NCBI RefSeq assembly: GCF_007279655.1
Contig: NZ_QKWN01000008.1
Coordinates: 186,001-250,000 of the forward strand
Length of the DNA: 64,000 nucleotides
Source of the DNA: Robertkochia solimangrovi
Lineage (GTDB): Bacteria > Bacteroidota > Bacteroidia > Flavobacteriales > Flavobacteriaceae
Reading direction: 5' to 3'
The notes beneath the pieces were generated by a model. The model had not been told where the DNA came from. It saw only the letters and a list, made by a program, of their open reading frames with translations, and searched no databases. Numbering within the stretch: position 1 is the first letter of the stretch; each line of letters starts with the position of its first letter. Of the stretch, positions 1 to 64,000 are shown piece after piece. Position numbers and translations under genes: made by a program.

Positions 1-1
1 T

Positions 2-100
2 TACAACGATGTGAATGGCGATCTGGTTGTAGTGCCTACCCTCAAAGAGGCTTATGACCTGATAGAAATGGAAGAAATTGAACGGGATCTTGATGCCTGA
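2..100 (+). CDS. C-terminal end of a small protein, possibly STAS domain (partial)
   Basis: An open frame enters from the left edge and stops with TGA at 98-100, giving 32 residues that end in an acidic tail (EMEEIERDLDA). The segment NGDLVVVPTLKEAYDLIEMEE resembles the last strand and helix of STAS / anti-sigma-factor-antagonist proteins, which often precede rnz in flavobacteria as far as I recall. Only the tail is visible, so the family call is tentative. It lies 48 bases upstream of rnz on the same strand and may share its transcript. Confidence 0.45.
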   Translation, partial: YNDVNGDLVVVPTLKEAYDLIEMEEIERDLDA

Positions 101-148
101 CGATTTTATACAGGAATCACCGGCCGGGAGATCCGAATATCTTTTTAA

Positions 149-1060
149 ATGAAATTAACGATTCTGGGATGTTATAGTGCTACTCCGCGCACGCTTACCA
201 ATCCCACTGCTCAGATATTGGAAATCAGAAATCATCTGTTTCTAATCGATTGCGGTGAGGGTACTCAAGTGCAACTCAGAAAACAGAAGATCAAATTTTC
301 GAGAATCCGTCATGTGTTCATCTCCCATCTTCATGGAGATCATTTTTTCGGATTACCCGGATTGGTATCAACCTTTCGATTGTTGGGAAGGGAAGCCCCA
401 CTACATATCTATGGTCCCAAAGGTATTAAGGAGGCACTGACCATCATGCTCAAGGTTGGGAAATCTTGGACAAACTTTCCGCTGGTCTTTCATGAACTGA
501 CATCCACAGAACCCGAGCTCATCTTTGAGGATGAAAAGATCGCTGTCACTACCATCCCGCTGGCTCACAGGATCTATACCAATGGCTTTCTCTTTAAGGA
601 AAAGCCCGGTGAACGAAGACTTAATGTGGAGGCAGTCACCCGGTTGAATGTCGATAAATGTTATTTCAGAAACATCAAACTCGGAAAGGACGTGGTTATG
701 GATGATGGCTATGTGATTCCTAATGCAGACGTTTCTTTTGATGCTAAACCGGTACGATCCTATGCCTTTTGCAGTGATACGGCTTTTAGCGAAGCGATAA
801 TTCCGCTTATCAGCGGCGTTGACCTGTTGTATCACGAATCTACTTTTTTGGAGCAGCACAGTGACCTTGCTGGAGTTACCGGACATTCAACGGCACGACA
901 AGCGGCTCAGATTGCTTCTCGGGCGGGCGTTAAAAAATTGGTGCTCGGACATTATTCAACTCGATATGACAATCTGAATGCTTTCAGGGATGAAGCTGAA
1001 ACTGAATTTTCGGACGTGATCCTTGCCGATGACGGTGTGGAGATCACTTTGGAACCTTAA
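149..1060 (+). CDS. rnz: Ribonuclease Z (tRNA 3'-end endonuclease)
   Basis: A 303-residue metallo-beta-lactamase-fold nuclease that removes 3' trailers from tRNA precursors. The signature HLHGDHFFGLPGL near residues 61-73 supplies the zinc-binding HxHxDH motif. Other expected elements are the N-terminal GCYSATPR, the FLIDCGEGTQVQLR strand, the FCSDT segment and the late GHYSTRY histidine. Length is normal for the short bacterial form. The ATG at 149 gives the standard N-terminus MKLTILG. The stop is 11 bases before pdxH, so the two genes are probably cotranscribed. Confidence 0.95.
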   Translation: MKLTILGCYSATPRTLTNPTAQILEIRNHLFLIDCGEGTQVQLRKQKIKFSRIRHVFISHLHGDHFFGLPGLVSTFRLLGREAPLHIYGPKGIKEALTIMLKVGKSWTNFPLVFHELTSTEPELIFEDEKIAVTTIPLAHRIYTNGFLFKEKPGERRLNVEAVTRLNVDKCYFRNIKLGKDVVMDDGYVIPNADVSFDAKPVRSYAFCSDTAFSEAIIPLISGVDLLYHESTFLEQHSDLAGVTGHSTARQAAQIASRAGVKKLVLGHYSTRYDNLNAFRDEAETEFSDVILADDGVEITLEP

Positions 1061-1071
1061 ATCATAATACG

Positions 1072-1725
1072 ATGAACGAAGAACAGGACCTTGGTAATTA
1101 CAGAAAAACTTACGAGAAGAGTGCGCTTACGGAAAATACCATTTCCGATAATCCGATGCAGTTGTTCCGTACCTGGTTCTGCGAAGCAGAAGCTGAAGAT
1201 GGTGTGGATGAAGCAAATGCCATGACAGTCTCTACGATAGGTGCAGATGGATTTCCGAAAAGCAGGGTGGTATTGCTAAAGCGCTACAATGAAGAAGGGT
1301 TTATCTTCTATTCGAATTATAACAGTGAAAAAGGAAAGGCGATCGCTGCGAATAATCACGTTTGTCTCTCATTTTTCTGGCCTGTGCTGGAACGACAAAT
1401 CATCATTAAAGGAGAGGCGGAAAAGGTGGCTCCTAATCTTTCTGATGGCTATTTTGAATCGCGCCCACGGGGAAGTCAGCTCGGCGCTCATGCTTCGGAA
1501 CAGAGTAGTGTCATTCCGTCTCGGGAGTTTCTGGAATCTGAACTTCAAAAACTCGAAGATGCCTACGAAGGGAAGCCTATCGATCGTCCGGAGCATTGGG
1601 GCGGTTATCTCATAAGACCCATATCTATAGAATTCTGGCAGGGGAGACCGAATCGTCTGCATGACAGAATAAGGTTTACACTGGATGCTGAATGGAATTG
1701 GATCATGGAACGACTTGCTCCCTAA
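1072..1725 (+). CDS. pdxH: Pyridoxine/pyridoxamine 5'-phosphate oxidase
   Basis: A 217-residue FMN-dependent oxidase making pyridoxal 5'-phosphate, the last step of vitamin B6 synthesis or salvage. Family blocks visible in order: NAMTVSTIGADGFPKSRVVLLK (substrate/FMN), FIFYSNYNSEKGKAIAANN, WPVLERQIIIKGEAEKV, SRPRGSQLGAHASEQSS, and the C-terminal EFWQGRPNRLHDRIRF that closes the active site. Normal length, no truncation. It follows rnz by 11 bases. The TAA-free gap to the next gene (about 100 bases) suggests that gene has its own promoter. Confidence 0.96.
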   Translation: MNEEQDLGNYRKTYEKSALTENTISDNPMQLFRTWFCEAEAEDGVDEANAMTVSTIGADGFPKSRVVLLKRYNEEGFIFYSNYNSEKGKAIAANNHVCLSFFWPVLERQIIIKGEAEKVAPNLSDGYFESRPRGSQLGAHASEQSSVIPSREFLESELQKLEDAYEGKPIDRPEHWGGYLIRPISIEFWQGRPNRLHDRIRFTLDAEWNWIMERLAP

Positions 1726-1824
1726 CAGGTTAGAAGTTGCATTTCATCTATTTTAACATTTCTTTAACATATTAGGTAAGAATTGCCTTCTATTTTAGTA
1801 GTCCCTAATTCTTATACCTAACTT

Positions 1825-2328
1825 ATGAAAACTTTTGCTATAAAGGACAGAAGCCTCATCTGTATCCTTTTCCTGAGCATACTCACGCTCATTTCCTGTA
1901 CAACGGAAGATATTTCCGAAAACATGCCCACTAAAGATTCTGATGGAGATGTCGTAGCATCATTGCAGAGCGATATTGTTTCCCTTTTAAATGCACACCG
2001 CGAAGAGGTCGGTCTGGAGCCTTTAAAGGTTTTGGATGTTGCTTATTTAAAGGCGGAAGAGCATACGAACTACATGATCAGTGTCGGGAAAGTGAACCAT
2101 GATTTTTTCTTTCAGCGGGAAGCTTATCTCGTTGATAATGCGGGAGCGGCTGAAGTTGCCGAGAACGTGGCCTATGCCTACAGTACTGCCGAAGGTGTGG
2201 TAAATGCCTGGCTTAAAAGCGAGAGTCACCGTATCAATATCGAGGGTGACTATACACATATGACGGTTTGCGCGATGAAGAATAAAGATGGTAAGGTCTA
2301 TTACACGAATATTTTCGTGAAGATCTGA
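1825..2328 (+). CDS. CAP (SCP/PR1)-domain lipoprotein
   Basis: A 167-residue exported protein. The N-terminus has a hydrophobic stretch ending in a lipobox (LISC, Cys near residue 25), so it should be a lipoprotein. The rest is a CAP domain: LLNAHREEVGLEPL, then AEEHTNYMISVGKVNHDFF with the conserved His and Glu, then GAAEVAENVAY and the closing VNAWLKSESHRINIEGDYTHM. Bacterial CAP proteins of this type have no settled activity. It is monocistronic: a long gap precedes it and a strong bidirectional terminator follows it. Confidence 0.88.
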   Translation: MKTFAIKDRSLICILFLSILTLISCTTEDISENMPTKDSDGDVVASLQSDIVSLLNAHREEVGLEPLKVLDVAYLKAEEHTNYMISVGKVNHDFFFQREAYLVDNAGAAEVAENVAYAYSTAEGVVNAWLKSESHRINIEGDYTHMTVCAMKNKDGKVYYTNIFVKI

Positions 2329-2348
2329 TCATCTGTATCCATAAAATC

Positions 2349-2392
2349 AAAAAGGAGTGATGCACGGAATTAGTTCCTGATCACTCCTTTTC
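2349..2392. terminator. Bidirectional intrinsic terminator
   Basis: Perfect inverted repeat AAAAGGAGTGAT (2350-2361) / ATCACTCCTTTT (2380-2391), with A- and T-runs on its two sides. It sits between the convergent CAP-domain gene and the OmpA-family gene and can end both transcripts. Confidence 0.88.
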
Positions 2393-2438
2393 TGATTTAG
2401 CGAACATGTTATTATCAGCTGTATAAAGGCAGGTTTGT

Positions 2439-4364
2439 TTATTTGTTTGTGGCGCTGATCTCTTGTCCGTCCATACTCACGATTATGAATTCAGTACGCC
2501 TGTTTTTCTGATGTTGAGGTTCCTCACAATGAACACCATCCACACATCCATTGGTGAGTCTGGTCTCTCCGTACCCCTTGTGCGCGATCACTCTGTCCCT
2601 GCTAAGTCCGTGAGAGACCAGATAGTCATAGGTTGAATTTGCACGGTCGATGGAAAGTTTGTCATTATAGCTTGCAGAACCTCTGGAATCAGTATGTGCT
2701 TCAAGACGCATAACCATATTAGGATAGGTGTCGTTCATAAGGCGAATGACCTTGTCCAATTCTTTAGCAGCATCCTCACGGATATTGTAACGATCGAAAT
2801 CAAAATAGATCGTGTTCAGGTCTGCCAGTAAATGCAGATCCAATACCGGTGATAACAATACATCAACCACGATTTCAGTAGTTCTTTTTGAGATTCCCTT
2901 GGAAGTAAACACTTTGTGATTACTGTTGTATTTCGGATGGGTGACCGCAAGACTGTAATCGGAATCACGATCGATATTGATCTCGTAATAGCCGTTCTCG
3001 TCAGTCTCCAGATAAGCGATCTCCTGGTCTTCCTTAAGTAAGGCTACCCGTGCATTCGCGATCGGTTGAGAATTTACCGAATCACGTACGTGCCCTCTTA
3101 ACATCAGCGGAAGAATCTTTTCGAAGGTGTAGATATCATCATTCTGGGGTTCCTCGTTACGGTTGGAAGAGAAGTATCCGGAATAACCGTCATCAGCCAT
3201 AAAAAAGGAGATCTCATCCTTGATGCTATTAATCGGTTTTCCAAGATTTAGTACTTCCGTGTAGCCACCATCATTATCTGATAGCGCTACAAATATGTCG
3301 AGCAAACCATATCCGGGATGCCCGTCGGATGAAAAGAATAGTTTATGTTCTTTGTTAACAAAAGGAAATACCTCATTGCCTTCGGTATTCACGGTTTCTC
3401 CCAGATTGATGAGTTCGCCAAAACTACCATCGGAATGTACCGCCACCTTATACAGATCCGCCTTCCCGTATCCACCTGGCATATCGGAAGAAAAGAACAA
3501 TGTTTTTCCATCCGGACTTAACGAAGGATGGGATACCGAATAATCATCACTGTTGAAAGGCAGATCAGTGATCTGCTGCCACATTCCGTCGATCAGTTTT
3601 GCCTGGTATATTTTCAGGTTGCTGACCCCATCGTCATCCTTTCCGGTCTTTTTGTTCAGATAATTGTTTCGCGAAAAGTACATGGTCTTTCCGTCAGGAC
3701 TGATACTCAACGGACCTTCATGATATTTGCTATTGATATCTCCCTGCACCGGACTGATGGTACCGTCGGCATCTTTGGTAAACATTTCCAGGAATGGTTG
3801 CTGATTCCAGCTATAGATCTTTTTGGAATTTTCCGCTGTTGGCCGGGCTGAAACAAAATAAACTTGTCCACCGTGCACATAGGCTCCAAAGTCACTGTAT
3901 TTGGTATTGAAAGGAGCCTCTTCGATCTCATACTGTGTCGATGATTCCATAAGGTTGGTTTGCTGGATTCCGTCTTTTAATTCACGTACCAGTTTACCGT
4001 CTCCTCCGGCTTTTCTGTATTTTTTTGCCCATTCTTCAGAGGCTTCATATTTTCCCATGCCCCGAAGTACTACCGCGTAATTGTAGTAGTACTCGATCGG
4101 AATGTTTTCCTGTTGAACGACCTTTGCATAGTATTTTTCTGCATTGGCAGCATCACGCATCATAAAATAACAATCGGCAAGCTTTCTATAGGCGTAATCC
4201 GTATTATAATCATTTGCGATCAGTTCTTTATACGTGTCGGCAGCTTCGATAAACGAGAACTTATTGAAAAGGGCATCAGCCTTTTTTTGTCGCCCGTACT
4301 GAGCCTGTGCATACCCTTGAAAAAGCAATGCACCTATGAGTAGTACTATTAGTTTTGTTTTCAT
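2439..4364 (-). CDS. OmpA-family protein with TPR, PD40/WD40-like repeats and CNA-B-like domain
   Basis: About 641 residues with a signal peptide (LIVLLIGALLFQGYAQA). Architecture: N-terminal TPR-like helices (about 20-130); PD40 beta-propeller repeats with SPDGKTMYFSRN, SPDGKTLFFSSDMPGGYGKADLY and NKEHKLFFSSDGHPGYGLLDIF; a carboxypeptidase-regulatory / CNA-B-like domain (RGHVRDSVNSQPIANARVALL); and a C-terminal OmpA domain (TIYFDFDRYNIREDAAKELDKV ... EAHTDSRGS ... NRRTEF) that should bind peptidoglycan. I use ATG 4364; an in-frame GTG lies six bases upstream. The gene is last in a three-gene T9SS adhesin operon, 11 bases after the PorP/SprF gene, and probably anchors that complex to the cell wall. 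Confidence 0.9.
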   Translation of the reverse strand: MKTKLIVLLIGALLFQGYAQAQYGRQKKADALFNKFSFIEAADTYKELIANDYNTDYAYRKLADCYFMMRDAANAEKYYAKVVQQENIPIEYYYNYAVVLRGMGKYEASEEWAKKYRKAGGDGKLVRELKDGIQQTNLMESSTQYEIEEAPFNTKYSDFGAYVHGGQVYFVSARPTAENSKKIYSWNQQPFLEMFTKDADGTISPVQGDINSKYHEGPLSISPDGKTMYFSRNNYLNKKTGKDDDGVSNLKIYQAKLIDGMWQQITDLPFNSDDYSVSHPSLSPDGKTLFFSSDMPGGYGKADLYKVAVHSDGSFGELINLGETVNTEGNEVFPFVNKEHKLFFSSDGHPGYGLLDIFVALSDNDGGYTEVLNLGKPINSIKDEISFFMADDGYSGYFSSNRNEEPQNDDIYTFEKILPLMLRGHVRDSVNSQPIANARVALLKEDQEIAYLETDENGYYEINIDRDSDYSLAVTHPKYNSNHKVFTSKGISKRTTEIVVDVLLSPVLDLHLLADLNTIYFDFDRYNIREDAAKELDKVIRLMNDTYPNMVMRLEAHTDSRGSASYNDKLSIDRANSTYDYLVSHGLSRDRVIAHKGYGETRLTNGCVDGVHCEEPQHQKNRRTEFIIVSMDGQEISATNK

Positions 4365-4375
4365 GGTCACTGGAT

Positions 4376-5299
4376 TTAAAAGTATCTCGGTGATTTAAAT
4401 TTCGAATTGTTCAGATTGAGATCGAACAATAGAAAGAATTCGTGGGTACCTTTGTTATAGGTGCGGATCTCCGAGGTGGCAAAATCATATGCATATCCAA
4501 TACGCAATGAAGGTGTTACCTGAAAATCGGCGATCGCAGCCATGGCATCATCCCAACGATAGGATGCACCCAGCCAGAATTTTTCATAGAACAGGAAATT
4601 AGCTGTCAGATCCAGTGAAGGGGGAGCTCCATTGGTCATTTTTAAAAGGGTGGCTGGTTTGAATTTCACCGCATCGCTTAATTCGAAAACGTAACCTCCG
4701 GTAAGGTAATAACTGGAGCGTTCTGATTGTACAAAATCGGATCCGGACCCATCATTATAATCGCTGTTCAGAATTCTTGGAGAGGATAATCCAACATACC
4801 ATTTATAGGTATGCCAGTAAATTCCGGCTCCGAAATTCGGATTGATGCGATTGGAATTCTGATTGAAATACGGATCATCGATGATCGATGGGTCATTCAA
4901 AAATTCCTGATCCAGGGTGTATTGGGTGAATCCACCTTTCAACCCGAAAGATAATTTACTGTCAACGCCAGTGTTGATGGTATAGGAGAAATCTCCATAT
5001 ACATACGAGAAATTCTCGTACCCGAGTTTATCGTTGATAAAGGAAAGTCCTAGTCCTACCTTATCATTTCGCATAGGTGAATGAATGGACGCTGTCAGGG
5101 TTCGTGGACTCCCTTCAAAGCCGGTCCATTGACTTCTGTATAAAGCGACTACGCTTAAGGTCTCTCTTGATCCTGCATAGGCTGGATTTATAGAGATGGT
5201 ATTGTACATATACTGAGTGAACTGCGGTAATTGCTGCGCTCCCGCATAGGAAGACAATAAGAGCAGTCCTGTAATCAAAATACGATTCATTGCTTTCAT
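4376..5299 (-). CDS. PorP/SprF-family type IX secretion outer-membrane protein
   Basis: A 307-residue outer-membrane protein with a signal peptide (ILITGLLLLSSYAGAQQ). The mature start QLPQFTQYMYNTISINPAYAGSRE is the family signature, and the rest is an amphipathic beta-barrel ending in FFLLFDLNLNNSKFKSPRYF. SprF-like proteins are needed for secretion or surface attachment of their adjacent type-B C-terminal-domain cargo in Flavobacterium. Gene order here (cargo, SprF-like, OmpA) matches that pairing. It starts 18 bases after the cargo gene. Confidence 0.93.
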   Translation of the reverse strand: MKAMNRILITGLLLLSSYAGAQQLPQFTQYMYNTISINPAYAGSRETLSVVALYRSQWTGFEGSPRTLTASIHSPMRNDKVGLGLSFINDKLGYENFSYVYGDFSYTINTGVDSKLSFGLKGGFTQYTLDQEFLNDPSIIDDPYFNQNSNRINPNFGAGIYWHTYKWYVGLSSPRILNSDYNDGSGSDFVQSERSSYYLTGGYVFELSDAVKFKPATLLKMTNGAPPSLDLTANFLFYEKFWLGASYRWDDAMAAIADFQVTPSLRIGYAYDFATSEIRTYNKGTHEFFLLFDLNLNNSKFKSPRYF

Positions 5300-5317
5300 A
5301 ACATCACAGGTTTTGGT

Positions 5318-8062
5318 TTAGTTGGATCCGGTTCCCATTAATAGGTATCCGGTGATTGGGTCAATGCCACTGTTCAATAAAGTGACTACATAATAATAGG
5401 TTCCTGCAGGAACTCGATCTGCGCTACCTACCGAACCGTTGGTCGTGAGACCATTCCAGTCGTTTCGGTAATCGTCTGAAGAGTAAACCAGCGTTCCCCA
5501 ACGATTGTAGATCCTTACTTTCAACGTAAATCCGCAATCCTGATTCACACCTTTTACAGTGAAATATTCGTTGTAACTATCACCATTCGGGGTTACCGCT
5601 TTGGAAATAGAAATATCCGAAGCAGATGAACAGGGGAGTACCACACATTCGTCATGAATGTTTACACTAAAGGTGACTATGGTTCCACAATCACCCTCAG
5701 TGCTTCTATAGGTGAATATGTACTCGCCAACATTATAATCGAATGGGTCCATATAACCGTTTTCCAGTGTAACGGGATTTCCATTCATTTCCCAGGTTCC
5801 ATTACTGCCAAGGTCCATACCTGCCTGTGCGATCAGATCGATCGCCTGATCTTCAATACAGATACTAACCGGAGCAGCAGTGATCTTTTCAGGATCATTC
5901 ACCACAAAGATGTTCTGTGTAACGATAGTTTCGTTTCCGCAAACATCGGTAGCAGTCCAGGTACGGGTAATCTCATAATCTGCATCAGAAGTTGTGTAAT
6001 TACTGATCTCCTCAAATGCCACTTCTACATTGCCATTGCAATCATCACTGAATTCCAGTGAGGGTATGGAAGGTACTTCAGAGCAGAATACATCTGCATC
6101 GGCAGGAGTTTCTGAAATAAGTACTGGTGGAACATTATCTATGATTGTGATCGTTTGTGTATGCGAAACTGTATTTCCTGAGCAATCTTTTGCGGTCCAG
6201 GTACGAACAAGGGTCTTCCCGGCACTGCAGTCGGAGAAGGTGCCTTCCGTTTCTTCGAAGGTGACTTCCGGAGTACTGTCACAACCATCGGTTGCGGTCA
6301 GCTCAATGGCCTCCGGTACTTCGCTACAATTTACGGTGATATCCTGAGGTAAGGTTTCTACAAATTCAGGCGCAGTATCATCAATAACGTTGATGGTTTG
6401 CGTGAATACCGCTTCATTACCTGAACAATCCGAAGCACTCCAGGTACGGATAATCGTATAGGTTCCCGGGCATTCACTACCTGAGGTGTTGATCTTTTCA
6501 TCAAAGGTTACTTCGATCGTTTGCAGATCGCAATTGTCTGTTGCTGTAAGCACCGCAGGTTCCGGAATATTTCCGCAGCTTGCATTCAATGTAGTCTCTG
6601 GCAATACGTCGAATTCTGGCGCTTGTTCATCTTTAACATAGATATGTTGTGTATGTGTTTTAGTATTTCCGCTACAATCGGTCGCGCTCCAGGTTCTAAC
6701 CAGGGTATAGTTGTTAGGACAAGCCTCATCGATATCGATCATGGTTTCTTCCAAAGTGATCGTCACAGTTTCACTGCAAAGATCTTCTGCTACCAATTGC
6801 GGAGCCTCAGGGATCGCATTACAACTCACGGTGATATCTTCCGGTAACTGTCCACGGAATTTCGGTTTCATGGTATCAAATACATTGACTGTCTGATGAT
6901 GAACCGTTTCATTTCCGGCACAATCGGTGGCTGTCCAGGTGCGTTCGATGACGCGATTCCATTCGCATTCCTCACTCCAGGTGATCTCTTCGGTATAAAC
7001 CACTTCCACTTCCGAATCGCAATTGTCGGTTGCGGTAAGCACCACTGGGTCCGGAATGGTTTCACAACATAATTCCAGATTCTCAGGTAAAGTTTCATTG
7101 AAAACGGGAGCCGTGGTATCGGCGAAAGTTATGGTCTGTACATCGGAATGCGTAGTTCCGTTATTCTCGACTGCTACCCAGGTTCTGATTATTTGTGATA
7201 AACCACAATCACCGTAGATCTTTTGGTCGGAGAAATATACGCCGGCAAGATCTTCCTCATCGATGGCAACTTCCGGTTCACCCGAGTAGAATTCTGAATT
7301 TTCAAAGCAAATTGAAGCGATCGCTCCTGAACCGTTCAATACGATCCTTAAACGATAGACATTATCGAAACCTTCAAGGGTAAGGGTGGTCGCACCATTA
7401 TCGCCGGTTTCGATCAAAGGGATCTCTTTGATAATATTCCCGTCGATATCAAAACCCTGAACACTGGTATGCTGATCTTCTTCGATATCAACCAGTGCCA
7501 GATATCCCAGATCGACACCTCCGAACTCGCTGAAATCGAATTCTATGAACGTGCCAAATTCGGCAACGTCATTAGGATAGTCGTATTTAGGATCCTGAAC
7601 GACAATAATATTATCTTGAGGAATAAAATTAGGATGTGCTGAGCCAGCATTCCCTCCAATACCGATTCCATTTCCTCCAAAATCAGAATTTGGAGTTCCC
7701 AGGTCTGTATCCAGTGATGCCGGATTTGAAGAATCGAAAATGTTGGGAAATCTTGTACCACCTTTTGAGCCTGCCGTCACGTAGACGGTCTTACCGGCAA
7801 GTCCGATGGCTGAAGGGTCGGTCACGTTTTCAAAATCCATGCAGGGTAGAAAATCGGCTGCACATTGAAAACTGACATCTTCCGGTGCCTGGATCGCTGT
7901 GTCTTTTTGTGGATCCATGGCTTTTACATTCGTAACTGGTTCCTGGGCTATGGCTTGAAATTCTGTGCTTGAAAGTACTGAACCCAACGCAATCCCGGGA
8001 GTAAGTGAAAGTACACCTACGAAAACCACTAACAAAAGTTGTAAAGGTAAAAGTTTAATCAT
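5318..8062 (-). CDS. T9SS type-B sorting domain surface protein with five Cys-rich HYR-like repeats
   Basis: A 914-residue secreted protein. A hydrophobic signal region occupies roughly residues 3-28. A non-repetitive beta-rich domain follows (about 60-315), then five tandem repeats of about 82 residues (about 317-727). Each repeat opens with an APxF/PP element, carries a C...ATDxCD block and closes with RTWxAxDCSGN...TQTIxVxD. The last 95 residues (ISKAVTPNGDSYNEYF ... YNRWGTLVYSS ... WNG ... VPAGTYYYVV) are a gliding-motility-associated C-terminal domain, i.e. a type-B T9SS signal. It resembles SprB-type adhesins in miniature. First gene of the operon. Confidence 0.92.
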   Translation of the reverse strand: MIKLLPLQLLLVVFVGVLSLTPGIALGSVLSSTEFQAIAQEPVTNVKAMDPQKDTAIQAPEDVSFQCAADFLPCMDFENVTDPSAIGLAGKTVYVTAGSKGGTRFPNIFDSSNPASLDTDLGTPNSDFGGNGIGIGGNAGSAHPNFIPQDNIIVVQDPKYDYPNDVAEFGTFIEFDFSEFGGVDLGYLALVDIEEDQHTSVQGFDIDGNIIKEIPLIETGDNGATTLTLEGFDNVYRLRIVLNGSGAIASICFENSEFYSGEPEVAIDEEDLAGVYFSDQKIYGDCGLSQIIRTWVAVENNGTTHSDVQTITFADTTAPVFNETLPENLELCCETIPDPVVLTATDNCDSEVEVVYTEEITWSEECEWNRVIERTWTATDCAGNETVHHQTVNVFDTMKPKFRGQLPEDITVSCNAIPEAPQLVAEDLCSETVTITLEETMIDIDEACPNNYTLVRTWSATDCSGNTKTHTQHIYVKDEQAPEFDVLPETTLNASCGNIPEPAVLTATDNCDLQTIEVTFDEKINTSGSECPGTYTIIRTWSASDCSGNEAVFTQTINVIDDTAPEFVETLPQDITVNCSEVPEAIELTATDGCDSTPEVTFEETEGTFSDCSAGKTLVRTWTAKDCSGNTVSHTQTITIIDNVPPVLISETPADADVFCSEVPSIPSLEFSDDCNGNVEVAFEEISNYTTSDADYEITRTWTATDVCGNETIVTQNIFVVNDPEKITAAPVSICIEDQAIDLIAQAGMDLGSNGTWEMNGNPVTLENGYMDPFDYNVGEYIFTYRSTEGDCGTIVTFSVNIHDECVVLPCSSASDISISKAVTPNGDSYNEYFTVKGVNQDCGFTLKVRIYNRWGTLVYSSDDYRNDWNGLTTNGSVGSADRVPAGTYYYVVTLLNSGIDPITGYLLMGTGSN

Positions 8063-8286
8063 ATAACATAGTTTAGGGTTGCTTTTACCTATAGCAAGTA
8101 GAATGTCTGAAAGCTTTGGGAGCTGTCGGGATTTAATCAGTCAGGGATAAGGATCATAAGTGCTATTAAAATCCGATGTAAAAGAACAAACAGGAGGAAA
8201 TTCCCACAAAAAAAATTGTCGAAAAGTATTTTTTATCGTTCATAAACAAATTAACTTTAAGGAGTATAGAATATAAATCACAGTCT

Positions 8287-8778
8287 ATGAACCAACGTAC
8301 GCTGACTCTGATGCGTCACGGGAAATCTTCCTGGGATGCCCATGTTAATGATATTGACCGCCCGCTTCAGGAGCGTGGAATTTTAGATGCTGCCCGTGTA
8401 GGAGCCTATGTGAAAGACAGGATTCCAATGCCTCAGCAGGTATATTCCAGTCCGGCAAACCGGGCGTTACATACGTGCGTAATTATGATGCGTACCCTGC
8501 ACCTGCCGTTTGAGCATCTGTTGCTGGAAGATGAATTGTATGATTTCGGCGGGAGTAAAGTGGAAAGTTTTATACGAAGTATCGATGACGGGATTGAAAG
8601 TGTAATGATTTTTGGTCATAATGATGCATTCACCTCAATTTCTAATATATTTGGGAATGAAATGATCGATAATCTTCCCACCGCAGGATTGGTCCATATT
8701 CGGTTTGAAGCCGAGAGCTGGAGAGATCTTAAAAGAGGGGAGACAGAATTAACAGTATTTCCAAAGCTACTTCGTTAA
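8287..8778 (+). CDS. SixA-like histidine phosphatase
   Basis: A 163-residue phosphoglycerate-mutase-superfamily protein. The catalytic RHG is in LMRHGKSSWD (His near residue 10), with the second half-site in MIFGHNDAFTSISN. Length and the single-domain layout fit the SixA phosphohistidine phosphatases. The actual substrate is unknown; other members act on small phosphoesters. Its TAA directly abuts the ppk1 ATG with no gap, so it is translationally linked to polyphosphate synthesis. Confidence 0.88.
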   Translation: MNQRTLTLMRHGKSSWDAHVNDIDRPLQERGILDAARVGAYVKDRIPMPQQVYSSPANRALHTCVIMMRTLHLPFEHLLLEDELYDFGGSKVESFIRSIDDGIESVMIFGHNDAFTSISNIFGNEMIDNLPTAGLVHIRFEAESWRDLKRGETELTVFPKLLR

Positions 8779-10881
8779 ATGGATGAAATAAAAAACCAGT
8801 ACATCAACCGTGAGATCAGCTGGCTTCACTTCAACGCTCGCGTTCTGCAGGAGGCTGCCGATATATCGGTTCCACTTATTGAAAGACTTCGTTTTCTCGG
8901 TATTTTTTCCAATAATCTGGATGAATTCTTCAAAGTGCGCTATGCTACCGTTAAGCGTATTGCACTGTCAGGGAAAACAGGTAAAAGTGTGCTTGGTGGT
9001 GCCAAGGCTACTGATCTGATGGATGACATTACTCAGATCGTAATCAATCAGCAAACAGAAAGTCTGAAGATCCTGAGTGCCATTGAACAGGAGTTGGAAG
9101 GTGAGAATATCTATATGATCAATGAAACGGAAGTTACACCTGAACAGAGTGAATTCATCAGAACTTACTTTATGGAAAAGGTGAGTCCCGCACTGGCGAC
9201 GATCATGCTTAACGACCTTACCAGTATGCCAAATTTAAGGGATAGCGCCGGCTACCTGGCAGTAAAGATGGTGTTGAAGCCGGAGAAGGAGGCTAAAGGA
9301 GTTCGGAATTTTATCGCACCGCCTAAAAGGGAGATACGCTACGCTTTAGTGGAGATTCCTAAAACTGTGGATCGTTTTGTCGTATTGCCGGACCAGGGAG
9401 AAAAACATTATATCATAATTCTCGACGACCTGATACGATACTGTCTGGGCAGTATTTTCAACATATTCCCATATGAATCGTTGTCGGCCCACATGATCAA
9501 GATTACCCGGGATGCCGAATTGGATATCGACAGTGACCTTAGTAAGAGTTTTATCGAAAAGATATCTTCCAGCGTAAAAGGAAGAAAGATCAGTGAACCG
9601 GTTCGTTTCGTTTATGATAAGAGTATCGATAAGGATACGCTTTCCTTTTTGAAACATAAACTGAGGATCGATGATACCGATAGTGTGATCCCCGGAGGGC
9701 GGTATCACAACCGTCGTGATTATATGAATTTCCCAAGCCTGGGACGTCAGGATCTGATGTATAAGCGCTTTCCTCCATTACCGATTAAAGGACTGAACAT
9801 GGAGGTGAGTCTGTTTTCACAGATAGCGAATAAGGACTTTCTTCAGTATGCACCCTACCATACTTTTTCTTATGTAATTAAGTTTCTCAGGGAGGCAGCC
9901 ATCGATCCTGCGGTTAAATCTATCAAGATTACAGTGTATAGACTGGCTGAAAATTCACAGGTCGCTAGTTCACTGATCAATGCGGTAAAGAACGGAAAGG
10001 ACGTGACCGTGCAGATCGAATTACAGGCACGTTTTGATGAAGAAGCGAATATTCAGTACGCCGAACAATTGCAATCGGAAGGCGTAAAACTGATCTTCGG
10101 AGTCCAAGGACTGAAAGTGCACAGTAAGATCTGCGTGATCGAAAGAGAGGAGGCCGGTAGATTACAGCGTTACGGATTTATCAGTACCGGAAACTTCAAT
10201 GAAGCCACTGCCAGGATCTATACCGATTATACATTGTTTACGGCTGATCAGTCGATCTTAAAGGAGCTGATCAGGGTGTTTGATTTCTTTGAAACCAATT
10301 ATAAGATCAATAAATACAAGCATTTGATCGTGTCTCCTCATTATACGAAAAGCGTATTCGGTAAGTTGATCCAAAGGGAGATCGATAATGCCAGAGCAGG
10401 ACGACCTGCCTATATTAAGATTAAAATGAACAGCTTTACCAGCTATAAGATGGTTGATAAGTTGTATGAGGCGAGTCGTGAAGGTGTGAGGGTTCAGATG
10501 ATCATCCGCGGAACCTGTTGTCTTATTCCGGGGGTGCCGGGAATGAGCGAGAATATAGAAGCAATAAGTATTGTTGACCGTTTTCTGGAACACACGAGAC
10601 TTTTCATCTTCTGTAATAACAACGATCCGAAAGTGTTCATATCTTCTGCGGACTGGATGACGCGTAACCTGGATTTTAGGGTAGAAGTAGGGGTTCCGAT
10701 CTACGATCCGGATATTAAAAAGGAATTGATGGATACTTATGAGATCTGTTGGTCGGATAACGTGAAAGCCAGAGTATTTTCTGAAAAGCATGATAATGCC
10801 TATAAGAAGAACAATCTCGCTAAGGTCAGATCACAGTTCGCAACCTATGAGTATTATTTAAAGAAAGCAGTTGTAAATTAA
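8779..10881 (+). CDS. ppk1: Polyphosphate kinase 1
   Basis: A 700-residue enzyme that reversibly makes inorganic polyphosphate from ATP. It has the N-terminal helical domain (NREISWLHFNARVLQEA), the head domain, and two phospholipase-D-like C domains. The phosphorylated histidine should be His448 in KVHSKICVIER. Other family blocks are YAPYHTFSYVIKFLREAA, QARFDEEANI, STGNFNEATARIYTD and RGTCCLIPGVPG. Full length, no odd features. Middle gene of sixA-ppk1-ppx. Confidence 0.97.
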   Translation: MDEIKNQYINREISWLHFNARVLQEAADISVPLIERLRFLGIFSNNLDEFFKVRYATVKRIALSGKTGKSVLGGAKATDLMDDITQIVINQQTESLKILSAIEQELEGENIYMINETEVTPEQSEFIRTYFMEKVSPALATIMLNDLTSMPNLRDSAGYLAVKMVLKPEKEAKGVRNFIAPPKREIRYALVEIPKTVDRFVVLPDQGEKHYIIILDDLIRYCLGSIFNIFPYESLSAHMIKITRDAELDIDSDLSKSFIEKISSSVKGRKISEPVRFVYDKSIDKDTLSFLKHKLRIDDTDSVIPGGRYHNRRDYMNFPSLGRQDLMYKRFPPLPIKGLNMEVSLFSQIANKDFLQYAPYHTFSYVIKFLREAAIDPAVKSIKITVYRLAENSQVASSLINAVKNGKDVTVQIELQARFDEEANIQYAEQLQSEGVKLIFGVQGLKVHSKICVIEREEAGRLQRYGFISTGNFNEATARIYTDYTLFTADQSILKELIRVFDFFETNYKINKYKHLIVSPHYTKSVFGKLIQREIDNARAGRPAYIKIKMNSFTSYKMVDKLYEASREGVRVQMIIRGTCCLIPGVPGMSENIEAISIVDRFLEHTRLFIFCNNNDPKVFISSADWMTRNLDFRVEVGVPIYDPDIKKELMDTYEICWSDNVKARVFSEKHDNAYKKNNLAKVRSQFATYEYYLKKAVVN

Positions 10882-10893
10882 AGAAGACGCACA

Positions 10894-11799
10894 TTGAGAA
10901 TACGGAAATTTGCAGCGATCGATATTGGGTCCAATGCCGTGAGATTATTGATCAATAATGTCATAGAAAACCCGGGAAAGGAAACACAGTTCAAAAAGAG
11001 TTCCCTGGTGAGGGTGCCTGTACGTCTCGGACAGGATTCTTTTACCATGGGCAGGATCTCCCCCAATAACATGTCTCGTATGGTCGATACCATGAAAGCT
11101 TTTAAATACCTGATGAAGGTACAGGGCGTAGAGAAATATATGGCCTGCGCTACTTCCGCGATGCGGGAGGCTTCTAATGGTGAAGACCTGGTGGAAATGG
11201 TAAAAAATAAATCGGGCATCGATATCGAGATCATCGATGGAAAAGAAGAAGCTGCGATCATCGCATCTACCGATCTCAATGAACTCATCGATAAAAATAA
11301 GAACTATCTCTATGTGGATGTGGGAGGTGGTAGTACCGAGTTTACGATCTTCAGTGATGGTAAGATCGTAAATTCCAGATCCTACAAAATAGGGACGGTA
11401 AGACTCCTAAATGAAATGATAACTCCGGAGACCTGGAAGGATATCGAGAAATGGATCAAGGCTCAGGCCAGAAAATACAAGAGTATAGCAATCATCGGAT
11501 CCGGAGGGAATATCAATAAGCTTTTTAAGATGTCCGGAAGAAAACCCGGAGAACCGCTTTCCTATATTTATCTGAATGCCCAGTACCAATTCCTTCAGGA
11601 GCTTTCCTATGATGAACGTATCTCTGAACTCGGATTGAATCCAGATCGCGCAGATGTGATCATACCGGCTTCACGCATCTATCTGAACGCTTCCAAATGG
11701 AGCGGAGCCAAAAAGATCCATGTGCCGAAGATAGGGTTGTCTGATGGGATCATTAAATTATTATATAATCGAGAAAAGGAAGAATTGGAGCAACACTAA
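10894..11799 (+). CDS. ppx: Ppx/GppA-family phosphatase (exopolyphosphatase-like)
   Basis: A 301-residue ASKHA-fold phosphatase. The phosphate-1 motif is FAAIDIGSNAVRLLI, the phosphate-2 motif YVDVGGGSTEFTIF, and ATSAMREASNG is also diagnostic. It lacks the C-terminal HD domain of long Ppx/GppA proteins, so it is the short form, and whether it degrades polyphosphate or pppGpp cannot be told from sequence. The start appears to be TTG at 10894; no ATG lies between it and the DIGSN motif. It starts 12 bases after ppk1 and overlaps the convergent miaE by four bases. Confidence 0.92.
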   Translation: MRIRKFAAIDIGSNAVRLLINNVIENPGKETQFKKSSLVRVPVRLGQDSFTMGRISPNNMSRMVDTMKAFKYLMKVQGVEKYMACATSAMREASNGEDLVEMVKNKSGIDIEIIDGKEEAAIIASTDLNELIDKNKNYLYVDVGGGSTEFTIFSDGKIVNSRSYKIGTVRLLNEMITPETWKDIEKWIKAQARKYKSIAIIGSGGNINKLFKMSGRKPGEPLSYIYLNAQYQFLQELSYDERISELGLNPDRADVIIPASRIYLNASKWSGAKKIHVPKIGLSDGIIKLLYNREKEELEQH

Positions 11800-12461
11800 C
11801 CGTGTATAGTTTCTTTTTTGCCGAGATCTTTCATGATCTGGGCTTCATACTCCAAAAGCGCCTGCCATTTTTTGTCAACTTCTTCGCGATCTCCATATTT
11901 TCGGGCAAATCCCAGAAACATTGTATAATGATTCGCTTCACTGACCATGAGGTTCCGATAGAATTCTGCCAGTTCCTTATCGGCGATATTTTCAGAAAGC
12001 AGACGAAAGCGTTCGCAACTCCTGGCTTCAATCAGGGCTGCATACAATAATTTATGAACCATGAATGTGACGCGACTACCTCCTTTCGGGAAAAATTTCA
12101 TCAGCTGATTCACATATTCATCCTTGCGATCGCGTCCCAATACCCAGCCGCGTTCGATGATCTTTTCGTGAACCATTTTGAAATGACTGATCTCCTCCTT
12201 TACCAATGCGGTCATCGCCTGAACCAATTCTGTATATTCAGGAAAGAGCACGATCATAGAGATCGCTGTACTGGTCGCTTTTTGTTCGCAGTAGGCGTGA
12301 TCGGTAAGGATTTCTTCGATGTTCTTTTCCACGATATTCACCCATCTCGGATCGGTAGGAAGTTTGAGTCCCAGCATTTTTTGAAGGTTTAATGTTGCCG
12401 CAAAGGTAAGGAATTTCAATGTTTTTAACTTCCTCATGGATTCTCCCTGTTGGTGTTTCAT
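11796..12461 (-). CDS. miaE: tRNA-(ms2io6A37) hydroxylase, MiaE-type diiron enzyme
   Basis: About 221 residues of a four-helix ferritin-like fold that hydroxylates the isopentenyl group of ms2i6A37 in tRNA. Diiron ligand candidates are the Glu/His pairs in DHAYCEQKA, VKEEISHFKMVHE, EARSCERFRLL and VSEANHYTMF. ATG 12461 (MKHQQ) is preferred over an in-frame TTG six bases upstream; a later ATG (MRKLKTL, 12437) is also possible. Its 3' end overlaps ppx on the other strand by four bases. Confidence 0.9.
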   Translation of the reverse strand: MKHQQGESMRKLKTLKFLTFAATLNLQKMLGLKLPTDPRWVNIVEKNIEEILTDHAYCEQKATSTAISMIVLFPEYTELVQAMTALVKEEISHFKMVHEKIIERGWVLGRDRKDEYVNQLMKFFPKGGSRVTFMVHKLLYAALIEARSCERFRLLSENIADKELAEFYRNLMVSEANHYTMFLGFARKYGDREEVDKKWQALLEYEAQIMKDLGKKETIHG

Positions 12462-12597
12462 GTGCAAAAGTGTTATAACGATTATATATAGTTTTTGTCG
12501 ATGTTAAAAAGCTTCATACAGCATAATCTATAATTTTAAATACCCCTCTGTTCCTAAAATTGATATGGGACAGTAAACCAGCAGATAAACCAACACC

Positions 12598-13470
12598 ATG
12601 ATTGCAAACAATCCCATATTGAACAAAAATGCTGTTTCTCATCTGGAGGAAATTCTGAAATCCGTGGCTTCCGATAAGGAAGTTCTATGGTTACAAATAC
12701 AGATGGAAGACCTTGTAGAAAAACAGTCTACCCGTGATTTCTATCTGACCTATACGCTTATTCGACAACGATTTTCTGATACTCCTGCCTTGCTTTCTAC
12801 TTCTGATGACAAGCTGGATCAGTACCTGTATACGCACGATGCGAAAGCCTATGAAGTGGCCCGTATCCTGTTGTTGAATTTTGTTCTTGATGCGGACCCG
12901 GAATTTTTCAGAGACAAGGTGCAGCATCTGATCGAGGTGGCAGACCGAAAGGAGTTGGAAAGCTTTTTGAAGTTTCTGGTGCTTTTACCTAATCCTGAAG
13001 AATACAGGTTTACCGCGGTGGAGGCTTTGCGTACGAATATTTCAGATATATTCGATGCGATCAGTCTGGAAAATCCGTATCCTGCTTTGTATTTCAATGA
13101 GCAGCAATGGAATCAGATGTATCTCAAAGCGGCCTTTATGCAACGACCATTACAGAAGATTATGTATGTAGAGGATCGGGCTAATGCTGAACTTACCCGT
13201 ATTATCTCCGATTATGCTCATGAACGTTGGGCGGCGGGTAGAACTATCGATCCGATGATATGGAGACCCGTTGCGAAATTTTTGGATCCGACAATTCTGA
13301 ATGATATAAAAAGATTGATAAACAGTGATGATCCCGCAGAAAACAAGGCGGCATTACTGGTTTGTGCTGCAGCTGATACTCCTGAGGCAGCCGAATTACT
13401 TGTTTTACACAGCCCCGATCCGGAACGTTTACGATCGGAAAGTATTAACTGGAATAACCTAAACACTTAA
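12598..13470 (+). CDS. eboA: EboA-family protein
   Basis: A 290-residue, largely helical, probably cytosolic protein. The most recognisable block is WNQMYLKAAFMQRPLQKIM ... RANAELTRIISDYAHERWAAGRTIDPMIWR near residues 170-230, which is typical of EboA. Its biochemical role is not known. First gene of a six-gene ebo operon, in the same order as clusters tied to cryptic metabolites and scytonemin export in other bacteria. The next gene starts after two bases. A short AT-rich leader precedes it and no strong promoter is evident. Confidence 0.88.
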   Translation: MIANNPILNKNAVSHLEEILKSVASDKEVLWLQIQMEDLVEKQSTRDFYLTYTLIRQRFSDTPALLSTSDDKLDQYLYTHDAKAYEVARILLLNFVLDADPEFFRDKVQHLIEVADRKELESFLKFLVLLPNPEEYRFTAVEALRTNISDIFDAISLENPYPALYFNEQQWNQMYLKAAFMQRPLQKIMYVEDRANAELTRIISDYAHERWAAGRTIDPMIWRPVAKFLDPTILNDIKRLINSDDPAENKAALLVCAAADTPEAAELLVLHSPDPERLRSESINWNNLNT

Positions 13471-13472
13471 TT

Positions 13473-14381
13473 ATGGAAGAAAAATTAATGTTCATTGATC
13501 CGCATGTTCATATGACGTCCCGCACCACGGATGATTATGAAGCGATGGCTGCAGCAGGTGTTGTTGCGATAATCGAGCCTTCTTTTTGGCTTGGACAACC
13601 GAGAACCCAGGTAGGGTCTTTTCAGGATTACTACAGCAGCCTGGTTGGCTGGGAGCCTTTTCGTGCCAGTCAGTTCGGAATCAAACATTATTGTACCATA
13701 GGTCTGAATTCAAAAGAGGCGAATAATGAAGCTCTTGCTGAACAAGTGATGGATTTATTGCCCCTTTATCTTTTTAAGGAAAATGTTGTAGCGATAGGAG
13801 AGATCGGATATGATGATCAAACCCCTACAGAGGATAAATATTTCCGTATGCAACTGGAGATGGCCCGGGAGTACAATATGGTCGTTCAGGTACATACGCC
13901 ACACCGTGATAAAAAAGCCGGAACGATTAAAAGTATGGAGGTGTGTCTGGAGCACGGATTGGATCCGTCTATGGTGATAATCGATCATAACAATGAAGAA
14001 ACTGTTAAGGAAGTGCTTGATCGCGGCTTTATCGCAGCATTTACCATTTATCCCAAAACAAAAATGGGAAATGAACGGATGGTAGAAGTGGTTAGGCGTT
14101 TCGGAAGCGATAATATAATTGTTGACAGCTCTGCAGATTGGGGGGTTAGCGATCCTCTCGCAGTGCCAAAAACAGCTGGATTGATGTTGAGAAGCGGTAT
14201 TGCCCGCGAAGATGTTATAAAAACATGCTATCAGAATGCACTCGATGCTTTTGGTAAGAATGGAAGAATGAAAGAAAGTGATTGGCTGGGTGCCGGAGGT
14301 ATCGATCAGCGTGAACTTTTTAATGATAACAGCGTGTTACGAGGTCAGCAGCCTCGTATCGACCAGGAAAAAATAGTTTGA
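13473..14381 (+). CDS. eboB: EboB, TatD-like metal-dependent hydrolase
   Basis: A 302-residue TIM-barrel amidohydrolase-like protein. The start FIDPHVHMTSRT gives the HxH metal pair; GEIGYDDQTP holds the central acidic ligand; VQVHTPHRDK and MVIIDHNNEETV give later histidines; VDSSADWGVSDPL supplies the final Asp. These are the TatD-type positions, but sequence around them is EboB-specific and the substrate is unknown. Start ATG 13473 is two bases after eboA. Its stop overlaps the eboC start (TGATG). Confidence 0.9.
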   Translation: MEEKLMFIDPHVHMTSRTTDDYEAMAAAGVVAIIEPSFWLGQPRTQVGSFQDYYSSLVGWEPFRASQFGIKHYCTIGLNSKEANNEALAEQVMDLLPLYLFKENVVAIGEIGYDDQTPTEDKYFRMQLEMAREYNMVVQVHTPHRDKKAGTIKSMEVCLEHGLDPSMVIIDHNNEETVKEVLDRGFIAAFTIYPKTKMGNERMVEVVRRFGSDNIIVDSSADWGVSDPLAVPKTAGLMLRSGIAREDVIKTCYQNALDAFGKNGRMKESDWLGAGGIDQRELFNDNSVLRGQQPRIDQEKIV

Positions 14382-15286
14382 TGAAAAAGGAAACCGTTTT
14401 AGGGTACATTCGGTTGATGAGGCCGGCAAATCTTCCCACGGCAATGGCTGATATTTTGGCCGGAGCTACTGTGGCAGGGGCTGCCGATTTATTTCTTTCA
14501 TCAGACACAGAACCGGTTCTGATCTTGAAACCTTTACTTTTTTTAGTTCTGGCCTCGATCTGCCTGTATGCCGGTGGCGTTGTGCTCAACGATGTATTCG
14601 ATTTCGAGCTTGACCTTAAAGAGCGCCCCGAAAGGCCCATACCTTCCGGAAAGGTTTCTTTGAAGGGTGCTATGCTTTTTGGAAACCTGTTGCTTTTTTT
14701 AGGAGTGGTACTGAGCTTTCTGGTGAATAACAAATGCGGTATTATTTCTATTTTGTTGGTTTGCAGTATCCTGTCTTATGATGCATGGGCAAAACATCAT
14801 AAACTATTCGGACCTCTGAATATGGGGTTATGCCGCGGACTGAATCTGTTGCTGGGAATGGCCATTCTGGGGCATTTCGAACAATGGTGGATCATGGTGA
14901 TCCCGGTCTTTTATATCGCGGCAATTACCATGATCAGCAGAGGTGAGGTTCATGGAAATAATCGGTCTAATATTGCGCTGGCTAGTATTATTTACGGACT
15001 TGTGATCCTGATGATCCTGCAACTGGCAATTTTCGGAAAACATCACATCCTACAGGTTATACCTTTTATTGTGGTGTTCGCTGTCATGATATACAAGCCT
15101 CTTTTGAAGGCTTTTAAAGATAATTCGCCCTTGAATATCAAGGGAGCTGTAAAAGCAGGTGTCATCGCCTTGATCGTGATGGATGCATGTATCGCTGCAG
15201 GCTTTTCTCAATGGTGGTTTAGTCTGGGTATGCTTTTGCTGCTTCCCTTATCCTTTGTACTGTCTAAACAATTTGCAGTAACCTGA
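14381..15286 (+). CDS. eboC: EboC, UbiA-superfamily prenyltransferase-like membrane protein
   Basis: A 301-residue polytopic inner-membrane protein. The first aspartate-rich motif is NDVFDFELDLKERPERPIPSG (near residues 70-90), the UbiA prenyl-diphosphate/Mg site, preceded by RLMRPANLPTAMADILAG. A second polar loop has DAWAKHHKLFGPLNMGLCRGLN. Several hydrophobic segments follow. UbiA enzymes move prenyl groups to aromatic or other acceptors; the acceptor here is unknown. ATG 14381 overlaps the eboB stop by one base and is chosen over the in-frame TTG three bases upstream. Confidence 0.92.
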   Translation: MKKETVLGYIRLMRPANLPTAMADILAGATVAGAADLFLSSDTEPVLILKPLLFLVLASICLYAGGVVLNDVFDFELDLKERPERPIPSGKVSLKGAMLFGNLLLFLGVVLSFLVNNKCGIISILLVCSILSYDAWAKHHKLFGPLNMGLCRGLNLLLGMAILGHFEQWWIMVIPVFYIAAITMISRGEVHGNNRSNIALASIIYGLVILMILQLAIFGKHHILQVIPFIVVFAVMIYKPLLKAFKDNSPLNIKGAVKAGVIALIVMDACIAAGFSQWWFSLGMLLLLPLSFVLSKQFAVT

Positions 15287-15296
15287 AACTATTGTT

Positions 15297-16454
15297 ATGA
15301 AAAATTTCGGAACCATTACTAAGTCATTTAAGGTAAGCTATGAATATTCATTGCTTTTCACCGATAGTCTTTTTGATTTCAGCAATGACCTTTTAAAGGA
15401 TCTTTTGCTTCGGTCTGAAGGAGAATTCCCTAAAAAGGTGATGTTTGTGATCGATGAGAATGTTTATCAAAGTCATGAATACTTATCAGATGAGATCAAC
15501 GCTTATTGTAAAAAGTTCAGCGATGTGATCCGGCTTACCCAAAAACTGGTAATTCCGGGTGGAGAACAATGTAAGAACGATAGTAAGCATTTGAATAAAG
15601 TCCTGGAAGCGATCGAAAAGAATAGTATCTGCAGACATTCCTTTGTGATCGCTATCGGTGGAGGAGCTATTTTGGATATGGTTGGTTTTGCAGCGGCAAC
15701 GGCGCACAGGGGTGTTCGCTTTATCAGGATCCCTACTACCGTATTATCACAGAATGATTCGGGAGTTGGGGTTAAGAACAGTTTTAATTATCTGGGAAAA
15801 AAGAATTTTCTGGGAACCTTTGCACCCCCTTTTGCAGTGATCAATGATTGGAATTTCCTTTCAACACTTGAAGATCGTGACTGGAGGGGCGGAATCTCAG
15901 AGGCGGTTAAAGTAGCATTGATCAGAGATGCCGAATTTTACTCTTTTCTAAGGAAGGAAGCCCATGCCCTGAAGAACCGGGAATGGGAACCGATGAAAAG
16001 ACTTATTTACCGCTGTGCTGAATTGCATATGGAACATATTGCAGAACAGGGGGATCCGTTTGAGTCTGGTTCTTCCAGACCATTGGATTTCGGACACTGG
16101 GCTGCACATAAAATAGAACAAATCACTGAATTTGAATGCCGGCATGGTGAAGCTGTTGCCATAGGGATCGCTCTGGATGTAACCTACAGTCATCTTTGCG
16201 GTATGTTGGAGGAAGACGTAATGAAGGACATAAAACAGACCTTACTGAATGCAGGTTTTGATATCTCAATACCCGAAGGGGTAAGAGAGTCCGATCTGTT
16301 AAACGGACTAGACGAATTCAGAGAACATCTCGGTGGAAAGTTGACCATTCCTTTACTTACCGGGATCGGAGAGCGCAAAGACGTTCACCATATCGACCCC
16401 GAACTTATGACTGTAGCTATGAAAATGTTAAAAGAGTTACCACAGTTAAAGTAG
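15297..16454 (+). CDS. eboD: EboD, 3-dehydroquinate-synthase-like sugar phosphate cyclase
   Basis: A 385-residue member of the dehydroquinate synthase / sugar phosphate cyclase superfamily. NAD-binding: AIGGGAILDMVGFAAATAHRG; phosphate region: IPTTVLSQNDSGVGVKN. Zinc ligands are present: Glu in GGISEAVKVALI, His in PLDFGHWAAHKIE, His in RHGEAVAIGIALD. All catalytic positions therefore look intact. Its linkage marks it as EboD rather than AroB of the shikimate pathway. The real substrate is unproven; 2-epi-5-epi-valiolone-type cyclisation is a guess. Eleven bases after eboC. Confidence 0.92.
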   Translation: MKNFGTITKSFKVSYEYSLLFTDSLFDFSNDLLKDLLLRSEGEFPKKVMFVIDENVYQSHEYLSDEINAYCKKFSDVIRLTQKLVIPGGEQCKNDSKHLNKVLEAIEKNSICRHSFVIAIGGGAILDMVGFAAATAHRGVRFIRIPTTVLSQNDSGVGVKNSFNYLGKKNFLGTFAPPFAVINDWNFLSTLEDRDWRGGISEAVKVALIRDAEFYSFLRKEAHALKNREWEPMKRLIYRCAELHMEHIAEQGDPFESGSSRPLDFGHWAAHKIEQITEFECRHGEAVAIGIALDVTYSHLCGMLEEDVMKDIKQTLLNAGFDISIPEGVRESDLLNGLDEFREHLGGKLTIPLLTGIGERKDVHHIDPELMTVAMKMLKELPQLK

Positions 16455-16459
16455 AAAGA

Positions 16460-17686
16460 ATGTTAATTAACGATAAGTATCATTTGTCGTATTGTACCAA
16501 TATTCACCCGGGTGAGAATTGGGCTCAGACGTTTGCGAATCTAAGGATCTACCTTCCGGAGGTCAAAAAGAAAATGTCTCCGGAAACCCCGTTTGGAATA
16601 GGGTTACGTCTGTCGAACAAGGCAAGTGAAGAACTCCATACCGGAACCAATCTGTACCGGTTTAAACAATGGCTGGAAGCCAATGATATGTATGTCTTTA
16701 CCATGAACGGATTTCCGTATGGTAATTTTCATTTCAGCGAAGTCAAAGATCTTGTACATGCTCCTGACTGGACTAAGGAAGATCGGCTTGAGTATACACT
16801 GCGTTTGTTCGATCAGCTCAATTATCTTTTACCTAAAGGAGTATCTGGTGGAATCTCGACTTCTCCCGTAAGTTATAAGCACTGGCATACAACAGAGGAG
16901 TTGCGGGAAAAGAGCTTTGAAAAAGCTGCATTTAATATGGCCAGAGTCGTTCACCGTCTTTATGACCTCGAATGTGTGACTGGTAAATATATGCATCTCG
17001 ATATTGAACCGGAGCCAGACGGACTCATAGAGAATAGCTTCGAGTTGATCAATTATTATCGGGCATACCTGATTCCTGCTGCTGCGGAATATCTTAGAAA
17101 GGAACTCGATAAGAATCCGGTAGAAGCGGAGGAAATGGTCTTGCGTTATATTCAGGTTTGCTACGATACTTGTCATTTTGCGCTGGCGTATGAAAATCCG
17201 GACCGAACCTTTAAGCGATTTGCACAAACCGGAATACGCATTGGTAAAATTCAGATCAGTTCGGCCCTTAAAGTACAGTTTAGCGGGGATAATGACAGAC
17301 AATTAATGGAGGAATTGTCTAAATTCATCGAGCCGGTGTACCTTCACCAGGTAACCGAAAAAACTGATAATGGGGTGCGAACCTATTCTGATCTGCCGGC
17401 GGTGGTGAATTCAAAAAGAAAATTTAAAGAGCTCAGGGCACATTTTCATGTTCCGATATTTCTCGAAAAGTATGGAAATCTCATGTCAACTCAGGAACAG
17501 ATATTGCAAACGATAAAATATTTAGCGGCTCACCCTGGATTATGTGAGCATATCGAGGTGGAAACCTATACCTGGGAAGTTCTTCCCCAGGATCTGAAAC
17601 TGGAACTTACCGAATCGATCCATCGGGAATTAACCTGGCTAAAAACTAATTTACTCAATGTATATGAAGAAGACTGTAGTTCTTAA
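16460..17686 (+). CDS. eboE: EboE, TIM-barrel sugar isomerase/epimerase-like protein
   Basis: A 408-residue protein of the xylose-isomerase-like TIM-barrel group named EboE (metabolite traffic). Key segments: LSYCTNIHPGENWAQTFANL, FTMNGFPYGNFH, LHLDIEPEPDGLIEN (likely metal-binding acids), VCYDTCHFALAYENP, KIQISSALK and HIEVETYTWEVLP. The spread of D/H/E positions fits a metal-dependent isomerase, but no reaction is established. Starts five bases after eboD and overlaps eboF by 29 bases, which points to translational coupling. Confidence 0.9.
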   Translation: MLINDKYHLSYCTNIHPGENWAQTFANLRIYLPEVKKKMSPETPFGIGLRLSNKASEELHTGTNLYRFKQWLEANDMYVFTMNGFPYGNFHFSEVKDLVHAPDWTKEDRLEYTLRLFDQLNYLLPKGVSGGISTSPVSYKHWHTTEELREKSFEKAAFNMARVVHRLYDLECVTGKYMHLDIEPEPDGLIENSFELINYYRAYLIPAAAEYLRKELDKNPVEAEEMVLRYIQVCYDTCHFALAYENPDRTFKRFAQTGIRIGKIQISSALKVQFSGDNDRQLMEELSKFIEPVYLHQVTEKTDNGVRTYSDLPAVVNSKRKFKELRAHFHVPIFLEKYGNLMSTQEQILQTIKYLAAHPGLCEHIEVETYTWEVLPQDLKLELTESIHRELTWLKTNLLNVYEEDCSS

Positions 17687-19061
17687 TGTCGTAGGTCTTA
17701 CCCCCAGACTGATAGGCAGGGACACACCTTTTATTCAGAAATTTGTTCAACGCGGAAAATCAACGATTATTGAGCCGGTATTACCGGCGGTAACCTGCTC
17801 GGTTCAATCTACCTACCTGACTGGTAAGTGGCCCGAAACCCATGGTGTAGTGGGAAATGGTTGGTATTTTAAGGATGAACTTGAGGTTAAGTTCTGGCGT
17901 CAGTCAAACCGATTGGTGGAAAGTCCGAAAATCTGGGATGAATTAAAAAAGCAGGATCCTGAATTTACCTGTGCTAATATGTTTTGGTGGTATAATATGT
18001 ATTCCACGGCCGATTATAGTGTAACTCCCAGACCTAATTATCTGGCTGACGGCAGGAAATTACCGGATATTTATTCCTTCCCTGCAGGTCTTCGGGACGA
18101 GTTACAGGAGGAATTAGGGACTTTTCCCTTATTTGATTTCTGGGGGCCGCGTACCTCGATCAAATCCAGTAAATGGATCGCCGATGCCAGTATCCTTACC
18201 GATAAGAAATATGATCCAACACTCACTCTTGTCTATTTACCGCATCTTGATTATAATCTGCAACGCTATGGTCATGATATGGAAAAGATAGCCTCAGACC
18301 TTCAGGAGATCGATGCCGTGGTGGAAGAGTTGGTAACTTATTATGAGCGTAAGAATGCAAATGTTATCTTATTGTCGGAATACGGGATCACAGATGTTTC
18401 AAATCCGGTACATGTCAATCGTATCCTCAGAGAGAACGGTTGGCTGGCTATTCGGGAGGAAAGAGGGTTGGAATTGCTGGATGCAGGTGCTTCCAAAGCT
18501 TTTGCAGTTGCCGATCATCAGGTTTGTCATGTGTACCTTAATGATCCAAAGATCAAGAATGCTGTGATTTCAGCGCTTCGAAAAACGACCGGAATTAAGG
18601 AGATCATGGGAAAACATGATCAGCAATTGAATCATATTTCTCATGAAAGAAGTGGAGACCTTGTGTTAGTTTCTGATGAAAATTCATGGTTCACGTATTA
18701 TTTCTGGCTGGATGATTCCAAAGCACCGGATTTTGCACGCATCGTCGACATTCATAAAAAACCGGGATATGATCCCGTAGAGATGTTCACAGACCCCGGG
18801 AAGCCTTTTATAATGGCAAGGGTTCTGTGGAAATTGTTTAAAAAGAAACTGGGTTTCCGGGTACTTATGGATGTTATTCCATTGGATGCCAAACTTGTTA
18901 AAGGGTCACACGGAAGAATCCCGGAAAGTAAATTAGATTACCCGGTATTGGTTTCCAATGTAAAGGATGGTGCTGCGGGAGAATCCGTTAGCGGTGTTGA
19001 AGTTTATGATATTATAAAACAACATATAACCAATTCTAAAATCCATGAAACCATTCTTTAA
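17658..19061 (+). CDS. eboF: EboF, type I phosphodiesterase / nucleotide pyrophosphatase-like protein
   Basis: A 467-residue alkaline-phosphatase-superfamily protein. VVGLTPRLIGRDTP gives the first metal region and PAVTCSVQSTYLTGKWPETHGVVGNGWY holds the probable Thr nucleophile of nucleotide pyrophosphatases. Further metal ligands are likely in LPHLDYNLQRYGHD, LLSEYGITDV and GSHGRIPESKLDYPVLV. There is no signal peptide, so it should act in the cytosol. It starts inside eboE (ATG 17658 or 17664), and its own end overlaps the next gene by 17 bases. Natural substrate unknown. Confidence 0.9.
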   Translation: MYMKKTVVLNVVGLTPRLIGRDTPFIQKFVQRGKSTIIEPVLPAVTCSVQSTYLTGKWPETHGVVGNGWYFKDELEVKFWRQSNRLVESPKIWDELKKQDPEFTCANMFWWYNMYSTADYSVTPRPNYLADGRKLPDIYSFPAGLRDELQEELGTFPLFDFWGPRTSIKSSKWIADASILTDKKYDPTLTLVYLPHLDYNLQRYGHDMEKIASDLQEIDAVVEELVTYYERKNANVILLSEYGITDVSNPVHVNRILRENGWLAIREERGLELLDAGASKAFAVADHQVCHVYLNDPKIKNAVISALRKTTGIKEIMGKHDQQLNHISHERSGDLVLVSDENSWFTYYFWLDDSKAPDFARIVDIHKKPGYDPVEMFTDPGKPFIMARVLWKLFKKKLGFRVLMDVIPLDAKLVKGSHGRIPESKLDYPVLVSNVKDGAAGESVSGVEVYDIIKQHITNSKIHETIL

Positions 19062-19422
19062 AATTCTTGCTTCGATCTTTGCTTTACTTTTTATCGTTTC
19101 TGCGGCGTTACAATACAACGATCCGGATCCTTATTTCTGGTATGCAATTTATCTGTTTGCTGCAGTATTATGCGTCTTGTTCATCTTTGGAAAGCTTCCA
19201 TTCTGGCTTGCAACACTGGCGGCGGTAGGTTTTATAATCGGAGGAATCTTCGCCTGGCCTGAAACTTTCGAAGGGGTGCAGATAGGCGATGGTGACATCA
19301 GGAATATCGAAGAAGGAAGGGAGTCGCTCGGACTTTTTATTATCGCATTTGTGATGTTGTTACTGGCCTTGCGGATCAGAAACGCAAAGCGCATTAAACA
19401 TCAAGATCAAATTCTTTCCTGA
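19045..19422 (+). CDS. TMEM220-family small membrane protein
   Basis: A 125-residue protein with about four hydrophobic segments: IFALLFIVSAALQYN, WYAIYLFAAVLCVLFIF, LATLAAVGFIIGGIFAWP and LFIIAFVMLLLALRI. The element YNDPDPYFW after the first segment is the TMEM220 signature as I recall it. Function unknown. The ATG at 19045 lies inside the end of eboF (17-base overlap), so this gene is probably a seventh member of the ebo transcript. Its 3' end overlaps convergent dnaX by 29 bases. Confidence 0.83.
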   Translation: MKPFFKILASIFALLFIVSAALQYNDPDPYFWYAIYLFAAVLCVLFIFGKLPFWLATLAAVGFIIGGIFAWPETFEGVQIGDGDIRNIEEGRESLGLFIIAFVMLLLALRIRNAKRIKHQDQILS

Positions 19423-21172
19423 GCAGTTCCAGATACGGATTTCGAGTGCATAATTTCTCGTATTTTTCCTGAGGTGTAAAGGCATATTCCTTTTCAGTAG
19501 CTTCATTCACCTGTATGAACAATTCGATGTGGAAATTGTTGAGCTTTTCCTTCATGTAGGTCATGAGCGGATTCTTGTCTCTTTCCACCTCTTTTTTCAT
19601 AGTGTCATTGGGTAATTCGATATAGATCGTATGCTTGTCTTTAAGAGTAGGCGTACCTGTTGTAAGATTCGAGCTCATGATTTTCTTACCATCCTTATCG
19701 ATCATGTTGACATAATCCGTCCAGATTTTTTGCATTTCAGCTTCAGTGAATTCATCGGAAGGGAGATTTTCTTCAGTATACACTCTTTTTTGCTGATCCT
19801 TTTTTTCCTTATGTTTTCTTTGTTCCGCTAATGATTTTAAGGAAGTTCCGGAAACGGGAGCGTTTTTCATCTCCAGGATCGGTTTTCTAGGTGTTCCGGA
19901 CGGAGTAGGAGTAGATTGAATTGATGGCTTATCAGTGTAAGGCGCTGTCGTTTCAGCCTTGACCGTAGTTTTAGTTTCTGCAACTGCAACTTCTGCAACA
20001 GGAGCGGGTTGTCGTACTTCTTTCTTCGGTGCTAAGGTGCTGTCAATTCTTTCGGTCGTGCTTTCCCGAAAATAATTCGGTGGAATTATGAAGTATGGGT
20101 CATTTTTTTTTTCTCCATCGTAATTGATGGAGGCTAACTGCATAAGGCATAATTCAACCAGCAAACGCTGATTTTTGCTGCTCTTATATTTTAGGTCGCA
20201 CTCATTGGCGATTTCCAGTGCCTTCAGGAGAAAGGGTAAGGAAGTATGGTTGCTTTGCTCCAGATATTTTGCTTTGGTATCATCGCCTACCTCCAGTAAT
20301 TGAATGGTATTCGGATTGGTACAAACCATCAGATCCCGGAAATGTGATGCGAGATCACTGATAAAATGGTGGCCGTCAAAACCTATGGAGAGCACATTGT
20401 TGAAATAGAGCAGTAAGGACGGGATATCATTCTTAAGAATGAGATCAGTCACTTCCAGATAGGTCTGGTAATCGAGAACGTTCAGGTTTTCGGTAACGGC
20501 CTGTCTGGTCAGTTCCTTTCCGGAAAAACTCACCACTCTGTCAAATATAGACAGTGCATCACGCATGGCGCCATCTGCTTTTTGAGCGATGATGTGCAAT
20601 GCGTCATCTTCTGCATTGATGCCTTGACTTTCTGCGATGTATTTCAAATATTCCTTGGCATCTCCGACGGTGATTCGTTTAAAGTCAAAGATCTGACAAC
20701 GCGATAGGATCGTAGGGATGATCTTGTGTTTCTCTGTAGTAGCGAGGATGAAGATCGCATGTTTCGGCGGTTCTTCCAGCGTCTTCAGGAAGGCATTAAA
20801 TGCCGATGAAGATAACATATGGACCTCATCGATGATATAGACTTTGTATTTGCCTACCTGAGGCGGGATCCGCACCTGATCGATCAGGTTTCGGATATCT
20901 TCTACTGAATTGTTGGAAGCAGCATCGAGTTCAAAGATGTTGAACGCAAAATCTTCATCTTCTCTTTCATTGCCTTCTTCGTTGATCTTCTTTGCCAGAA
21001 TACGTGCACAAGTGGTTTTGCCTACCCCGCGAGGACCACAGAAAAGCAGTGCCTGAGCGAGATGATTGTTCTCGATCGCGTTCAGTAATGTATTGGTGAT
21101 CGCTTGTTGTCCCACCACATCTCTGAAGGTTTTTGGCCTGTATTTTCTAGCTGATACTACGAAATGTTCCAT
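19394..21172 (-). CDS. dnaX: DNA polymerase III subunit gamma/tau
   Basis: About 592 residues; the clamp-loader AAA+ ATPase. VSARKYRPKTFRDVVGQQ opens the protein, Walker A is GPRGVGKTTCARIL, Walker B IIDEVHMLS, and ILATTEKHKIIPTILSRCQ holds sensor 1 and the SRC motif. The four-Cys zinc module that normally follows Walker A is absent; KINEEGNEREDEDFAFNIFELDAASNN stands in its place. The C-terminal third is lysine-rich and low-complexity (tau-like linker), then a small folded end. ATG 21172 (MEHFVV) is preferred over TTG 21181. Confidence 0.95.
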   Translation of the reverse strand: MEHFVVSARKYRPKTFRDVVGQQAITNTLLNAIENNHLAQALLFCGPRGVGKTTCARILAKKINEEGNEREDEDFAFNIFELDAASNNSVEDIRNLIDQVRIPPQVGKYKVYIIDEVHMLSSSAFNAFLKTLEEPPKHAIFILATTEKHKIIPTILSRCQIFDFKRITVGDAKEYLKYIAESQGINAEDDALHIIAQKADGAMRDALSIFDRVVSFSGKELTRQAVTENLNVLDYQTYLEVTDLILKNDIPSLLLYFNNVLSIGFDGHHFISDLASHFRDLMVCTNPNTIQLLEVGDDTKAKYLEQSNHTSLPFLLKALEIANECDLKYKSSKNQRLLVELCLMQLASINYDGEKKNDPYFIIPPNYFRESTTERIDSTLAPKKEVRQPAPVAEVAVAETKTTVKAETTAPYTDKPSIQSTPTPSGTPRKPILEMKNAPVSGTSLKSLAEQRKHKEKKDQQKRVYTEENLPSDEFTEAEMQKIWTDYVNMIDKDGKKIMSSNLTTGTPTLKDKHTIYIELPNDTMKKEVERDKNPLMTYMKEKLNNFHIELFIQVNEATEKEYAFTPQEKYEKLCTRNPYLELLRKEFDLDV

Positions 21173-21326
21173 ACAGGACAAAGATAAAAATTGCGCACTA
21201 ATATGTCCTTTTTAAAAAAGCGAATTGTACATTTTTATTAACAACGTTGTTACGGGGTTACGCTGTTACTCTGTTTTGTTATCGCAGTGTAACCCTCCGT
21301 AAGAATTTTGGCATTTTTACCGTTCC

Positions 21327-21361
21327 TCAATAATCCATAATCCATAATCTATAATTCATAA
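21327..21361. repeat. Seven-base tandem repeat upstream of rnpB
   Basis: Five head-to-tail copies of a degenerate heptamer: TCAATAA, TCCATAA, TCCATAA, TCTATAA, TTCATAA. The array ends ten bases before the rnpB -7 box. The same type of array occurs at 54381-54429. Confidence 0.8.
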
Positions 21362-21370
21362 TTAAAATAG

Positions 21371-21378
21371 TATTTTTG
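21371..21378 (+). promoter_or_regulatory. Bacteroidota -7 box of rnpB
   Basis: TATTTTTG matches TAnnTTTG. Start of RNA would fall at about 21383, right at the 5' strand of RNase P helix P1 (GGCAGGC, 21384-21390). No clear TTG is present at -33; the heptamer array occupies that position. Confidence 0.7.
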
Positions 21379-21379
21379 C

Positions 21380-21669
21380 CGCCGGCAGGCTACCTTATCG
21401 TCTCTTCGGAGAAGGAAAGTCCGGACACCACAGCGCAGCATAGCGGCTAACGGCCGTCCGTCGAAAGGCGAGGACAAGTGCAACAGAAAGTATGTACAGG
21501 TAATGCTGTAGTGAAACCAGGTAAACTCTATGCGGTGAAACGCCATGTATACCAGCGCAGAGGATTGCGCGTCTGATGCTGGAGGGTAGGCGGATTGATC
21601 TTTACAGTAATGTTCAGACTAGATAAATGATAAGGCTCGACAGAATCCGGCTTATGGCCTGCCTTTTTT
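21380..21669 (+). ncRNA. rnpB: RNase P RNA (class A)
   Basis: The catalytic RNA of RNase P, which trims tRNA 5' ends. The conserved 5' block GAGGAAAGTCCGGAC-like segment is present (GAAGGAAAGTCCGGACACC near 21411-21429), with CAGAAAGTATG... and GGTAAACTC in the middle, and the late conserved segment GATAAATGATAAGGCTCGACAGAAT-type (21622-21646). The ends pair: GGCAGGC (21384-21390) with GCCTGCC (21657-21663), forming P1, followed by a T-run that serves as terminator. The T-run abuts the rsmD stop codon on the opposite strand. Confidence 0.95.
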
Positions 21670-22219
21670 AAGATTCTTCATCAGGCCATTCAAAGAAACT
21701 GAAGACACTCCCGCCATATTTACGGGCATTGTTGAAATATGGATGCGTTTCGAGAGCGACGTGCTTGCTGTGCTCAATGATCAGCATTCCTTCTTCACCG
21801 AGTAATTCATTTTTAAAGACCAGATCTGCCATTTCCATCAGTTTTTCTGCTGGCATGTCGTAAGGTGGATCTGCGAAGATGATATCCGATTCTCCGGTAG
21901 CTTTCTCAAGATAAACAAAGACATCACTTTTGATACATTGAATATTGAACTCCAGTTCTTCCGAGATCTTTCGGATGTATTGTACACATCCGGAGTGCGC
22001 ATCGACCGCTTTAAGATGTTCGCATCCGCGGCTGGCAAATTCAAAAGAAATATTTCCAGTGCCTGCAAAAAGATCAGTCACTGTAAGTTCGTTGAAATAG
22101 TAGTGGTTATTCAATACATTGAACAACGCTTCTTTTGCAAAATCAGTAGTCGGTCTTACCGGTAACTTTGATGGAGCGGTCAACCGCTTACCTTTATATT
22201 TTCCCGAAATGATGCGCAT
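21668..22219 (-). CDS. rsmD: 16S rRNA m2G966 methyltransferase RsmD
   Basis: A 183-residue SAM-dependent methyltransferase. MRIISGKYKGKRL opens the family; DLFAGTGNISFEFASRG (near 49-65) is the SAM loop; the catalytic DPPY is at about 117-120 (IIFADPPYDM). Methylates G966 of 16S rRNA. Its ATG shares one base with the stop of the upstream DUF3822 gene (TGATG), so the two are coupled. It converges on rnpB and the two share the terminator region. Confidence 0.95.
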   Translation of the reverse strand: MRIISGKYKGKRLTAPSKLPVRPTTDFAKEALFNVLNNHYYFNELTVTDLFAGTGNISFEFASRGCEHLKAVDAHSGCVQYIRKISEELEFNIQCIKSDVFVYLEKATGESDIIFADPPYDMPAEKLMEMADLVFKNELLGEEGMLIIEHSKHVALETHPYFNNARKYGGSVFSFFEWPDEES

Positions 22220-23052
22220 CAGAAACTATTTAACAGAATTAGATTTTTATGATCCGCATAGTGTTCTCTGGCTTGCTTTCCAACTTTATAAGGGTTGAAG
22301 TTATTTCCGATATGAACGTTGCGAATGTATTTGTAAGCATATTTATAGAGCTCATCGTCACGATCTGTATTTCCTAATAAAATCACGTCTGTGAGTTCAG
22401 GATTCAGTTGTAACTGCTCGATTGTGAACATGAGGTAATAGATGAAATCTGCTGCAGTCTGATAATGATATTGATTATAGAGCAACAATTGTTTCTGATG
22501 GGTAACGACGATTTCAAAATGATTCTTCGATATGTTGATGAATACCTTTTTGTCAATACCATTTCGGCTTTTATTGATCAGGGTTTCCACCAGAACCGTT
22601 GAGGCATGTTTGTACTCGAAACTTCCAAAGGATTCAAACAGATAATTGTTGATATGGGTAAAAGGAATGTATACGTTTACCATATCATGACTTTTGATCT
22701 CATCATAATTGATAAAATCATTTTCAAGAATCTTGACGTTGTATTTAAGGTAATCCGGAAGCTGACTCTCATTGAAGAGTGATCGGGGTACAAATGAAGA
22801 TAATTCATTTTCATGGATAACTCTGATATCCCTGAAACTATATTGTTCGAACACCTCAGTATCGAGCAATTCCCGAAGCCTTCGAAGTTGTATATCCGGA
22901 GTAACTGCCTGAGGGAATTCTGTTGAACCCAGTTCCAGGATCTTATCATGAGCAGTATCCAGTATACAAAAAGAAAGTCCACTCAAGCTAACCTGAATGG
23001 ACAATTCCAAAAATGTTTTTTGTAATATATTACTTTTCTCCTTTTGTATCAT
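22219..23052 (-). CDS. DUF3822-family protein
   Basis: A 277-residue protein found next to rsmD in many Bacteroidota. LSIQVSLSGLSFCILDT near the N-terminus and the spaced glycine/aspartate elements suggest an actin/ASKHA-like fold (as in PilM), but the phosphate motifs are not clear enough to assert ATP binding. Function unknown. It overlaps the preceding gene by 23 bases and rsmD by one base, giving a tightly coupled three-gene unit. Confidence 0.85.
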   Translation of the reverse strand: MIQKEKSNILQKTFLELSIQVSLSGLSFCILDTAHDKILELGSTEFPQAVTPDIQLRRLRELLDTEVFEQYSFRDIRVIHENELSSFVPRSLFNESQLPDYLKYNVKILENDFINYDEIKSHDMVNVYIPFTHINNYLFESFGSFEYKHASTVLVETLINKSRNGIDKKVFINISKNHFEIVVTHQKQLLLYNQYHYQTAADFIYYLMFTIEQLQLNPELTDVILLGNTDRDDELYKYAYKYIRNVHIGNNFNPYKVGKQAREHYADHKNLILLNSF

Positions 23053-23683
23053 AGTATGGAGGCCAGTTACCGCTGGTACTTACGTCTGTAAGACTACCAA
23101 CTTTGATTTCAGGACCGTTTACTTCTTCTACGTCGATCATTTGTTTCTCATTAGCTACGAGGTCCGCTGGTTGATCATACAGTAGTGAAGATTTGTCTAC
23201 CTTAACTTCGAATACAGGAGCTCTGAATCCGTTTTTGTCGAGGATATCGGTCTTCATATCAAACTTAGCATTATTCTGTGCATAAGGAATAGTTCCCAAA
23301 TCCTTATAATTGATATTCGTGTTTTTGAACAGGGAATCCTTTACGGGGATGAATCCAAGGGTGTCAACCACAACAGTATCTACAGGCATATCGATGCGGT
23401 AGGTTCTGTTATAACGCATAAAGGAAGAATCTCTTTTTTCCAGTATGGTGAACTGAGCAGTATCCAGGAATTTCGCTAATGATTCGAAGTCTTTGGCATA
23501 AGAATTATCGATTATACGGTGTGCTTCCTGAGCATCTCTAATCTTTTTTAATTTATTGATTACTGCCGTATAACGCTCCTTCTTAACTTTATCAAACTTT
23601 ATAGGCTCCATGATGGAGGTGTAGATCTTATAAGCAAAGAAGATGCTTAAAGCCCAAAGAACAATCTGTATTACTGTCTTCAT
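23030..23683 (-). CDS. Conserved membrane-anchored protein of unknown function
   Basis: A 217-residue protein with a single N-terminal hydrophobic segment (IQIVLWALSIFFAYKIY, about residues 5-22). A helical region follows (KFDKVKKERYTAVINKLKKIRDAQEAHRII) and then a beta-rich, mostly charged domain ending in NWPPYYDTKGEK. The order helix-then-globule just after a membrane anchor recalls pilin-like minor proteins, but no type IV pilin cleavage motif is visible. First gene of the unit with DUF3822 and rsmD. Function unknown. Confidence 0.75.
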   Translation of the reverse strand: MKTVIQIVLWALSIFFAYKIYTSIMEPIKFDKVKKERYTAVINKLKKIRDAQEAHRIIDNSYAKDFESLAKFLDTAQFTILEKRDSSFMRYNRTYRIDMPVDTVVVDTLGFIPVKDSLFKNTNINYKDLGTIPYAQNNAKFDMKTDILDKNGFRAPVFEVKVDKSSLLYDQPADLVANEKQMIDVEEVNGPEIKVGSLTDVSTSGNWPPYYDTKGEK

Positions 23684-23714
23684 TGTTTGTTTTTTGAATT
23701 AAAGTGGTTTTACG

Positions 23715-23722
23715 CAAATCTA
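23715..23722 (-). promoter_or_regulatory. Bacteroidota -7 box for the DUF3822-rsmD unit
   Basis: On the minus strand TAGATTTG fits TAnnTTTG, 32 bases upstream of the ATG at 23683. No convincing TTG at -33. Confidence 0.5.
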
Positions 23723-23767
23723 CAATTTTTTTTCTTTCACGAAAGTTCTGCCCTGAAAAAACATTCC

Positions 23768-23775
23768 TATTTTTG
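23768..23775 (+). promoter_or_regulatory. Bacteroidota -7 box for the helicase gene
   Basis: TATTTTTG fits TAnnTTTG and lies 17 bases upstream of the ATG at 23793. It is divergent from the 23715-23722 box. Confidence 0.5.
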
Positions 23776-23792
23776 AATCAGAATAGGACTCC

Positions 23793-25214
23793 ATGGACGC
23801 TGTTTCTTTTTACAATTTACTGAAAAATAATTTTCCTCACCAGCCAACGCTGAAGCAAGATATTGTTTTACAGCAGCTTTCTGAATTTATATTGTCGGAT
23901 ACCAGAGATGATATTTTCATTTTGAAAGGGTATGCAGGGACCGGAAAAACCACCATCATAGGCACACTTGTTAATAATTTGTGGAAAACTATGAAGAAAT
24001 CTGTGCTCCTTGCACCCACCGGTAGGGCAGCAAAAGTGATCTCTGGTTATTCCGGAAGAACAGCTTTTACGATTCACAAGCATATTTATGTGCCGCGTAA
24101 GCAAAAGGGCGGTGCGGTTAAGTTCGTCCTTTCTCCAAATAAAAGTAAAGATACGATCTTCATTGTGGACGAAGCTTCGATGATTCCTGATTCCCCGGCG
24201 GATTCCAAACTTTTTGAGAATGGATCACTGCTCGATGACCTGATGCAATATGTGTATTCCGGGCATCGGTGTAAACTTATTCTCATCGGGGATACCGCTC
24301 AGTTACCACCGGTGAACCTGAGTTTATCTCCTGCATTGAATGAAGATACCCTATACCTTAATTATAATAAGGAGGTGAAACAAATAGAGCTCGACGAAGT
24401 GATGCGTCAACAGCTGGATTCCGGAATTCTCCTTAATGCTACCCTTCTCAGAGAGCAAATTCAGTCCGAATATCATGAGGCGTTTCAATTTGATATCAGG
24501 GGTTATGATGATATTGTACGGCTGACCGATGGGTATGAGATTCAGGATGCTATCAATCAGGCATTCAGTGATGACGGACTCGAGGAGACCGCCATCGTTG
24601 TGCGATCGAATAAGAGGGCAAACCTTTACAATCAGCAGATTCGTGGCAGGATCCTTTTCCTGGAGAATGAACTCGCCACCGGTGATTTTCTGATGGTCGT
24701 ACGCAATAATTATTTTTGGCTTAAAACTACTTCAGATGCCGGTTTTATCGCTAATGGTGATATCATCGAAGTACTCGAGATCTTCGCTTTTAAAGAATTG
24801 TATGGCTTCAGATTTGCAGAAGTAAAGGTGCGAATGGTCGATTATCCTAAAATGCAGCCCTTTGAAACAGTGCTTTTACTCGATACACTTACCGCCGATA
24901 CTCCGGCACTTACCTATGAAGATAGCAATCGTTTGTATCAGGAGGTTATGAAGGATTATGAAGATGAGACTTCGAATTATAAGAAATTCCTCAGTGTCAA
25001 GAATAATAAATTCTTCAATGCCTTACAGGTCAAATTCTCTTATGCGGTAACCGGACATAAGAGTCAGGGTGGTCAATGGAGTACGGTATTTATCGAACAG
25101 CCCTATGCACCAAACGGTGTTGATCGGGAATACCTCAGGTGGTTGTATACCGCGGTGACCCGGGCGCGTAAGAAATTGTATCTCATTGGCTTTAAGAATG
25201 AGTTTTTTCAGTGA
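23793..25214 (+). CDS. RecD-like / UvrD-type ATP-dependent DNA helicase
   Basis: A 473-residue superfamily 1 helicase. Walker A is GYAGTGKTTIIGTL (about residues 45-58), motif II is IVDEASMIP, motif III LILIGDTAQLPPV, and the C-terminal motif is YAVTGHKSQGGQWSTVFIE followed by RWLYTAVTRARKKLYLIG. This is the compact AAA_30 plus UvrD_C_2 layout without RecB or nuclease partners nearby. A role in DNA repair or replication restart is inferred only from the family. Confidence 0.88.
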   Translation: MDAVSFYNLLKNNFPHQPTLKQDIVLQQLSEFILSDTRDDIFILKGYAGTGKTTIIGTLVNNLWKTMKKSVLLAPTGRAAKVISGYSGRTAFTIHKHIYVPRKQKGGAVKFVLSPNKSKDTIFIVDEASMIPDSPADSKLFENGSLLDDLMQYVYSGHRCKLILIGDTAQLPPVNLSLSPALNEDTLYLNYNKEVKQIELDEVMRQQLDSGILLNATLLREQIQSEYHEAFQFDIRGYDDIVRLTDGYEIQDAINQAFSDDGLEETAIVVRSNKRANLYNQQIRGRILFLENELATGDFLMVVRNNYFWLKTTSDAGFIANGDIIEVLEIFAFKELYGFRFAEVKVRMVDYPKMQPFETVLLLDTLTADTPALTYEDSNRLYQEVMKDYEDETSNYKKFLSVKNNKFFNALQVKFSYAVTGHKSQGGQWSTVFIEQPYAPNGVDREYLRWLYTAVTRARKKLYLIGFKNEFFQ

Positions 25215-25290
25215 TCGTATTCCAAACCGGGGTGTGAATTCAGATTTTTAGTATTTTTATAACGCTTATAGGAAACCTTATTTAAATAAT

Positions 25291-25857
25291 ATGGATTCAA
25301 CCACTATATTGAGTATATTTTTAGGAATCGGATTGGCAGCCTCTGCTGGTATGCGCGTGTTTTTGCCATTGTTCGCCTTAAGTCTTGCTGCCTGGTTCGG
25401 CTTATGGGACCTGAATCCTAACTGGCAATGGATCGGCTCGATGCCGGCTTTGATCACACTGGGAATAGCCATGGTGCTCGAAATTTTTGCGTATTATATT
25501 CCGTTTATCGATAATCTTCTCGATACGATTGCGATACCGCTGGCAGCTATTGCCGGAACGGCTGTGATGGTATCCACGGCAGCAAATCTGGATCCCTTAG
25601 TAACCTGGTCACTTGCCATTATTGCAGGAGGAGGAACCGCAATGGTGGTTAAAGGAGCTTCAGCAGGTAGCCGACTTACCTCTTCAGTCTCTACCGCAGG
25701 ACTTGGTAATCCGGTTGTTTCCACCGTAGAAACCGGTGGTGCTATGGTGATGAGCGCTGCTTCCATTTTTGTCCCTGTTCTGGCGATGATACTGGTAATC
25801 ATAGTCTTAATATTTGTCTATTGGTTTTACCGGAAACTGCGTCCGAGACGCGGTTGA
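25291..25857 (+). CDS. DUF4126-family membrane protein
   Basis: A 188-residue protein with several hydrophobic, glycine/alanine-rich segments: FLGIGLAASAGMRVFLPLFALSLAA, MPALITLGIAMVLEIFAYYIPF, TIAIPLAAIAGTAVMV and a long C-terminal membrane helix ending in basic residues (YRKLRPRRG). GAxAGSRLTSS and TAGLGNPVVSTVETGGA are the conserved blocks of DUF4126. Function unknown. The kdsB promoter overlaps its stop codon. Confidence 0.85.
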   Translation: MDSTTILSIFLGIGLAASAGMRVFLPLFALSLAAWFGLWDLNPNWQWIGSMPALITLGIAMVLEIFAYYIPFIDNLLDTIAIPLAAIAGTAVMVSTAANLDPLVTWSLAIIAGGGTAMVVKGASAGSRLTSSVSTAGLGNPVVSTVETGGAMVMSAASIFVPVLAMILVIIVLIFVYWFYRKLRPRRG

Positions 25858-25883
25858 TTTCTAAAATTTTAGCACTACTTTTG
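25854..25883 (+). promoter_or_regulatory. Promoter of kdsB
   Basis: TTG (25854-25856), 19-base spacer, then TACTTTTG (25876-25883): a complete Bacteroidota consensus. Its TTG overlaps the stop codon of the DUF4126 gene. The start of kdsB is 28 bases downstream of the -7 box. Confidence 0.75.
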
Positions 25884-25911
25884 TTATTTCTATAGAAGAT
25901 AAATACGATTC

Positions 25912-26640
25912 ATGAAAATAATTTCAATGATACCGGCACGCTATGCTGCTTCCCGTTTTCCCGGGAAGTTAATGCAAGACCTTCAGGGGAAACCGGTTAT
26001 TTTAAGAACTTATGAGGCTACGGTAAATACTGGACTTTTTGATGAGGTCTTTGTGGTTACCGATAGTGATGAGATCTATCAGACGATCACATCAAATGGA
26101 GGGAAGGCGATCATGAGCAAGGCTGTTCATGAATGTGGGAGTGATCGTATTGCTGAAGCTGTAGCAGACCTGGATATAGATATCGTCGTAAATGTGCAAG
26201 GGGATGAGCCTATGACCGATAGGGATAGTCTTGCCAAGGTGATCGAGGTGTTCAGGGATGATGCCGAAAAGGAGATCGATCTGGCATCGCTGATGACTCC
26301 GATTACCGACTGGGAAGAAATCAGTGACCCCAACACGGTAAAGGTGATCGTGGATAATCGAAATTTTGCCATGTATTTTTCGAGATCACCCATCCCGTAC
26401 CCGCGTGCCAAGGACACCGGAGTACATTATTATAAACATAAAGGCATCTATGCATTTCGTAAGAATGCCATTCTGGATTTCACCAGATTACCGATGCTCC
26501 CACTGGAAGCTACTGAGAAGATAGAGGCGATTCGCTTTCTGGAATACGGTAAAAAGATAAAAATGGTGGAAACCTATACTGAAGGAATCGAGATCGATAC
26601 TCCTGAAGACCTGGTAAAAGCAAACAAGATATGGAAATAG
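25912..26640 (+). CDS. kdsB: CMP-Kdo synthetase (3-deoxy-manno-octulosonate cytidylyltransferase)
   Basis: A 242-residue nucleotidyltransferase that activates Kdo (or an 8-modified Kdo) as the CMP sugar for lipopolysaccharide core synthesis. [30 protein letters not shown] is the nucleotide-binding start; [36 protein letters not shown] and [13 protein letters not shown] follow, as in the family. It overlaps the following HAD gene by 10 bases. The nearby KdnB-like enzyme suggests the activated sugar might be an 8-oxidised or 8-amino Kdo. Confidence 0.96.
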
Positions 26641-27329
26641 ATTTGAGTCATATCCGGGTGATCGGTTTCGATGCCGATGATACACTTTGGGTCAATGAAA
26701 CCTATTTCAGGGATACCGAGCATGAATTTGCCCGACTGCTTTCGGCCTATGAGACCGAAAACAAGATCGATCAGGAACTTTTCAAAATGGAGATGCAGAA
26801 CCTTGGAATCTATGGTTACGGAATCAAAGGTTTTATGTTGTCGATGATCGAAAGTGCTATAGATCTCAGCAATGGTAAAATCGATAGCAAGACCATTTCC
26901 AAAATATTGGACATGGGTAAGGAGATGATTCTTAAGCCTGTCGAAATTCTGGATGGTGTGGAGGAGGTTTTAAAAAGTTTAAACGGTAAATATCGATTGA
27001 TATTGCTCACTAAAGGGGATCTGCTGGATCAGGAAAGAAAACTTGATCGTTCCGGATTATCCAAGTACTTTCATCATATCGAGGTACTCAGCGATAAAAA
27101 GGAAGAAAATTACAGTAATCTGCTGAGTCATCTTGAAATTCCGGTAGATGAATTTCTGATGATTGGGAATTCTCTGAAGTCAGATGTGCTTCCTCTGATC
27201 AATATCGGAGCCTCTGCAGTCCATGTGCCCTTTCATACGACCTGGGCTCACGAGCAAGTAAAGGAAAATGATGATAACGGTGGTTATCATACGCTGGATA
27301 ATATCCGGGAGATTTTGAAGTATCTGTAA
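26631..27329 (+). CDS. HAD-superfamily hydrolase
   Basis: A 232-residue phosphatase-type HAD protein. Motif I is [12 protein letters not shown] (nucleophile Asp), motif [10 protein letters not shown], motif III Lys in [12 protein letters not shown], and motif [21 protein letters not shown] helical C1 cap lies between motifs I and II. That cap and the length rule out the small KdsC type, so I do not call it Kdo-8-phosphate phosphatase. Overlaps kdsB by 10 bases, which suggests a linked role, but the substrate is unknown. Confidence 0.88.
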
Positions 27330-27451
27330 TCGATGAACCCTACAGGCAGCATCTATTGGTGTCTTAAAAACAAAGAAATGAAGTCGGCTGTTTAATAGTC
27401 TGACACCCCGGTTGGAAACGACCGCATAATTTACTAACTCAAAAAGCATAA

Positions 27452-28534
27452 ATGAAATTCAAAAATTTTCCAATGGTTCCAAGGGTGGTCTTCGGAAGAG
27501 GAAGTTTTGATCAACTCAACGAAATCCTGTTACCGAAACGCCGGAACGACAAAGCACCATTCATATTTCTGATCGATGATGTATTTGAGAATAATCCGGA
27601 AATAATTTCCCGTATTCCTCTTATATTCGATGATCAGATCATCTTTATCTCTTCAGATACAGAGCCCAAGACCGTACAGGTCGATGCCCTGGTTTCCAGA
27701 ATCAATGAAGCTTTTGATGAAAAACCTAGCGGAATCATCGGGATAGGAGGAGGAACATTGCTCGATCTGGCGAAGGCCGTAGCGATCATGCTCAATAACA
27801 AAGGAACTGCAGATCAGTATCAGGGATGGGATCTGGTTAAAAAAGATGCTGTATATCATGTAGGAATCCCTACCATCAGTGGTACTGGTGCGGAAGTAAG
27901 TCGTACCACCGTACTTACCGGTCCGGTTATGAAGCTGGGGATCAATTCTGATTATACACCTTTCGATCAGGTATTACTCGATCCTGAACTCACGGCAGGA
28001 GTGCCTAAGCATCAATGGTTCTATACCGGAATGGATTGTTATATTCACTGTATAGAATCACTCAACGGTACCTATCTTAATGCGTTCAGTCAGAGCTATG
28101 GAGAGAAATCCTATGAATTGTGTAAAGAGGTCTTCTATGACCAGAGTCTTGATGAAGAGATGTCTCGTGACAAACTCATGATGGCTTCATGGCATGGAGG
28201 AATGAGTATTGCATATTCACAAGTAGGGGTTGCTCATGCCATGAGTTATGGACTTTCCTATGTCTTGGGTACGCATCATGGAGAAGGGAATTGTATCGTA
28301 TTTGATCATCTGGAGGAATTCTATCCTGACGGGGTGAAATTGTTCAAGGCTATGAAGGATATTCATGAAATCGAACTTGCCAAAGGGTTATGTGCAGCTC
28401 TTACAGATGCAGATTTCGATACCATGATCAGAGTTTCTATGGGGATGGTGCCTTTATGGGAGAATGCTTTGGGTAAGGATTGGCAGCAGGTGATCACGCC
28501 GGAGAAACTGAGGGGAATGTACGAGAAAATGTAA
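27452..28534 (+). CDS. Iron-containing alcohol dehydrogenase, KdnB-like (Kdo 8-oxidase family)
   Basis: A 360-residue group III Fe-dependent alcohol dehydrogenase. RVVFGRGSFDQL opens it, IGIGGGTLLDLAKAVAIML binds NAD(P), GIPTISGTGAEVS is the next block. Metal ligands are Asp and His in MDCYIHCIESLNG, and two His in VAHAMSYGLSYVLGTHHGEGN. It resembles KdnB, which oxidises Kdo at C8 as the first step to 8-amino-Kdo, and sits two genes after kdsB. The aminotransferase partner KdnA is not in the window, so the exact reaction is inferred. Confidence 0.8.
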   Translation: MKFKNFPMVPRVVFGRGSFDQLNEILLPKRRNDKAPFIFLIDDVFENNPEIISRIPLIFDDQIIFISSDTEPKTVQVDALVSRINEAFDEKPSGIIGIGGGTLLDLAKAVAIMLNNKGTADQYQGWDLVKKDAVYHVGIPTISGTGAEVSRTTVLTGPVMKLGINSDYTPFDQVLLDPELTAGVPKHQWFYTGMDCYIHCIESLNGTYLNAFSQSYGEKSYELCKEVFYDQSLDEEMSRDKLMMASWHGGMSIAYSQVGVAHAMSYGLSYVLGTHHGEGNCIVFDHLEEFYPDGVKLFKAMKDIHEIELAKGLCAALTDADFDTMIRVSMGMVPLWENALGKDWQQVITPEKLRGMYEKM

Positions 28535-28537
28535 AAG

Positions 28538-29083
28538 ATGAAAGGTCTGTCCCGTTTTATATTTAACCAGATACTCGGTTGGAGGTTAATAGGGGAATTC
28601 CCTGATCTTAAGAAATATATCATTATTGTGGTTCCGCATACGAGCTGGCATGATTTTTATATCGGAGTGCTGGTAAGAAGTATGGTGGGAATTCCCATGA
28701 ACTTTGTGGGTAAAAAGGAATTATTCAATTCTCCGTTTGGATGGTATTTCCGTTGGATGGGAGGAGAAGGTGTTGACCGAAGCAAGAATTCCAATACCGT
28801 GGATGCAGTGGTTGATATCTTTGAAAAGCGTGAAGAGTTCCGTCTGGCTCTGGCTCCGGAAGGTACCCGAAAAAAGGTGTCTTCCTGGAAGACAGGCTTC
28901 TATTACATCGCAAAAGGAGCAGGGGTGCCTATTATTATGGCTGCCTTTGATTACGGGAGAAAAGAAGTGCGGCTATCTGAACCTTTTTATCCGACAGCTG
29001 ATTCGGATAAGGATATAAGATATCTTTATGCCTGGTTTAAAGGCGTAGAAGGAAAAGTGAAGGCAAACTCTTTTGAGAGTTAG
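28538..29083 (+). CDS. PlsC-like acyltransferase
   Basis: A 181-residue 1-acyl-glycerol-3-phosphate acyltransferase-like protein. The catalytic HX4D is VPHTSWHDFY, the second block is NFVGKKELF ... WMGGEGVDRS, and the acceptor motif is LAPEGTRKK. It lacks the long N-terminal membrane helix of typical PlsC, so it may be peripheral. Starts three bases after the KdnB-like gene, so it may acylate a lipid made in the same pathway. Overlaps convergent yebC by four bases. Confidence 0.87.
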   Translation: MKGLSRFIFNQILGWRLIGEFPDLKKYIIIVVPHTSWHDFYIGVLVRSMVGIPMNFVGKKELFNSPFGWYFRWMGGEGVDRSKNSNTVDAVVDIFEKREEFRLALAPEGTRKKVSSWKTGFYYIAKGAGVPIIMAAFDYGRKEVRLSEPFYPTADSDKDIRYLYAWFKGVEGKVKANSFES

Positions 29084-29805
29084 CCTTCGCTTTCATTTTC
29101 TTTCATGGAGTGATATACGTTCTGCACATCATCGTCCTCTTCGATCTTTTCGAGTAGTTTTTCAACGTCGGCCACTTCTTCGGCATTGAGTTCTTTGGTG
29201 ACCTGTGGTATTCTTTCAAATCCGGAGGAAAGTATTTCAATACCCCGGTTCTCTAATTCCTTCTGAATAGCTCCGAAATTCTCAAACGGGGCATAGATCA
29301 ATACGCCGTCTTCGTCAACGAAGATCTCTTCTGCACCGAAATCGATCATCTCAAGTTCGAGTTCTTCCGGATCGATACCTTCACTGCTGATCCTGAAATT
29401 GCAGGTGTGATCGAACATAAATTCAACCGATCCACTGGTGCCAAGGCTTCCGTTGCATTTGTTGAAATAACTTCGGATGTTCGCGACAGTTCTGTTGTTG
29501 TTATCCGTAGCAGTTTCGATCAGAATTGCGATTCCGTGTGGTGCATATCCTTCAAACAATACCTCTTTGTAGTTTTCTGTGTTCTTGTCAGAAGCTCGTT
29601 TTATAGCCCTTTCGATATTCTCTTTAGGCATATTAGCGGTCTTCGCATTCTGAATAACAGCTCTTAACTTCGCATTTGCTTCGGGATCAGGACCACCTTC
29701 TTTTACAGCCATTACAATGTCTTTGCCAATACGTGTAAAAGTTTTGGCCATAGTTGACCAACGTTTAAGTTTTCTGGCCTTTCTGAATTCGAAAGCTCTT
29801 CCCAT
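29080..29805 (-). CDS. yebC: YebC/PmpR-family protein
   Basis: A 241-residue protein of the TACO1/YebC family. MGRAFEFRKARKLKRWSTMAKTFTRIGKDI is the family N-terminus, AVKEGGPDPEANAKLRAVIQNAKTANMPKENIERAI the middle, and the acidic C-terminus ends in DDDVQNVYHSMKENESEG. Members act as transcription regulators or, as shown more recently, help translation of proline-rich stretches; which applies here is unknown. Confidence 0.95.
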   Translation of the reverse strand: MGRAFEFRKARKLKRWSTMAKTFTRIGKDIVMAVKEGGPDPEANAKLRAVIQNAKTANMPKENIERAIKRASDKNTENYKEVLFEGYAPHGIAILIETATDNNNRTVANIRSYFNKCNGSLGTSGSVEFMFDHTCNFRISSEGIDPEELELEMIDFGAEEIFVDEDGVLIYAPFENFGAIQKELENRGIEILSSGFERIPQVTKELNAEEVADVEKLLEKIEEDDDVQNVYHSMKENESEG

Positions 29806-29863
29806 ACGATTTAATAAGTTTGATTTACCCGCAAAAATAGGTAATTTTCAAAAAAAGCAAAGA

Positions 29864-30148
29864 TTAGTTGCCGGTGATTATTTGTTCGATCTTTTTAGCG
29901 AGCTTGAAGTCTTTGATCGTAATTCCTCCCGCATCATGCGTACTCAGGCGAATCGTAAGATTGTTGTAAACATTACTCCATTCAGGATGATGACTCATCG
30001 CTTCTGCTTCGAAAGCAATTCTCGTCATCATAGAAAATGCATCCACAAAATTCTTGAAGTCGAGGGAGGTCACGAGCATATTGTCTTCAAGATCCCAGTA
30101 TTGCAATTCTTTGAGTTGTTCTTCGATTTCTTCTTTGGTAAGTTTCAT
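29864..30148 (-). CDS. phhB: 4a-hydroxytetrahydrobiopterin (pterin-4a-carbinolamine) dehydratase
   Basis: A 94-residue DCoH/PhhB protein. The motif is EAEAMSHHPEWSNVYNNLTIRLSTHDAGGIT, with the tandem His and the later His needed for dehydration of 4a-hydroxy-tetrahydropterin after aromatic amino-acid hydroxylation. ATG 30148 (MKLTKEEIEE) gives the normal length; an in-frame ATG at 30217 would add 23 residues with no family match. No phenylalanine hydroxylase gene is in the window. Confidence 0.93.
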   Translation of the reverse strand: MKLTKEEIEEQLKELQYWDLEDNMLVTSLDFKNFVDAFSMMTRIAFEAEAMSHHPEWSNVYNNLTIRLSTHDAGGITIKDFKLAKKIEQIITGN

Positions 30149-30365
30149 CTGTTTTGATTTATTTGTTTTTAATAGATCAGATGGAATTCGCCATGTAACG
30201 AACGGGGTGAGGTTCATCCTGATCGCTATAGCTCATTTCACACATGTTTACTCTTTTAGCGGTTATATGAAACCCCTCAGTTCGTACCTTTTGTAAAAAA
30301 GATTTGTCCGGGGGATAACAGTTTAACAGATACTTAAATATATAAAAATTAAGTTGGTAATAAGC

Positions 30366-31169
30366 CTATAATGCTTCGATAATATCCGATTGTGTAAATT
30401 GCAGATGTTTGGGTAATTTATTGTCTTTGGGAAGCACTGCCAGAAAGCGGTCGAAATTTGAAGTGTATACATTTTTGAACAAAGGATGTTCATAGCCCAT
30501 TTTAAGACAGGCTTCGAATATGAACTCATCATGATGAACCAGATCGGAAGAACCCAAATGAAAAATACCTCTTCTTTTACGGTTGATGATGTAGTGAATT
30601 TGTCGGGTTAACATATCGACATTGGTGACGTTCATCACCAGGTCCGGAAATACTTCATAAGCTTCTTTATTTTCAAGAAAATATCTGAGTTCCTTTATCC
30701 GTGGTGATTTACTTCCAAAAACCATCGGCAATCTAACAATGGTGAATTGCTTTTCAGGGAGGCGCATGAACATATTTTCAATACGGATTTTCAGTTTGCC
30801 GTAAGGACTCTCGGAAAGCGTTTTGTCGTATTCATAGGAGGGGTAGTTGCTAAAAGCATCAAAAACATTTGCAGAAGAAAGGAAGATTACTTTGGCTCCG
30901 GTTGCTTTGCAATATTCAGCGATGAGCTCATGGGTTTCTACCTGGGCATCGAAGTCTCCCCTAAGGGAGGAGATTATCAGATTGGGACGTAATTTGATCA
31001 GTAAACTGAAAACGTCATCTGTTTCCATATCGAAATGGAAAAAATGTTTATTTCCTGAATAGATCCTACCGGTGTGATAAGTGCCATAGGTATCAAAGTA
31101 ATTGCAAAGCTCTTTATAAAGTGCTCCACCGATAAACCCACTGGCTCCTAAAATTAATATCCTATTCAA
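30366..31169 (-). CDS. SDR-family NAD(P)-dependent sugar epimerase/reductase-like protein
   Basis: A 267-residue extended short-chain dehydrogenase. GASGFIGGALYKEL binds the nucleotide; the catalytic Tyr/Lys pair is in SPYGKLKIRIE, preceded by LSSANVFD. It resembles RfbD-type reductases, but substrate is unknown. The start codon is TTG at 31169, supported by a strong AAGGAG (31175-31180 on the opposite strand) five bases upstream, which is unusual for this group of bacteria. It is 47 bases from gcvT and on the same strand. Confidence 0.82.
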   Translation of the reverse strand: MNRILILGASGFIGGALYKELCNYFDTYGTYHTGRIYSGNKHFFHFDMETDDVFSLLIKLRPNLIISSLRGDFDAQVETHELIAEYCKATGAKVIFLSSANVFDAFSNYPSYEYDKTLSESPYGKLKIRIENMFMRLPEKQFTIVRLPMVFGSKSPRIKELRYFLENKEAYEVFPDLVMNVTNVDMLTRQIHYIINRKRRGIFHLGSSDLVHHDEFIFEACLKMGYEHPLFKNVYTSNFDRFLAVLPKDNKLPKHLQFTQSDIIEAL

Positions 31170-31216
31170 ATAATCTCCTTTTCAATCTATATAGCTGAAA
31201 CTATATCAGCGGTTAA

Positions 31217-32302
31217 TTATTGTTTGTAAAATGGGAATTTAACAACGGTAGCAGGGATGGCTTTGTTTCTTATGCTGATCTTCACAGAAGTACCTTCTCC
31301 GGAAAATTCAGTTTTAACATATCCCATACCGATCCCTTGACCGAGTGAAGGTGCCATGGTTCCGCTGGTGACCTCTCCGATCTCTTCATCATTTTCATTC
31401 AGGATGGTGTAACCTTTTCTTGGAATTCCACGCTCACTCATTGTGAATCCTATAAGTTTACGTGCAGCGCCTGCTTCTTTTTCGGCTTTAAGCGCCTCTG
31501 AATTAACAAAGTCCTTGGTGAACTTTGTGATCCATCCTAAGCCTGCCTCGATGGGAGAGGTAGTGTCATCAATATCGTTTCCGTACAGGCAATAACCCAT
31601 TTCCAGTCGCAAGGTATCCCGTGCTGCGAGTCCGATAGGTTTGATTCCAAAGGCAGCTCCTGCTTCGAAAACCCTGTCCCAAACCACTGCTGCGTCCTCA
31701 TTTTTTACATAGATCTCAAATCCTCCGCTTCCGGTATATCCGGTAGCGGATATGATCACGTCTGAGACCCCGGCAAATTCACCGACTTCGAAATGATAGA
31801 ACTTGATTGCCGAAAGATCGGTTTGTGTCAGGGATTGCATCGCTTCCACCGCCTTTGGTCCCTGAATCGCCAATAAGGAATAATCATCAGAAACATTGGT
31901 CATCGCCGCTCCGAAAACTTCATTATGAGATGAGATCCAGTTCCAGTCTTTTTCGATATTGGAAGCATTAACCACAAGAAGGTATTTCTCCTCTTCGAGC
32001 TTGTAAACGATCAGATCATCTACAATCCCTCCCTCAGCGTTTGGAAGACAAGAATACTGCGCTCTTCCAATAGTGAGTTTAGAAGCATCATTACTGGTTA
32101 CCTTTTGTATAAGGTCCAGTGCTTTGGGACCACTGATAAAAAACTCTCCCATGTGGCTTACATCAAAAACACCGACCTTTTCTCTAACGGTCTCATGTTC
32201 GATGTTCACCCCTTCGTATTGAACGGGCATGTTATACCCTGCGAATGGTACCATTTTGGCACCCAAAGCGATATGCTTTTCAGTTAATGCTGTATTCTTC
32301 AT
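31217..32302 (-). CDS. gcvT: Aminomethyltransferase (glycine cleavage system T protein)
   Basis: A 361-residue folate-binding T protein. [38 protein letters not shown] opens the family; the catalytic Asp-bearing region, [12 protein letters not shown] and [22 protein letters not shown] are conserved, and [10 protein letters not shown] and [21 protein letters not shown] close it. It transfers the methylene group from aminomethyl-lipoyl H protein to tetrahydrofolate. Other gcv genes are not in the window. No glycine riboswitch is visible upstream. Confidence 0.96.
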
Positions 32303-32380
32303 CCTGTGTTTACTTGGTTTCGCGCAAAATTATTCAAAATATCAGGAGAAAGAAAGGAAAGTAAAGAGAATAAGGAGAAG

Positions 32381-32420
32381 AAAACCCCGTCTTACGGCTG
32401 TAATGGCCTTGACGGGGTCT
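32381..32420 (-). terminator. Intrinsic terminator of the thr operon
   Basis: Inverted repeat ACCCCGTC (32384-32391) / GACGGGGT (32411-32418), read on the minus strand as GACCCCGTC...GACGGGGTTTTC. It lies just past the thrC stop (32427). Confidence 0.85.
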
Positions 32421-32426
32421 TAGATT

Positions 32427-33740
32427 TTAATGACTGTCTTTCAAAAGGAAAGTTTTCAATTGGTCATAATTGCTGATAAGTACACTTTTTTTCTGCTTAT
32501 CGATTATGGAAACGATCTGTTCAGGGATCGTGATTTTTGTGTTGAGTGTTTCCTCCACCGTATCCAGAAACTTTACTGGATGGGCGGTTTCCAGAAATAC
32601 CCCGGTGGTGCCGGGTACATTTTTCTGGTAATCTTTTAGGCCGAGATATCCAACAGCTCCGTGGGGATCTGCGATATATTCCGAACGATCATAGATGGCT
32701 TTCATCGCTGTCCGTGTTTCTTCATCGGTATAACTTTCTGAAGTGAACATGGCTTTCAGAAGATCGAAATCATTTTCGAACAAGGTTTGAATCCTGATGA
32801 AGTTGCTCGGATTACCGACATCCATTGCATTGGATATGGTCGCTTTTGAAGGTCGGGGTTCATATTTCCCTGAATTCATAAAATCGGGTACCGTGCGATT
32901 TATATTGGTTGCAGCCACAAAATGTTTGATCGGCAGTCCCAGACGGTACGCCATAATACCTGCACATATATTTCCGAAATTTCCACTTGGAACCGCAAAT
33001 ACGGGTTCTTTGCCTTGTTTCTTAAGTTCCCTTGCAGCGATGAAGAAATAGAACATCTGTGGCAACCATCGTGCGACATTTATCGAATTTGCCGAAGTCA
33101 GGTTGCATGCATTCAGTTCTGGGTCGAGGAACGCGGTCTTTACCATATCCTGACAGTCATCGAAAACTCCATCTACCTCAAGAGCCGTAATATTTTGTCC
33201 GAGTGTGGTGAGTTGTTTTTCCTGAATATCGCTTACTTTTCCGGATGGGTACAGAATGATCACTTCGACACCTTCCACCCCGAGGAATCCACTGGCTACA
33301 GCTCCACCGGTATCGCCCGAAGTTGCAACCAGTACACGTACCGTCTCCTGATCCTTGTCTTTGTTGAAATAACCGAGACATCTTGCCATAAACCTTGCTC
33401 CGACGTCCTTAAAGGCCATGGTTGGACCATGATAGAGTTCCAGTGCATAGACGTCTTCTTCAACCTTATTCAGGGGGAAGTCAAATGAAAGTGTTTCTGA
33501 TACGATCTTTCTAAGCTCATCGTCGGGAATTTCCCCGCCCACGAATTGTTGTATGACTCTGAAGGCGATCTCGTCATTTTCATATAATTCCAGATGCTCG
33601 ATGAAATCCTTATCCAATGGCGTGATCTTTTCCGGGAAATATAGTCCACGGTCAGGCGCAAGGCCATTGATCACTGCTTCCCGAAAACTCGTATTTGCAG
33701 CATCTTTAGATTCGGGGTTATTCAAGCTGTAATATTTCAT
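32427..33740 (-). CDS. thrC: Threonine synthase
   Basis: A 437-residue PLP-dependent lyase that converts O-phosphohomoserine to threonine. HGPTMAFKDVGARFMARCL carries the PLP lysine; VATSGDTGGAVASGF and PSGNFGNICAGIMA are the phosphate-binding loops. Normal length for the long (class II-like) form. Last gene of thrABC, two bases after thrB. Confidence 0.96.
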   Translation of the reverse strand: MKYYSLNNPESKDAANTSFREAVINGLAPDRGLYFPEKITPLDKDFIEHLELYENDEIAFRVIQQFVGGEIPDDELRKIVSETLSFDFPLNKVEEDVYALELYHGPTMAFKDVGARFMARCLGYFNKDKDQETVRVLVATSGDTGGAVASGFLGVEGVEVIILYPSGKVSDIQEKQLTTLGQNITALEVDGVFDDCQDMVKTAFLDPELNACNLTSANSINVARWLPQMFYFFIAARELKKQGKEPVFAVPSGNFGNICAGIMAYRLGLPIKHFVAATNINRTVPDFMNSGKYEPRPSKATISNAMDVGNPSNFIRIQTLFENDFDLLKAMFTSESYTDEETRTAMKAIYDRSEYIADPHGAVGYLGLKDYQKNVPGTTGVFLETAHPVKFLDTVEETLNTKITIPEQIVSIIDKQKKSVLISNYDQLKTFLLKDSH

Positions 33741-33742
33741 TT

Positions 33743-34672
33743 CTATTTTGTTGCTAATATTTTAATTCCTTCCTGATTTATCGCTGATACATGGAGATCG
33801 AAATCGACACCGATCTCCTGGTAGACTTCTCCCATGGCAGCGGCAACCGCTTCAGCTGACTTACGTCCCTTGGTGAGAGCAAATATCGATGGTCCGGAAC
33901 CTGAGATACCACTACCCAGTGCTCCGGCAAGTTTTGCAGCTTCCTTGACCTTGCTGTAGCCGGGTATAAGCGGACTACGCATAGGTTCGACGATCTCATC
34001 GGTAAGGCTTCGGCTGATCAGGTCATAATCCTCTGTATACAGGGCGCTTACCAGAGCAGCCAGATTTCCCCATTGCTTTACAGCCAGTTTCAGACTAACC
34101 GTTTGCTTTAGTACCGAACGGGCGTCGGCAGTCTTTACTTCGATCTGTGGATGTATGACTGCTGCATACAATTCAGAAGGGGTATTTAATTTTAAGGTTT
34201 CCAAAGGTTCGTAACCCTTTACCAGTGTAAAACCGCCTAAAAGGGCAGGAGCGACATTATCAGCATGTTTAGCACCACTCGCAAGCGCCTCTCCTTCCAT
34301 CGCGAAACCTACCAGTTCATTGGCGTTGAAGGGTTCGTTCAGTAATTTATTGATTCCGAATACTGCTCCGGCTGCACTTGCCGCACTACTACCGATTCCG
34401 CTTCCCGGTTTTATCTTTTTATAGATCTCGATCTCAAATCCACCAGTGTGTTCCACGGCTTGTAACAGCTTTATTGCTGCAACTCCGGCTACGTTCTTTT
34501 CCGCTTCCATCGGAAGTTGCTGCCCCTCAATTTTTGTGATCCTGATACCGGGTTCGGTAACTTTTCGGATAACCATTTCATCACCGGTATTATCGAGACA
34601 AAGACCGAGAACGTCAAACCCGCAGGAAACATTGGCGATGGTAGCCGGACTGAATATTCTTATTTCTTTCAT
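33743..34672 (-). CDS. thrB: Homoserine kinase
   Basis: A 309-residue GHMP kinase that phosphorylates homoserine. FSPATIANVSCGFDVLGLCLD is the N-terminal motif, KPGSGIGSSAASAAGAV the ATP-binding GHMP motif, and ALGSGISGSGPSIFALT the C-terminal one. Two bases separate it from both thrA and thrC, so the three genes form one operon. Confidence 0.97.
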   Translation of the reverse strand: MKEIRIFSPATIANVSCGFDVLGLCLDNTGDEMVIRKVTEPGIRITKIEGQQLPMEAEKNVAGVAAIKLLQAVEHTGGFEIEIYKKIKPGSGIGSSAASAAGAVFGINKLLNEPFNANELVGFAMEGEALASGAKHADNVAPALLGGFTLVKGYEPLETLKLNTPSELYAAVIHPQIEVKTADARSVLKQTVSLKLAVKQWGNLAALVSALYTEDYDLISRSLTDEIVEPMRSPLIPGYSKVKEAAKLAGALGSGISGSGPSIFALTKGRKSAEAVAAAMGEVYQEIGVDFDLHVSAINQEGIKILATK

Positions 34673-34674
34673 AT

Positions 34675-37122
34675 TTAAAAATTACCGATCCTGATGATAT
34701 CTGCAAAAATTCCTGATGCCGTTACATCAGCACCGGCACCGGCACCTTTGATAAGTAATGGCTGGTCTACATAACGATCGGTAAAGAACAAAACGATATT
34801 GTCTTTTCCTTCCAGGTTGTAGAACGGATGACCTTCCGGTATTTCCTGTAAGCCAACGCTGGCTTCTCCATTTTCAAAGGAAGCGACATATTTTAATCTG
34901 CATCCTTTCTCGCTGGCACTTTTATACAATGCATCAAAGTGGTCTTTGTGTTTTACCAGACTATTGAAGAAATCCGCTACGTTATCTGTGTCCAGAGATT
35001 CCTGAGGAAGAAAAGACTCGTTTTTAATGTCCGAAAGTTCCATAGTGTAGCCGCTTTCACGGGCAAGGATGAGAATCTTTCTCATAACATCTATACCACT
35101 CAGATCGATCTTAGGGTCCGGTTCAGTGTATCCTTCAACCCCTGCCTGATGCACCACTTTGTCAAAGGGTGTATCCAGATCGAAGTTGTTAAAAACGAAG
35201 TTCAGACTTCCCGATAGCACTGCCTGTATCTTATTAACCTTATCTCCGGAAGCGATAAGGTTCTTGAGCGTGTCGATAATCGGTAATCCTGCCCCTACAT
35301 TCGTTTCGAATAAAAAGGGTGCATTGTATTTTCTGGAGAGCTCCTTGTGCTCTTTATAATTGCCATAATCTGAAGAAGCAGCGATCTTGTTACAGGTTAC
35401 TACGGAGATACTTTCCTTGAGGTAATTCTTATAAGTGGCGGCGATCTTTTCATTTGCCGTATTATCTACAAAGATGCTGTTTCTCAGGTTGAGGTTCATT
35501 ACCTTCTTAAAGAATTCATCCGGATTGGCAGGTTCTCCTTGCTTAAGTTGTTCTTCCCAGTTGCTCAGATCCATACCGCCCTGTTCAAAGACCATGGTTC
35601 TGGAATTGGAAAGCGCGATAACACGTAAATTTAATTTCAGGTGTTTTTTGAGGAATTTTTGTTGTTGTTCTATCTGCTTCAGGAACTTGTTTCCGACATT
35701 TCCAACACCCATTACAAAGAGGTTCAGCTGTTTGATGTGCTCCTCAAAGAATTGCTCATGAAGCGTGTTAAGTGCTTTTTTTACGTCATTCTTGTCGATC
35801 ACGGCAGAAATGTTTCTTTCTGAGGCTCCCTGGGCGATAGCTCGGATATTAACATTGTTCTTTCCGAGTGCACTGAACATCCTTCCGCTAAGTCCCTGGT
35901 GACTTTTCATATTGTCACCCACCAGAGCGATGATAGCCATATGGGTTTCGATAGAGACAGGATTGATCTTTCCTTGTTGCATTTCATATTCAAAGGCTGA
36001 TTCGAGAGCAGCCTTGGCTTTCAATACATCACTTTCAGCAATACCGATGCAGATCGAATGTTCGGAAGATGCCTGGGTGATGAAAACAACGCTAACCTTC
36101 GCCTCTGAAAGTACTTCGAAGAATCGCTTTGAAATTCCGGGGATACCAACCATGCCACTTCCTTCCAATGAAAGCAATGCCATGTTTTCAATATGACTGA
36201 TTCCCCGTACTGCACGTTCTTGTCCATTGGTGTTTCGGGTGATCAGCGTGCCTTCTTCCTCCGGAGCAAAGGTGTTTTTGATCAGGATAGGAATATGTTT
36301 GGTAAGTACCGGTTGAATGGTAGGCGGATATAAAACTTTGGCTCCAAAATGTGAAAGCTCCATAGCTTCTTCATAGGAGATGTGCGGGATGGCAAAAGCC
36401 TGTTTTACAAGTTTCGGATTTGCTGTGTACATTCCACTGACATCGGTCCAGATTTCAAGTATTGAAGCATTCACTGCTGCGGCGATAATTGCAGCAGTAT
36501 AATCTGATCCTCCGCGTCCCAGTGTGGTTGAGTTCTGTCGTTCAGAAGAAGCTACAAAACCGGGTACCACTACCACATCATAATTGACTGTTCCGAAATA
36601 ATTCTGGCAGATCTCGTTCGTGTGTTTAAAATCAACTGCAGCCCGACCGAAGTTTTCATCGGTACGAATCAAAAGTCTTCCGTCTTTAAGAACGCTGTTC
36701 AGTTTTTCAGCGATAAAATATTCGCTTACGATGTAGGATGACAATAATTCACCGTATCCCAAAATCTTATCCAATAATCGGGGTGTAGTTTCACCGATAA
36801 GAAATGCACCTTCGAGTAGCGTTTCCAGAACATTGAGCTCTCGTTTCACAGCGCTGATCACACCACTTTGAGACTGTACCGGTAACAACGCCTGAATCGT
36901 ATTGAGGTGACGCTCTTCGATCTCCTTCAGTACGGTAAGGTAGGATTCGTTTTGAGAGGAAGCCAATTTATTGGCTTCTACCAGTTTATCGGTTACGCCG
37001 CCGAGAGCGGATACTACAACGACCAGTTTGTCTTTCTTGGCGGCCTCACTAACGATAGCCTTAACTTTATTTATATTTTCTGAGTTGGCAACGGAAGTTC
37101 CACCAAATTTTAATACTTTCAT
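34675..37122 (-). CDS. thrA: Bifunctional aspartokinase / homoserine dehydrogenase
   Basis: An 815-residue fusion catalysing the first and third steps from aspartate to threonine. The N-terminal aspartokinase begins VLKFGGTSVAN and has VPGFVASSERQNSTTLGRGGSDYTAAIIAAA; two ACT regions follow (MVGIPGISKRFFEVLSEAKVSVVFITQASSEHSI and NVNIRAIAQGASERNISAVI). The homoserine dehydrogenase begins near residue 460 (VMGVGNVGNKFLKQI) and ends with GAGAGADVTASGIFADIIRI. ACT domains imply feedback inhibition, and the upstream leader peptide adds transcriptional control by Thr and Ile. Confidence 0.97.
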   Translation of the reverse strand: MKVLKFGGTSVANSENINKVKAIVSEAAKKDKLVVVVSALGGVTDKLVEANKLASSQNESYLTVLKEIEERHLNTIQALLPVQSQSGVISAVKRELNVLETLLEGAFLIGETTPRLLDKILGYGELLSSYIVSEYFIAEKLNSVLKDGRLLIRTDENFGRAAVDFKHTNEICQNYFGTVNYDVVVVPGFVASSERQNSTTLGRGGSDYTAAIIAAAVNASILEIWTDVSGMYTANPKLVKQAFAIPHISYEEAMELSHFGAKVLYPPTIQPVLTKHIPILIKNTFAPEEEGTLITRNTNGQERAVRGISHIENMALLSLEGSGMVGIPGISKRFFEVLSEAKVSVVFITQASSEHSICIGIAESDVLKAKAALESAFEYEMQQGKINPVSIETHMAIIALVGDNMKSHQGLSGRMFSALGKNNVNIRAIAQGASERNISAVIDKNDVKKALNTLHEQFFEEHIKQLNLFVMGVGNVGNKFLKQIEQQQKFLKKHLKLNLRVIALSNSRTMVFEQGGMDLSNWEEQLKQGEPANPDEFFKKVMNLNLRNSIFVDNTANEKIAATYKNYLKESISVVTCNKIAASSDYGNYKEHKELSRKYNAPFLFETNVGAGLPIIDTLKNLIASGDKVNKIQAVLSGSLNFVFNNFDLDTPFDKVVHQAGVEGYTEPDPKIDLSGIDVMRKILILARESGYTMELSDIKNESFLPQESLDTDNVADFFNSLVKHKDHFDALYKSASEKGCRLKYVASFENGEASVGLQEIPEGHPFYNLEGKDNIVLFFTDRYVDQPLLIKGAGAGADVTASGIFADIIRIGNF

Positions 37123-37211
37123 AAATGATAATATGACGGTTTGAAATGATGTGTTTTTAGCTCCTAGTTAAATTTTCAAACAGGATATGGTATGCGGACG
37201 ATATGAAATAA

Positions 37212-37322
37212 TTAAACCCCAAAAGGGGTAATAATGGTAGAGATAATGGTAATGCAAATAGCAAGATCCTTCCCGGTTGAGAAGTTAGTAAGTGCAGATA
37301 TGTACTTTTGATCCTGGTGCAT
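37212..37322 (-). CDS. thrL: Thr/Ile-rich leader peptide of the thr operon
   Basis: A 36-codon ORF upstream of thrA (ATG 37322, TAA 37212-37214). Residues 22-32 read ICITIISTIIT: six Ile and three Thr in eleven residues. This is the regulatory-codon signature of thr operon attenuators such as E. coli thrL, though the peptide itself is not homologous in detail. It sits 11 bases after the promoter's -7 box region and ends 89 bases before thrA. A hairpin overlaps its last codons. Inference: ribosome pausing at Thr/Ile codons when either charged tRNA is short relieves termination. Confidence 0.8.
   Translation of the reverse strand: MHQDQKYISALTNFSTGKDLAICITIISTIITPFGV
37216..37229 (-). terminator. 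Attenuator hairpin in the thr leader
   Basis: Plus-strand ACCCC (37216-37220), AAAA, GGGGT (37225-37229); on the transcribed strand ACCCC-TTTT-GGGGT followed by TTAATTATTT. The stem is only five pairs, but the following U-rich run fits an intrinsic terminator. It lies inside the end of the leader ORF, so translation of the last codons and folding exclude each other. Confidence 0.6.
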
Positions 37323-37338
37323 TTTCAATAATGAAGGT

Positions 37339-37370
37339 CAAATGTAGGAGTAATAGATTTATTAATCAAA
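37339..37370 (-). promoter_or_regulatory. Promoter of the thr operon
   Basis: On the minus strand: TTTG (37370-37367), a 20-base spacer, then TACATTTG (37346-37339). This is a complete Bacteroidota consensus. The ATG of the leader peptide is 17 bases past the -7 box, so RNA starts close to the leader start codon. Confidence 0.78.
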
Positions 37371-37422
37371 CAATTATTAAATAATTATCGATTTCACACT
37401 AATTTGTAAGATTTGTTAAAAA

Positions 37423-38937
37423 ATGAAGGTCTTCTCCACGGAACAGATCAGAACCGCTGATAAATTAACAATTGAGCGACAGGGTATCACCAGTCTTTCC
37501 CTTATGGAGAGAGCTGCAAAACATGCATTTGAACGTATTCTGACAAGAATTCCTTCAAAGAAATCCCGGGTTGTGGTCATTTGTGGAGTAGGGAACAACG
37601 GTGGTGACGGATTGGTAATCGGTCGTTATTTATTGGAAGAAGGTTATGATGCCTATATATTCATTCTTGAATTCTCAAAAGATCATTCGCATGATTTTAC
37701 ACGAAATCTCGAACGTTTAAAAAGGCTTGGGGTAAATCCGGTCACTATCGCTGAAGGGGAGCGACCTGAATTTCCATTATTTACAGAATTCATTATCGAT
37801 GCCGTTTTTGGTTCAGGATTGAGCCGACCTCCGGCATCCTGGATCCGGGAGATCTTTGACCTGGTGAACAAGCATCCGGCAGAGGTGATCTCAATCGATG
37901 TTCCTTCCGGACTCTACCTCGACAGAGTGCCGGATTTTGATGATCAGGTGATTCGTGCTGATCATTGTCTTAGTTTTCAATTTCCTAAACTGGTTTTTTT
38001 GCTTCCGGGTTTTGGGAAATATTGCCTTTCCTGGGAAATAGTTCCGATCGGACTCGATGAACGCTATATAGAAGAAACTGAGCCTTTGGCATTCTATGTC
38101 GATAAAGGATATCTGAAGCGTGTTTTTCATGAGCGCGACCGATTCTCGCATAAAGGAGACCAGGGACACACCCTGGTAGTAGGGGGAAGTTACGGTAAAA
38201 TGGGGGCTATACGAATGACGGGAGAGGCTGCTTTGCGCAGTGGTTCCGGGCTGGTAAGTGCTTATGTCCCCGAGTGTGGTTATCTGGTACTTCAGATCGC
38301 GATTCCGGAGATTATGGTCTTTACCGACGAAGATTCTAAAAAGATCACTTCGATAATCCCTGCCTCAGCATATTCTTCTGTGGCTATTGGTCCGGGGATG
38401 GGCACCGATGAGAAAACGGCTGTCGCGTTTGCTGATTTTATAAGAACTTTGAATAAACCAATTGTGATCGACGCAGATGCACTCAATATACTTGCCACTC
38501 ATCCGGAATTATTAAGAGAGCTCCCTGCCGGGTCGGTACTGACACCGCACCCAGGAGAGCTGAAAAGGCTGATAGGGAATTGGGATGACGACCTGCAAAA
38601 GATCTCAAAAGTCAAAGAGTTCAGCAAGAACTATGCAGTGGTGGTCGTTGTTAAGGGAGCGCATACCATGATTACAGATGGTAAAAAGTTATATTTCAAT
38701 TCTACGGGAAATCCGGGAATGGCTACCGGTGGCAGCGGTGATATTCTTACCGGGGTGATCGCCGGACTTATTGCGCAGGGTTATAAGGGGAAACAGGCGG
38801 CGATGCTCGGTGTATATCTTCACGGACTTGCAGGAGATTTTGCTGCCGAAAGGCAGGGGGAGGAGGCGATGGTAGCTACAGACATAATAGCACATCTCGG
38901 TGAGGCATTCATCGATCTGTTAATTGATGATTATTAG
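37423..38937 (+). CDS. nnr: Bifunctional NAD(P)H-hydrate epimerase / ADP-dependent dehydratase
   Basis: A 504-residue repair enzyme of damaged NAD(P)H. The N-terminal YjeF/NnrE half (MKVFSTEQIRTADKLTIERQGI, CGVGNNGGDGLVIGRYL) epimerises the hydrate; the C-terminal NnrD half (SHKGDQGHTLVVGGSYGKMGA, TPHPGELKRLIG, STGNPGMATGGSGDILTGVIAG) removes water using ADP. Normal fusion length. Divergent from the thr operon. Confidence 0.96.
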   Translation: MKVFSTEQIRTADKLTIERQGITSLSLMERAAKHAFERILTRIPSKKSRVVVICGVGNNGGDGLVIGRYLLEEGYDAYIFILEFSKDHSHDFTRNLERLKRLGVNPVTIAEGERPEFPLFTEFIIDAVFGSGLSRPPASWIREIFDLVNKHPAEVISIDVPSGLYLDRVPDFDDQVIRADHCLSFQFPKLVFLLPGFGKYCLSWEIVPIGLDERYIEETEPLAFYVDKGYLKRVFHERDRFSHKGDQGHTLVVGGSYGKMGAIRMTGEAALRSGSGLVSAYVPECGYLVLQIAIPEIMVFTDEDSKKITSIIPASAYSSVAIGPGMGTDEKTAVAFADFIRTLNKPIVIDADALNILATHPELLRELPAGSVLTPHPGELKRLIGNWDDDLQKISKVKEFSKNYAVVVVVKGAHTMITDGKKLYFNSTGNPGMATGGSGDILTGVIAGLIAQGYKGKQAAMLGVYLHGLAGDFAAERQGEEAMVATDIIAHLGEAFIDLLIDDY

Positions 38938-39148
38938 TAGAATTGAAGGAATTTTTTGAAAACAGATAAAAAACAGCCTCGAAATTTAATAATCATAAAT
39001 TTAACCTTGATTTTATTCACTATTATTCTTTATTTCGCAGCCTGAAAAATTGAATTCCGGCTTCGAACCGGAAATAATATATAGTTTAATGTAGTGGAGG
39101 CTGTTATGATCAGGCCCGGCAGAGATTCCACATTGAAATAATAATTAC

Positions 39149-40660
39149 ATGAGTGAATATTATTACATCTCGTCAGATGTACTGGATCTGCAAACCGTAC
39201 ATTCGATTTTAAAGGATGATCTAAAGTTGAAATTATCGGATGAAGCGCGGGTAAATATCGAGAACTGCAGAAGTTATCTCGATCGTAAGATCGCAGCCGA
39301 TGCCTCACCGGTTTATGGGATCAATACGGGGTTTGGATCACTTTGCAATATTAAGATATCGGGTGATAATCTGAGCCAACTACAGGAAAATCTCGTTATG
39401 TCGCATGCCTGTGGTACAGGTGAGACGGTGCCTAATGAGGTGGTTAAACTAATGTTGTTGCTAAAGATACAGTCTTTGAGTTACGGACATTCAGGAGTGC
39501 AGCTGGCAACGGTGAACCGGCTTATAGATTTCTATAATCATGAGGTCTTCCCGATCGTTTATACGCAGGGATCTTTAGGGGCTTCAGGAGATTTGGCGCC
39601 ACTGGCTCATCTGGCACTTCCGCTTATCGGTAAGGGCATGGTATCTTTCGAAGGGGAGGTTTGTGCTGCTGCTGCAGTTAATGAACGTTTTCAATGGGAT
39701 CCTATTACGTTACAATCGAAAGAAGGGCTAGCCTTGCTCAATGGAACTCAGTTCATGAGTGCCTATGGAATATGGTGTATTCTTCAATCCTATAAATTAT
39801 CCTGGCTTGCTGATATGATCGGGGCGCTTTCGCTGGAGGCCTTCGACGGTAGACTCGAGCCTTTCAATAAGCTGATACATTTGATCAGACCGCATCGGGG
39901 ACAGGTAAAGACTGCCGAGCGTATTCTTAAGTTTACCGAAGGCAGTGAATTGGCAGTTCAGGAGAAAAAACATGTTCAGGATCCTTATTCATTCCGCTGT
40001 ATACCACAGGTTCATGGAGCATCCAAGGATGCCTTGTGTTATGTAAGGAAAGTATTCAAGACAGAAATAAATTCGGTTACGGATAATCCGAATATCTTTG
40101 AAAATGAAGATATGATCATTTCAGGAGGTAATTTCCATGGGCAGCCTTTGGCGCTGGCCTTGGATTTTCTGGGAATATCCCTATCTGAGCTGGGTAGTAT
40201 CTCGGAAAGGCGCACCTACCAGTTAATCGCCGGACTTCGCGGATTGCCTGCATTTCTTGTAAATGATCCCGGGCTTAATTCCGGTCTTATGATCCCTCAA
40301 TATACCGCTGCCAGTATCGCGAGTCAGAACAAGCAGTTGGCTACACCGGCGAGCATCGATAGTATTGTTTCTTCCAACGGACAAGAGGATCATGTAAGTA
40401 TGGGGGCGAATGGAGCTACTAAAACGTACCGGATCGTTGAGAATTTAAGATCTATTCTCGCGATCGAGTTGCTGAATGCAGCGCAGGCTCTGAATTTCAG
40501 AAGACCTTTGAAGACATCGCCTGTGTTGGAGGATTTCTATGCGGCTTTTGTGGAAAAAGTTCCCTTTGTGGAAAAAGACCGGGTATTACACGATGATATA
40601 GAAGCTACCAAAGCATTCATGCATTCCATCGAATTCACTCCGGAAATGTTCCAGGATTGA
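39149..40660 (+). CDS. hutH: Histidine ammonia-lyase
   Basis: A 503-residue MIO-type lyase converting histidine to urocanate. The Ala145-Ser146-Gly147 triad in GSLGASGDLAPLAH cyclises to the MIO cofactor. YGINTGFGSLCN, the FHGQPLALALD block and SNGQEDHVSMGANGA agree with HAL rather than PAL, including the position of the substrate-binding residues. No hutU, hutI or hutG gene lies in the window. Confidence 0.95.
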   Translation: MSEYYYISSDVLDLQTVHSILKDDLKLKLSDEARVNIENCRSYLDRKIAADASPVYGINTGFGSLCNIKISGDNLSQLQENLVMSHACGTGETVPNEVVKLMLLLKIQSLSYGHSGVQLATVNRLIDFYNHEVFPIVYTQGSLGASGDLAPLAHLALPLIGKGMVSFEGEVCAAAAVNERFQWDPITLQSKEGLALLNGTQFMSAYGIWCILQSYKLSWLADMIGALSLEAFDGRLEPFNKLIHLIRPHRGQVKTAERILKFTEGSELAVQEKKHVQDPYSFRCIPQVHGASKDALCYVRKVFKTEINSVTDNPNIFENEDMIISGGNFHGQPLALALDFLGISLSELGSISERRTYQLIAGLRGLPAFLVNDPGLNSGLMIPQYTAASIASQNKQLATPASIDSIVSSNGQEDHVSMGANGATKTYRIVENLRSILAIELLNAAQALNFRRPLKTSPVLEDFYAAFVEKVPFVEKDRVLHDDIEATKAFMHSIEFTPEMFQD

Positions 40661-40766
40661 TAAAACGCAGTTCGCAGAAAAGCAGTATATAGTACATGGC
40701 GGGTCGTTCTGAATTTATCAGGCAGACAGCCTAGGGCTTCCCGAGATATGGCGTTGGTTTTAGGAG

Positions 40767-41174
40767 TCAGGCAGACTTTTGCGCTTTCAAGTCACTATCC
40801 TTATATTTTTGAACCGATTCTTTAGCCCATTTCACCGCGTTATCATATGACGTAAAATAGTGCAGGGGTTTGGAGAAGAATATCTTTTCGATCGCATAGC
40901 TTAAACGTTGTGCCGGGTTATTGGCGACAACACCATAAACGATCAGGTTCTCTGCCAGATTTACATATTCAGTCAGATGGATAGGGTTTAAGGAAAATGA
41001 ATATTTTCTGTTGGATATATAGCCAAACGGGCGATCCTTGTAGCATTCTGTGAGAGCCTCAAGGATATGCACATGTTGTTCTTTAGTCATATCCACACCT
41101 TCGTTGATCTCACTTACTACATAGTCGTCATGACAGCATAGTTTACAAAAGCCGAGATTTATCGTTTTAGACAT
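40767..41174 (-). CDS. Small SpoIIAA/STAS-like protein, paralogue 1
   Basis: A 135-residue soluble protein. Order: beta strand YVVSEINEGVDMT, helix EQHVHILEALTECY, strand RPFGYISNRKYSFSLNPIHL, strand NLIVYGVVANNPAQRLSYAIEKIFFSKPLHYFTSYDNAVKWAKESV. This matches the neighbour at 41254-41649 segment by segment, so the two are paralogues. The small alpha/beta fold recalls the SpoIIAA-like family; no catalytic residues are evident. It has an extra N-terminal pair of Cys (FCKLCC). Function unknown. Confidence 0.72.
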   Translation of the reverse strand: MSKTINLGFCKLCCHDDYVVSEINEGVDMTKEQHVHILEALTECYKDRPFGYISNRKYSFSLNPIHLTEYVNLAENLIVYGVVANNPAQRLSYAIEKIFFSKPLHYFTSYDNAVKWAKESVQKYKDSDLKAQKSA

Positions 41175-41253
41175 AGGATTCTGGAGGAATTAAATCAGGC
41201 AAATGTCTGTGTTTAAATCGATTGTGTAAAATGAATTCGAATATCAGGTTAAT

Positions 41254-41649
41254 TTAATCGATAATGGTATATACCCAGTCAATTGCCTCACTTAAGTTGT
41301 AAAAAATTTCCATATTTTTAGCGTAAAAATACTGCTCAATTTTAAAATTGTGCCGGTCATTTTCCCGCTTGGTAACAATGGCGATTCCTTTGAGGTTTTC
41401 TAATTCCTTGATGTGTGAATAAAGTGTTGGATCAAGGGCGTAACTATTGACGCGATAGGATATATATGCATAGTCCTTATTTTCATAATGGACTTCTGCG
41501 ATAGTTGATAGTTCGAAGATCTGATCGATCTCCAATGCGGTACCTTCATAGAATTGCCCGACTACATAATCCGGGTAAATATGAAAGATACCAAAATCTG
41601 TCTTATAAGTCTTTATAAGGTTTTCGAGAATTGGGGGAGTTGTGTTCAT
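41254..41649 (-). CDS. Small SpoIIAA/STAS-like protein, paralogue 2
   Basis: A 131-residue soluble protein with the same order of elements as its neighbour: DYVVGQFYEGTALEIDQIFEL, EVHYENKDYAYISYRVNSYALDPTLY, LKGIAIVTKRENDRHNFKIEQYFYAKNMEIFYNLSEAIDWVY. It lies 79 bases from the other copy and 89 bases from the RimB-RimK fusion on the same strand. Function unknown; a role linked to the upstream ligase is possible but unproven. Confidence 0.72.
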   Translation of the reverse strand: MNTTPPILENLIKTYKTDFGIFHIYPDYVVGQFYEGTALEIDQIFELSTIAEVHYENKDYAYISYRVNSYALDPTLYSHIKELENLKGIAIVTKRENDRHNFKIEQYFYAKNMEIFYNLSEAIDWVYTIID

Positions 41650-41660
41650 AATTCATTTAT

Positions 41661-41681
41661 GTTCCGATACCGATTCGGAAC
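41661..41681. repeat. Perfect hairpin between rimBK fusion and paralogue 2
   Basis: GTTCCGA (41661-41667), seven-base loop, TCGGAAC (41675-41681). On the minus strand it lies upstream of the 41649 start and is not followed by a long T-run, so it may be a processing site or a protein-binding palindrome rather than a terminator. Confidence 0.5.
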
Positions 41682-41738
41682 TTTTCAGTTCGTTTTTCAA
41701 TACCCTAAGGTATAAAATTTTAGATACAACTCTAAAAA

Positions 41739-43121
41739 TTACTCAGATATTCCTTTCCAATTCAGGTGTTTTTCGATAGAACGTATCATTAAAGCTGCAA
41801 TATCTTTGTCTGTGGCAGATTCGATTCCCTCCAATCCCGGAGACGAATTCACTTCCAGTAAAAGGGGACCTTTGGAAGAGCGGATAATGTCAACGCCTGC
41901 TACATGCAGTCCCATGGCTTTTGTTGCCTTAACAGCGATTCTTTTTTCTTCAGAAGTAACCTTAACCAGAGAGGCCACTCCACCAAGGTGTACGTTTGCC
42001 CGGAATTCTCCGGGAGGTGCGGTTCTTTGCATGGCAGCTACAACTTTGCCATCGATCACAAAACAGCGGATATCCTTACCGTTCGCCTCCTTGATGAACT
42101 CCTGTACCAGAATGTTGGCGTTAAGGCTTTTAAAGGCATTAATTACGCTTTCTGCCGCCTTTTTGGTTTCCGCAAGAACGACACCTTTACCCTGAGTACC
42201 TTCCAGTAACTTGATGATGAGTGGTGAGCCGCCTACCATTTTGATCAGATCGTTGGTGTCCAGCGGTGAATTGGCAAACCCGGTAGTTGGAATTTCAACG
42301 CCCTGTTGTAATAAAAGCTGCAGGGAGTAAAGTTTGTCTCTGGAGTTACTGATCGCAGTTGCTTTGTTCAGACAGAATATATTCATCGATTCGAATTGCC
42401 GGGTCAGTGCACAGCCGTAATAGGTCATGCTGGGGCGGATACGTGGAATAACTGCATCGAGTTCATTCAGGAGTTTTCCTCCCCGGTAATGAATTTCGGG
42501 CGATTGTGCGTCCAGTTTTATGTAGCATTGTCTGAGGTTGTAGAATTCGATCTCGTGGCCCATGCTTTCGCCTGCCTCAATGATACGACGATTGCTATAG
42601 AGGTCAGGATTACTCGCGAGGAGTCCGATCTTAAGTCCGTTAGATTTCTTTACCGGAGCCTTATATTTTTGTTCGAGTTCGTCATTAGACAGGTTGCCGA
42701 GCATAAAACTGTGATCCGGATCGACCAGCATTCTTCCTTTCATCGCTTCTCTTCCGAAGAGCATGCGATACCCCATAGAATCACGATTGGTCAGAGAGAC
42801 TTCGATATCCCAGGATACATCGCCAACTGCAAAGGAAGATCTGATAATGTATCGGTTCTCGCGATTTCCGGTCGAACTTTTGATCACTCTTTTGTCGATA
42901 ACATAGGCTTCGCAGTGAATCATATGTTTTCCGTTGTTCTGTAACGGATACACATCAAAGGAAACCCAGGTTTCATTGTTTCTTTGAAATGGCTGGATAT
43001 TTACTGCGTGCAGGGCGGAAGTTTTCGCTCCACTGTCAACCCGAACTTTTATTGCCGGGATCTTTAATTCAGGAAGGGAGACCCATTCCTCACTGCCTAT
43101 TATGATCTTGTTATCTGACAT
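41739..43121 (-). CDS. RimB-like (retropepsin-fold) and RimK-like ATP-grasp fusion protein
   Basis: A 460-residue two-domain protein. Residues about 1-145 are the RimB/ATP-dependent zinc protease-like domain: [12 protein letters not shown] (DSG motif), then [12 protein letters not shown] and [10 protein letters not shown]. Residues about 160-455 are RimK-like ATP-grasp: KIGLLASNP start, [54 protein letters not shown] and [14 protein letters not shown] with the Mg ligands. RimK adds glutamates to ribosomal protein S6 in other bacteria; the target here is unknown. In other genomes the two parts are often separate genes. Confidence 0.88.
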
Positions 43122-43182
43122 TATTTTGTGTATTGAGTTGCGAAATTAAGCAGAATACTTATTGTTGAACATTAAATTAAAT

Positions 43183-43216
43183 AAAAAAAAGCTGCCTTTG
43201 AAATAAGACAGCTTTT
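43183..43216 (-). terminator. Intrinsic terminator of clpC
   Basis: On the minus strand AAAAGCTG...CAGCTTTT followed by a run of eight T. It starts just past the clpC stop (43240). Confidence 0.85.
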
Positions 43217-43239
43217 AATTGAAATATGGTGATTCATTA

Positions 43240-45792
43240 TCAGGATTCTGCAGATTCTTCTGCTTTCTTGATATTGATCGTGAGTTCGTCATTTGCTTCG
43301 TTCAGATCCATCATAATACTGTCGCCTTCTACAAGCTTAGCAGTAATGATCTCTTCAGCAAGTGCATCTTCGATATATTTCTGGATCGCTCGTTTCAGCG
43401 GTCTGGCACCATATTGCTTATCGAAACCTTTATCTGCGATATAGTCCTTAGCTTTTTTGGTGAGTTCCAGATTGTATCCCAGGCCTTTGATCCTGTTATA
43501 TAGTTTATCGAGTTCGATATCGATGATCTTGTGGATATCTTCTCTTTCGAGTGGGTTGAAGACCACCACATCATCGATCCTGTTCAGAAACTCGGGAGCG
43601 AAAGCTTTTTTCAATGCATTTTCGATCACGCTTTTCGAGTGATCGTCTGCCTGAGCTTTTTTCGCTGCCGTACCGAATCCGACACCCTGACCGAAGTCTT
43701 TAAGCTGTCGAGCTCCGATATTCGAGGTCATGATGATGATCGTATTCCTGAAATCGATTTTTCTGCCCAGGCTATCAGTCAGATAACCGTCATCGAGAAC
43801 CTGAAGCAACATGTTGAATACATCCGGGTGCGCTTTTTCAACTTCATCCAGCAGAATAACAGAATAAGGCTTTCTCCTTACTTTTTCAGTAAGCTGTCCG
43901 CCTTCTTCATAACCTACGTATCCCGGAGGTGCACCGATCAGTCTGGAAACGGCGAATTTCTCCATGTATTCACTCATATCGATTCGGATCAATGCGTCTT
44001 CAGAATCGAATAGTTTACTGGCCAATACTTTAGCGAGCTGGGTTTTACCGACGCCGGTCTGTCCAAGGAAGATGAAAGATCCGATCGGTTTATCCGGGTC
44101 TTTTAGTCCGGCACGGTTACGTTGTATCGCTTTCACGACTTTGGCAACCGCCTGATCCTGACCGATCACCCTTCCTTTGATAAGGTTAGGCAGTTCGGCG
44201 AGTTTAGAACTTTCCGCTTGAGCGATTCGGCTTACCGGAACGCCACTCATCATGGAAACCACATCGGCTACGTTTTCGCTGGAAACGGTTTCTCTGTGAA
44301 GTTTGGAATCTTCTTCCCATTTATCCTGAGCAACCTGAAGGTCTTTTTCCAGGCGTTTTTCATCGTCTCTCAATTTAGCAGCCTCTTCGTATTTCTGTTT
44401 TTTAACGACAGAATTCTTGAGTTCCTTAACCGCTTCGAGTTGTTTTTCGAGTTCGAGGATCTGCTTCGGCACTTCCATATTGGTGATATGTACACGGGAA
44501 CCTGCTTCGTCAAGTGCATCGATCGCCTTGTCCGGAAGAAAACGGTCTGTGAGATATCTGTTGGTGAGCTTCACGCAGGATTCGATGGCTTCATCGGTAT
44601 AGGTCACATTGTGATGCTCTTCGTATTTTCCTTTGATATTGTGAAGGATTTCGATGGTCTCTTCTACTGAGGTAGGTTCCACGATAACCTTCTGGAAACG
44701 ACGCTCCAGCGCTCCATCTTTCTCGATATACTGTCTGTATTCGTCAAGTGTGGTGGCACCGATACATTGGATCTCACCTCTGGCCAGAGCTGGTTTGAAC
44801 ATGTTGGAAGCGTCGAGGCTTCCGGTGGCTCCACCGGCACCGACGATGGTGTGGATCTCATCGATGAAAAGGATGATATCGTCATTCTTTTCGAGTTCGT
44901 TCATCACTGCCTTCATACGTTCCTCGAATTGTCCGCGGTATTTGGTGCCGGCGACAAGAGAGGCGAGGTCAAGAGTGACCACTCGTTTGTTGTATAGGAT
45001 TCTCGATACTTTTTTCTTTATAATTCGAAGTGCGAGTCCTTCAGCAATGGCGCTTTTACCAACTCCGGGTTCTCCGATGAGAAGCGGATTGTTCTTTTTG
45101 CGTCTGCTGAGAATCTGGGACACCCGTTCAATTTCTTTTTCTCTTCCGACAACCGGATCCAGTTTGTCTTCCTCAGCCAGTTGGGTGAGGTCACGACCGA
45201 AGTTGTCCAGTACCGGGGTTTTAGACTTTTTATTGGTCTTGGTCCCGCCTGCTGAACTGCTGAATGGATTGTCTTTAGCGTCATCGCTGTCTCCTGGATC
45301 ATCTGAATACGATTCAGAGGTCGGAGATTCTATATAATCGTCTTCGCTTGTGATCATCAGTTTGAATTGTTCTTTAACATTATCGTAATCTACCTTGAGC
45401 TTATTCAGCAACTTGGTGGTCGGGTCGTTTTCATTTCTCAGAATACACAGCAACAGGTGTGCGGTATTAATAGAGGAACTCTGAAACAGTTTTGCTTCGA
45501 GGAACGTGGTCTTCAGGGCACGTTCAGCCTGTCGTGTTAGATGGAGGTTCCTTTTTTCATTGGCATTAACGCTGAAATTGGGATTTGCCGGACTAAGGAT
45601 CTCCACCTTCCGTCTAAGCGTGTTAAGATCGATGCTCAGGGCTGTGAGTATATCTATTGCTTTTCCGCTTCCGTCTCTTAGTAATCCGAGCATAAGATGT
45701 TCTGTCCCTATGAAGTCGTGACCCAATCTGAGGGCTTCTTCCTTGCTATAGGCGATCACATCTTTTACCCGTGGTGAAAAATTGTCATCCAT
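43240..45792 (-). CDS. clpC: ClpC-type ATPase (Clp protease regulatory subunit)
   Basis: An 850-residue Hsp100 unfoldase. An N-terminal double Clp domain (SKEEALRLGHDFIGTEHLMLGLL) is followed by D1 with Walker A GEPGVGKSAIAEG and Walker B IILFIDEIHTIVGAGG, a UVR-like coiled middle region (QKYEEAAKLRDDEKRLEKDL), and D2 with Walker A GQTGVGKTQLAKV and VILLDEVEKAHPDV. GQGVGFG in D2 sits where the ClpP-binding loop is expected. Its own terminator follows. Divergent from gyrA. Confidence 0.95.
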   Translation of the reverse strand: MDDNFSPRVKDVIAYSKEEALRLGHDFIGTEHLMLGLLRDGSGKAIDILTALSIDLNTLRRKVEILSPANPNFSVNANEKRNLHLTRQAERALKTTFLEAKLFQSSSINTAHLLLCILRNENDPTTKLLNKLKVDYDNVKEQFKLMITSEDDYIESPTSESYSDDPGDSDDAKDNPFSSSAGGTKTNKKSKTPVLDNFGRDLTQLAEEDKLDPVVGREKEIERVSQILSRRKKNNPLLIGEPGVGKSAIAEGLALRIIKKKVSRILYNKRVVTLDLASLVAGTKYRGQFEERMKAVMNELEKNDDIILFIDEIHTIVGAGGATGSLDASNMFKPALARGEIQCIGATTLDEYRQYIEKDGALERRFQKVIVEPTSVEETIEILHNIKGKYEEHHNVTYTDEAIESCVKLTNRYLTDRFLPDKAIDALDEAGSRVHITNMEVPKQILELEKQLEAVKELKNSVVKKQKYEEAAKLRDDEKRLEKDLQVAQDKWEEDSKLHRETVSSENVADVVSMMSGVPVSRIAQAESSKLAELPNLIKGRVIGQDQAVAKVVKAIQRNRAGLKDPDKPIGSFIFLGQTGVGKTQLAKVLASKLFDSEDALIRIDMSEYMEKFAVSRLIGAPPGYVGYEEGGQLTEKVRRKPYSVILLDEVEKAHPDVFNMLLQVLDDGYLTDSLGRKIDFRNTIIIMTSNIGARQLKDFGQGVGFGTAAKKAQADDHSKSVIENALKKAFAPEFLNRIDDVVVFNPLEREDIHKIIDIELDKLYNRIKGLGYNLELTKKAKDYIADKGFDKQYGARPLKRAIQKYIEDALAEEIITAKLVEGDSIMMDLNEANDELTINIKKAEESAES

Positions 45793-46051
45793 ACACTTAT
45801 CCTTTCTTCAATTAAAAATAGTAAAACAACTATTACCAGACAAAAACTATACCTTAATTAATGGTACTTTTAGCTAATAGACAAAAAAATGTGCCAAAAA
45901 CAAAATAATTAACAGTGAATTTATTAACGGCAAGTCGGGTTTTTTTTGTTAATAAATTGATTAAAAAACTATAGACTAAACACCCCAGAAGGGTAATAAA
46001 ATATGTATATTGGCACGATTTATAAATATACGCTAACGTAAATAAATTAAT

Positions 46052-48586
46052 ATGGCCGAAGGAGAAAAACTGATTCCTATTAATATTGAAGATGAGATGA
46101 AATCGGCTTACATCGATTATTCGATGTCCGTCATTGTGTCACGTGCATTGCCTGATGTTCGCGATGGTTTGAAGCCGGTTCACAGAAGAGTTTTGTTCGG
46201 TATGCACGAATTAGGAGTGCGTTCTAACACTGCTTATAAAAAATCTGCCAGAATTGTAGGTGAGGTTTTGGGTAAATACCACCCACATGGAGACTCCTCC
46301 GTGTATGATACCATGGTTCGTATGGCTCAGGAATGGAGCATGCGCTACATGCTTGTGGATGGTCAGGGTAACTTTGGATCCATCGATGGTGACAGCCCGG
46401 CTGCAATGCGTTATACAGAGGCCAGAATGAGAAAGATCTCTGAAGATATGCTGGCTGACATCGAAAAGGAAACGGTAGATCACCAGCTGAACTTCGATGA
46501 TACGCTGAAAGAACCAAAGGTATTGCCAACCCGGGTACCTAACCTGTTGATCAACGGTGCCTCCGGTATCGCTGTAGGTATGGCGACGAACATGCCTCCG
46601 CATAATCTTTCTGAAGTAGTGCAGGGTATCGTAGCTTACATCGATAATCACGACATCGAGATCGATGAACTCACTGAATATATTAAAGCTCCGGATTTTC
46701 CTACCGGAGGTATCATTTACGGATACGACGGTGTTAAGGAAGCATTTAAGACCGGAAGAGGAAGAATCGTTATGCGTGCTAAGGCGCATCACGAGGAAAT
46801 AAATGGCCGTGAGGCTATCGTGGTAACGGAAATTCCGTATCAGGTGAACAAGGCGGAAATGATCAAAAAGACCGCCGACCTTGTCAATGATAAGAAGATT
46901 GAAGGTATCTCCAATATCAGAGATGAATCGGATCGAAAAGGGATGCGTGTCGTTTACATCTTAAAACGCGATGCGATTCCTAATATCGTACTGAACCTGC
47001 TCTATAAATACACAGCGTTGCAGTCATCTTTCAGTGTGAACAATATCGCATTGGTGAACGGCAGACCGCAAATGCTCAATCTCAAGGATATGATCGTGCA
47101 TTTTGTGGACCATCGTCATGAGGTTGTAGTAAGACGTACCGAGTACGAATTGAGAAAGGCGGAAGAAAGAGCGCATATTCTGGAAGGTCTCATCATCGCT
47201 TCAGATAATATCGACGAAGTGATCGCGCTGATACGTTCTTCCTCAAATGCTGAGGAGGCAAGGGAAAAACTTATCGAACGCTTTAAGCTTTCCGAGATAC
47301 AGGCGAAAGCGATCGTAGAAATGAGACTTCGTCAGTTAACCGGACTGGAGCAGGATAAATTGCGTACAGAATACGATGAGACCATGAAATTCATCGAAGA
47401 TTGTAAAGATATCCTTGCCAGAAAGGAACGCAGAATGGAGATCATCAAAGATGAGCTGTTGGAAGTGGAACAAAAATACGGGGATGCCCGTCGTTCTCAA
47501 ATCGAATATGCAGGTGGTGACCTCAGTATCGAAGATATGATACCGGATGAGCAAGTGGTGATTACGATCTCACATGCGGGTTATATCAAGCGTACCTCGC
47601 TCTCTGAATATAAAACTCAGAACAGAGGGGGAGTTGGTCAGAAAGGATCTTCAACACGTAACGAAGACTTCCTTGAGCATATGTTCATCGGTACCAATCA
47701 CCAGTATATGCTCTTCTTTACACAAAAAGGTAAATGTTTCTGGATGCGTGTCTACGAGATCCCTGAAGGTAGTAAAACCTCCAAGGGTAGAGCGATTCAG
47801 AATCTGATCAACATCGAACAGGATGATAAGGTGAAAGCTTTCATCTGTACCAAAGACCTGAAAGATGAAGAATATATCAACAGTCATTATGTCATAATGG
47901 CAACCAGACAAGGTATTGTCAAGAAAACATCTCTGGAGCAGTATTCACGTCCCCGTCAGAACGGTATCAATGCGATAACCGTAAGAGAGGATGACGAATT
48001 GCTGGAAGCAAAACTTACTACCGGAAACAGTCAGATCCTCCTCGCGGTTAAGTCTGGTAAGGCTATCCGTTTCGAAGAAAGCAAGACCCGACCTATGGGT
48101 AGAAATGCCAGTGGGGTACGCGGGATCAGTCTTGCCGATGATAAGGATGAAGTGATCGGAATGCTTTCCATCCATAATATGGAAGAGAATATTCTGGTGG
48201 TTTCTGAAAATGGATATGGAAAACGTACCTACCTCGATGATCCTGAGGATGGAGAAGCGGTTTATCGAATCACCAACAGAGGTGGTAAAGGTGTAAAAAC
48301 CATGTCTATTACAGAAAAAACCGGTAAATTAGTAGCCATTAAAAACGTGTCGGACAGCGATGATCTTATGATCATTACCAAATCCGGAGTTGCGATCAGG
48401 TTATCTGTTGAAGATCTGAGGGTTATGGGGCGTGCTACCCAAGGGGTAAAACTCATCAACCTGAAGAATGATTCTATTGCTGCAGTAGCTAAAGTACCTC
48501 GCAGTGAAGACGAGATCGATGATGTTAAGGATATTGAGGTGAACGAAGATGGCACGGATATTGGACAAGGAGAAACCGAAAATTAA
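46052..48586 (+). CDS. gyrA: DNA gyrase subunit A
   Basis: An 844-residue type II topoisomerase subunit. The active-site Tyr is near residue 121 ([10 protein letters not shown]). The quinolone-resistance region is [19 protein letters not shown], with Ser82, Ser83 and Asp86, so it shows no known resistance change. The C-terminal pinwheel carries the GyrA box as QNRGGVG (residues 523-529), which differs from the E. coli QRRGGKG at two positions. The acidic tail ([15 protein letters not shown]) is typical of this phylum. Start ATG 46052; the following TPR gene is 33 bases away. Confidence 0.97.
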
Positions 48587-48619
48587 AAATTAACATTAAA
48601 CACAAATATTGAATTAGAA

Positions 48620-49894
48620 ATGAAAAAGCGAATTTTAATAGCTTCAGCTGTATTATTTTCGACCTTTGCCATCGCTCAGAAGAAAGAATTGAGAGATGCT
48701 GAGAAGGCATTGGAAAACGGTAGTGTGGCCGAGGCCAAAACTGCACTGGACGGAATTTCCGGAAGCATTGATGCCGCAGATGAAAAATATAAGTCTCAGT
48801 ACTACTTTCTTTTAGGGAAGACCTATGGTGAGATGGGGAAAAAAGGTTTAGAAGTACCTCAATCTTATCAATTGGCTGCCGAAAACCTGAACAAACTCAT
48901 CGAGTTTGAAAAAGGCACCAAAGTAAAGTATACCGAAGAAGCCAAAGCCTACATGAACCAAATGGCAAACGACCTGGTAAATTCAGCGGTAGAAGATAAC
49001 AAGAACAATAAGTACGCCGAAGGTGCAGATAAACTCTATCTGGCCTATGAACTCAGCGGAAATGCTGATTATCTTTATTACGCAGCTTCAGGAGCTGTTC
49101 AGGCTGAGCAGTATGAGAAATCCCTTGAGTACTATCTGGCTCTTAAAGATATGGGGTATACCGGTGAGTCTACTCAGTATGTTGCTACCAATAAGGAAAC
49201 AGGACAAGTTGAAGATCTTGGAACTGAATCTAACCGTGACTTAATGGTTAAAGCAGGAACCCATATCAATCCTGAAGAACAAAAAACGGAGTCAAGACTT
49301 CCTGAGATCGTTAAGAATATCGGACTTATCTACAGTCAGCAGGGTGAAACAGAGAAGGCTATTGCAGCGATGAAAGATGCAAGAGCAGCGAATCCTGAGG
49401 ATATCAACCTGTTGCTTACAGAAGCTAACCTTTACATTAAATTAGGGGATAAGGAGAAATTCAGAGCATTGATGGAAGAAGCTATCCAAAAAGATCCGAA
49501 CAATCCTGTACTATTCTATAACCTTGGTGTAATTACTGCAGAACAAGGTGATCACGAAAAAGCTATGGAATATTATCAGCGTTCTCTGGAGCTAGATCCT
49601 AAAAGTGAGAATACTTACCTGAACATGGCTTCAGAGGTGTTGTCAAGAGAACAAGGTATCGTTGATGAAATGAACGGACTTGGAAACACTTCTGCTGATA
49701 ACAAACGTTATGACGAATTGAAAGGAGAGCGTGAGCAGGTTTACAGAGATGCTATTCCTTATCTTGAGAAACTTCTTGAAATCAATCCAAACAATGTTGA
49801 TGCTACCAGAACTCTTATGAATATCTACGGAAACATCGGAGAGACAGCGAAATTCAAAGAAATGAAAGATAAACTTTCAACGCTTGAGCAATAG
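48620..49894 (+). CDS. Exported TPR-repeat protein
   Basis: A 424-residue protein with a signal peptide (RILIASAVLFSTFAIAQ). Helical repeats fill the rest; the clearest TPR pair is NPVLFYNLGVITAEQGDHEKAMEYYQRSLELDPKSENTYLNMA (about 295-340) followed by a further one ending in NPNNVDATRTLMNIYGNIG. Likely periplasmic. No partner is indicated by context apart from proximity to gyrA. A strong terminator follows. Confidence 0.88.
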   Translation: MKKRILIASAVLFSTFAIAQKKELRDAEKALENGSVAEAKTALDGISGSIDAADEKYKSQYYFLLGKTYGEMGKKGLEVPQSYQLAAENLNKLIEFEKGTKVKYTEEAKAYMNQMANDLVNSAVEDNKNNKYAEGADKLYLAYELSGNADYLYYAASGAVQAEQYEKSLEYYLALKDMGYTGESTQYVATNKETGQVEDLGTESNRDLMVKAGTHINPEEQKTESRLPEIVKNIGLIYSQQGETEKAIAAMKDARAANPEDINLLLTEANLYIKLGDKEKFRALMEEAIQKDPNNPVLFYNLGVITAEQGDHEKAMEYYQRSLELDPKSENTYLNMASEVLSREQGIVDEMNGLGNTSADNKRYDELKGEREQVYRDAIPYLEKLLEINPNNVDATRTLMNIYGNIGETAKFKEMKDKLSTLEQ

Positions 49895-49915
49895 GATTTC
49901 GACTTTATAAAAATT

Positions 49916-49942
49916 AAAGGACCGCATTTGCGGTCCTTTTTT
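49916..49942. terminator. Intrinsic terminator between TPR gene and C40-like gene
   Basis: AAAGGACCGC (49916-49925) / GCGGTCCTTT (49930-49939), then TTTATTTT. The near-symmetric A/T flanks mean it can serve both convergent genes. Confidence 0.88.
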
Positions 49943-49974
49943 ATTTTACTTCCTATCTCTTTTCCAGAGAGCGA

Positions 49975-50724
49975 TCAAATGATCTTCTTGATCACTCTCA
50001 GTTTGTGAGTATGTGTACGGGAATCAACATTGAAGATCCCACTATGGTCTATCCTGTCAATTCTAACTTTGCCGTCGACATGGATGATATAATTATTTTC
50101 CATGATGATGCCCACATGTACGATAACCCCTTCTTCATTATCAAAGAAAGCGAGATCGCCGGGTTCACTTTCTTCTATAAAACTTAAGGCGTCTCCCATT
50201 TTAGCCTGTTCATCCGCCTGTCTTTTGATCTGATAACCATTGAGGTGATAGACCATCTGAGCAAATCCGGCGGCATCGATACCAAATGGTGTCTTTCCTC
50301 CCCGTAATTCAGGACAATTCAGGTAGAGAAATGCAGTTTTGATAAGGTCTTCCTTCGGATTTTTTCCAGAAATCTTTCTGCCGTCAAAATGAAAACCGAT
50401 CTGGGATACAGTGCCGGTATTACAGCCTAAAGGTACAGGCATCAGGTTGTTGTTGTCATCGAACACGAATTCCACAAGGTCTGCCGACAGTGCTGCCGGT
50501 TCTTTTTCCAGCACCTTGTAAACGGACTCTTCAAGAAGCGTATACTGTTTATTATCGATCCAGCCTTCAAATTTATCGAATGCAAGACGAATCCTGCTCC
50601 AATGTTTTCTTCGGTCAAGTACCTTAAAGAATTCACCGAACAACACCTGTGAGGTTTGTTCAGCATTCATTGCAGGCTCCAGTCTAAGCGGTACGATACT
50701 CAGGTTACAGATTCCGTATTGCAT
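49975..50724 (-). CDS. SH3b + NlpC/P60-like protein without the catalytic cysteine
   Basis: A 249-residue protein. Residues about 5-65 form an SH3b-like domain (SIVPLRLEPAMNAEQTSQVLFGE). The C-terminal part is NlpC/P60-like: GGKTPFGIDAAGFAQMVYHLNGYQI, GDLAFFDNEEGVIVHVGI (His203), YIIHVDG (His215). The catalytic Cys that should follow Asp150 is Ala151, so a peptidase activity is unlikely. No signal peptide is obvious. It lies 21 bases after the thiolase gene and is probably cotranscribed with it. Confidence 0.85.
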   Translation of the reverse strand: MQYGICNLSIVPLRLEPAMNAEQTSQVLFGEFFKVLDRRKHWSRIRLAFDKFEGWIDNKQYTLLEESVYKVLEKEPAALSADLVEFVFDDNNNLMPVPLGCNTGTVSQIGFHFDGRKISGKNPKEDLIKTAFLYLNCPELRGGKTPFGIDAAGFAQMVYHLNGYQIKRQADEQAKMGDALSFIEESEPGDLAFFDNEEGVIVHVGIIMENNYIIHVDGKVRIDRIDHSGIFNVDSRTHTHKLRVIKKII

Positions 50725-50745
50725 TCAGTGTAAATGGTTTTTATA

Positions 50746-51921
50746 CTACATTCTTTCAACAACGATCGCCGAGGCTCCACCACCACCATTACAGATTGCG
50801 GCTGCTCCTTTACCGGCATTGTTCTGTTTAAGAACGTTTAACAGCGTGATCAGGATTCGTACTCCGGAACATCCCAATGGATGACCGAGGGAGACTGCAC
50901 CTCCGTTTACGTTAACTTTATCATCGCTGAGTCCAAGAATTTTCATATTGGCGAGTCCCACCACGGAGAATGCCTCATTGAATTCAAAATAATCAATCTC
51001 GTCAAGTTTGAGCCCTGCTTTATCCAGAGCCTTTGGCAATGCTTTTGCGGGAGCAGTGGTAAACCATTTAGGTTCGTGGGCTGCATCTGCATAGCTAAGT
51101 ATGGTTGCAAGTGGCGTTATCCCAAGTTCTTTGGCTTTGGCTTCACTCATCAGTACAACAGCACCAGCTCCATCATTGATTGTGGAAGCATTGGCAGCCG
51201 TTACGGTACCGTCTTTGGTAAACGCTGGTCTCAGGGCTGGTATTTTATCCAGTATTACATTTTTATATTCTTCATCTTCTTTAACGATCACGGGTTCACC
51301 TTTCCGTTGAGGAACTTCTACCGGAACCACTTCATCATCAAATTTTCCGGCTTTCCAGGCGTCGGCAGATCGGGTATACGACTGTATTGCAAAAGCATCC
51401 TGGTCTTCCCTTGAAAATTTATATTCGGTAGCGCAGGCATCCGCACATACTCCCATCGCATTCTGGTCATAGGCATCGACAAGACCGTCCCTTTGCAAAC
51501 CATCGGTGAGGGTACCCGGACCGAATTTCACACCCTGACGCATGTACAGATAATGTGGGATCTGGCTCATATTTTCCATACCACCTGCAACGATGATGTC
51601 GGCATCGCCTAAAGCGATTGCCTGTGCGCCCTGCATCACAGCTTTCATACCGCTGGCGCAAACTTTATTGACAGTTGTACAGGGTACGGTATCGGGAATA
51701 CCGGCATAGATAGCGGCCTGCCTGGCTGGGGCCTGACCTTCTCCTGCCTGTACTACATTTCCCATCAGAACCTCTTGCACCAAAGACGGATCGAGTCCGA
51801 TTTGGTTCAGAGCTCCTTTAATGGCTGCGGCTCCTAATTTCGGTGCGGGAATGGAAGACAATGCCCCCATAAAGCTACCGATCGGTGTACGGGCTGCAGC
51901 AACAATGACTACTTTATTCAT
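50746..51921 (-). CDS. Acetyl-CoA C-acetyltransferase (thiolase)
   Basis: A 391-residue thiolase. The acylated nucleophile is Cys88 (TTVNKVCASGMKAVMQG); the C-terminal catalytic residues are His in VSLGHPLGCSGVR and Cys in ICNGGGGASAIVVERM. Chain length and motifs fit the biosynthetic/acetoacetyl-CoA type (AtoB/PhaA-like). Divergent from the PgpH gene. Confidence 0.94.
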   Translation of the reverse strand: MNKVVIVAAARTPIGSFMGALSSIPAPKLGAAAIKGALNQIGLDPSLVQEVLMGNVVQAGEGQAPARQAAIYAGIPDTVPCTTVNKVCASGMKAVMQGAQAIALGDADIIVAGGMENMSQIPHYLYMRQGVKFGPGTLTDGLQRDGLVDAYDQNAMGVCADACATEYKFSREDQDAFAIQSYTRSADAWKAGKFDDEVVPVEVPQRKGEPVIVKEDEEYKNVILDKIPALRPAFTKDGTVTAANASTINDGAGAVVLMSEAKAKELGITPLATILSYADAAHEPKWFTTAPAKALPKALDKAGLKLDEIDYFEFNEAFSVVGLANMKILGLSDDKVNVNGGAVSLGHPLGCSGVRILITLLNVLKQNNAGKGAAAICNGGGGASAIVVERM

Positions 51922-52018
51922 AATTTACTCGTTTTAGTGTTGCGAATTTAGGTATTTTAAAAACATCTTCATAAGAACCCCGATATTAATAAAAATCTGC
52001 AAGGAAGCGATTTTTTTA

Positions 52019-52026
52019 TACTTTTG
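52019..52026 (+). promoter_or_regulatory. Bacteroidota -7 box for the PgpH gene
   Basis: TACTTTTG fits TAnnTTTG, 19 bases upstream of ATG 52046. No clear TTG at -33. Confidence 0.55.
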
Positions 52027-52045
52027 AATATCAATAACCCACTTC

Positions 52046-54094
52046 ATGAAGCGTTTTCTCGATAGGCTTTACTCAAATCAATCTCATATCTACAAAGGCT
52101 TTCTCTTTATAGTCACCATCGTGATGATCGTATATTTTTTCCCAAAAGGAGGAAAGTTCAAATACGATTTTCAAAAGGGAAAACTTTGGCAATATGAAAC
52201 ACTTTACGCTCCTTTCGATTTCGCAATATACAAGACCGACGATGAAATAAGAAATGACAGGGAAACAATCAGAGCGAATCATCCGGAATATTTCACCTAT
52301 GACACGGTGATCCGTCAGACCGTGATTCGGGATTTCAGACAAAAGTTTGCGACTTTCTTTGATGAAGATACCCTCGGTTCCCGGACGTTCAACCGCCTGC
52401 GGGATAACGGACTTCAATTATTGAATCGAATCTATGATAAGGGAGTCGTGCAAAGCGAACTGGATTTTAAAGGTGATAAGGTGGTGAACGTAGTTACCGG
52501 CAATGAGGAAAAGACGGTCCTTTACAGCAGTCTTCAAAAGTTGAATGAGCTTGAAAAAATCATCAATAATTATCTTCGGGAGCAGAACATTCAGGATTAT
52601 TCTTCTTCGTTTTACAGTTTGTATTTCGATATCATCCGACCCAATGTATTCGTGGATGAAGAGCTTACTCAGAAAACACTTGATGAAGAGCTGGCTCAGG
52701 TGACCACTACAAGAGGAAGTGTAGATAAAGGGAAACGTATCATCGCGAAAGGGGAAGTGGTAGAAGGCGATAAGTACAATCAGCTATATTCACTAAAACG
52801 GGAATATCAATCCAAATTATGGAATGAGAATAATTATAACTGGATCGTTCTGGGGTATGTTTTACTGGTGGCTCTGGCCATGATGATGCTACTCTTATTC
52901 CTGAAGAAGTACAGACCTGAGATCTATGAGAACAATAATAAAGTAACCTTTATTTTCTTTAATATACTCGTCATGATCTTTATTACCACCGCAGTGGTAA
53001 AGTTCAATGTCGATTATGTTTATGTGGTACCTTTATGTATCCTGCCCTTAATACTGAAAGCTTTTTTCGATCCTAGAACCGGCCTTTTTGCCCATGTGCT
53101 TACCGTATTATTGCTGGGATTCATCGTGCCTAACAGTTTTGAATATGTGTTTTTACAGATCATCGCAGGTATCGTGACCATTCAGACGATTTCTGAACTC
53201 CATAAGCGAGCGAATCTCTTTATTTCGGTAGGACAGATCACTTTGGTCTATATCGTGGCTTATTTCGCCTTTCATGTCATCCATGAAGGAAATCTTGAGA
53301 ATACGGATTGGCTAATCTTTACGATGTTCATATTGAATGGTCTTGCTACACTGGCTGCGTTTCCGCTGATCTATATCTATGAAAAATTGTTTTCACTGGT
53401 TTCTGATGTTTCACTGTTGGAATTATCGGATACCAATTCAAAACTTTTAAAAGAGCTCTCAGACCGGGCTCCCGGCACCTTTCATCATTCCCTGCAGGTA
53501 GCCAATCTTGCGGAAGCGGCAGCAAATGAGATCGGAGCGAATTCTATGCTCGTTAGAGTAGGGGCCTTATTTCATGATATAGGGAAAATGAGCAATCCGA
53601 TGTTCTTTACCGAAAATCAGATCACCAGTGTAAATCCTCATGATGAACTGTCACCAAGAGAAAGTGCAGCGATCATCATAGATCATGTTATCGAAGGAAT
53701 AGAGATCGCTAAAAAACATAATTTACCGGATCGGGTGATCGATTTTATCAGAACACACCATGGAACCACGATGGTTTATTACTTCTATAAAAAGGAAGAA
53801 GAGATGAATAAGGAAGTGAACCCGGACGATTTCCGTTACCCCGGCCCGATACCGTTTTCCCGGGAAACGGCAATTCTTATGATGGCAGATTCGGTGGAAG
53901 CGGCATCCAAAAGTCTTAAGGAGCCTACCTTTGCGGTTATCGATAGTTTCGTAGACCGGATCATTAACAAGCAGGTGGAGGATGAGCAATTCCTGAATGC
54001 CAATATTACTTTTAAAGAGATTCAGATGATCAAGAAAGTATTAAAACAAAAGCTTGTAAATATCTACCACCTGAGGGTGGAATATCCTGAATAG
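52046..54094 (+). CDS. PgpH/YqgF-type 7TM-HD phosphohydrolase (c-di-AMP phosphodiesterase family)
   Basis: A 682-residue membrane protein. One N-terminal transmembrane helix (GFLFIVTIVMIVYFF), an extracytoplasmic domain (about 40-265), a cluster of about seven membrane helices (about 270-460), then a C-terminal HD domain with HHSLQVANLAEAAANEIG, GALFHDIGKM, HVIEGIEIAKKHNLPDRVIDFIRTHHG and MADSVEAASK. This is the PgpH layout; PgpH degrades c-di-AMP in Listeria. Whether the same holds here is inferred from architecture. Confidence 0.93.
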   Translation: MKRFLDRLYSNQSHIYKGFLFIVTIVMIVYFFPKGGKFKYDFQKGKLWQYETLYAPFDFAIYKTDDEIRNDRETIRANHPEYFTYDTVIRQTVIRDFRQKFATFFDEDTLGSRTFNRLRDNGLQLLNRIYDKGVVQSELDFKGDKVVNVVTGNEEKTVLYSSLQKLNELEKIINNYLREQNIQDYSSSFYSLYFDIIRPNVFVDEELTQKTLDEELAQVTTTRGSVDKGKRIIAKGEVVEGDKYNQLYSLKREYQSKLWNENNYNWIVLGYVLLVALAMMMLLLFLKKYRPEIYENNNKVTFIFFNILVMIFITTAVVKFNVDYVYVVPLCILPLILKAFFDPRTGLFAHVLTVLLLGFIVPNSFEYVFLQIIAGIVTIQTISELHKRANLFISVGQITLVYIVAYFAFHVIHEGNLENTDWLIFTMFILNGLATLAAFPLIYIYEKLFSLVSDVSLLELSDTNSKLLKELSDRAPGTFHHSLQVANLAEAAANEIGANSMLVRVGALFHDIGKMSNPMFFTENQITSVNPHDELSPRESAAIIIDHVIEGIEIAKKHNLPDRVIDFIRTHHGTTMVYYFYKKEEEMNKEVNPDDFRYPGPIPFSRETAILMMADSVEAASKSLKEPTFAVIDSFVDRIINKQVEDEQFLNANITFKEIQMIKKVLKQKLVNIYHLRVEYPE

Positions 54095-54380
54095 GATTAC
54101 TGTCTGGTTAGAATCTTTTGATCTGCTTGCTCAGTTCTTTTTTGGGAGCTTCGCGGGCTTAGTTGTATTTTCACGGGCTCAATATTTTGACTTTTAGTAA
54201 TTAAGTGGAAATTGATGGGCAGAAGTGTGGCGTTAGGCACACTACAATGTTAGTATCAGTGTAAATAGATGATATTATGTGCCGTAGGTACATCAAAGTA
54301 CAGATAAAAGTGCGTCGTATGTATACCCGGAACTCATAATTGAAAAACATTATGTACAGAAAGAGGGGGAGCCGCAAAAT
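54095..54380. other. Non-coding stretch, nothing recognised
   Basis: The gap between the PgpH gene and the heptamer array. I find no ORF above about 30 codons, no tRNA-like fold, no strong hairpin and no family match. It contains GC-richer scraps near 54140-54180 and 54225-54245 that are not explained. Confidence 0.5.
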
Positions 54381-54429
54381 TCATAACTCTTAATTCTTAA
54401 CTCTTAATTCTTAATTCTTAATTCATAAC
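54381..54429. repeat. Seven-base tandem repeat upstream of the copper operon
   Basis: Seven head-to-tail heptamers: TCATAAC, TCTTAAT, TCTTAAC, TCTTAAT, TCTTAAT, TCTTAAT, TCATAAC. Consensus TCWTAAY. The array ends 15 bases before a TAnnTTTG box at 54445. Same class as 21327-21361. Confidence 0.88.
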
Positions 54430-54444
54430 ACCATAATTTTGCAT

Positions 54445-54452
54445 TATATTTG
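54445..54452 (+). promoter_or_regulatory. Bacteroidota -7 box for the copper-receptor operon
   Basis: TATATTTG fits TAnnTTTG, 57 bases upstream of ATG 54510. The -33 area is AT-rich, lacks TTG, and adjoins the heptamer array. Confidence 0.6.
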
Positions 54453-54509
54453 CGCCAAATTTTGTACCCCTGATTCGCTCGGGCTTTGAAACCCTTTGGT
54501 TAATAGTTA

Positions 54510-54893
54510 ATGGCAAAATACTTCTTATCCCTAATCGCTATAATTATACTTACCAAGCCGGTAATACCGGTGGTTGATTATTTGCTGAATACGGATTACA
54601 TCATTGCCAATTTCTGTGAGAATACGGATAAGCCCGAACTTCATTGTGATGGTAAATGTTATCTGATGAAAATGCTCGCAGCGAAATCGGAAGCCATGGA
54701 AAAGAACAAAATGAATACCGGGCTTCGGAATATTGAAATATTCAGTCCTCTATATTTTCAGGAGTTCGATATGGAATTTGGTAATAGAGTGATCCTCGAT
54801 TCTGAAAGGGCGAAGGCTATGCATTATACTTTTTCTGAAAGCGATCATGAGCCTGTTATTATTCTGCCTCCACCACAATCATTTCTGATCTGA
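54510..54893 (+). CDS. Small membrane-anchored protein with CxxxC motif
   Basis: A 127-residue protein. An N-terminal hydrophobic helix (YFLSLIAIIILTKPVIPVV, about 4-22) is followed by FCENTDKPELHCDGKCYLMKML with Cys36, Cys46 and Cys50, then a charged Lys/Glu/Met-rich part and a proline-ended tail. The Cys pattern looks metal-binding. I recall similar short proteins beside copper-type TonB receptors in Bacteroidota but cannot confirm. It is the first gene of the operon, 53 bases ahead of the receptor. Confidence 0.75.
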   Translation: MAKYFLSLIAIIILTKPVIPVVDYLLNTDYIIANFCENTDKPELHCDGKCYLMKMLAAKSEAMEKNKMNTGLRNIEIFSPLYFQEFDMEFGNRVILDSERAKAMHYTFSESDHEPVIILPPPQSFLI

Positions 54894-54946
54894 TAATGAC
54901 ACAGGGAATATGTCCCTGACATCTTTAATTTTTTAAATCTACAGAA

Positions 54947-56971
54947 ATGTATATCCGTAAACAATTACCCGGGTATATCGGTCTGCTGTGGATCTTGTTT
55001 TCGTTTTCCGGCATTGTACATCTGCATGCACAAATTAAGGAAACTGAAACAGATTCGATCGTGCCGATGATACTCGATGAGGTGGTATTGATCTCAGGTA
55101 AGCGTGGTGATGAAGAACCTGCAGTTGCCAAACCTTTGGGAATGCTTGATGAATATCTGCTACAATCAGATAAAGTCAGTATGATCAGGAGAGGTGCCTA
55201 TGCCTGGGAGCCCATGCTTAATGATATGACCTCTGAAAGACTTGCGATCAGTATCGATGGCATGCGAATATTCGCAGCCTGTACCGATAAGATGGATCCT
55301 GTGACCTCCTATGTTGAGGTCGCAAATCTCAAAACCGCATCCATCCATTCAGGGCAGGGTGGCGCTTTATATGGTAATGCCCTGGGTGGTGCTATTGACC
55401 TGGCAACCGAGAATGCCGGTTTTAACTCCGGACAGGAACTCTCGTTAACTTCGGGTTATGAATTCAATAATCGGTCACGTATTTTGGGCGCTTCCGGTAA
55501 ATTTTCCAAAAGGAAGTTTTACATCGATAGTGATATTTTTTATCGGCATGCAGATAATTACACCGATGGGAAGGGTGAGACGATCGATTTCACTCAATAC
55601 TCGAAACTCAATTTTTCAGTAAATACAGGAGTTAAGCTTACTGAAAACAGTCTTTTGAAAACCAGTATGATCTATGACAGAGCGACCGATGTTGGTTATG
55701 CTGCTCTTCCCATGGATGTATCACTGGCAGAAGCTTTGATCAGTGGTTTGACCTATAGTCGATCAGAATTTTGGAAATTGAATGACTTTGAAGCAAAGTT
55801 ATATTTCAATACCATAACCCATATCATGGATGATTCCAATCGGGAAGATGTTGCCATCCGAATGGATATGCCCGGAAAAAGTACAACCACAGGAGCCTAC
55901 GCGCAAGGGCATGTTCGAAATCAGCAACATGATCTTCTTATTAAATGGGATGCTTTCTATAACCGCTCCTTTGCAGAAATGACCATGTTTTCCAATAATT
56001 CAGAGCAACCAGACATGTATATGGTAACCTGGCCGGACGTACATACCTTCAATCAGGGACTCTATGCTGAAGATCATCTCGATCTCCGCAATATGCAACT
56101 GATGGTTTCGGCACGTGCAGGTATGCAATCCTTCTCGGTAAAAGATGACTTCGGACGAAAAAGCCTGCAGATCTTTTATCCTGAACTCGAAAAAGAGCAG
56201 CTGCGCTTTTTGATGAATACGCGTCTGGCTCTGAAACGTACGGTCGGTTCATGGCGCTGGAACTTTGGAGTGGGATACGGAAACCGGGCCCCATCCGTTT
56301 CGGAAGGCTTTGGATTTTACCTGTTCAATAGTTTTGATAATCATGATTATATAGGGAATCCAAACCTGAAGAATGAGAGCGCTCTGGAAATATCCGGAGG
56401 CTGGCGTTTTCAAAGGACGAATTTTATGGTCGGACTAACCGCCAATTATTTCTATATGTTCAATTATATACTGGGAATAACCGATCCCGATCTTGATGTC
56501 ATGACCTTTGGAGCCGAAGGAGTTCGGGTCTATCAAAATATAAACAATGTTCAATTGTTTAACACTACTGTGAATCTGGAATATCAAATCTTCAAGGATA
56601 TCCGTGTAAGCGGAAATATCGCGTGGCATTCAGGGACCATAGCTAAAGGAGAAAGCCTGCCCTTTATCAGTCCTTTGACCTACGTTTGTCGCTTCCATTA
56701 TGATAATCGTTTTGCGGATGTTTCGATCGATTTTCAAGGTGCTGCTCCTCAGGTGAATTATAATGGGGATTTTGGAGAGGACAGAACCCCTTCGTACTCC
56801 TTGTTATCGTTGAGTATCGGAAAACAGTTATCTCTTTTCGATCAGCCGGTATATGTAAAAGGGGGCGTGGAGAACGTATTCGATGAATCCTATACGACTT
56901 TTTCAGACTGGAATAATATCCCCAGAATGGGTCGAAATGTTTTCTTTTCTCTAAAATACACCATCAATTAA
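54947..56971 (+). CDS. TonB-dependent receptor, OprC/NosA-like (copper)
   Basis: A 674-residue outer-membrane receptor with a signal peptide (LLWILFSFSGIVHLHAQ), plug (about 40-160) and beta-barrel ending in VFFSLKYTIN. The plug has GMRIFAACTDKMDPVTSYVEVANL with Cys112-xxx-Met116; the barrel has THIMDD with His292-x-Met294. A CxxxM/HxM site is the copper site of Pseudomonas OprC, where I recall C143/M147 and H323/M325; the spacing of 180 residues from Cys to His is the same here. That makes copper the likely substrate. Second gene of the operon. Confidence 0.88.
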   Translation: MYIRKQLPGYIGLLWILFSFSGIVHLHAQIKETETDSIVPMILDEVVLISGKRGDEEPAVAKPLGMLDEYLLQSDKVSMIRRGAYAWEPMLNDMTSERLAISIDGMRIFAACTDKMDPVTSYVEVANLKTASIHSGQGGALYGNALGGAIDLATENAGFNSGQELSLTSGYEFNNRSRILGASGKFSKRKFYIDSDIFYRHADNYTDGKGETIDFTQYSKLNFSVNTGVKLTENSLLKTSMIYDRATDVGYAALPMDVSLAEALISGLTYSRSEFWKLNDFEAKLYFNTITHIMDDSNREDVAIRMDMPGKSTTTGAYAQGHVRNQQHDLLIKWDAFYNRSFAEMTMFSNNSEQPDMYMVTWPDVHTFNQGLYAEDHLDLRNMQLMVSARAGMQSFSVKDDFGRKSLQIFYPELEKEQLRFLMNTRLALKRTVGSWRWNFGVGYGNRAPSVSEGFGFYLFNSFDNHDYIGNPNLKNESALEISGGWRFQRTNFMVGLTANYFYMFNYILGITDPDLDVMTFGAEGVRVYQNINNVQLFNTTVNLEYQIFKDIRVSGNIAWHSGTIAKGESLPFISPLTYVCRFHYDNRFADVSIDFQGAAPQVNYNGDFGEDRTPSYSLLSLSIGKQLSLFDQPVYVKGGVENVFDESYTTFSDWNNIPRMGRNVFFSLKYTIN

Positions 56972-56996
56972 TTGTAATAGTACTTAAAATTTAAAC

Positions 56997-57842
56997 ATGA
57001 AAAATACCATAACTTTTATTCAAATTTTTCTTCTCACTTTAATATTTACTTCTTGTTCGAAAGATGATGATACAAGCATGCCTGCAGATCCTTTGGCAGC
57101 ATATCATAGGATAACCAGTCTGGAGGCAGGTCGATATGAAGTAGCGATCTATGGAACGGATGAAGCCTTGTATACCGGGTATAATGAGCTGATGATCGGG
57201 GTCAGAGACACTGAAACCGATGAACTTATCGAAGTTTCCGATCTTAACTGGAAACCTGTTATGCATATGAATGCTATGATGCATTCTGCGCCGGCTTCCC
57301 CACTAAGTCCATCCGCGATCGAAGCGGTAAGTACCGGATATTTGATCTTTCAGATGCCATCTAATTCTGAAGAGTACTGGGAACTGAAAGTAGATTTCAC
57401 GGTAGCCGGTACTGCCTATTCTGTATCCGGATCATTAATGGTTGCGTCTAGTGAGCGCTATGCCGAAGTAGTATCTTTTATGGGAAACGATGAAAATCGC
57501 TATGTTCTGGCTTTGAAGCGCCCTTTTGAACCTGAGGTAGCCACGAATGATATCGGTGCCTATCTTTATAAAATGGAGGATATGATGACTTTTTCGCCGG
57601 TAACCGATCTGGTTATTGGTATCGACCCTAGAATGCCAGGTATGGGAAATCATAGTTCTCCAAACAATGAAGATCTGCTCTATGATTCCATAGCAGGTTT
57701 TTATAAAGGAAAACTTTCCCTTACGATGACCGGATACTGGGTGGTTAATTTACTCATAACCGATGGAGTTAACGTTATAAAGGGGGAAGAGATAACCGAA
57801 GATAACCTGCAAAGCAATTTATACCTGGAGGTTGAACTTTAA
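56997..57842 (+). CDS. Met/His-rich lipoprotein, YtkA-like, probable copper binder
   Basis: A 281-residue lipoprotein (lipobox FTSC, Cys20). It consists of two beta-rich halves. The first carries MHMNAMMH (Met89-His96), the second KMEDMM (193-197) and PRMPGMGNH (Met213, Met216, His219), the last resembling YtkA/CopC-like domains. These clusters are the kind that bind Cu(I)/Cu(II). It lies 25 bases after the TonB receptor and before a strong terminator, so the operon probably delivers copper from the receptor to a periplasmic or surface binder. Confidence 0.78.
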   Translation: MKNTITFIQIFLLTLIFTSCSKDDDTSMPADPLAAYHRITSLEAGRYEVAIYGTDEALYTGYNELMIGVRDTETDELIEVSDLNWKPVMHMNAMMHSAPASPLSPSAIEAVSTGYLIFQMPSNSEEYWELKVDFTVAGTAYSVSGSLMVASSERYAEVVSFMGNDENRYVLALKRPFEPEVATNDIGAYLYKMEDMMTFSPVTDLVIGIDPRMPGMGNHSSPNNEDLLYDSIAGFYKGKLSLTMTGYWVVNLLITDGVNVIKGEEITEDNLQSNLYLEVEL

Positions 57843-57860
57843 TCATTTTATTTAGCTGTA

Positions 57861-57895
57861 AAAGCCTGTGTACCAAAAACACAGGCTTTGTTTTT
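57861..57895 (+). terminator. Intrinsic terminator of the copper operon
   Basis: AAAGCCTGTGT (57861-57871) / ACACAGGCTTT (57879-57889), then GTTTTT. Confidence 0.9.
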
Positions 57896-58012
57896 ACAGG
57901 CTTCCTTTAATCGGGAGTAAGAGGGTTAAATACCGATGAAAATCGAGATTATATCGCCTTAAACATCTGGAATTTAGTAAATTGTGCTACATTAGGTGAA
58001 ACAATTTTCAGG

Positions 58013-59743
58013 ATGAGGTATTATTTATTGGGATCATTGATGATCACCTTGGCATTAGTGTCTTCTTGTAAACAGGATAAGAAGCAAAATGCTGATGACG
58101 AAGTAGCGAAGGTAGAGGCACGGTATACCTGTGCTCCGCCTACAATGGATACACTCTGGTATAAATCAGGTAACAAAGCTCCGCTATTCGCTGGGTTGGA
58201 TGTATTGAACTATCCTATTACTACAACGAATCCTGAGGCAAACCGATATTTCAATCAGGGTCTGGTGCTGGCCTATGGTTTTAACCATGCCGAAGCAGCC
58301 AGATCATTCTACTATGCGACCAAACTCGATCCTGAGAGTCCAATGTGTTATTGGGGATATGCCTATGTATTGGGTCCGAATTATAATGCCGGTATGGAAC
58401 CGGATAATTATGAACGTGCTTATGAGGCCATTCAGAAAGCTATCATCCTTTCGGAGAAGGGGACAGTGAAGGAGCAGGGGTTGATCAAGGCTCTGGCGAA
58501 ACGCTATGTGCAGGAGCCGGTAGACGATCGTTCTGAACTCGATATCGCTTACGCTGAGGCCATGAAGGATCTCTATCTGAAATATCCTGATGATCCTGAA
58601 ATTTCTACGCTGTATGCAGAATCAATAATGAATCTTCATCCCTGGGATTTGCAGGATAAGGAAGGGAAAGATAAATCCTGGACTCCGGAGATCATCACCT
58701 TACTGGAGCGTCTGATCCGCAAGAATCCAGACCATCCCGGTGCACATCATTTTTATATACATGCCACCGAAGCATCCGACAGACCTGAAAGGTCGATGGG
58801 AAGTGCAGCGGTCTTTGATAAAGGATTGGTTCCGGGTGCCGGACATTTGTTGCATATGCCTTCTCATACCTATATAAGAACCGGAGATTATCATTTAGGA
58901 ACCTTATCAAATATACGGGCAGTCGAGGCTGATAGTCTGTATACCACACAATGTCATGCTCAGGGGGCATATCCATTGGCCTATTACCCTCATAACTATC
59001 ACTTCATGGCTGCAACCGCTACCCTTGAAGGAAATTATTATTATGCCATGCTGGGAGCTAATAAACTGGCTGAAGGGGTACATCCTGATATCATGAAGAG
59101 TCCGGGATGGGGAACCGTTCAGCATTACTATGTTACCCCTTATTATGTTGCCATTAAATTCGGAAAATGGGAGGAGATTCTGGATATGCGATTAAAAAAT
59201 TATGGTCTGCCGTATGTAGAGGCCATTGAGGCTTATGCGCGCGGGATGGCCCTGTTAGGAGTAAGAAAACCCGAAAAAGCAAAAGATGAGCTGATAAAAC
59301 TCGAACGTATTTCCGAAGATCCCACACTGGAGGAGGTTTCCATATGGGATATCAATACCGTGGTACCCGTAGTTCAAATCGCAAAACGAGTGTTACGTGC
59401 AGAGATAATGGCCTCCGAAAAGCGATATGATGAAAGCCTGGTCTTATTAAAAGAAGCGGTGGCTTTGGAAGACGGACTCAATTATAATGAGCCACCGGAC
59501 TGGTTCTTTTCAGTACGCCATCATCTCGGAGCTGTACAGATTGAGGCAGCACTTTATAAGGATGCCGTAGAAACCTATAAACAGGATCTGGAAACTTTTC
59601 CTAAAAATGGTTGGGCTCAGCATGGACTCAAGCTCGCATATGAAAAAGCCGGGATGCAAAGTGAAGCTTCCGAAATTGATACGATGCTGAAGGAAAGTTG
59701 GGCGACAGCAGATACCGATATTCTTTCTTCTCGAATTAAATAG
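58013..59743 (+). CDS. TPR-containing lipoprotein with conserved histidine clusters
   Basis: A 576-residue lipoprotein (lipobox VSSC, Cys19). TPR-like repeats cover most of it (NQGLVLAYGFNHAEAARSFYYATKLDPESPMCYWGYAYVLGP, about 80-120, and the C-terminal repeats near 480-560). Two unusual His clusters stand out: HPGAHHFYIHATEAS (His241, 245, 246, 250) and GAGHLLHMPSHTYIRTGDYH (His278, 281, 285, 294). These look like a metal site or a hydrolase active site. Function unknown. It has its own gap and lies after the copper operon's terminator. Confidence 0.82.
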   Translation: MRYYLLGSLMITLALVSSCKQDKKQNADDEVAKVEARYTCAPPTMDTLWYKSGNKAPLFAGLDVLNYPITTTNPEANRYFNQGLVLAYGFNHAEAARSFYYATKLDPESPMCYWGYAYVLGPNYNAGMEPDNYERAYEAIQKAIILSEKGTVKEQGLIKALAKRYVQEPVDDRSELDIAYAEAMKDLYLKYPDDPEISTLYAESIMNLHPWDLQDKEGKDKSWTPEIITLLERLIRKNPDHPGAHHFYIHATEASDRPERSMGSAAVFDKGLVPGAGHLLHMPSHTYIRTGDYHLGTLSNIRAVEADSLYTTQCHAQGAYPLAYYPHNYHFMAATATLEGNYYYAMLGANKLAEGVHPDIMKSPGWGTVQHYYVTPYYVAIKFGKWEEILDMRLKNYGLPYVEAIEAYARGMALLGVRKPEKAKDELIKLERISEDPTLEEVSIWDINTVVPVVQIAKRVLRAEIMASEKRYDESLVLLKEAVALEDGLNYNEPPDWFFSVRHHLGAVQIEAALYKDAVETYKQDLETFPKNGWAQHGLKLAYEKAGMQSEASEIDTMLKESWATADTDILSSRIK

Positions 59744-59752
59744 CTGGAATGG

Positions 59753-60586
59753 TTAGAATTTCCCTTCTTCATAATCCTGAAATGCCTGAACGATCTCTTC
59801 CCTCGTATTCATCACGAAGGGTCCGTGAGCGACGACCGGTTCATCAAAGGGTTTCGCATGGCCGATCAGGATTGTACTGTCGTAGGCAGCTTCAATTTTA
59901 ACTTTGGTACCTTCGTTTCCAAATTCAATTAATTCTCTTTGTACAACGAGATAATCATTTACCCGAAGTCTTCCATCGGTTGTATAGAAAAAGATATTAT
60001 GGTCTTCAGGAATATCAAAGGATACCGTAGCCTCTCCGCGAAGGGTGATCACTGCCAGGTGAATATCATTAAGATTATGAAAAGGCCCTTCCACACCTTT
60101 CCAGGTACCTGAAACGACCTGTATCGTATATTTCTCTTCGTGGATCAGCGGAATATCATCTTTTTGAAGTCCTTTGTACGCCGGTTCGGTCATTTTCTGA
60201 GAAGCTTTAAGATTTACCCAAAGTTGGAGGATCTCAAGTTCTCCACCTTTTTCCTTAAATTCCTCGGAAGAAATTTCTGCATGCACGAGTCCGCGACCGG
60301 CCGTCATCCATTGTACGCCTCCCGCATTGATCACACTGGCACCTCCTGAGGAATCCTGATGCATCAGATCTCCTTTCAGAATAAAAGTAACCGTTTCAAA
60401 CCCCCGATGCGGATGTGGCCCAAATGGAAGACCTTGATTGTGCGGTCTGTAAACCTGATATCCATGATGGTTCAGGAATAAAAACGGATCAATCATATCG
60501 ATAGATTGGGTAGGTAAGGCTCTGTAGGTTACCAGATCTGCAATCGGCGAACTAACTGCCTCGTGGATGCGTATAATATTTCTCAT
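59753..60586 (-). CDS. Pirin-family protein
   Basis: A 277-residue bicupin. The N-terminal cupin has PFLFLNHHGYQVYRPHNQGLPFGPHPHRGFETVTFILKG and HQDSSGGASVINAGGVQWMTAGRGLVHAE, with His residues and Glu forming the metal site. The C-terminal cupin is shorter and closes with GHAKPFDEPVVAHGPFVMNTREEI. Pirins bind Fe or Ni; some have quercetinase activity. Substrate unknown. Converges on the TPR lipoprotein gene with 9 bases between them. Confidence 0.93.
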   Translation of the reverse strand: MRNIIRIHEAVSSPIADLVTYRALPTQSIDMIDPFLFLNHHGYQVYRPHNQGLPFGPHPHRGFETVTFILKGDLMHQDSSGGASVINAGGVQWMTAGRGLVHAEISSEEFKEKGGELEILQLWVNLKASQKMTEPAYKGLQKDDIPLIHEEKYTIQVVSGTWKGVEGPFHNLNDIHLAVITLRGEATVSFDIPEDHNIFFYTTDGRLRVNDYLVVQRELIEFGNEGTKVKIEAAYDSTILIGHAKPFDEPVVAHGPFVMNTREEIVQAFQDYEEGKF

Positions 60587-60642
60587 AATAAGGTAAAGAT
60601 ATAACTTATAGTATGGATATCAGAGAAGATGCAGAATAATAT

Positions 60643-60780
60643 TCAGGTCTGGAAGCACACTTCAGCGTGACGAAATTGCCTGCCTCCTCTGTATTGCCGT
60701 TGTCGGGTATCGTTACGATCATAATGATGACGCATGTTCATGCGGTAGTGCCCCCTGGTGTCGGTGAACAAGTTTTTCAT
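60643..60780 (-). CDS. Possible small basic protein (45 residues)
   Basis: An ATG-to-TGA frame of 46 codons directly upstream of the pirin gene on the same strand. It starts MKNLFTDTRGHYRMNMRHHY and is very rich in Arg, His and Tyr (RHHYDRNDTRQRQYRGGRQF), with no Leu/Val core. It is the only ORF in the otherwise empty 60587-60906 gap. No ribosome-binding site and no family is recognised. It could be chance, but such composition is rare in this AT-rich intergenic DNA. Confidence 0.35.
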   Translation of the reverse strand: MKNLFTDTRGHYRMNMRHHYDRNDTRQRQYRGGRQFRHAEVCFQT

Positions 60781-60906
60781 TAGCGGACAAACTACAGACT
60801 AACTGTTTGCCAAAACCTGCCTAACTGATTCCATGTGCATTGAGATTAAAGTAAAACAGATGAATTAATTTTTTGTAATTTGAAACAGCATTCTAAATCA
60901 GGATTC

Positions 60907-63360
60907 ATGAACAAAGCGATAGTAGTACCTTTTTTGAATGGAGGAGGGGAATTAGGAGAACTCATTCGTAATAAGGATTGGGGTACTACGGCATTGGGCA
61001 GCCCTGAAACATGGCCTTCTAGTTTACAAGTTACCCTCGGGATGCTGTTACATGCCCGATTTCCCATGTTTCTTTTTTGGGGATCTGAGCTGACTTGCTT
61101 CTATAATGATGCCTATCGTAAATTCTTCGGTGATTCCGGTAAACATCCGCAGATCCTGGGAATGAATGGGGAGGAAGCATTTACGGAATCCTGGGATATC
61201 ATTAGTCCGATGCTGGAAGAAGTGCAAAGGACCGGAGAAGGATTATTTCTTGAAGATCTGTTGGCGCCGGTTCAACGCAATAATCAATTAGAAGAGGGAT
61301 TCTGGACCTTTGGCTATAGTCCTGTATTCGACCCCTATGGGAAGGTATGTGGTATTCTGGTGAACTGTCTTGAAACCACAGAACGGATAAAAAACCGTAA
61401 AATACTTGCGGAGAGCGAAAGACGTTTTCGATTGAGTCTGCAAAAGGCACCGGTTAGTATTATCATTGTGCGAAGTGATGACTTTACCATCGAAATGGTT
61501 AATGAAGCTTTTCTGGAGATGAGTAAAAAGCGTGAGGAAGGGGTCATAGCTAAAAAACTGTTTGAGGTTTTTCCCGATTCTAAAGAAACGATTCTTCCAT
61601 TTCTTGAAAGAGTGATCGAAACCAAACAAATGGTGGAAGGTAATGATATCGAGGTGATCATTAATCGTACCGGTAAACGGGAAACCGGGTATTTTAATTT
61701 TCTATGCCAGATTCATCGCGGGGAGCGTGAGACTGATGAAAATATTATCGTTGTAATTTCGGAGGTTACTGAAAAGGTAAAAGTAAAAGAAGCGATAAAA
61801 GCAGCGGAAAACAGACTAAGATTGGCTACTGAAGCTACAAATTTAGCCACTTATGAATTGAATCTCAGGGATCGCTCTTTGATCGCATCACCTATAATCA
61901 ATGATATTTTCGGCCACTCAAGGGATACCAAGATGGTCCATCAAAATCTCAGAGATCAATTACACCCGGAAGATCGGCCATCCATCGATACGTATTTTAA
62001 GGAGGCGATGAAAACGGGAAAGTATCAGTATGAATCAAGAATCATTAAGCCCAATGGTGATATTGCCTGGATCAAGACTTTTGGAGATGTCGTTTTCGAT
62101 ACCGATGGAGAACCCGAACGTCTTATCGGGACGATACGGGATATTACTCCGGAAAAGGAGCAGCAACAGATCATCATCGAAAATGAGAGGAAGTTCCGCT
62201 TTTTAGCCGATTCTATGCCTCATTTGATCTGGACAGCAGAACCGGATGGTACTATGAACTATTGCAACAGAACCCTGAAGTGTTATGGTGGACTCGACCC
62301 GAAATTGGATGTGAGGCAACTCGCAGGTGAATTTTTCAATATGATTCATCCGGAAGATCATTTGCGACTTGAACAACAAAGAACTTTTGCTTTGAGAACC
62401 GGCACAGAATTTTTAATGGAACACAGAATCCGCGAACATACCGGAAAGTACAGATGGTTTCTGAGTAAGGTCCATCCGCAGAAAAATCCTGACGGAACAA
62501 TCGTACAATGGGTGGGGAGTAGCACAGACATACAGGAACATAAGGATTTTATGGAGGAACTGGAAAGGAAAGTAGCGGAACGGACGCAAGAATTAAGCGA
62601 AGCCAATGAGCGTCTTGAATATTCCGTTTCCGAATTGAAAAAACTCAATGATGAGCTGGAATCTTTTGCGTATGTCTCCAGCCATGACCTGCAGGAACCA
62701 TTGCGAAAGATACAGATGTTCAGCTCAAGAATTTTGGGCAAGGAGCAGGATAATCTTTCGGAACAGGGACGCTACTATTTTAAACGAATGCAACTGGCAG
62801 CAAACCGGATGCAGAATCTTATTCAGGATTTATTAACCTATTCCAGAACCAATGATAAGTTATATCAATTTGAGTCGGTTTCGCTGCATCAATTACTTGA
62901 GGATGCATGTACTGAATTAAGCGAACTATTTCTTGAAAATAAGGTTGAAATTCAAGAAGGAGCAATGGTAACGGCCAGCGTAATTCCTTTTCAATTTGTA
63001 CAGTTATTCAAAAACCTGTTAACCAACGCTATTAAATTCTCTAAGCCTGGAATAGCACCTTTGATCAGGATACATTGTGAAACCATACAGGGTGATCAGC
63101 TATTCGGACCGGTCGCAAACTCAAATACAACCTATTGTAAGCTGTTATTCTCTGACAATGGAATAGGTTTTAAACCGGAGCACAAGGATCAGATCTTCGA
63201 AGTATTTCGAAGGCTTCATGATCGTTCGGCTTATGAAGGTACCGGAATTGGGCTCGCTATCGTTAAAAAGATCGTCGATAATCATTCCGGCTTCATCGAA
63301 GTGGACAGTACTCCGGAAGTCGGTACGGAGTTTACCATCTATTTCCCGGCGAATCCATAA
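60907..63360 (+). CDS. Multi-PAS sensor histidine kinase
   Basis: About 817 residues, no membrane segment, so cytosolic. Order: an N-terminal GAF/PAS-like domain (DWGTTALGSPETWPSSL ... ELTCFYNDAYRKFFG), PAS domains (about 170-290, 300-420, 430-545, the latter two PAS_3 type with IHPEDH and DGEPERLIGTIRDIT), a coiled coil (RKVAERTQELSEANERLE), HisKA with the phosphorylated His in YVSSHDLQEPLRKI (His593), and HATPase_c (FSDNGIGFKPEHKDQIFEVF ... GTGIGLAIVKKIV). No response regulator is adjacent. ATG 60907 is preferred over TTG 60880. Confidence 0.9.
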   Translation: MNKAIVVPFLNGGGELGELIRNKDWGTTALGSPETWPSSLQVTLGMLLHARFPMFLFWGSELTCFYNDAYRKFFGDSGKHPQILGMNGEEAFTESWDIISPMLEEVQRTGEGLFLEDLLAPVQRNNQLEEGFWTFGYSPVFDPYGKVCGILVNCLETTERIKNRKILAESERRFRLSLQKAPVSIIIVRSDDFTIEMVNEAFLEMSKKREEGVIAKKLFEVFPDSKETILPFLERVIETKQMVEGNDIEVIINRTGKRETGYFNFLCQIHRGERETDENIIVVISEVTEKVKVKEAIKAAENRLRLATEATNLATYELNLRDRSLIASPIINDIFGHSRDTKMVHQNLRDQLHPEDRPSIDTYFKEAMKTGKYQYESRIIKPNGDIAWIKTFGDVVFDTDGEPERLIGTIRDITPEKEQQQIIIENERKFRFLADSMPHLIWTAEPDGTMNYCNRTLKCYGGLDPKLDVRQLAGEFFNMIHPEDHLRLEQQRTFALRTGTEFLMEHRIREHTGKYRWFLSKVHPQKNPDGTIVQWVGSSTDIQEHKDFMEELERKVAERTQELSEANERLEYSVSELKKLNDELESFAYVSSHDLQEPLRKIQMFSSRILGKEQDNLSEQGRYYFKRMQLAANRMQNLIQDLLTYSRTNDKLYQFESVSLHQLLEDACTELSELFLENKVEIQEGAMVTASVIPFQFVQLFKNLLTNAIKFSKPGIAPLIRIHCETIQGDQLFGPVANSNTTYCKLLFSDNGIGFKPEHKDQIFEVFRRLHDRSAYEGTGIGLAIVKKIVDNHSGFIEVDSTPEVGTEFTIYFPANP

Positions 63361-63611
63361 ATACAACTCCGATTTTATAAGTTTAAAAAGTACACTTTTT
63401 ACCTCTTTAGATGCATATGCATTAATTTTTTACTGATATGCGTTAATGCGAGTTTGGATTAATCCACAACTTTGATGGTGTCAAATTCGGACATTAAAGC
63501 CTCTTAACCTGGTCTTGGAATGGTTTATCAACCGTTCATCTTATGTTGTAAAAGTAAAACCAAAATAGCAGTAAACAGAATAATAGTAGTATCGAAGACC
63601 GAATATATCGT

Positions 63612-64000
63612 ATGGATAGTACAATTATGGAAAGGAATGCTCAGAAGAATTTGCGAAAATGGAATATTGCTGATACAGATCACGAGATCTTCGCGCTGAT
63701 CAAACAACGTTGGAGTACAAGAAAATTTAAACCGGACCTTATTCCGGAAACCGATCTGAAAAAGATATTTGAAGCAGGCCGTTGGGCGAGCAGTTATGAG
63801 AATATACAACCCTGGCGTTTCATATATGCGGTAAAAGGTTCCCCCTCCTATACCATTATTCAGGAATGTGTTCCCGATAACGATACCGAATGGGTATCAA
63901 AGGCTCCGGTTCTTGTACTTACTGTCTACAAACAACAACGCAACGATGGTAGTACTAATAACCATGCTATGCTGAACCTTGGATTATGCCTGGGCAATAT
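63612..64000 (+). CDS. Nitroreductase-family protein (N-terminal part, runs off the window)
   Basis: An open frame from ATG 63612 to the right edge, about 129 residues. IKQRWSTRKFKPDLIPETDLKKIFEAGRWASSYENIQPWRFIYAV is the FMN-binding start of the nitroreductase fold (R-S-x-R-x-F and the N-x-Q-P-W block). The later NNHAMLNLGLCLGN is the next conserved helix. Length beyond this and cofactor use cannot be judged. An internal ATG at 63627 is also possible. Confidence 0.87.
   Translation, partial: MDSTIMERNAQKNLRKWNIADTDHEIFALIKQRWSTRKFKPDLIPETDLKKIFEAGRWASSYENIQPWRFIYAVKGSPSYTIIQECVPDNDTEWVSKAPVLVLTVYKQQRNDGSTNNHAMLNLGLCLGN

What the first reader, a model, noticed from the sequence alone, without database searches (positions are those of the whole stretch)
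12598..19061. Complete, tightly coupled eboABCDEF operon with no linked biosynthetic pathway
Six consecutive genes carry the Ebo signatures in the canonical order. They are joined by gaps of 2-11 bases or by overlaps (1 base B/C, 29 bases E/F). Catalytic motifs are intact in EboB (metal ligands), EboC (NDxxD), EboD (three zinc ligands) and EboF (Thr nucleophile). From the literature as I know it, ebo clusters are linked to cryptic metabolites and to scytonemin-precursor export, and their own chemistry is unsolved. Here no polyketide, NRPS or scytonemin gene is adjacent, so the cluster may make its own prenylated cyclitol-type compound. That last step is inference.
Basis: partly seen in the sequence, partly recalled or inferred. 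Interest (0 to 1): 0.75.

Follow-up and report, generated by a model that had tools for sequence, protein, structure and literature searches.

The report
Seven-gene ebo operon, probable prenyl-cyclitol maker
A bacterium carries a known but unexplained set of six genes (ebo) together with a seventh membrane-protein gene that often travels with them in its family, and comparison with other bacteria supports the older guess that the set makes a ring-shaped sugar alcohol joined to a lipid tail.

Summary
In detail: six intact, tightly coupled genes at 12598-19061 are eboABCDEF. EboD is not AroB; the genome has a true AroB elsewhere. But ABCDEF is the ancestral arrangement in Bacteroidetes and the prenylated-cyclitol idea was published in 2016 (PMC5133447), so neither is new.

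Two results go further. (1) A seventh gene, a TMEM220-family (PF15071) membrane protein at 19045-19422, overlaps eboF. In a 149-genome family sample, 22 of 22 genomes with EboC carry TMEM220, against 9 of 127 without. In the 22 it abuts eboF in 16, precedes eboA in 3, lies 3 kb off in 1, is unlinked in 2. (2) In ebo clusters on plasmid records, EboD can be replaced by an inositol-phosphate-synthase homologue: of 24 loci examined (of 48 records), 21 have a prenyltransferase; 9 of these have EboD, 12 the replacement, none both, none neither; the 3 without prenyltransferase have neither cyclase. Two unrelated ring-forming enzymes in one slot favour a cyclitol product.

Product, transport role and TMEM220 function remain inferred.

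The parts
12468..12597 (.). 130-base intergenic region between divergent miaE and eboA; presumed promoter region
   Evidence: no exact Bacteroidota-type promoter (pattern TTTG-N-TANNTTTG recalled, from no call) on the + strand; sigma-70 and terminator scan at chance level
12598..13470 (+). eboA: all-helical protein, HEAT/ARM-like by weak matches only; conserved DYAHERWAAGR-type block
   Evidence: PF13646 20.4 bits, under its cut-off; NF035938 152.5 bits; pLDDT 93.1; no significant PDB fold match
13473..14381 (+). eboB: TatD-like metal-dependent hydrolase family
14378..15286 (+). eboC: UbiA-superfamily membrane prenyltransferase
   Evidence: NF035940 390.7 bits
15297..16454 (+). eboD: sugar-phosphate-cyclase superfamily, not AroB
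16460..17686 (+). eboE: xylose-isomerase-like TIM barrel (PF01261 19.9 bits, under its cut-off)
   Evidence: (NF035939 482.1 bits)
17658..19061 (+). eboF: type I phosphodiesterase / nucleotide pyrophosphatase family
19045..19422 (+). TMEM220-family protein (PF15071), four helices; seventh gene of the unit, overlaps eboF by 17 bases
   Evidence: (84.6 bits, cut-off 27)

Best explanation
This is a genuine ebo operon of a bacterium whose nearest named relatives by EboE are Robertkochia (64-65%, Flavobacteriaceae), with a seventh gene. Likely mechanism: EboD cyclises a sugar phosphate (sedoheptulose 7-phosphate is the literature's proposal, not shown) to a cyclitol; [quoted passage not shown] EboC joins it to a prenyl chain in the membrane; EboF removes or transfers a phosphate-containing group; EboA holds partners together or helps catalysis. 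The prenyl-cyclitol then acts at the membrane, perhaps as a carrier or cofactor for moving small molecules to the periplasm. In this family the four-helix TMEM220 protein is a membrane partner whose conserved polar site probably faces the periplasm. Shown here: gene identities, coupling, TMEM220 association, EboD/inositol-synthase interchange. Inferred: every reaction, the product, the transport role, TMEM220's topology and function.
For: Gene identities and coupling. EboD not AroB: TIGR01357 237 bits against a cut-off of 305, while another gene of the genome scores 340.8; NF004852, named 3-dehydroquinate synthase, is matched at 531-585 bits by three plasmid EboDs and passes its cut-off in 0 of 14 control genomes; an Asp (264) invariant in 27 EboDs stands where the 5 DHQS alignments printed have Asn. 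Cyclitol core: of 24 plasmid ebo loci, 21 with a prenyltransferase split 9 EboD / 12 inositol-3-phosphate-synthase homologue, 0 both, 0 neither; 3 without prenyltransferase have no cyclase. The EboE tree puts Gemmatirosa (replacement type) beside an EboD-type proteobacterium (support 0.83), apart from the actinomycetes, so probably two switches. Of the held flavobacterial and cytophagal loci with EboC and EboE only L068 lacks eboD, and its MAG holds an inositol synthase gene, a gene found in 1 of 149 family genomes. TMEM220: 22 of 22 against 9 of 127; phylum sample 27 of 35 against 26 of 357; Fisher p 2e-19 and 3e-20, not corrected for relatedness.
Against: In vitro, EboC homologues farnesylate quinolines; only aromatic acceptors were tested, so cyclitols remain open (PMC9235831). 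Klicki et al. saw no gene-specific or lipid-linked intermediate in ebo mutants (PMC6282210). The inositol-synthase homologues are divergent (43.6 bits of 638 on TIGR03450 for the one tested), so their product is not certain. By score, DHQS enzymes remain EboD's nearest solved structures. TMEM220 is absent from 8 of 35 phylum ebo genomes, was found in none of 24 plasmid ebo loci and nowhere in the plasmid collection with the window protein, and persists without EboC or EboE in 9 family genomes, 3 of them at the same miaE-dnaX site.
Confidence: 0.58

Rival explanations
1. Ebo proteins make no product of their own; they are a trafficking complex that moves pathway intermediates across the inner membrane, as argued for scytonemin monomer.
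For: Every ebo deletion made in Nostoc (eboD was not among them) trapped the same monomer in the cytoplasm (PMC6282210); NCBI names EboA and EboE metabolite traffic proteins.
Against: Five of six proteins belong to enzyme families, and the four that I aligned keep their charged residues; a cyclase accompanies every prenyltransferase-bearing plasmid cluster of the 24 loci seen. The two views join if the product is the carrier.
Confidence: 0.15
2. EboC prenylates an aromatic acceptor (quinoline-like), so the product is a meroterpenoid.
For: EboC homologues of Maribacter, Zobellia and Algoriphagus farnesylate 8-hydroxyquinoline-2-carboxylic acid; NMR for the Maribacter product (PMC9235831).
Against: Only aromatic acceptors were tested, 6 of 14 reacted, and mutating the conserved Arg145 did not matter, as may happen with a non-native substrate. 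EboD is not AroB.
Confidence: 0.12
3. TMEM220 is only a positional neighbour: ebo happened to land between miaE and TMEM220 in an ancestral flavobacterium.
For: TMEM220 stays at the miaE-dnaX site without ebo in L140, L141, L144, and in L147, whose genome has ebo on another contig. miaE next door is a plain neighbour: 130 of 149 family genomes have it.
Against: TMEM220 is rare (31 of 149) yet present in all 22 EboC genomes of the sample, 2 of them unlinked; in seven loci TMEM220s of other lineages sit on the other side, directly before eboA (one of these, L084, is a short frame); co-occurrence holds across the phylum, where in 17 of 27 genomes the two lie on different contigs or over 20 kb apart.
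Confidence: 0.25
4. EboD is a second 3-dehydroquinate synthase and the operon feeds aromatic metabolism.
For: Best PDB hits are DHQS (206.7 bits for the profile); the NCBI label says so.
Against: Below the curated aroB cut-off, true AroB elsewhere; the published tree places EboD outside DHQS (PMC5133447); 4p53 (listed as Cyclase; recalled as the sedoheptulose 7-phosphate cyclase ValA) aligns over profile positions 13-382, though with a lower score, 179 bits.
Confidence: 0.05

Closest known systems
ebo operon ABCDEF of Bacteroidetes, Cyanobacteria, Leptospira and eustigmatophyte plastids (Yurchenko et al. 2016, PMC5133447)
   Same: Same six genes in the same order
   Different: Here and in relatives a TMEM220 gene follows; that paper's main text has no TMEM term. 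Its figure 3 and supplement, which may show flanking genes, were not seen
ebo cluster of Nostoc punctiforme, scytonemin monomer export (Klicki et al. 2018, PMC6282210)
   Same: Homologous EboA, B, C, E, F
   Different: No scytonemin genes found here; no TMEM term in that paper
UbiA-297 operon of Maribacter, Zobellia, Algoriphagus (PMC9235831)
   Same: EboC homologues, the first two from flavobacteria; in vitro farnesyltransferase
   Different: Native acceptor untested; TMEM220 0 times in the full text by the listing
SCO3242-type cluster of actinomycetes (inositol-phosphate synthase, SCO3242 prenyltransferase, TIM barrel, EboA, EboB, EboE, EboF)
   Same: Homologous prenyltransferase, EboA, B, E, F module
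   Different: EboD replaced by an inositol-phosphate-synthase homologue plus an extra TIM-barrel gene
EDB cluster of Pseudomonas fluorescens, nematode deterrence (Burlinson et al., seen only as described in PMC6282210)
   Same: Said to contain a full ebo cluster
   Different: Contains other genes too; not examined here

Membership tests
ebo operon | EboA, EboC, EboE by curated models | tested here: met
   EboA by the domain model only, not the narrower family model
ebo operon | EboB, EboD, EboF of the right superfamilies in order ABCDEF, one strand | tested here: met
ebo operon | Single transcript | not testable with these tools
   Only overlaps and short gaps seen
ebo operon | Role in metabolite transfer to the periplasm | not testable with these tools
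   Reported in Nostoc (PMC6282210)
3-dehydroquinate synthase (AroB) | Curated aroB cut-off of 305 bits | tested here: not met
   237 bits
Sugar phosphate cyclase superfamily (EboD) | Fold family and three zinc ligands | tested here: met
   the role of the three residues as zinc ligands is recalled
Sugar phosphate cyclase superfamily (EboD) | Substrate sedoheptulose 7-phosphate | not testable with these tools
   Proposal of PMC5133447
TMEM220 family PF15071 | Pfam gathering score 27 bits | tested here: met
   84.6 bits
Scytonemin-linked ebo cluster | Adjacent scy genes | tested here: not met
   Pfam scan of 47 window proteins

The most novel reading that the evidence does not exclude
The flavobacterial ebo system has a seventh working part: TMEM220, a four-helix membrane protein with an invariant Asn-Asp...Trp site and a Glu-x-x-Arg-Glu site, predicted on the periplasmic side, which receives, flips or anchors the prenyl-cyclitol made by EboA-F. 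The cyclitol core itself can come from two unrelated enzymes, EboD or an inositol-phosphate synthase, so the output is a family of prenylated cyclitol lipids used for moving small molecules. Human TMEM220, tied to Golgi structure and secretion, could be a distant functional relative.
Probability: 0.3. Interest if true: 0.78.

Novelty: new variant of a known kind. Interest (0 to 1): 0.52.

Why it matters
The chemistry of ebo clusters has been open since they were named in 2016, although they occur across many phyla and in algal plastids. The EboD/inositol-synthase interchange turns 'perhaps a cyclitol' into a testable statement: feed inositol phosphate or valiolone-type cyclitols, not only aromatics, to the matching prenyltransferase. 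The TMEM220 link gives a bacterial context for a family shared with animals whose function is not settled, and offers a candidate for the membrane step.

Tried and rejected
A known four-helix fold (small transporter type) for TMEM220: Foldseek gave no significant match (best E 0.32, an IgE receptor chain); sequence searches of the PDB gave nothing better than E 0.86. Solved homologue of EboA or EboE: none at E 1 or better; EboA fold search not significant (best 0.049, a designed protein). miaE as a functional partner: rejected, it is in 130 of 149 family genomes. Common neighbours of unlinked TMEM220 genes: 58 of 136 neighbour proteins of 34 loci were pooled; the most frequent Pfam matches were TonB-receptor and related domains in 6-8 of 58, nothing telling (25 of 88 families shown); clustering found no other family in more than 7 of 38 loci. 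Promoter and terminator scan at chance level. The idea that EboG is TMEM220: not supported, no TMEM220 match in 24 plasmid loci, EboG types included.

Limits: plasmid clusters examined were 24 of 48 records, chosen by me for variety, not at random. In some searches, L179, L191 and L192 gave no EboC match; I counted them as prenyltransferase-bearing on their annotation. L051 and L074 are the same contig, so the 31 loci with TMEM220 after eboF are 30. Some loci end soon after eboF, so absence of TMEM220 there says nothing. The L068 case is a single MAG and could be a mixed assembly; its two contigs differ in GC, 0.413 and 0.442. Fisher tests ignore relatedness. The TMEM220 tree was read without support values. 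L084's TMEM220 is a short frame and L047's is cut by a contig end.
Full report
WHAT IS THERE. Pfam and NCBIfam identify them as EboA (domain model met, narrower family model not met), EboB (TatD-like), EboC (390.7 bits, cut-off 250), EboD (cyclase superfamily), EboE (482.1 bits, cut-off 250) and EboF (phosphodiesterase family). Junctions are gaps of 2, 10 and 5 bases and overlaps of 4 (or 1, by start codon) and 29 (or 23) bases. Of the 47 window proteins scanned, none matches a PKS, NRPS or scytonemin family.

A SEVENTH GENE. A 125-codon frame at 19045-19422 starts 17 bases before the end of eboF and ends in a convergent overlap with the dnaX-like gene on the other strand (19394-21181). It is TMEM220, PF15071, 84.6 bits against a cut-off of 27, and the only copy found in the 4.4-Mb genome.

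IS THE LINK REAL? I took 21 relatives' ebo regions from unnamed family genomes and 80 named loci found with EboE, the best 80 of 364. In these 101 loci plus the window, 37 TMEM220 frames were found, recounted: 31 directly after eboF (window included; two are one contig, so 30), one 3.1 kb after it, five directly before eboA. Searches added two more directly before eboA (L170, L171) and one a few kb before it (L172). The remaining loci, mostly Cytophagales, show none, though some end soon after eboF. Genome-wide: in 149 family genomes, each labelled as its own genus, EboC passes its cut-off in 22 and TMEM220 in 31, and the 22 are all among the 31. In the 22, TMEM220 abuts eboF in 16, abuts eboA in 3, is 3 kb away in 1 and on another contig in 2. 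In 392 phylum genomes EboC is in 35 and TMEM220 in 53; 27 of 35 against 26 of 357. As a control, the divergent neighbour miaE, beside ebo in 30 of the 101 loci, is in 130 of 149 genomes, so its closeness says little. Against the link: 8 of 35 phylum ebo genomes lack TMEM220; 9 family genomes have TMEM220 with neither EboC over its cut-off nor EboE, and in three of these it sits at the miaE-dnaX site where ebo would be. Two of the three nest inside the ebo-linked TMEM220 group of the tree, which fits loss of ebo with TMEM220 kept. No TMEM220 was found in 24 plasmid ebo loci, or in any of 72,556 plasmid records with the window protein. So in this family TMEM220 goes with ebo but does not depend on it wholly, and the link may be confined to Bacteroidota.

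WHAT TMEM220 LOOKS LIKE. Across 77 sequences Asn, Asp and Trp of a QxNDPDxxxW block are invariant, and an ExxRExxG block is kept in 74-75 of 77. AlphaFold gives four helices, 3-25, 29-47, 53-70 and 85-124, mean pLDDT 91. The first block lies in the loop after helix 1, the second at the start of helix 4, so both are on one side. The basic C-terminus suggests that this side is periplasmic; that is my inference by the positive-inside rule, from no tool. No PDB fold matches significantly. Human TMEM220 is a Golgi protein whose knock-down disturbs Golgi structure and secretion (PMC6979480, passages); any functional link is speculation.

EBOD IS NOT AROB. EboD scores 237 bits on the aroB model, cut-off 305, while another gene of the genome scores 340.8. 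The NCBI model that it does pass, NF004852, carries the name 3-dehydroquinate synthase, but plasmid EboDs from Deinococcus, Ketogulonicigenium and Aureibacter pass it too and 0 of 14 control genomes do. Against: by bit score solved DHQS enzymes are its nearest structures.

AN INDEPENDENT TEST OF THE CYCLITOL IDEA. I looked at ebo clusters on plasmid records (48 records; 24 examined, chosen for variety). In 12 of them EboD is missing and a gene annotated or matched as inositol-3-phosphate synthase (PF01658 and PF07994 over their cut-offs in the three tested) is in the cluster, in all 12 with a second TIM-barrel gene; 11 are actinomycetes and one is Gemmatirosa. Nine have EboD. None has both. 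All 21 have a prenyltransferase, 18 by match and 3 by annotation. The three loci without a prenyltransferase in the stretch (L185, L187, L197) have neither cyclase. The EboE tree separates Gemmatirosa from the actinomycetes, so the switch probably happened twice, on moderate support (0.83). Among the 101 held Bacteroidota loci, one with EboC and EboE lacks eboD (L068, a Leeuwenhoekiella MAG; PMC5133447 reports another Leeuwenhoekiella with ABCEF). Its assembly holds an inositol synthase gene and, in the same gene row, a TIM-barrel gene 40-46% identical to those of the replacement clusters. Such a synthase was found in only 1 of 149 family genomes. That is one MAG and not proof; the row has other genes (YcaO, methyltransferase) and may serve another purpose. 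EboD's superfamily and inositol-phosphate synthases both close a sugar phosphate into a ring (established knowledge) and are unrelated folds (recalled). Their exchange beside a prenyltransferase argues that the operon needs a cyclitol. The caveat is that the replacement is divergent from the curated mycothiol-type synthase (43.6 of 638 bits), so its activity is inferred.

HOW IT PROBABLY WORKS. Cyclitol from EboD, adjusted by EboE and EboB, prenylated by EboC, with EboF acting on a phosphate group and EboA as partner; TMEM220 handles the product at the outer face in this family. Klicki et al. proposed that a prenylated carrier serves transport of scytonemin monomer (PMC6282210, discussion part 1 and section 8 read; they did not analyse eboD and saw no lipid-linked monomer); I keep this as the likely use. 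The published in vitro farnesylation of quinolines by EboC homologues tested 14 aromatic acceptors, and loss of the conserved Arg145 made no difference (PMC9235831, abstract, section 4 part 1 and section 7 read), so it does not settle the native acceptor.

WHAT IS KNOWN. PMC5133447 (abstract, sections 12 and 14 part 1, sections 16, 18, 21, and passages) named ebo, found ABCDEF ancestral in Bacteroidetes, and proposed the isoprenoid-cyclitol product. I found no print mention of TMEM220 with ebo (no TMEM term in two ebo papers; none in the third by listing; TMEM220 with the word bacterial, 2 papers, listing only, neither on ebo by title) nor of inositol synthase in ebo clusters (EboA with inositol, 0 papers; no inositol term in PMC5133447 or PMC6282210; two broader listings showed none among the 15 rows listed of 47 and of 22). 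The library holds open-licence papers only; supplements were not seen.

VERDICT. A real but ordinary member of the ebo family as first described, made more interesting by a recurrent seventh gene and by a comparative result that favours a cyclitol product.

Noticed in passing
L071 (Zhouia amylolytica) and L079 (Galbibacter pacificus): A full-length EboE over its cut-off stands in the same 21-kb locus as miaE with no other ebo gene matched there, and neither genome has an EboD over cut-off.
   Followed up: partly
L177 2856-4124 and L180 6921-7979: A gene annotated ferritin-like (PF12902 in L180), preceded by a large hypothetical gene, stands directly before ebo genes in both Aureibacter (Bacteroidota) and Mycetohabitans (Pseudomonadota). 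From memory, PF12902 occurs in indole-dimer enzymes, which would recall scytonemin-like chemistry.
   Followed up: no
L188 3174-4373, L189 3188-4390, L200 3005-4204: Three Streptomyces plasmids have a gene annotated ScyD/ScyE family directly before the inositol-synthase type ebo cluster, and a multicopper oxidase gene a few genes after it.
   Followed up: no
L187 and L197 (Streptomyces NBC_01340, NBC_01562): Only eboB, eboE and eboF were matched; cyclase, prenyltransferase, TIM barrel and eboA were not found in the 19-kb stretch, though EboE is nearly identical to that of the complete L198.
   Followed up: no
L195 1001-8633: In the Leeuwenhoekiella MAG: inositol synthase, unknown, methyltransferase, Gfo/Idh oxidoreductase, unknown (metallo-hydrolase-like by eye), YcaO and TIM-barrel genes in one row; perhaps a cyclitol-related cluster of its own.
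   Followed up: partly
L179 4753-6799: Two Gfo/Idh/MocA oxidoreductase genes head the ebo operon of Ketogulonicigenium, as would suit oxidation of a cyclitol.
   Followed up: no
window 39149-40660: Aromatic amino acid lyase (PF00221, 620 bits), 20 kb from ebo; histidine or phenylalanine type not resolved.
   Followed up: no
L189 15436-15759: A plasmid database row labels a 2Fe-2S protein gene as tet(W/32/O) at 100% identity; probably a mislabel.
   Followed up: no
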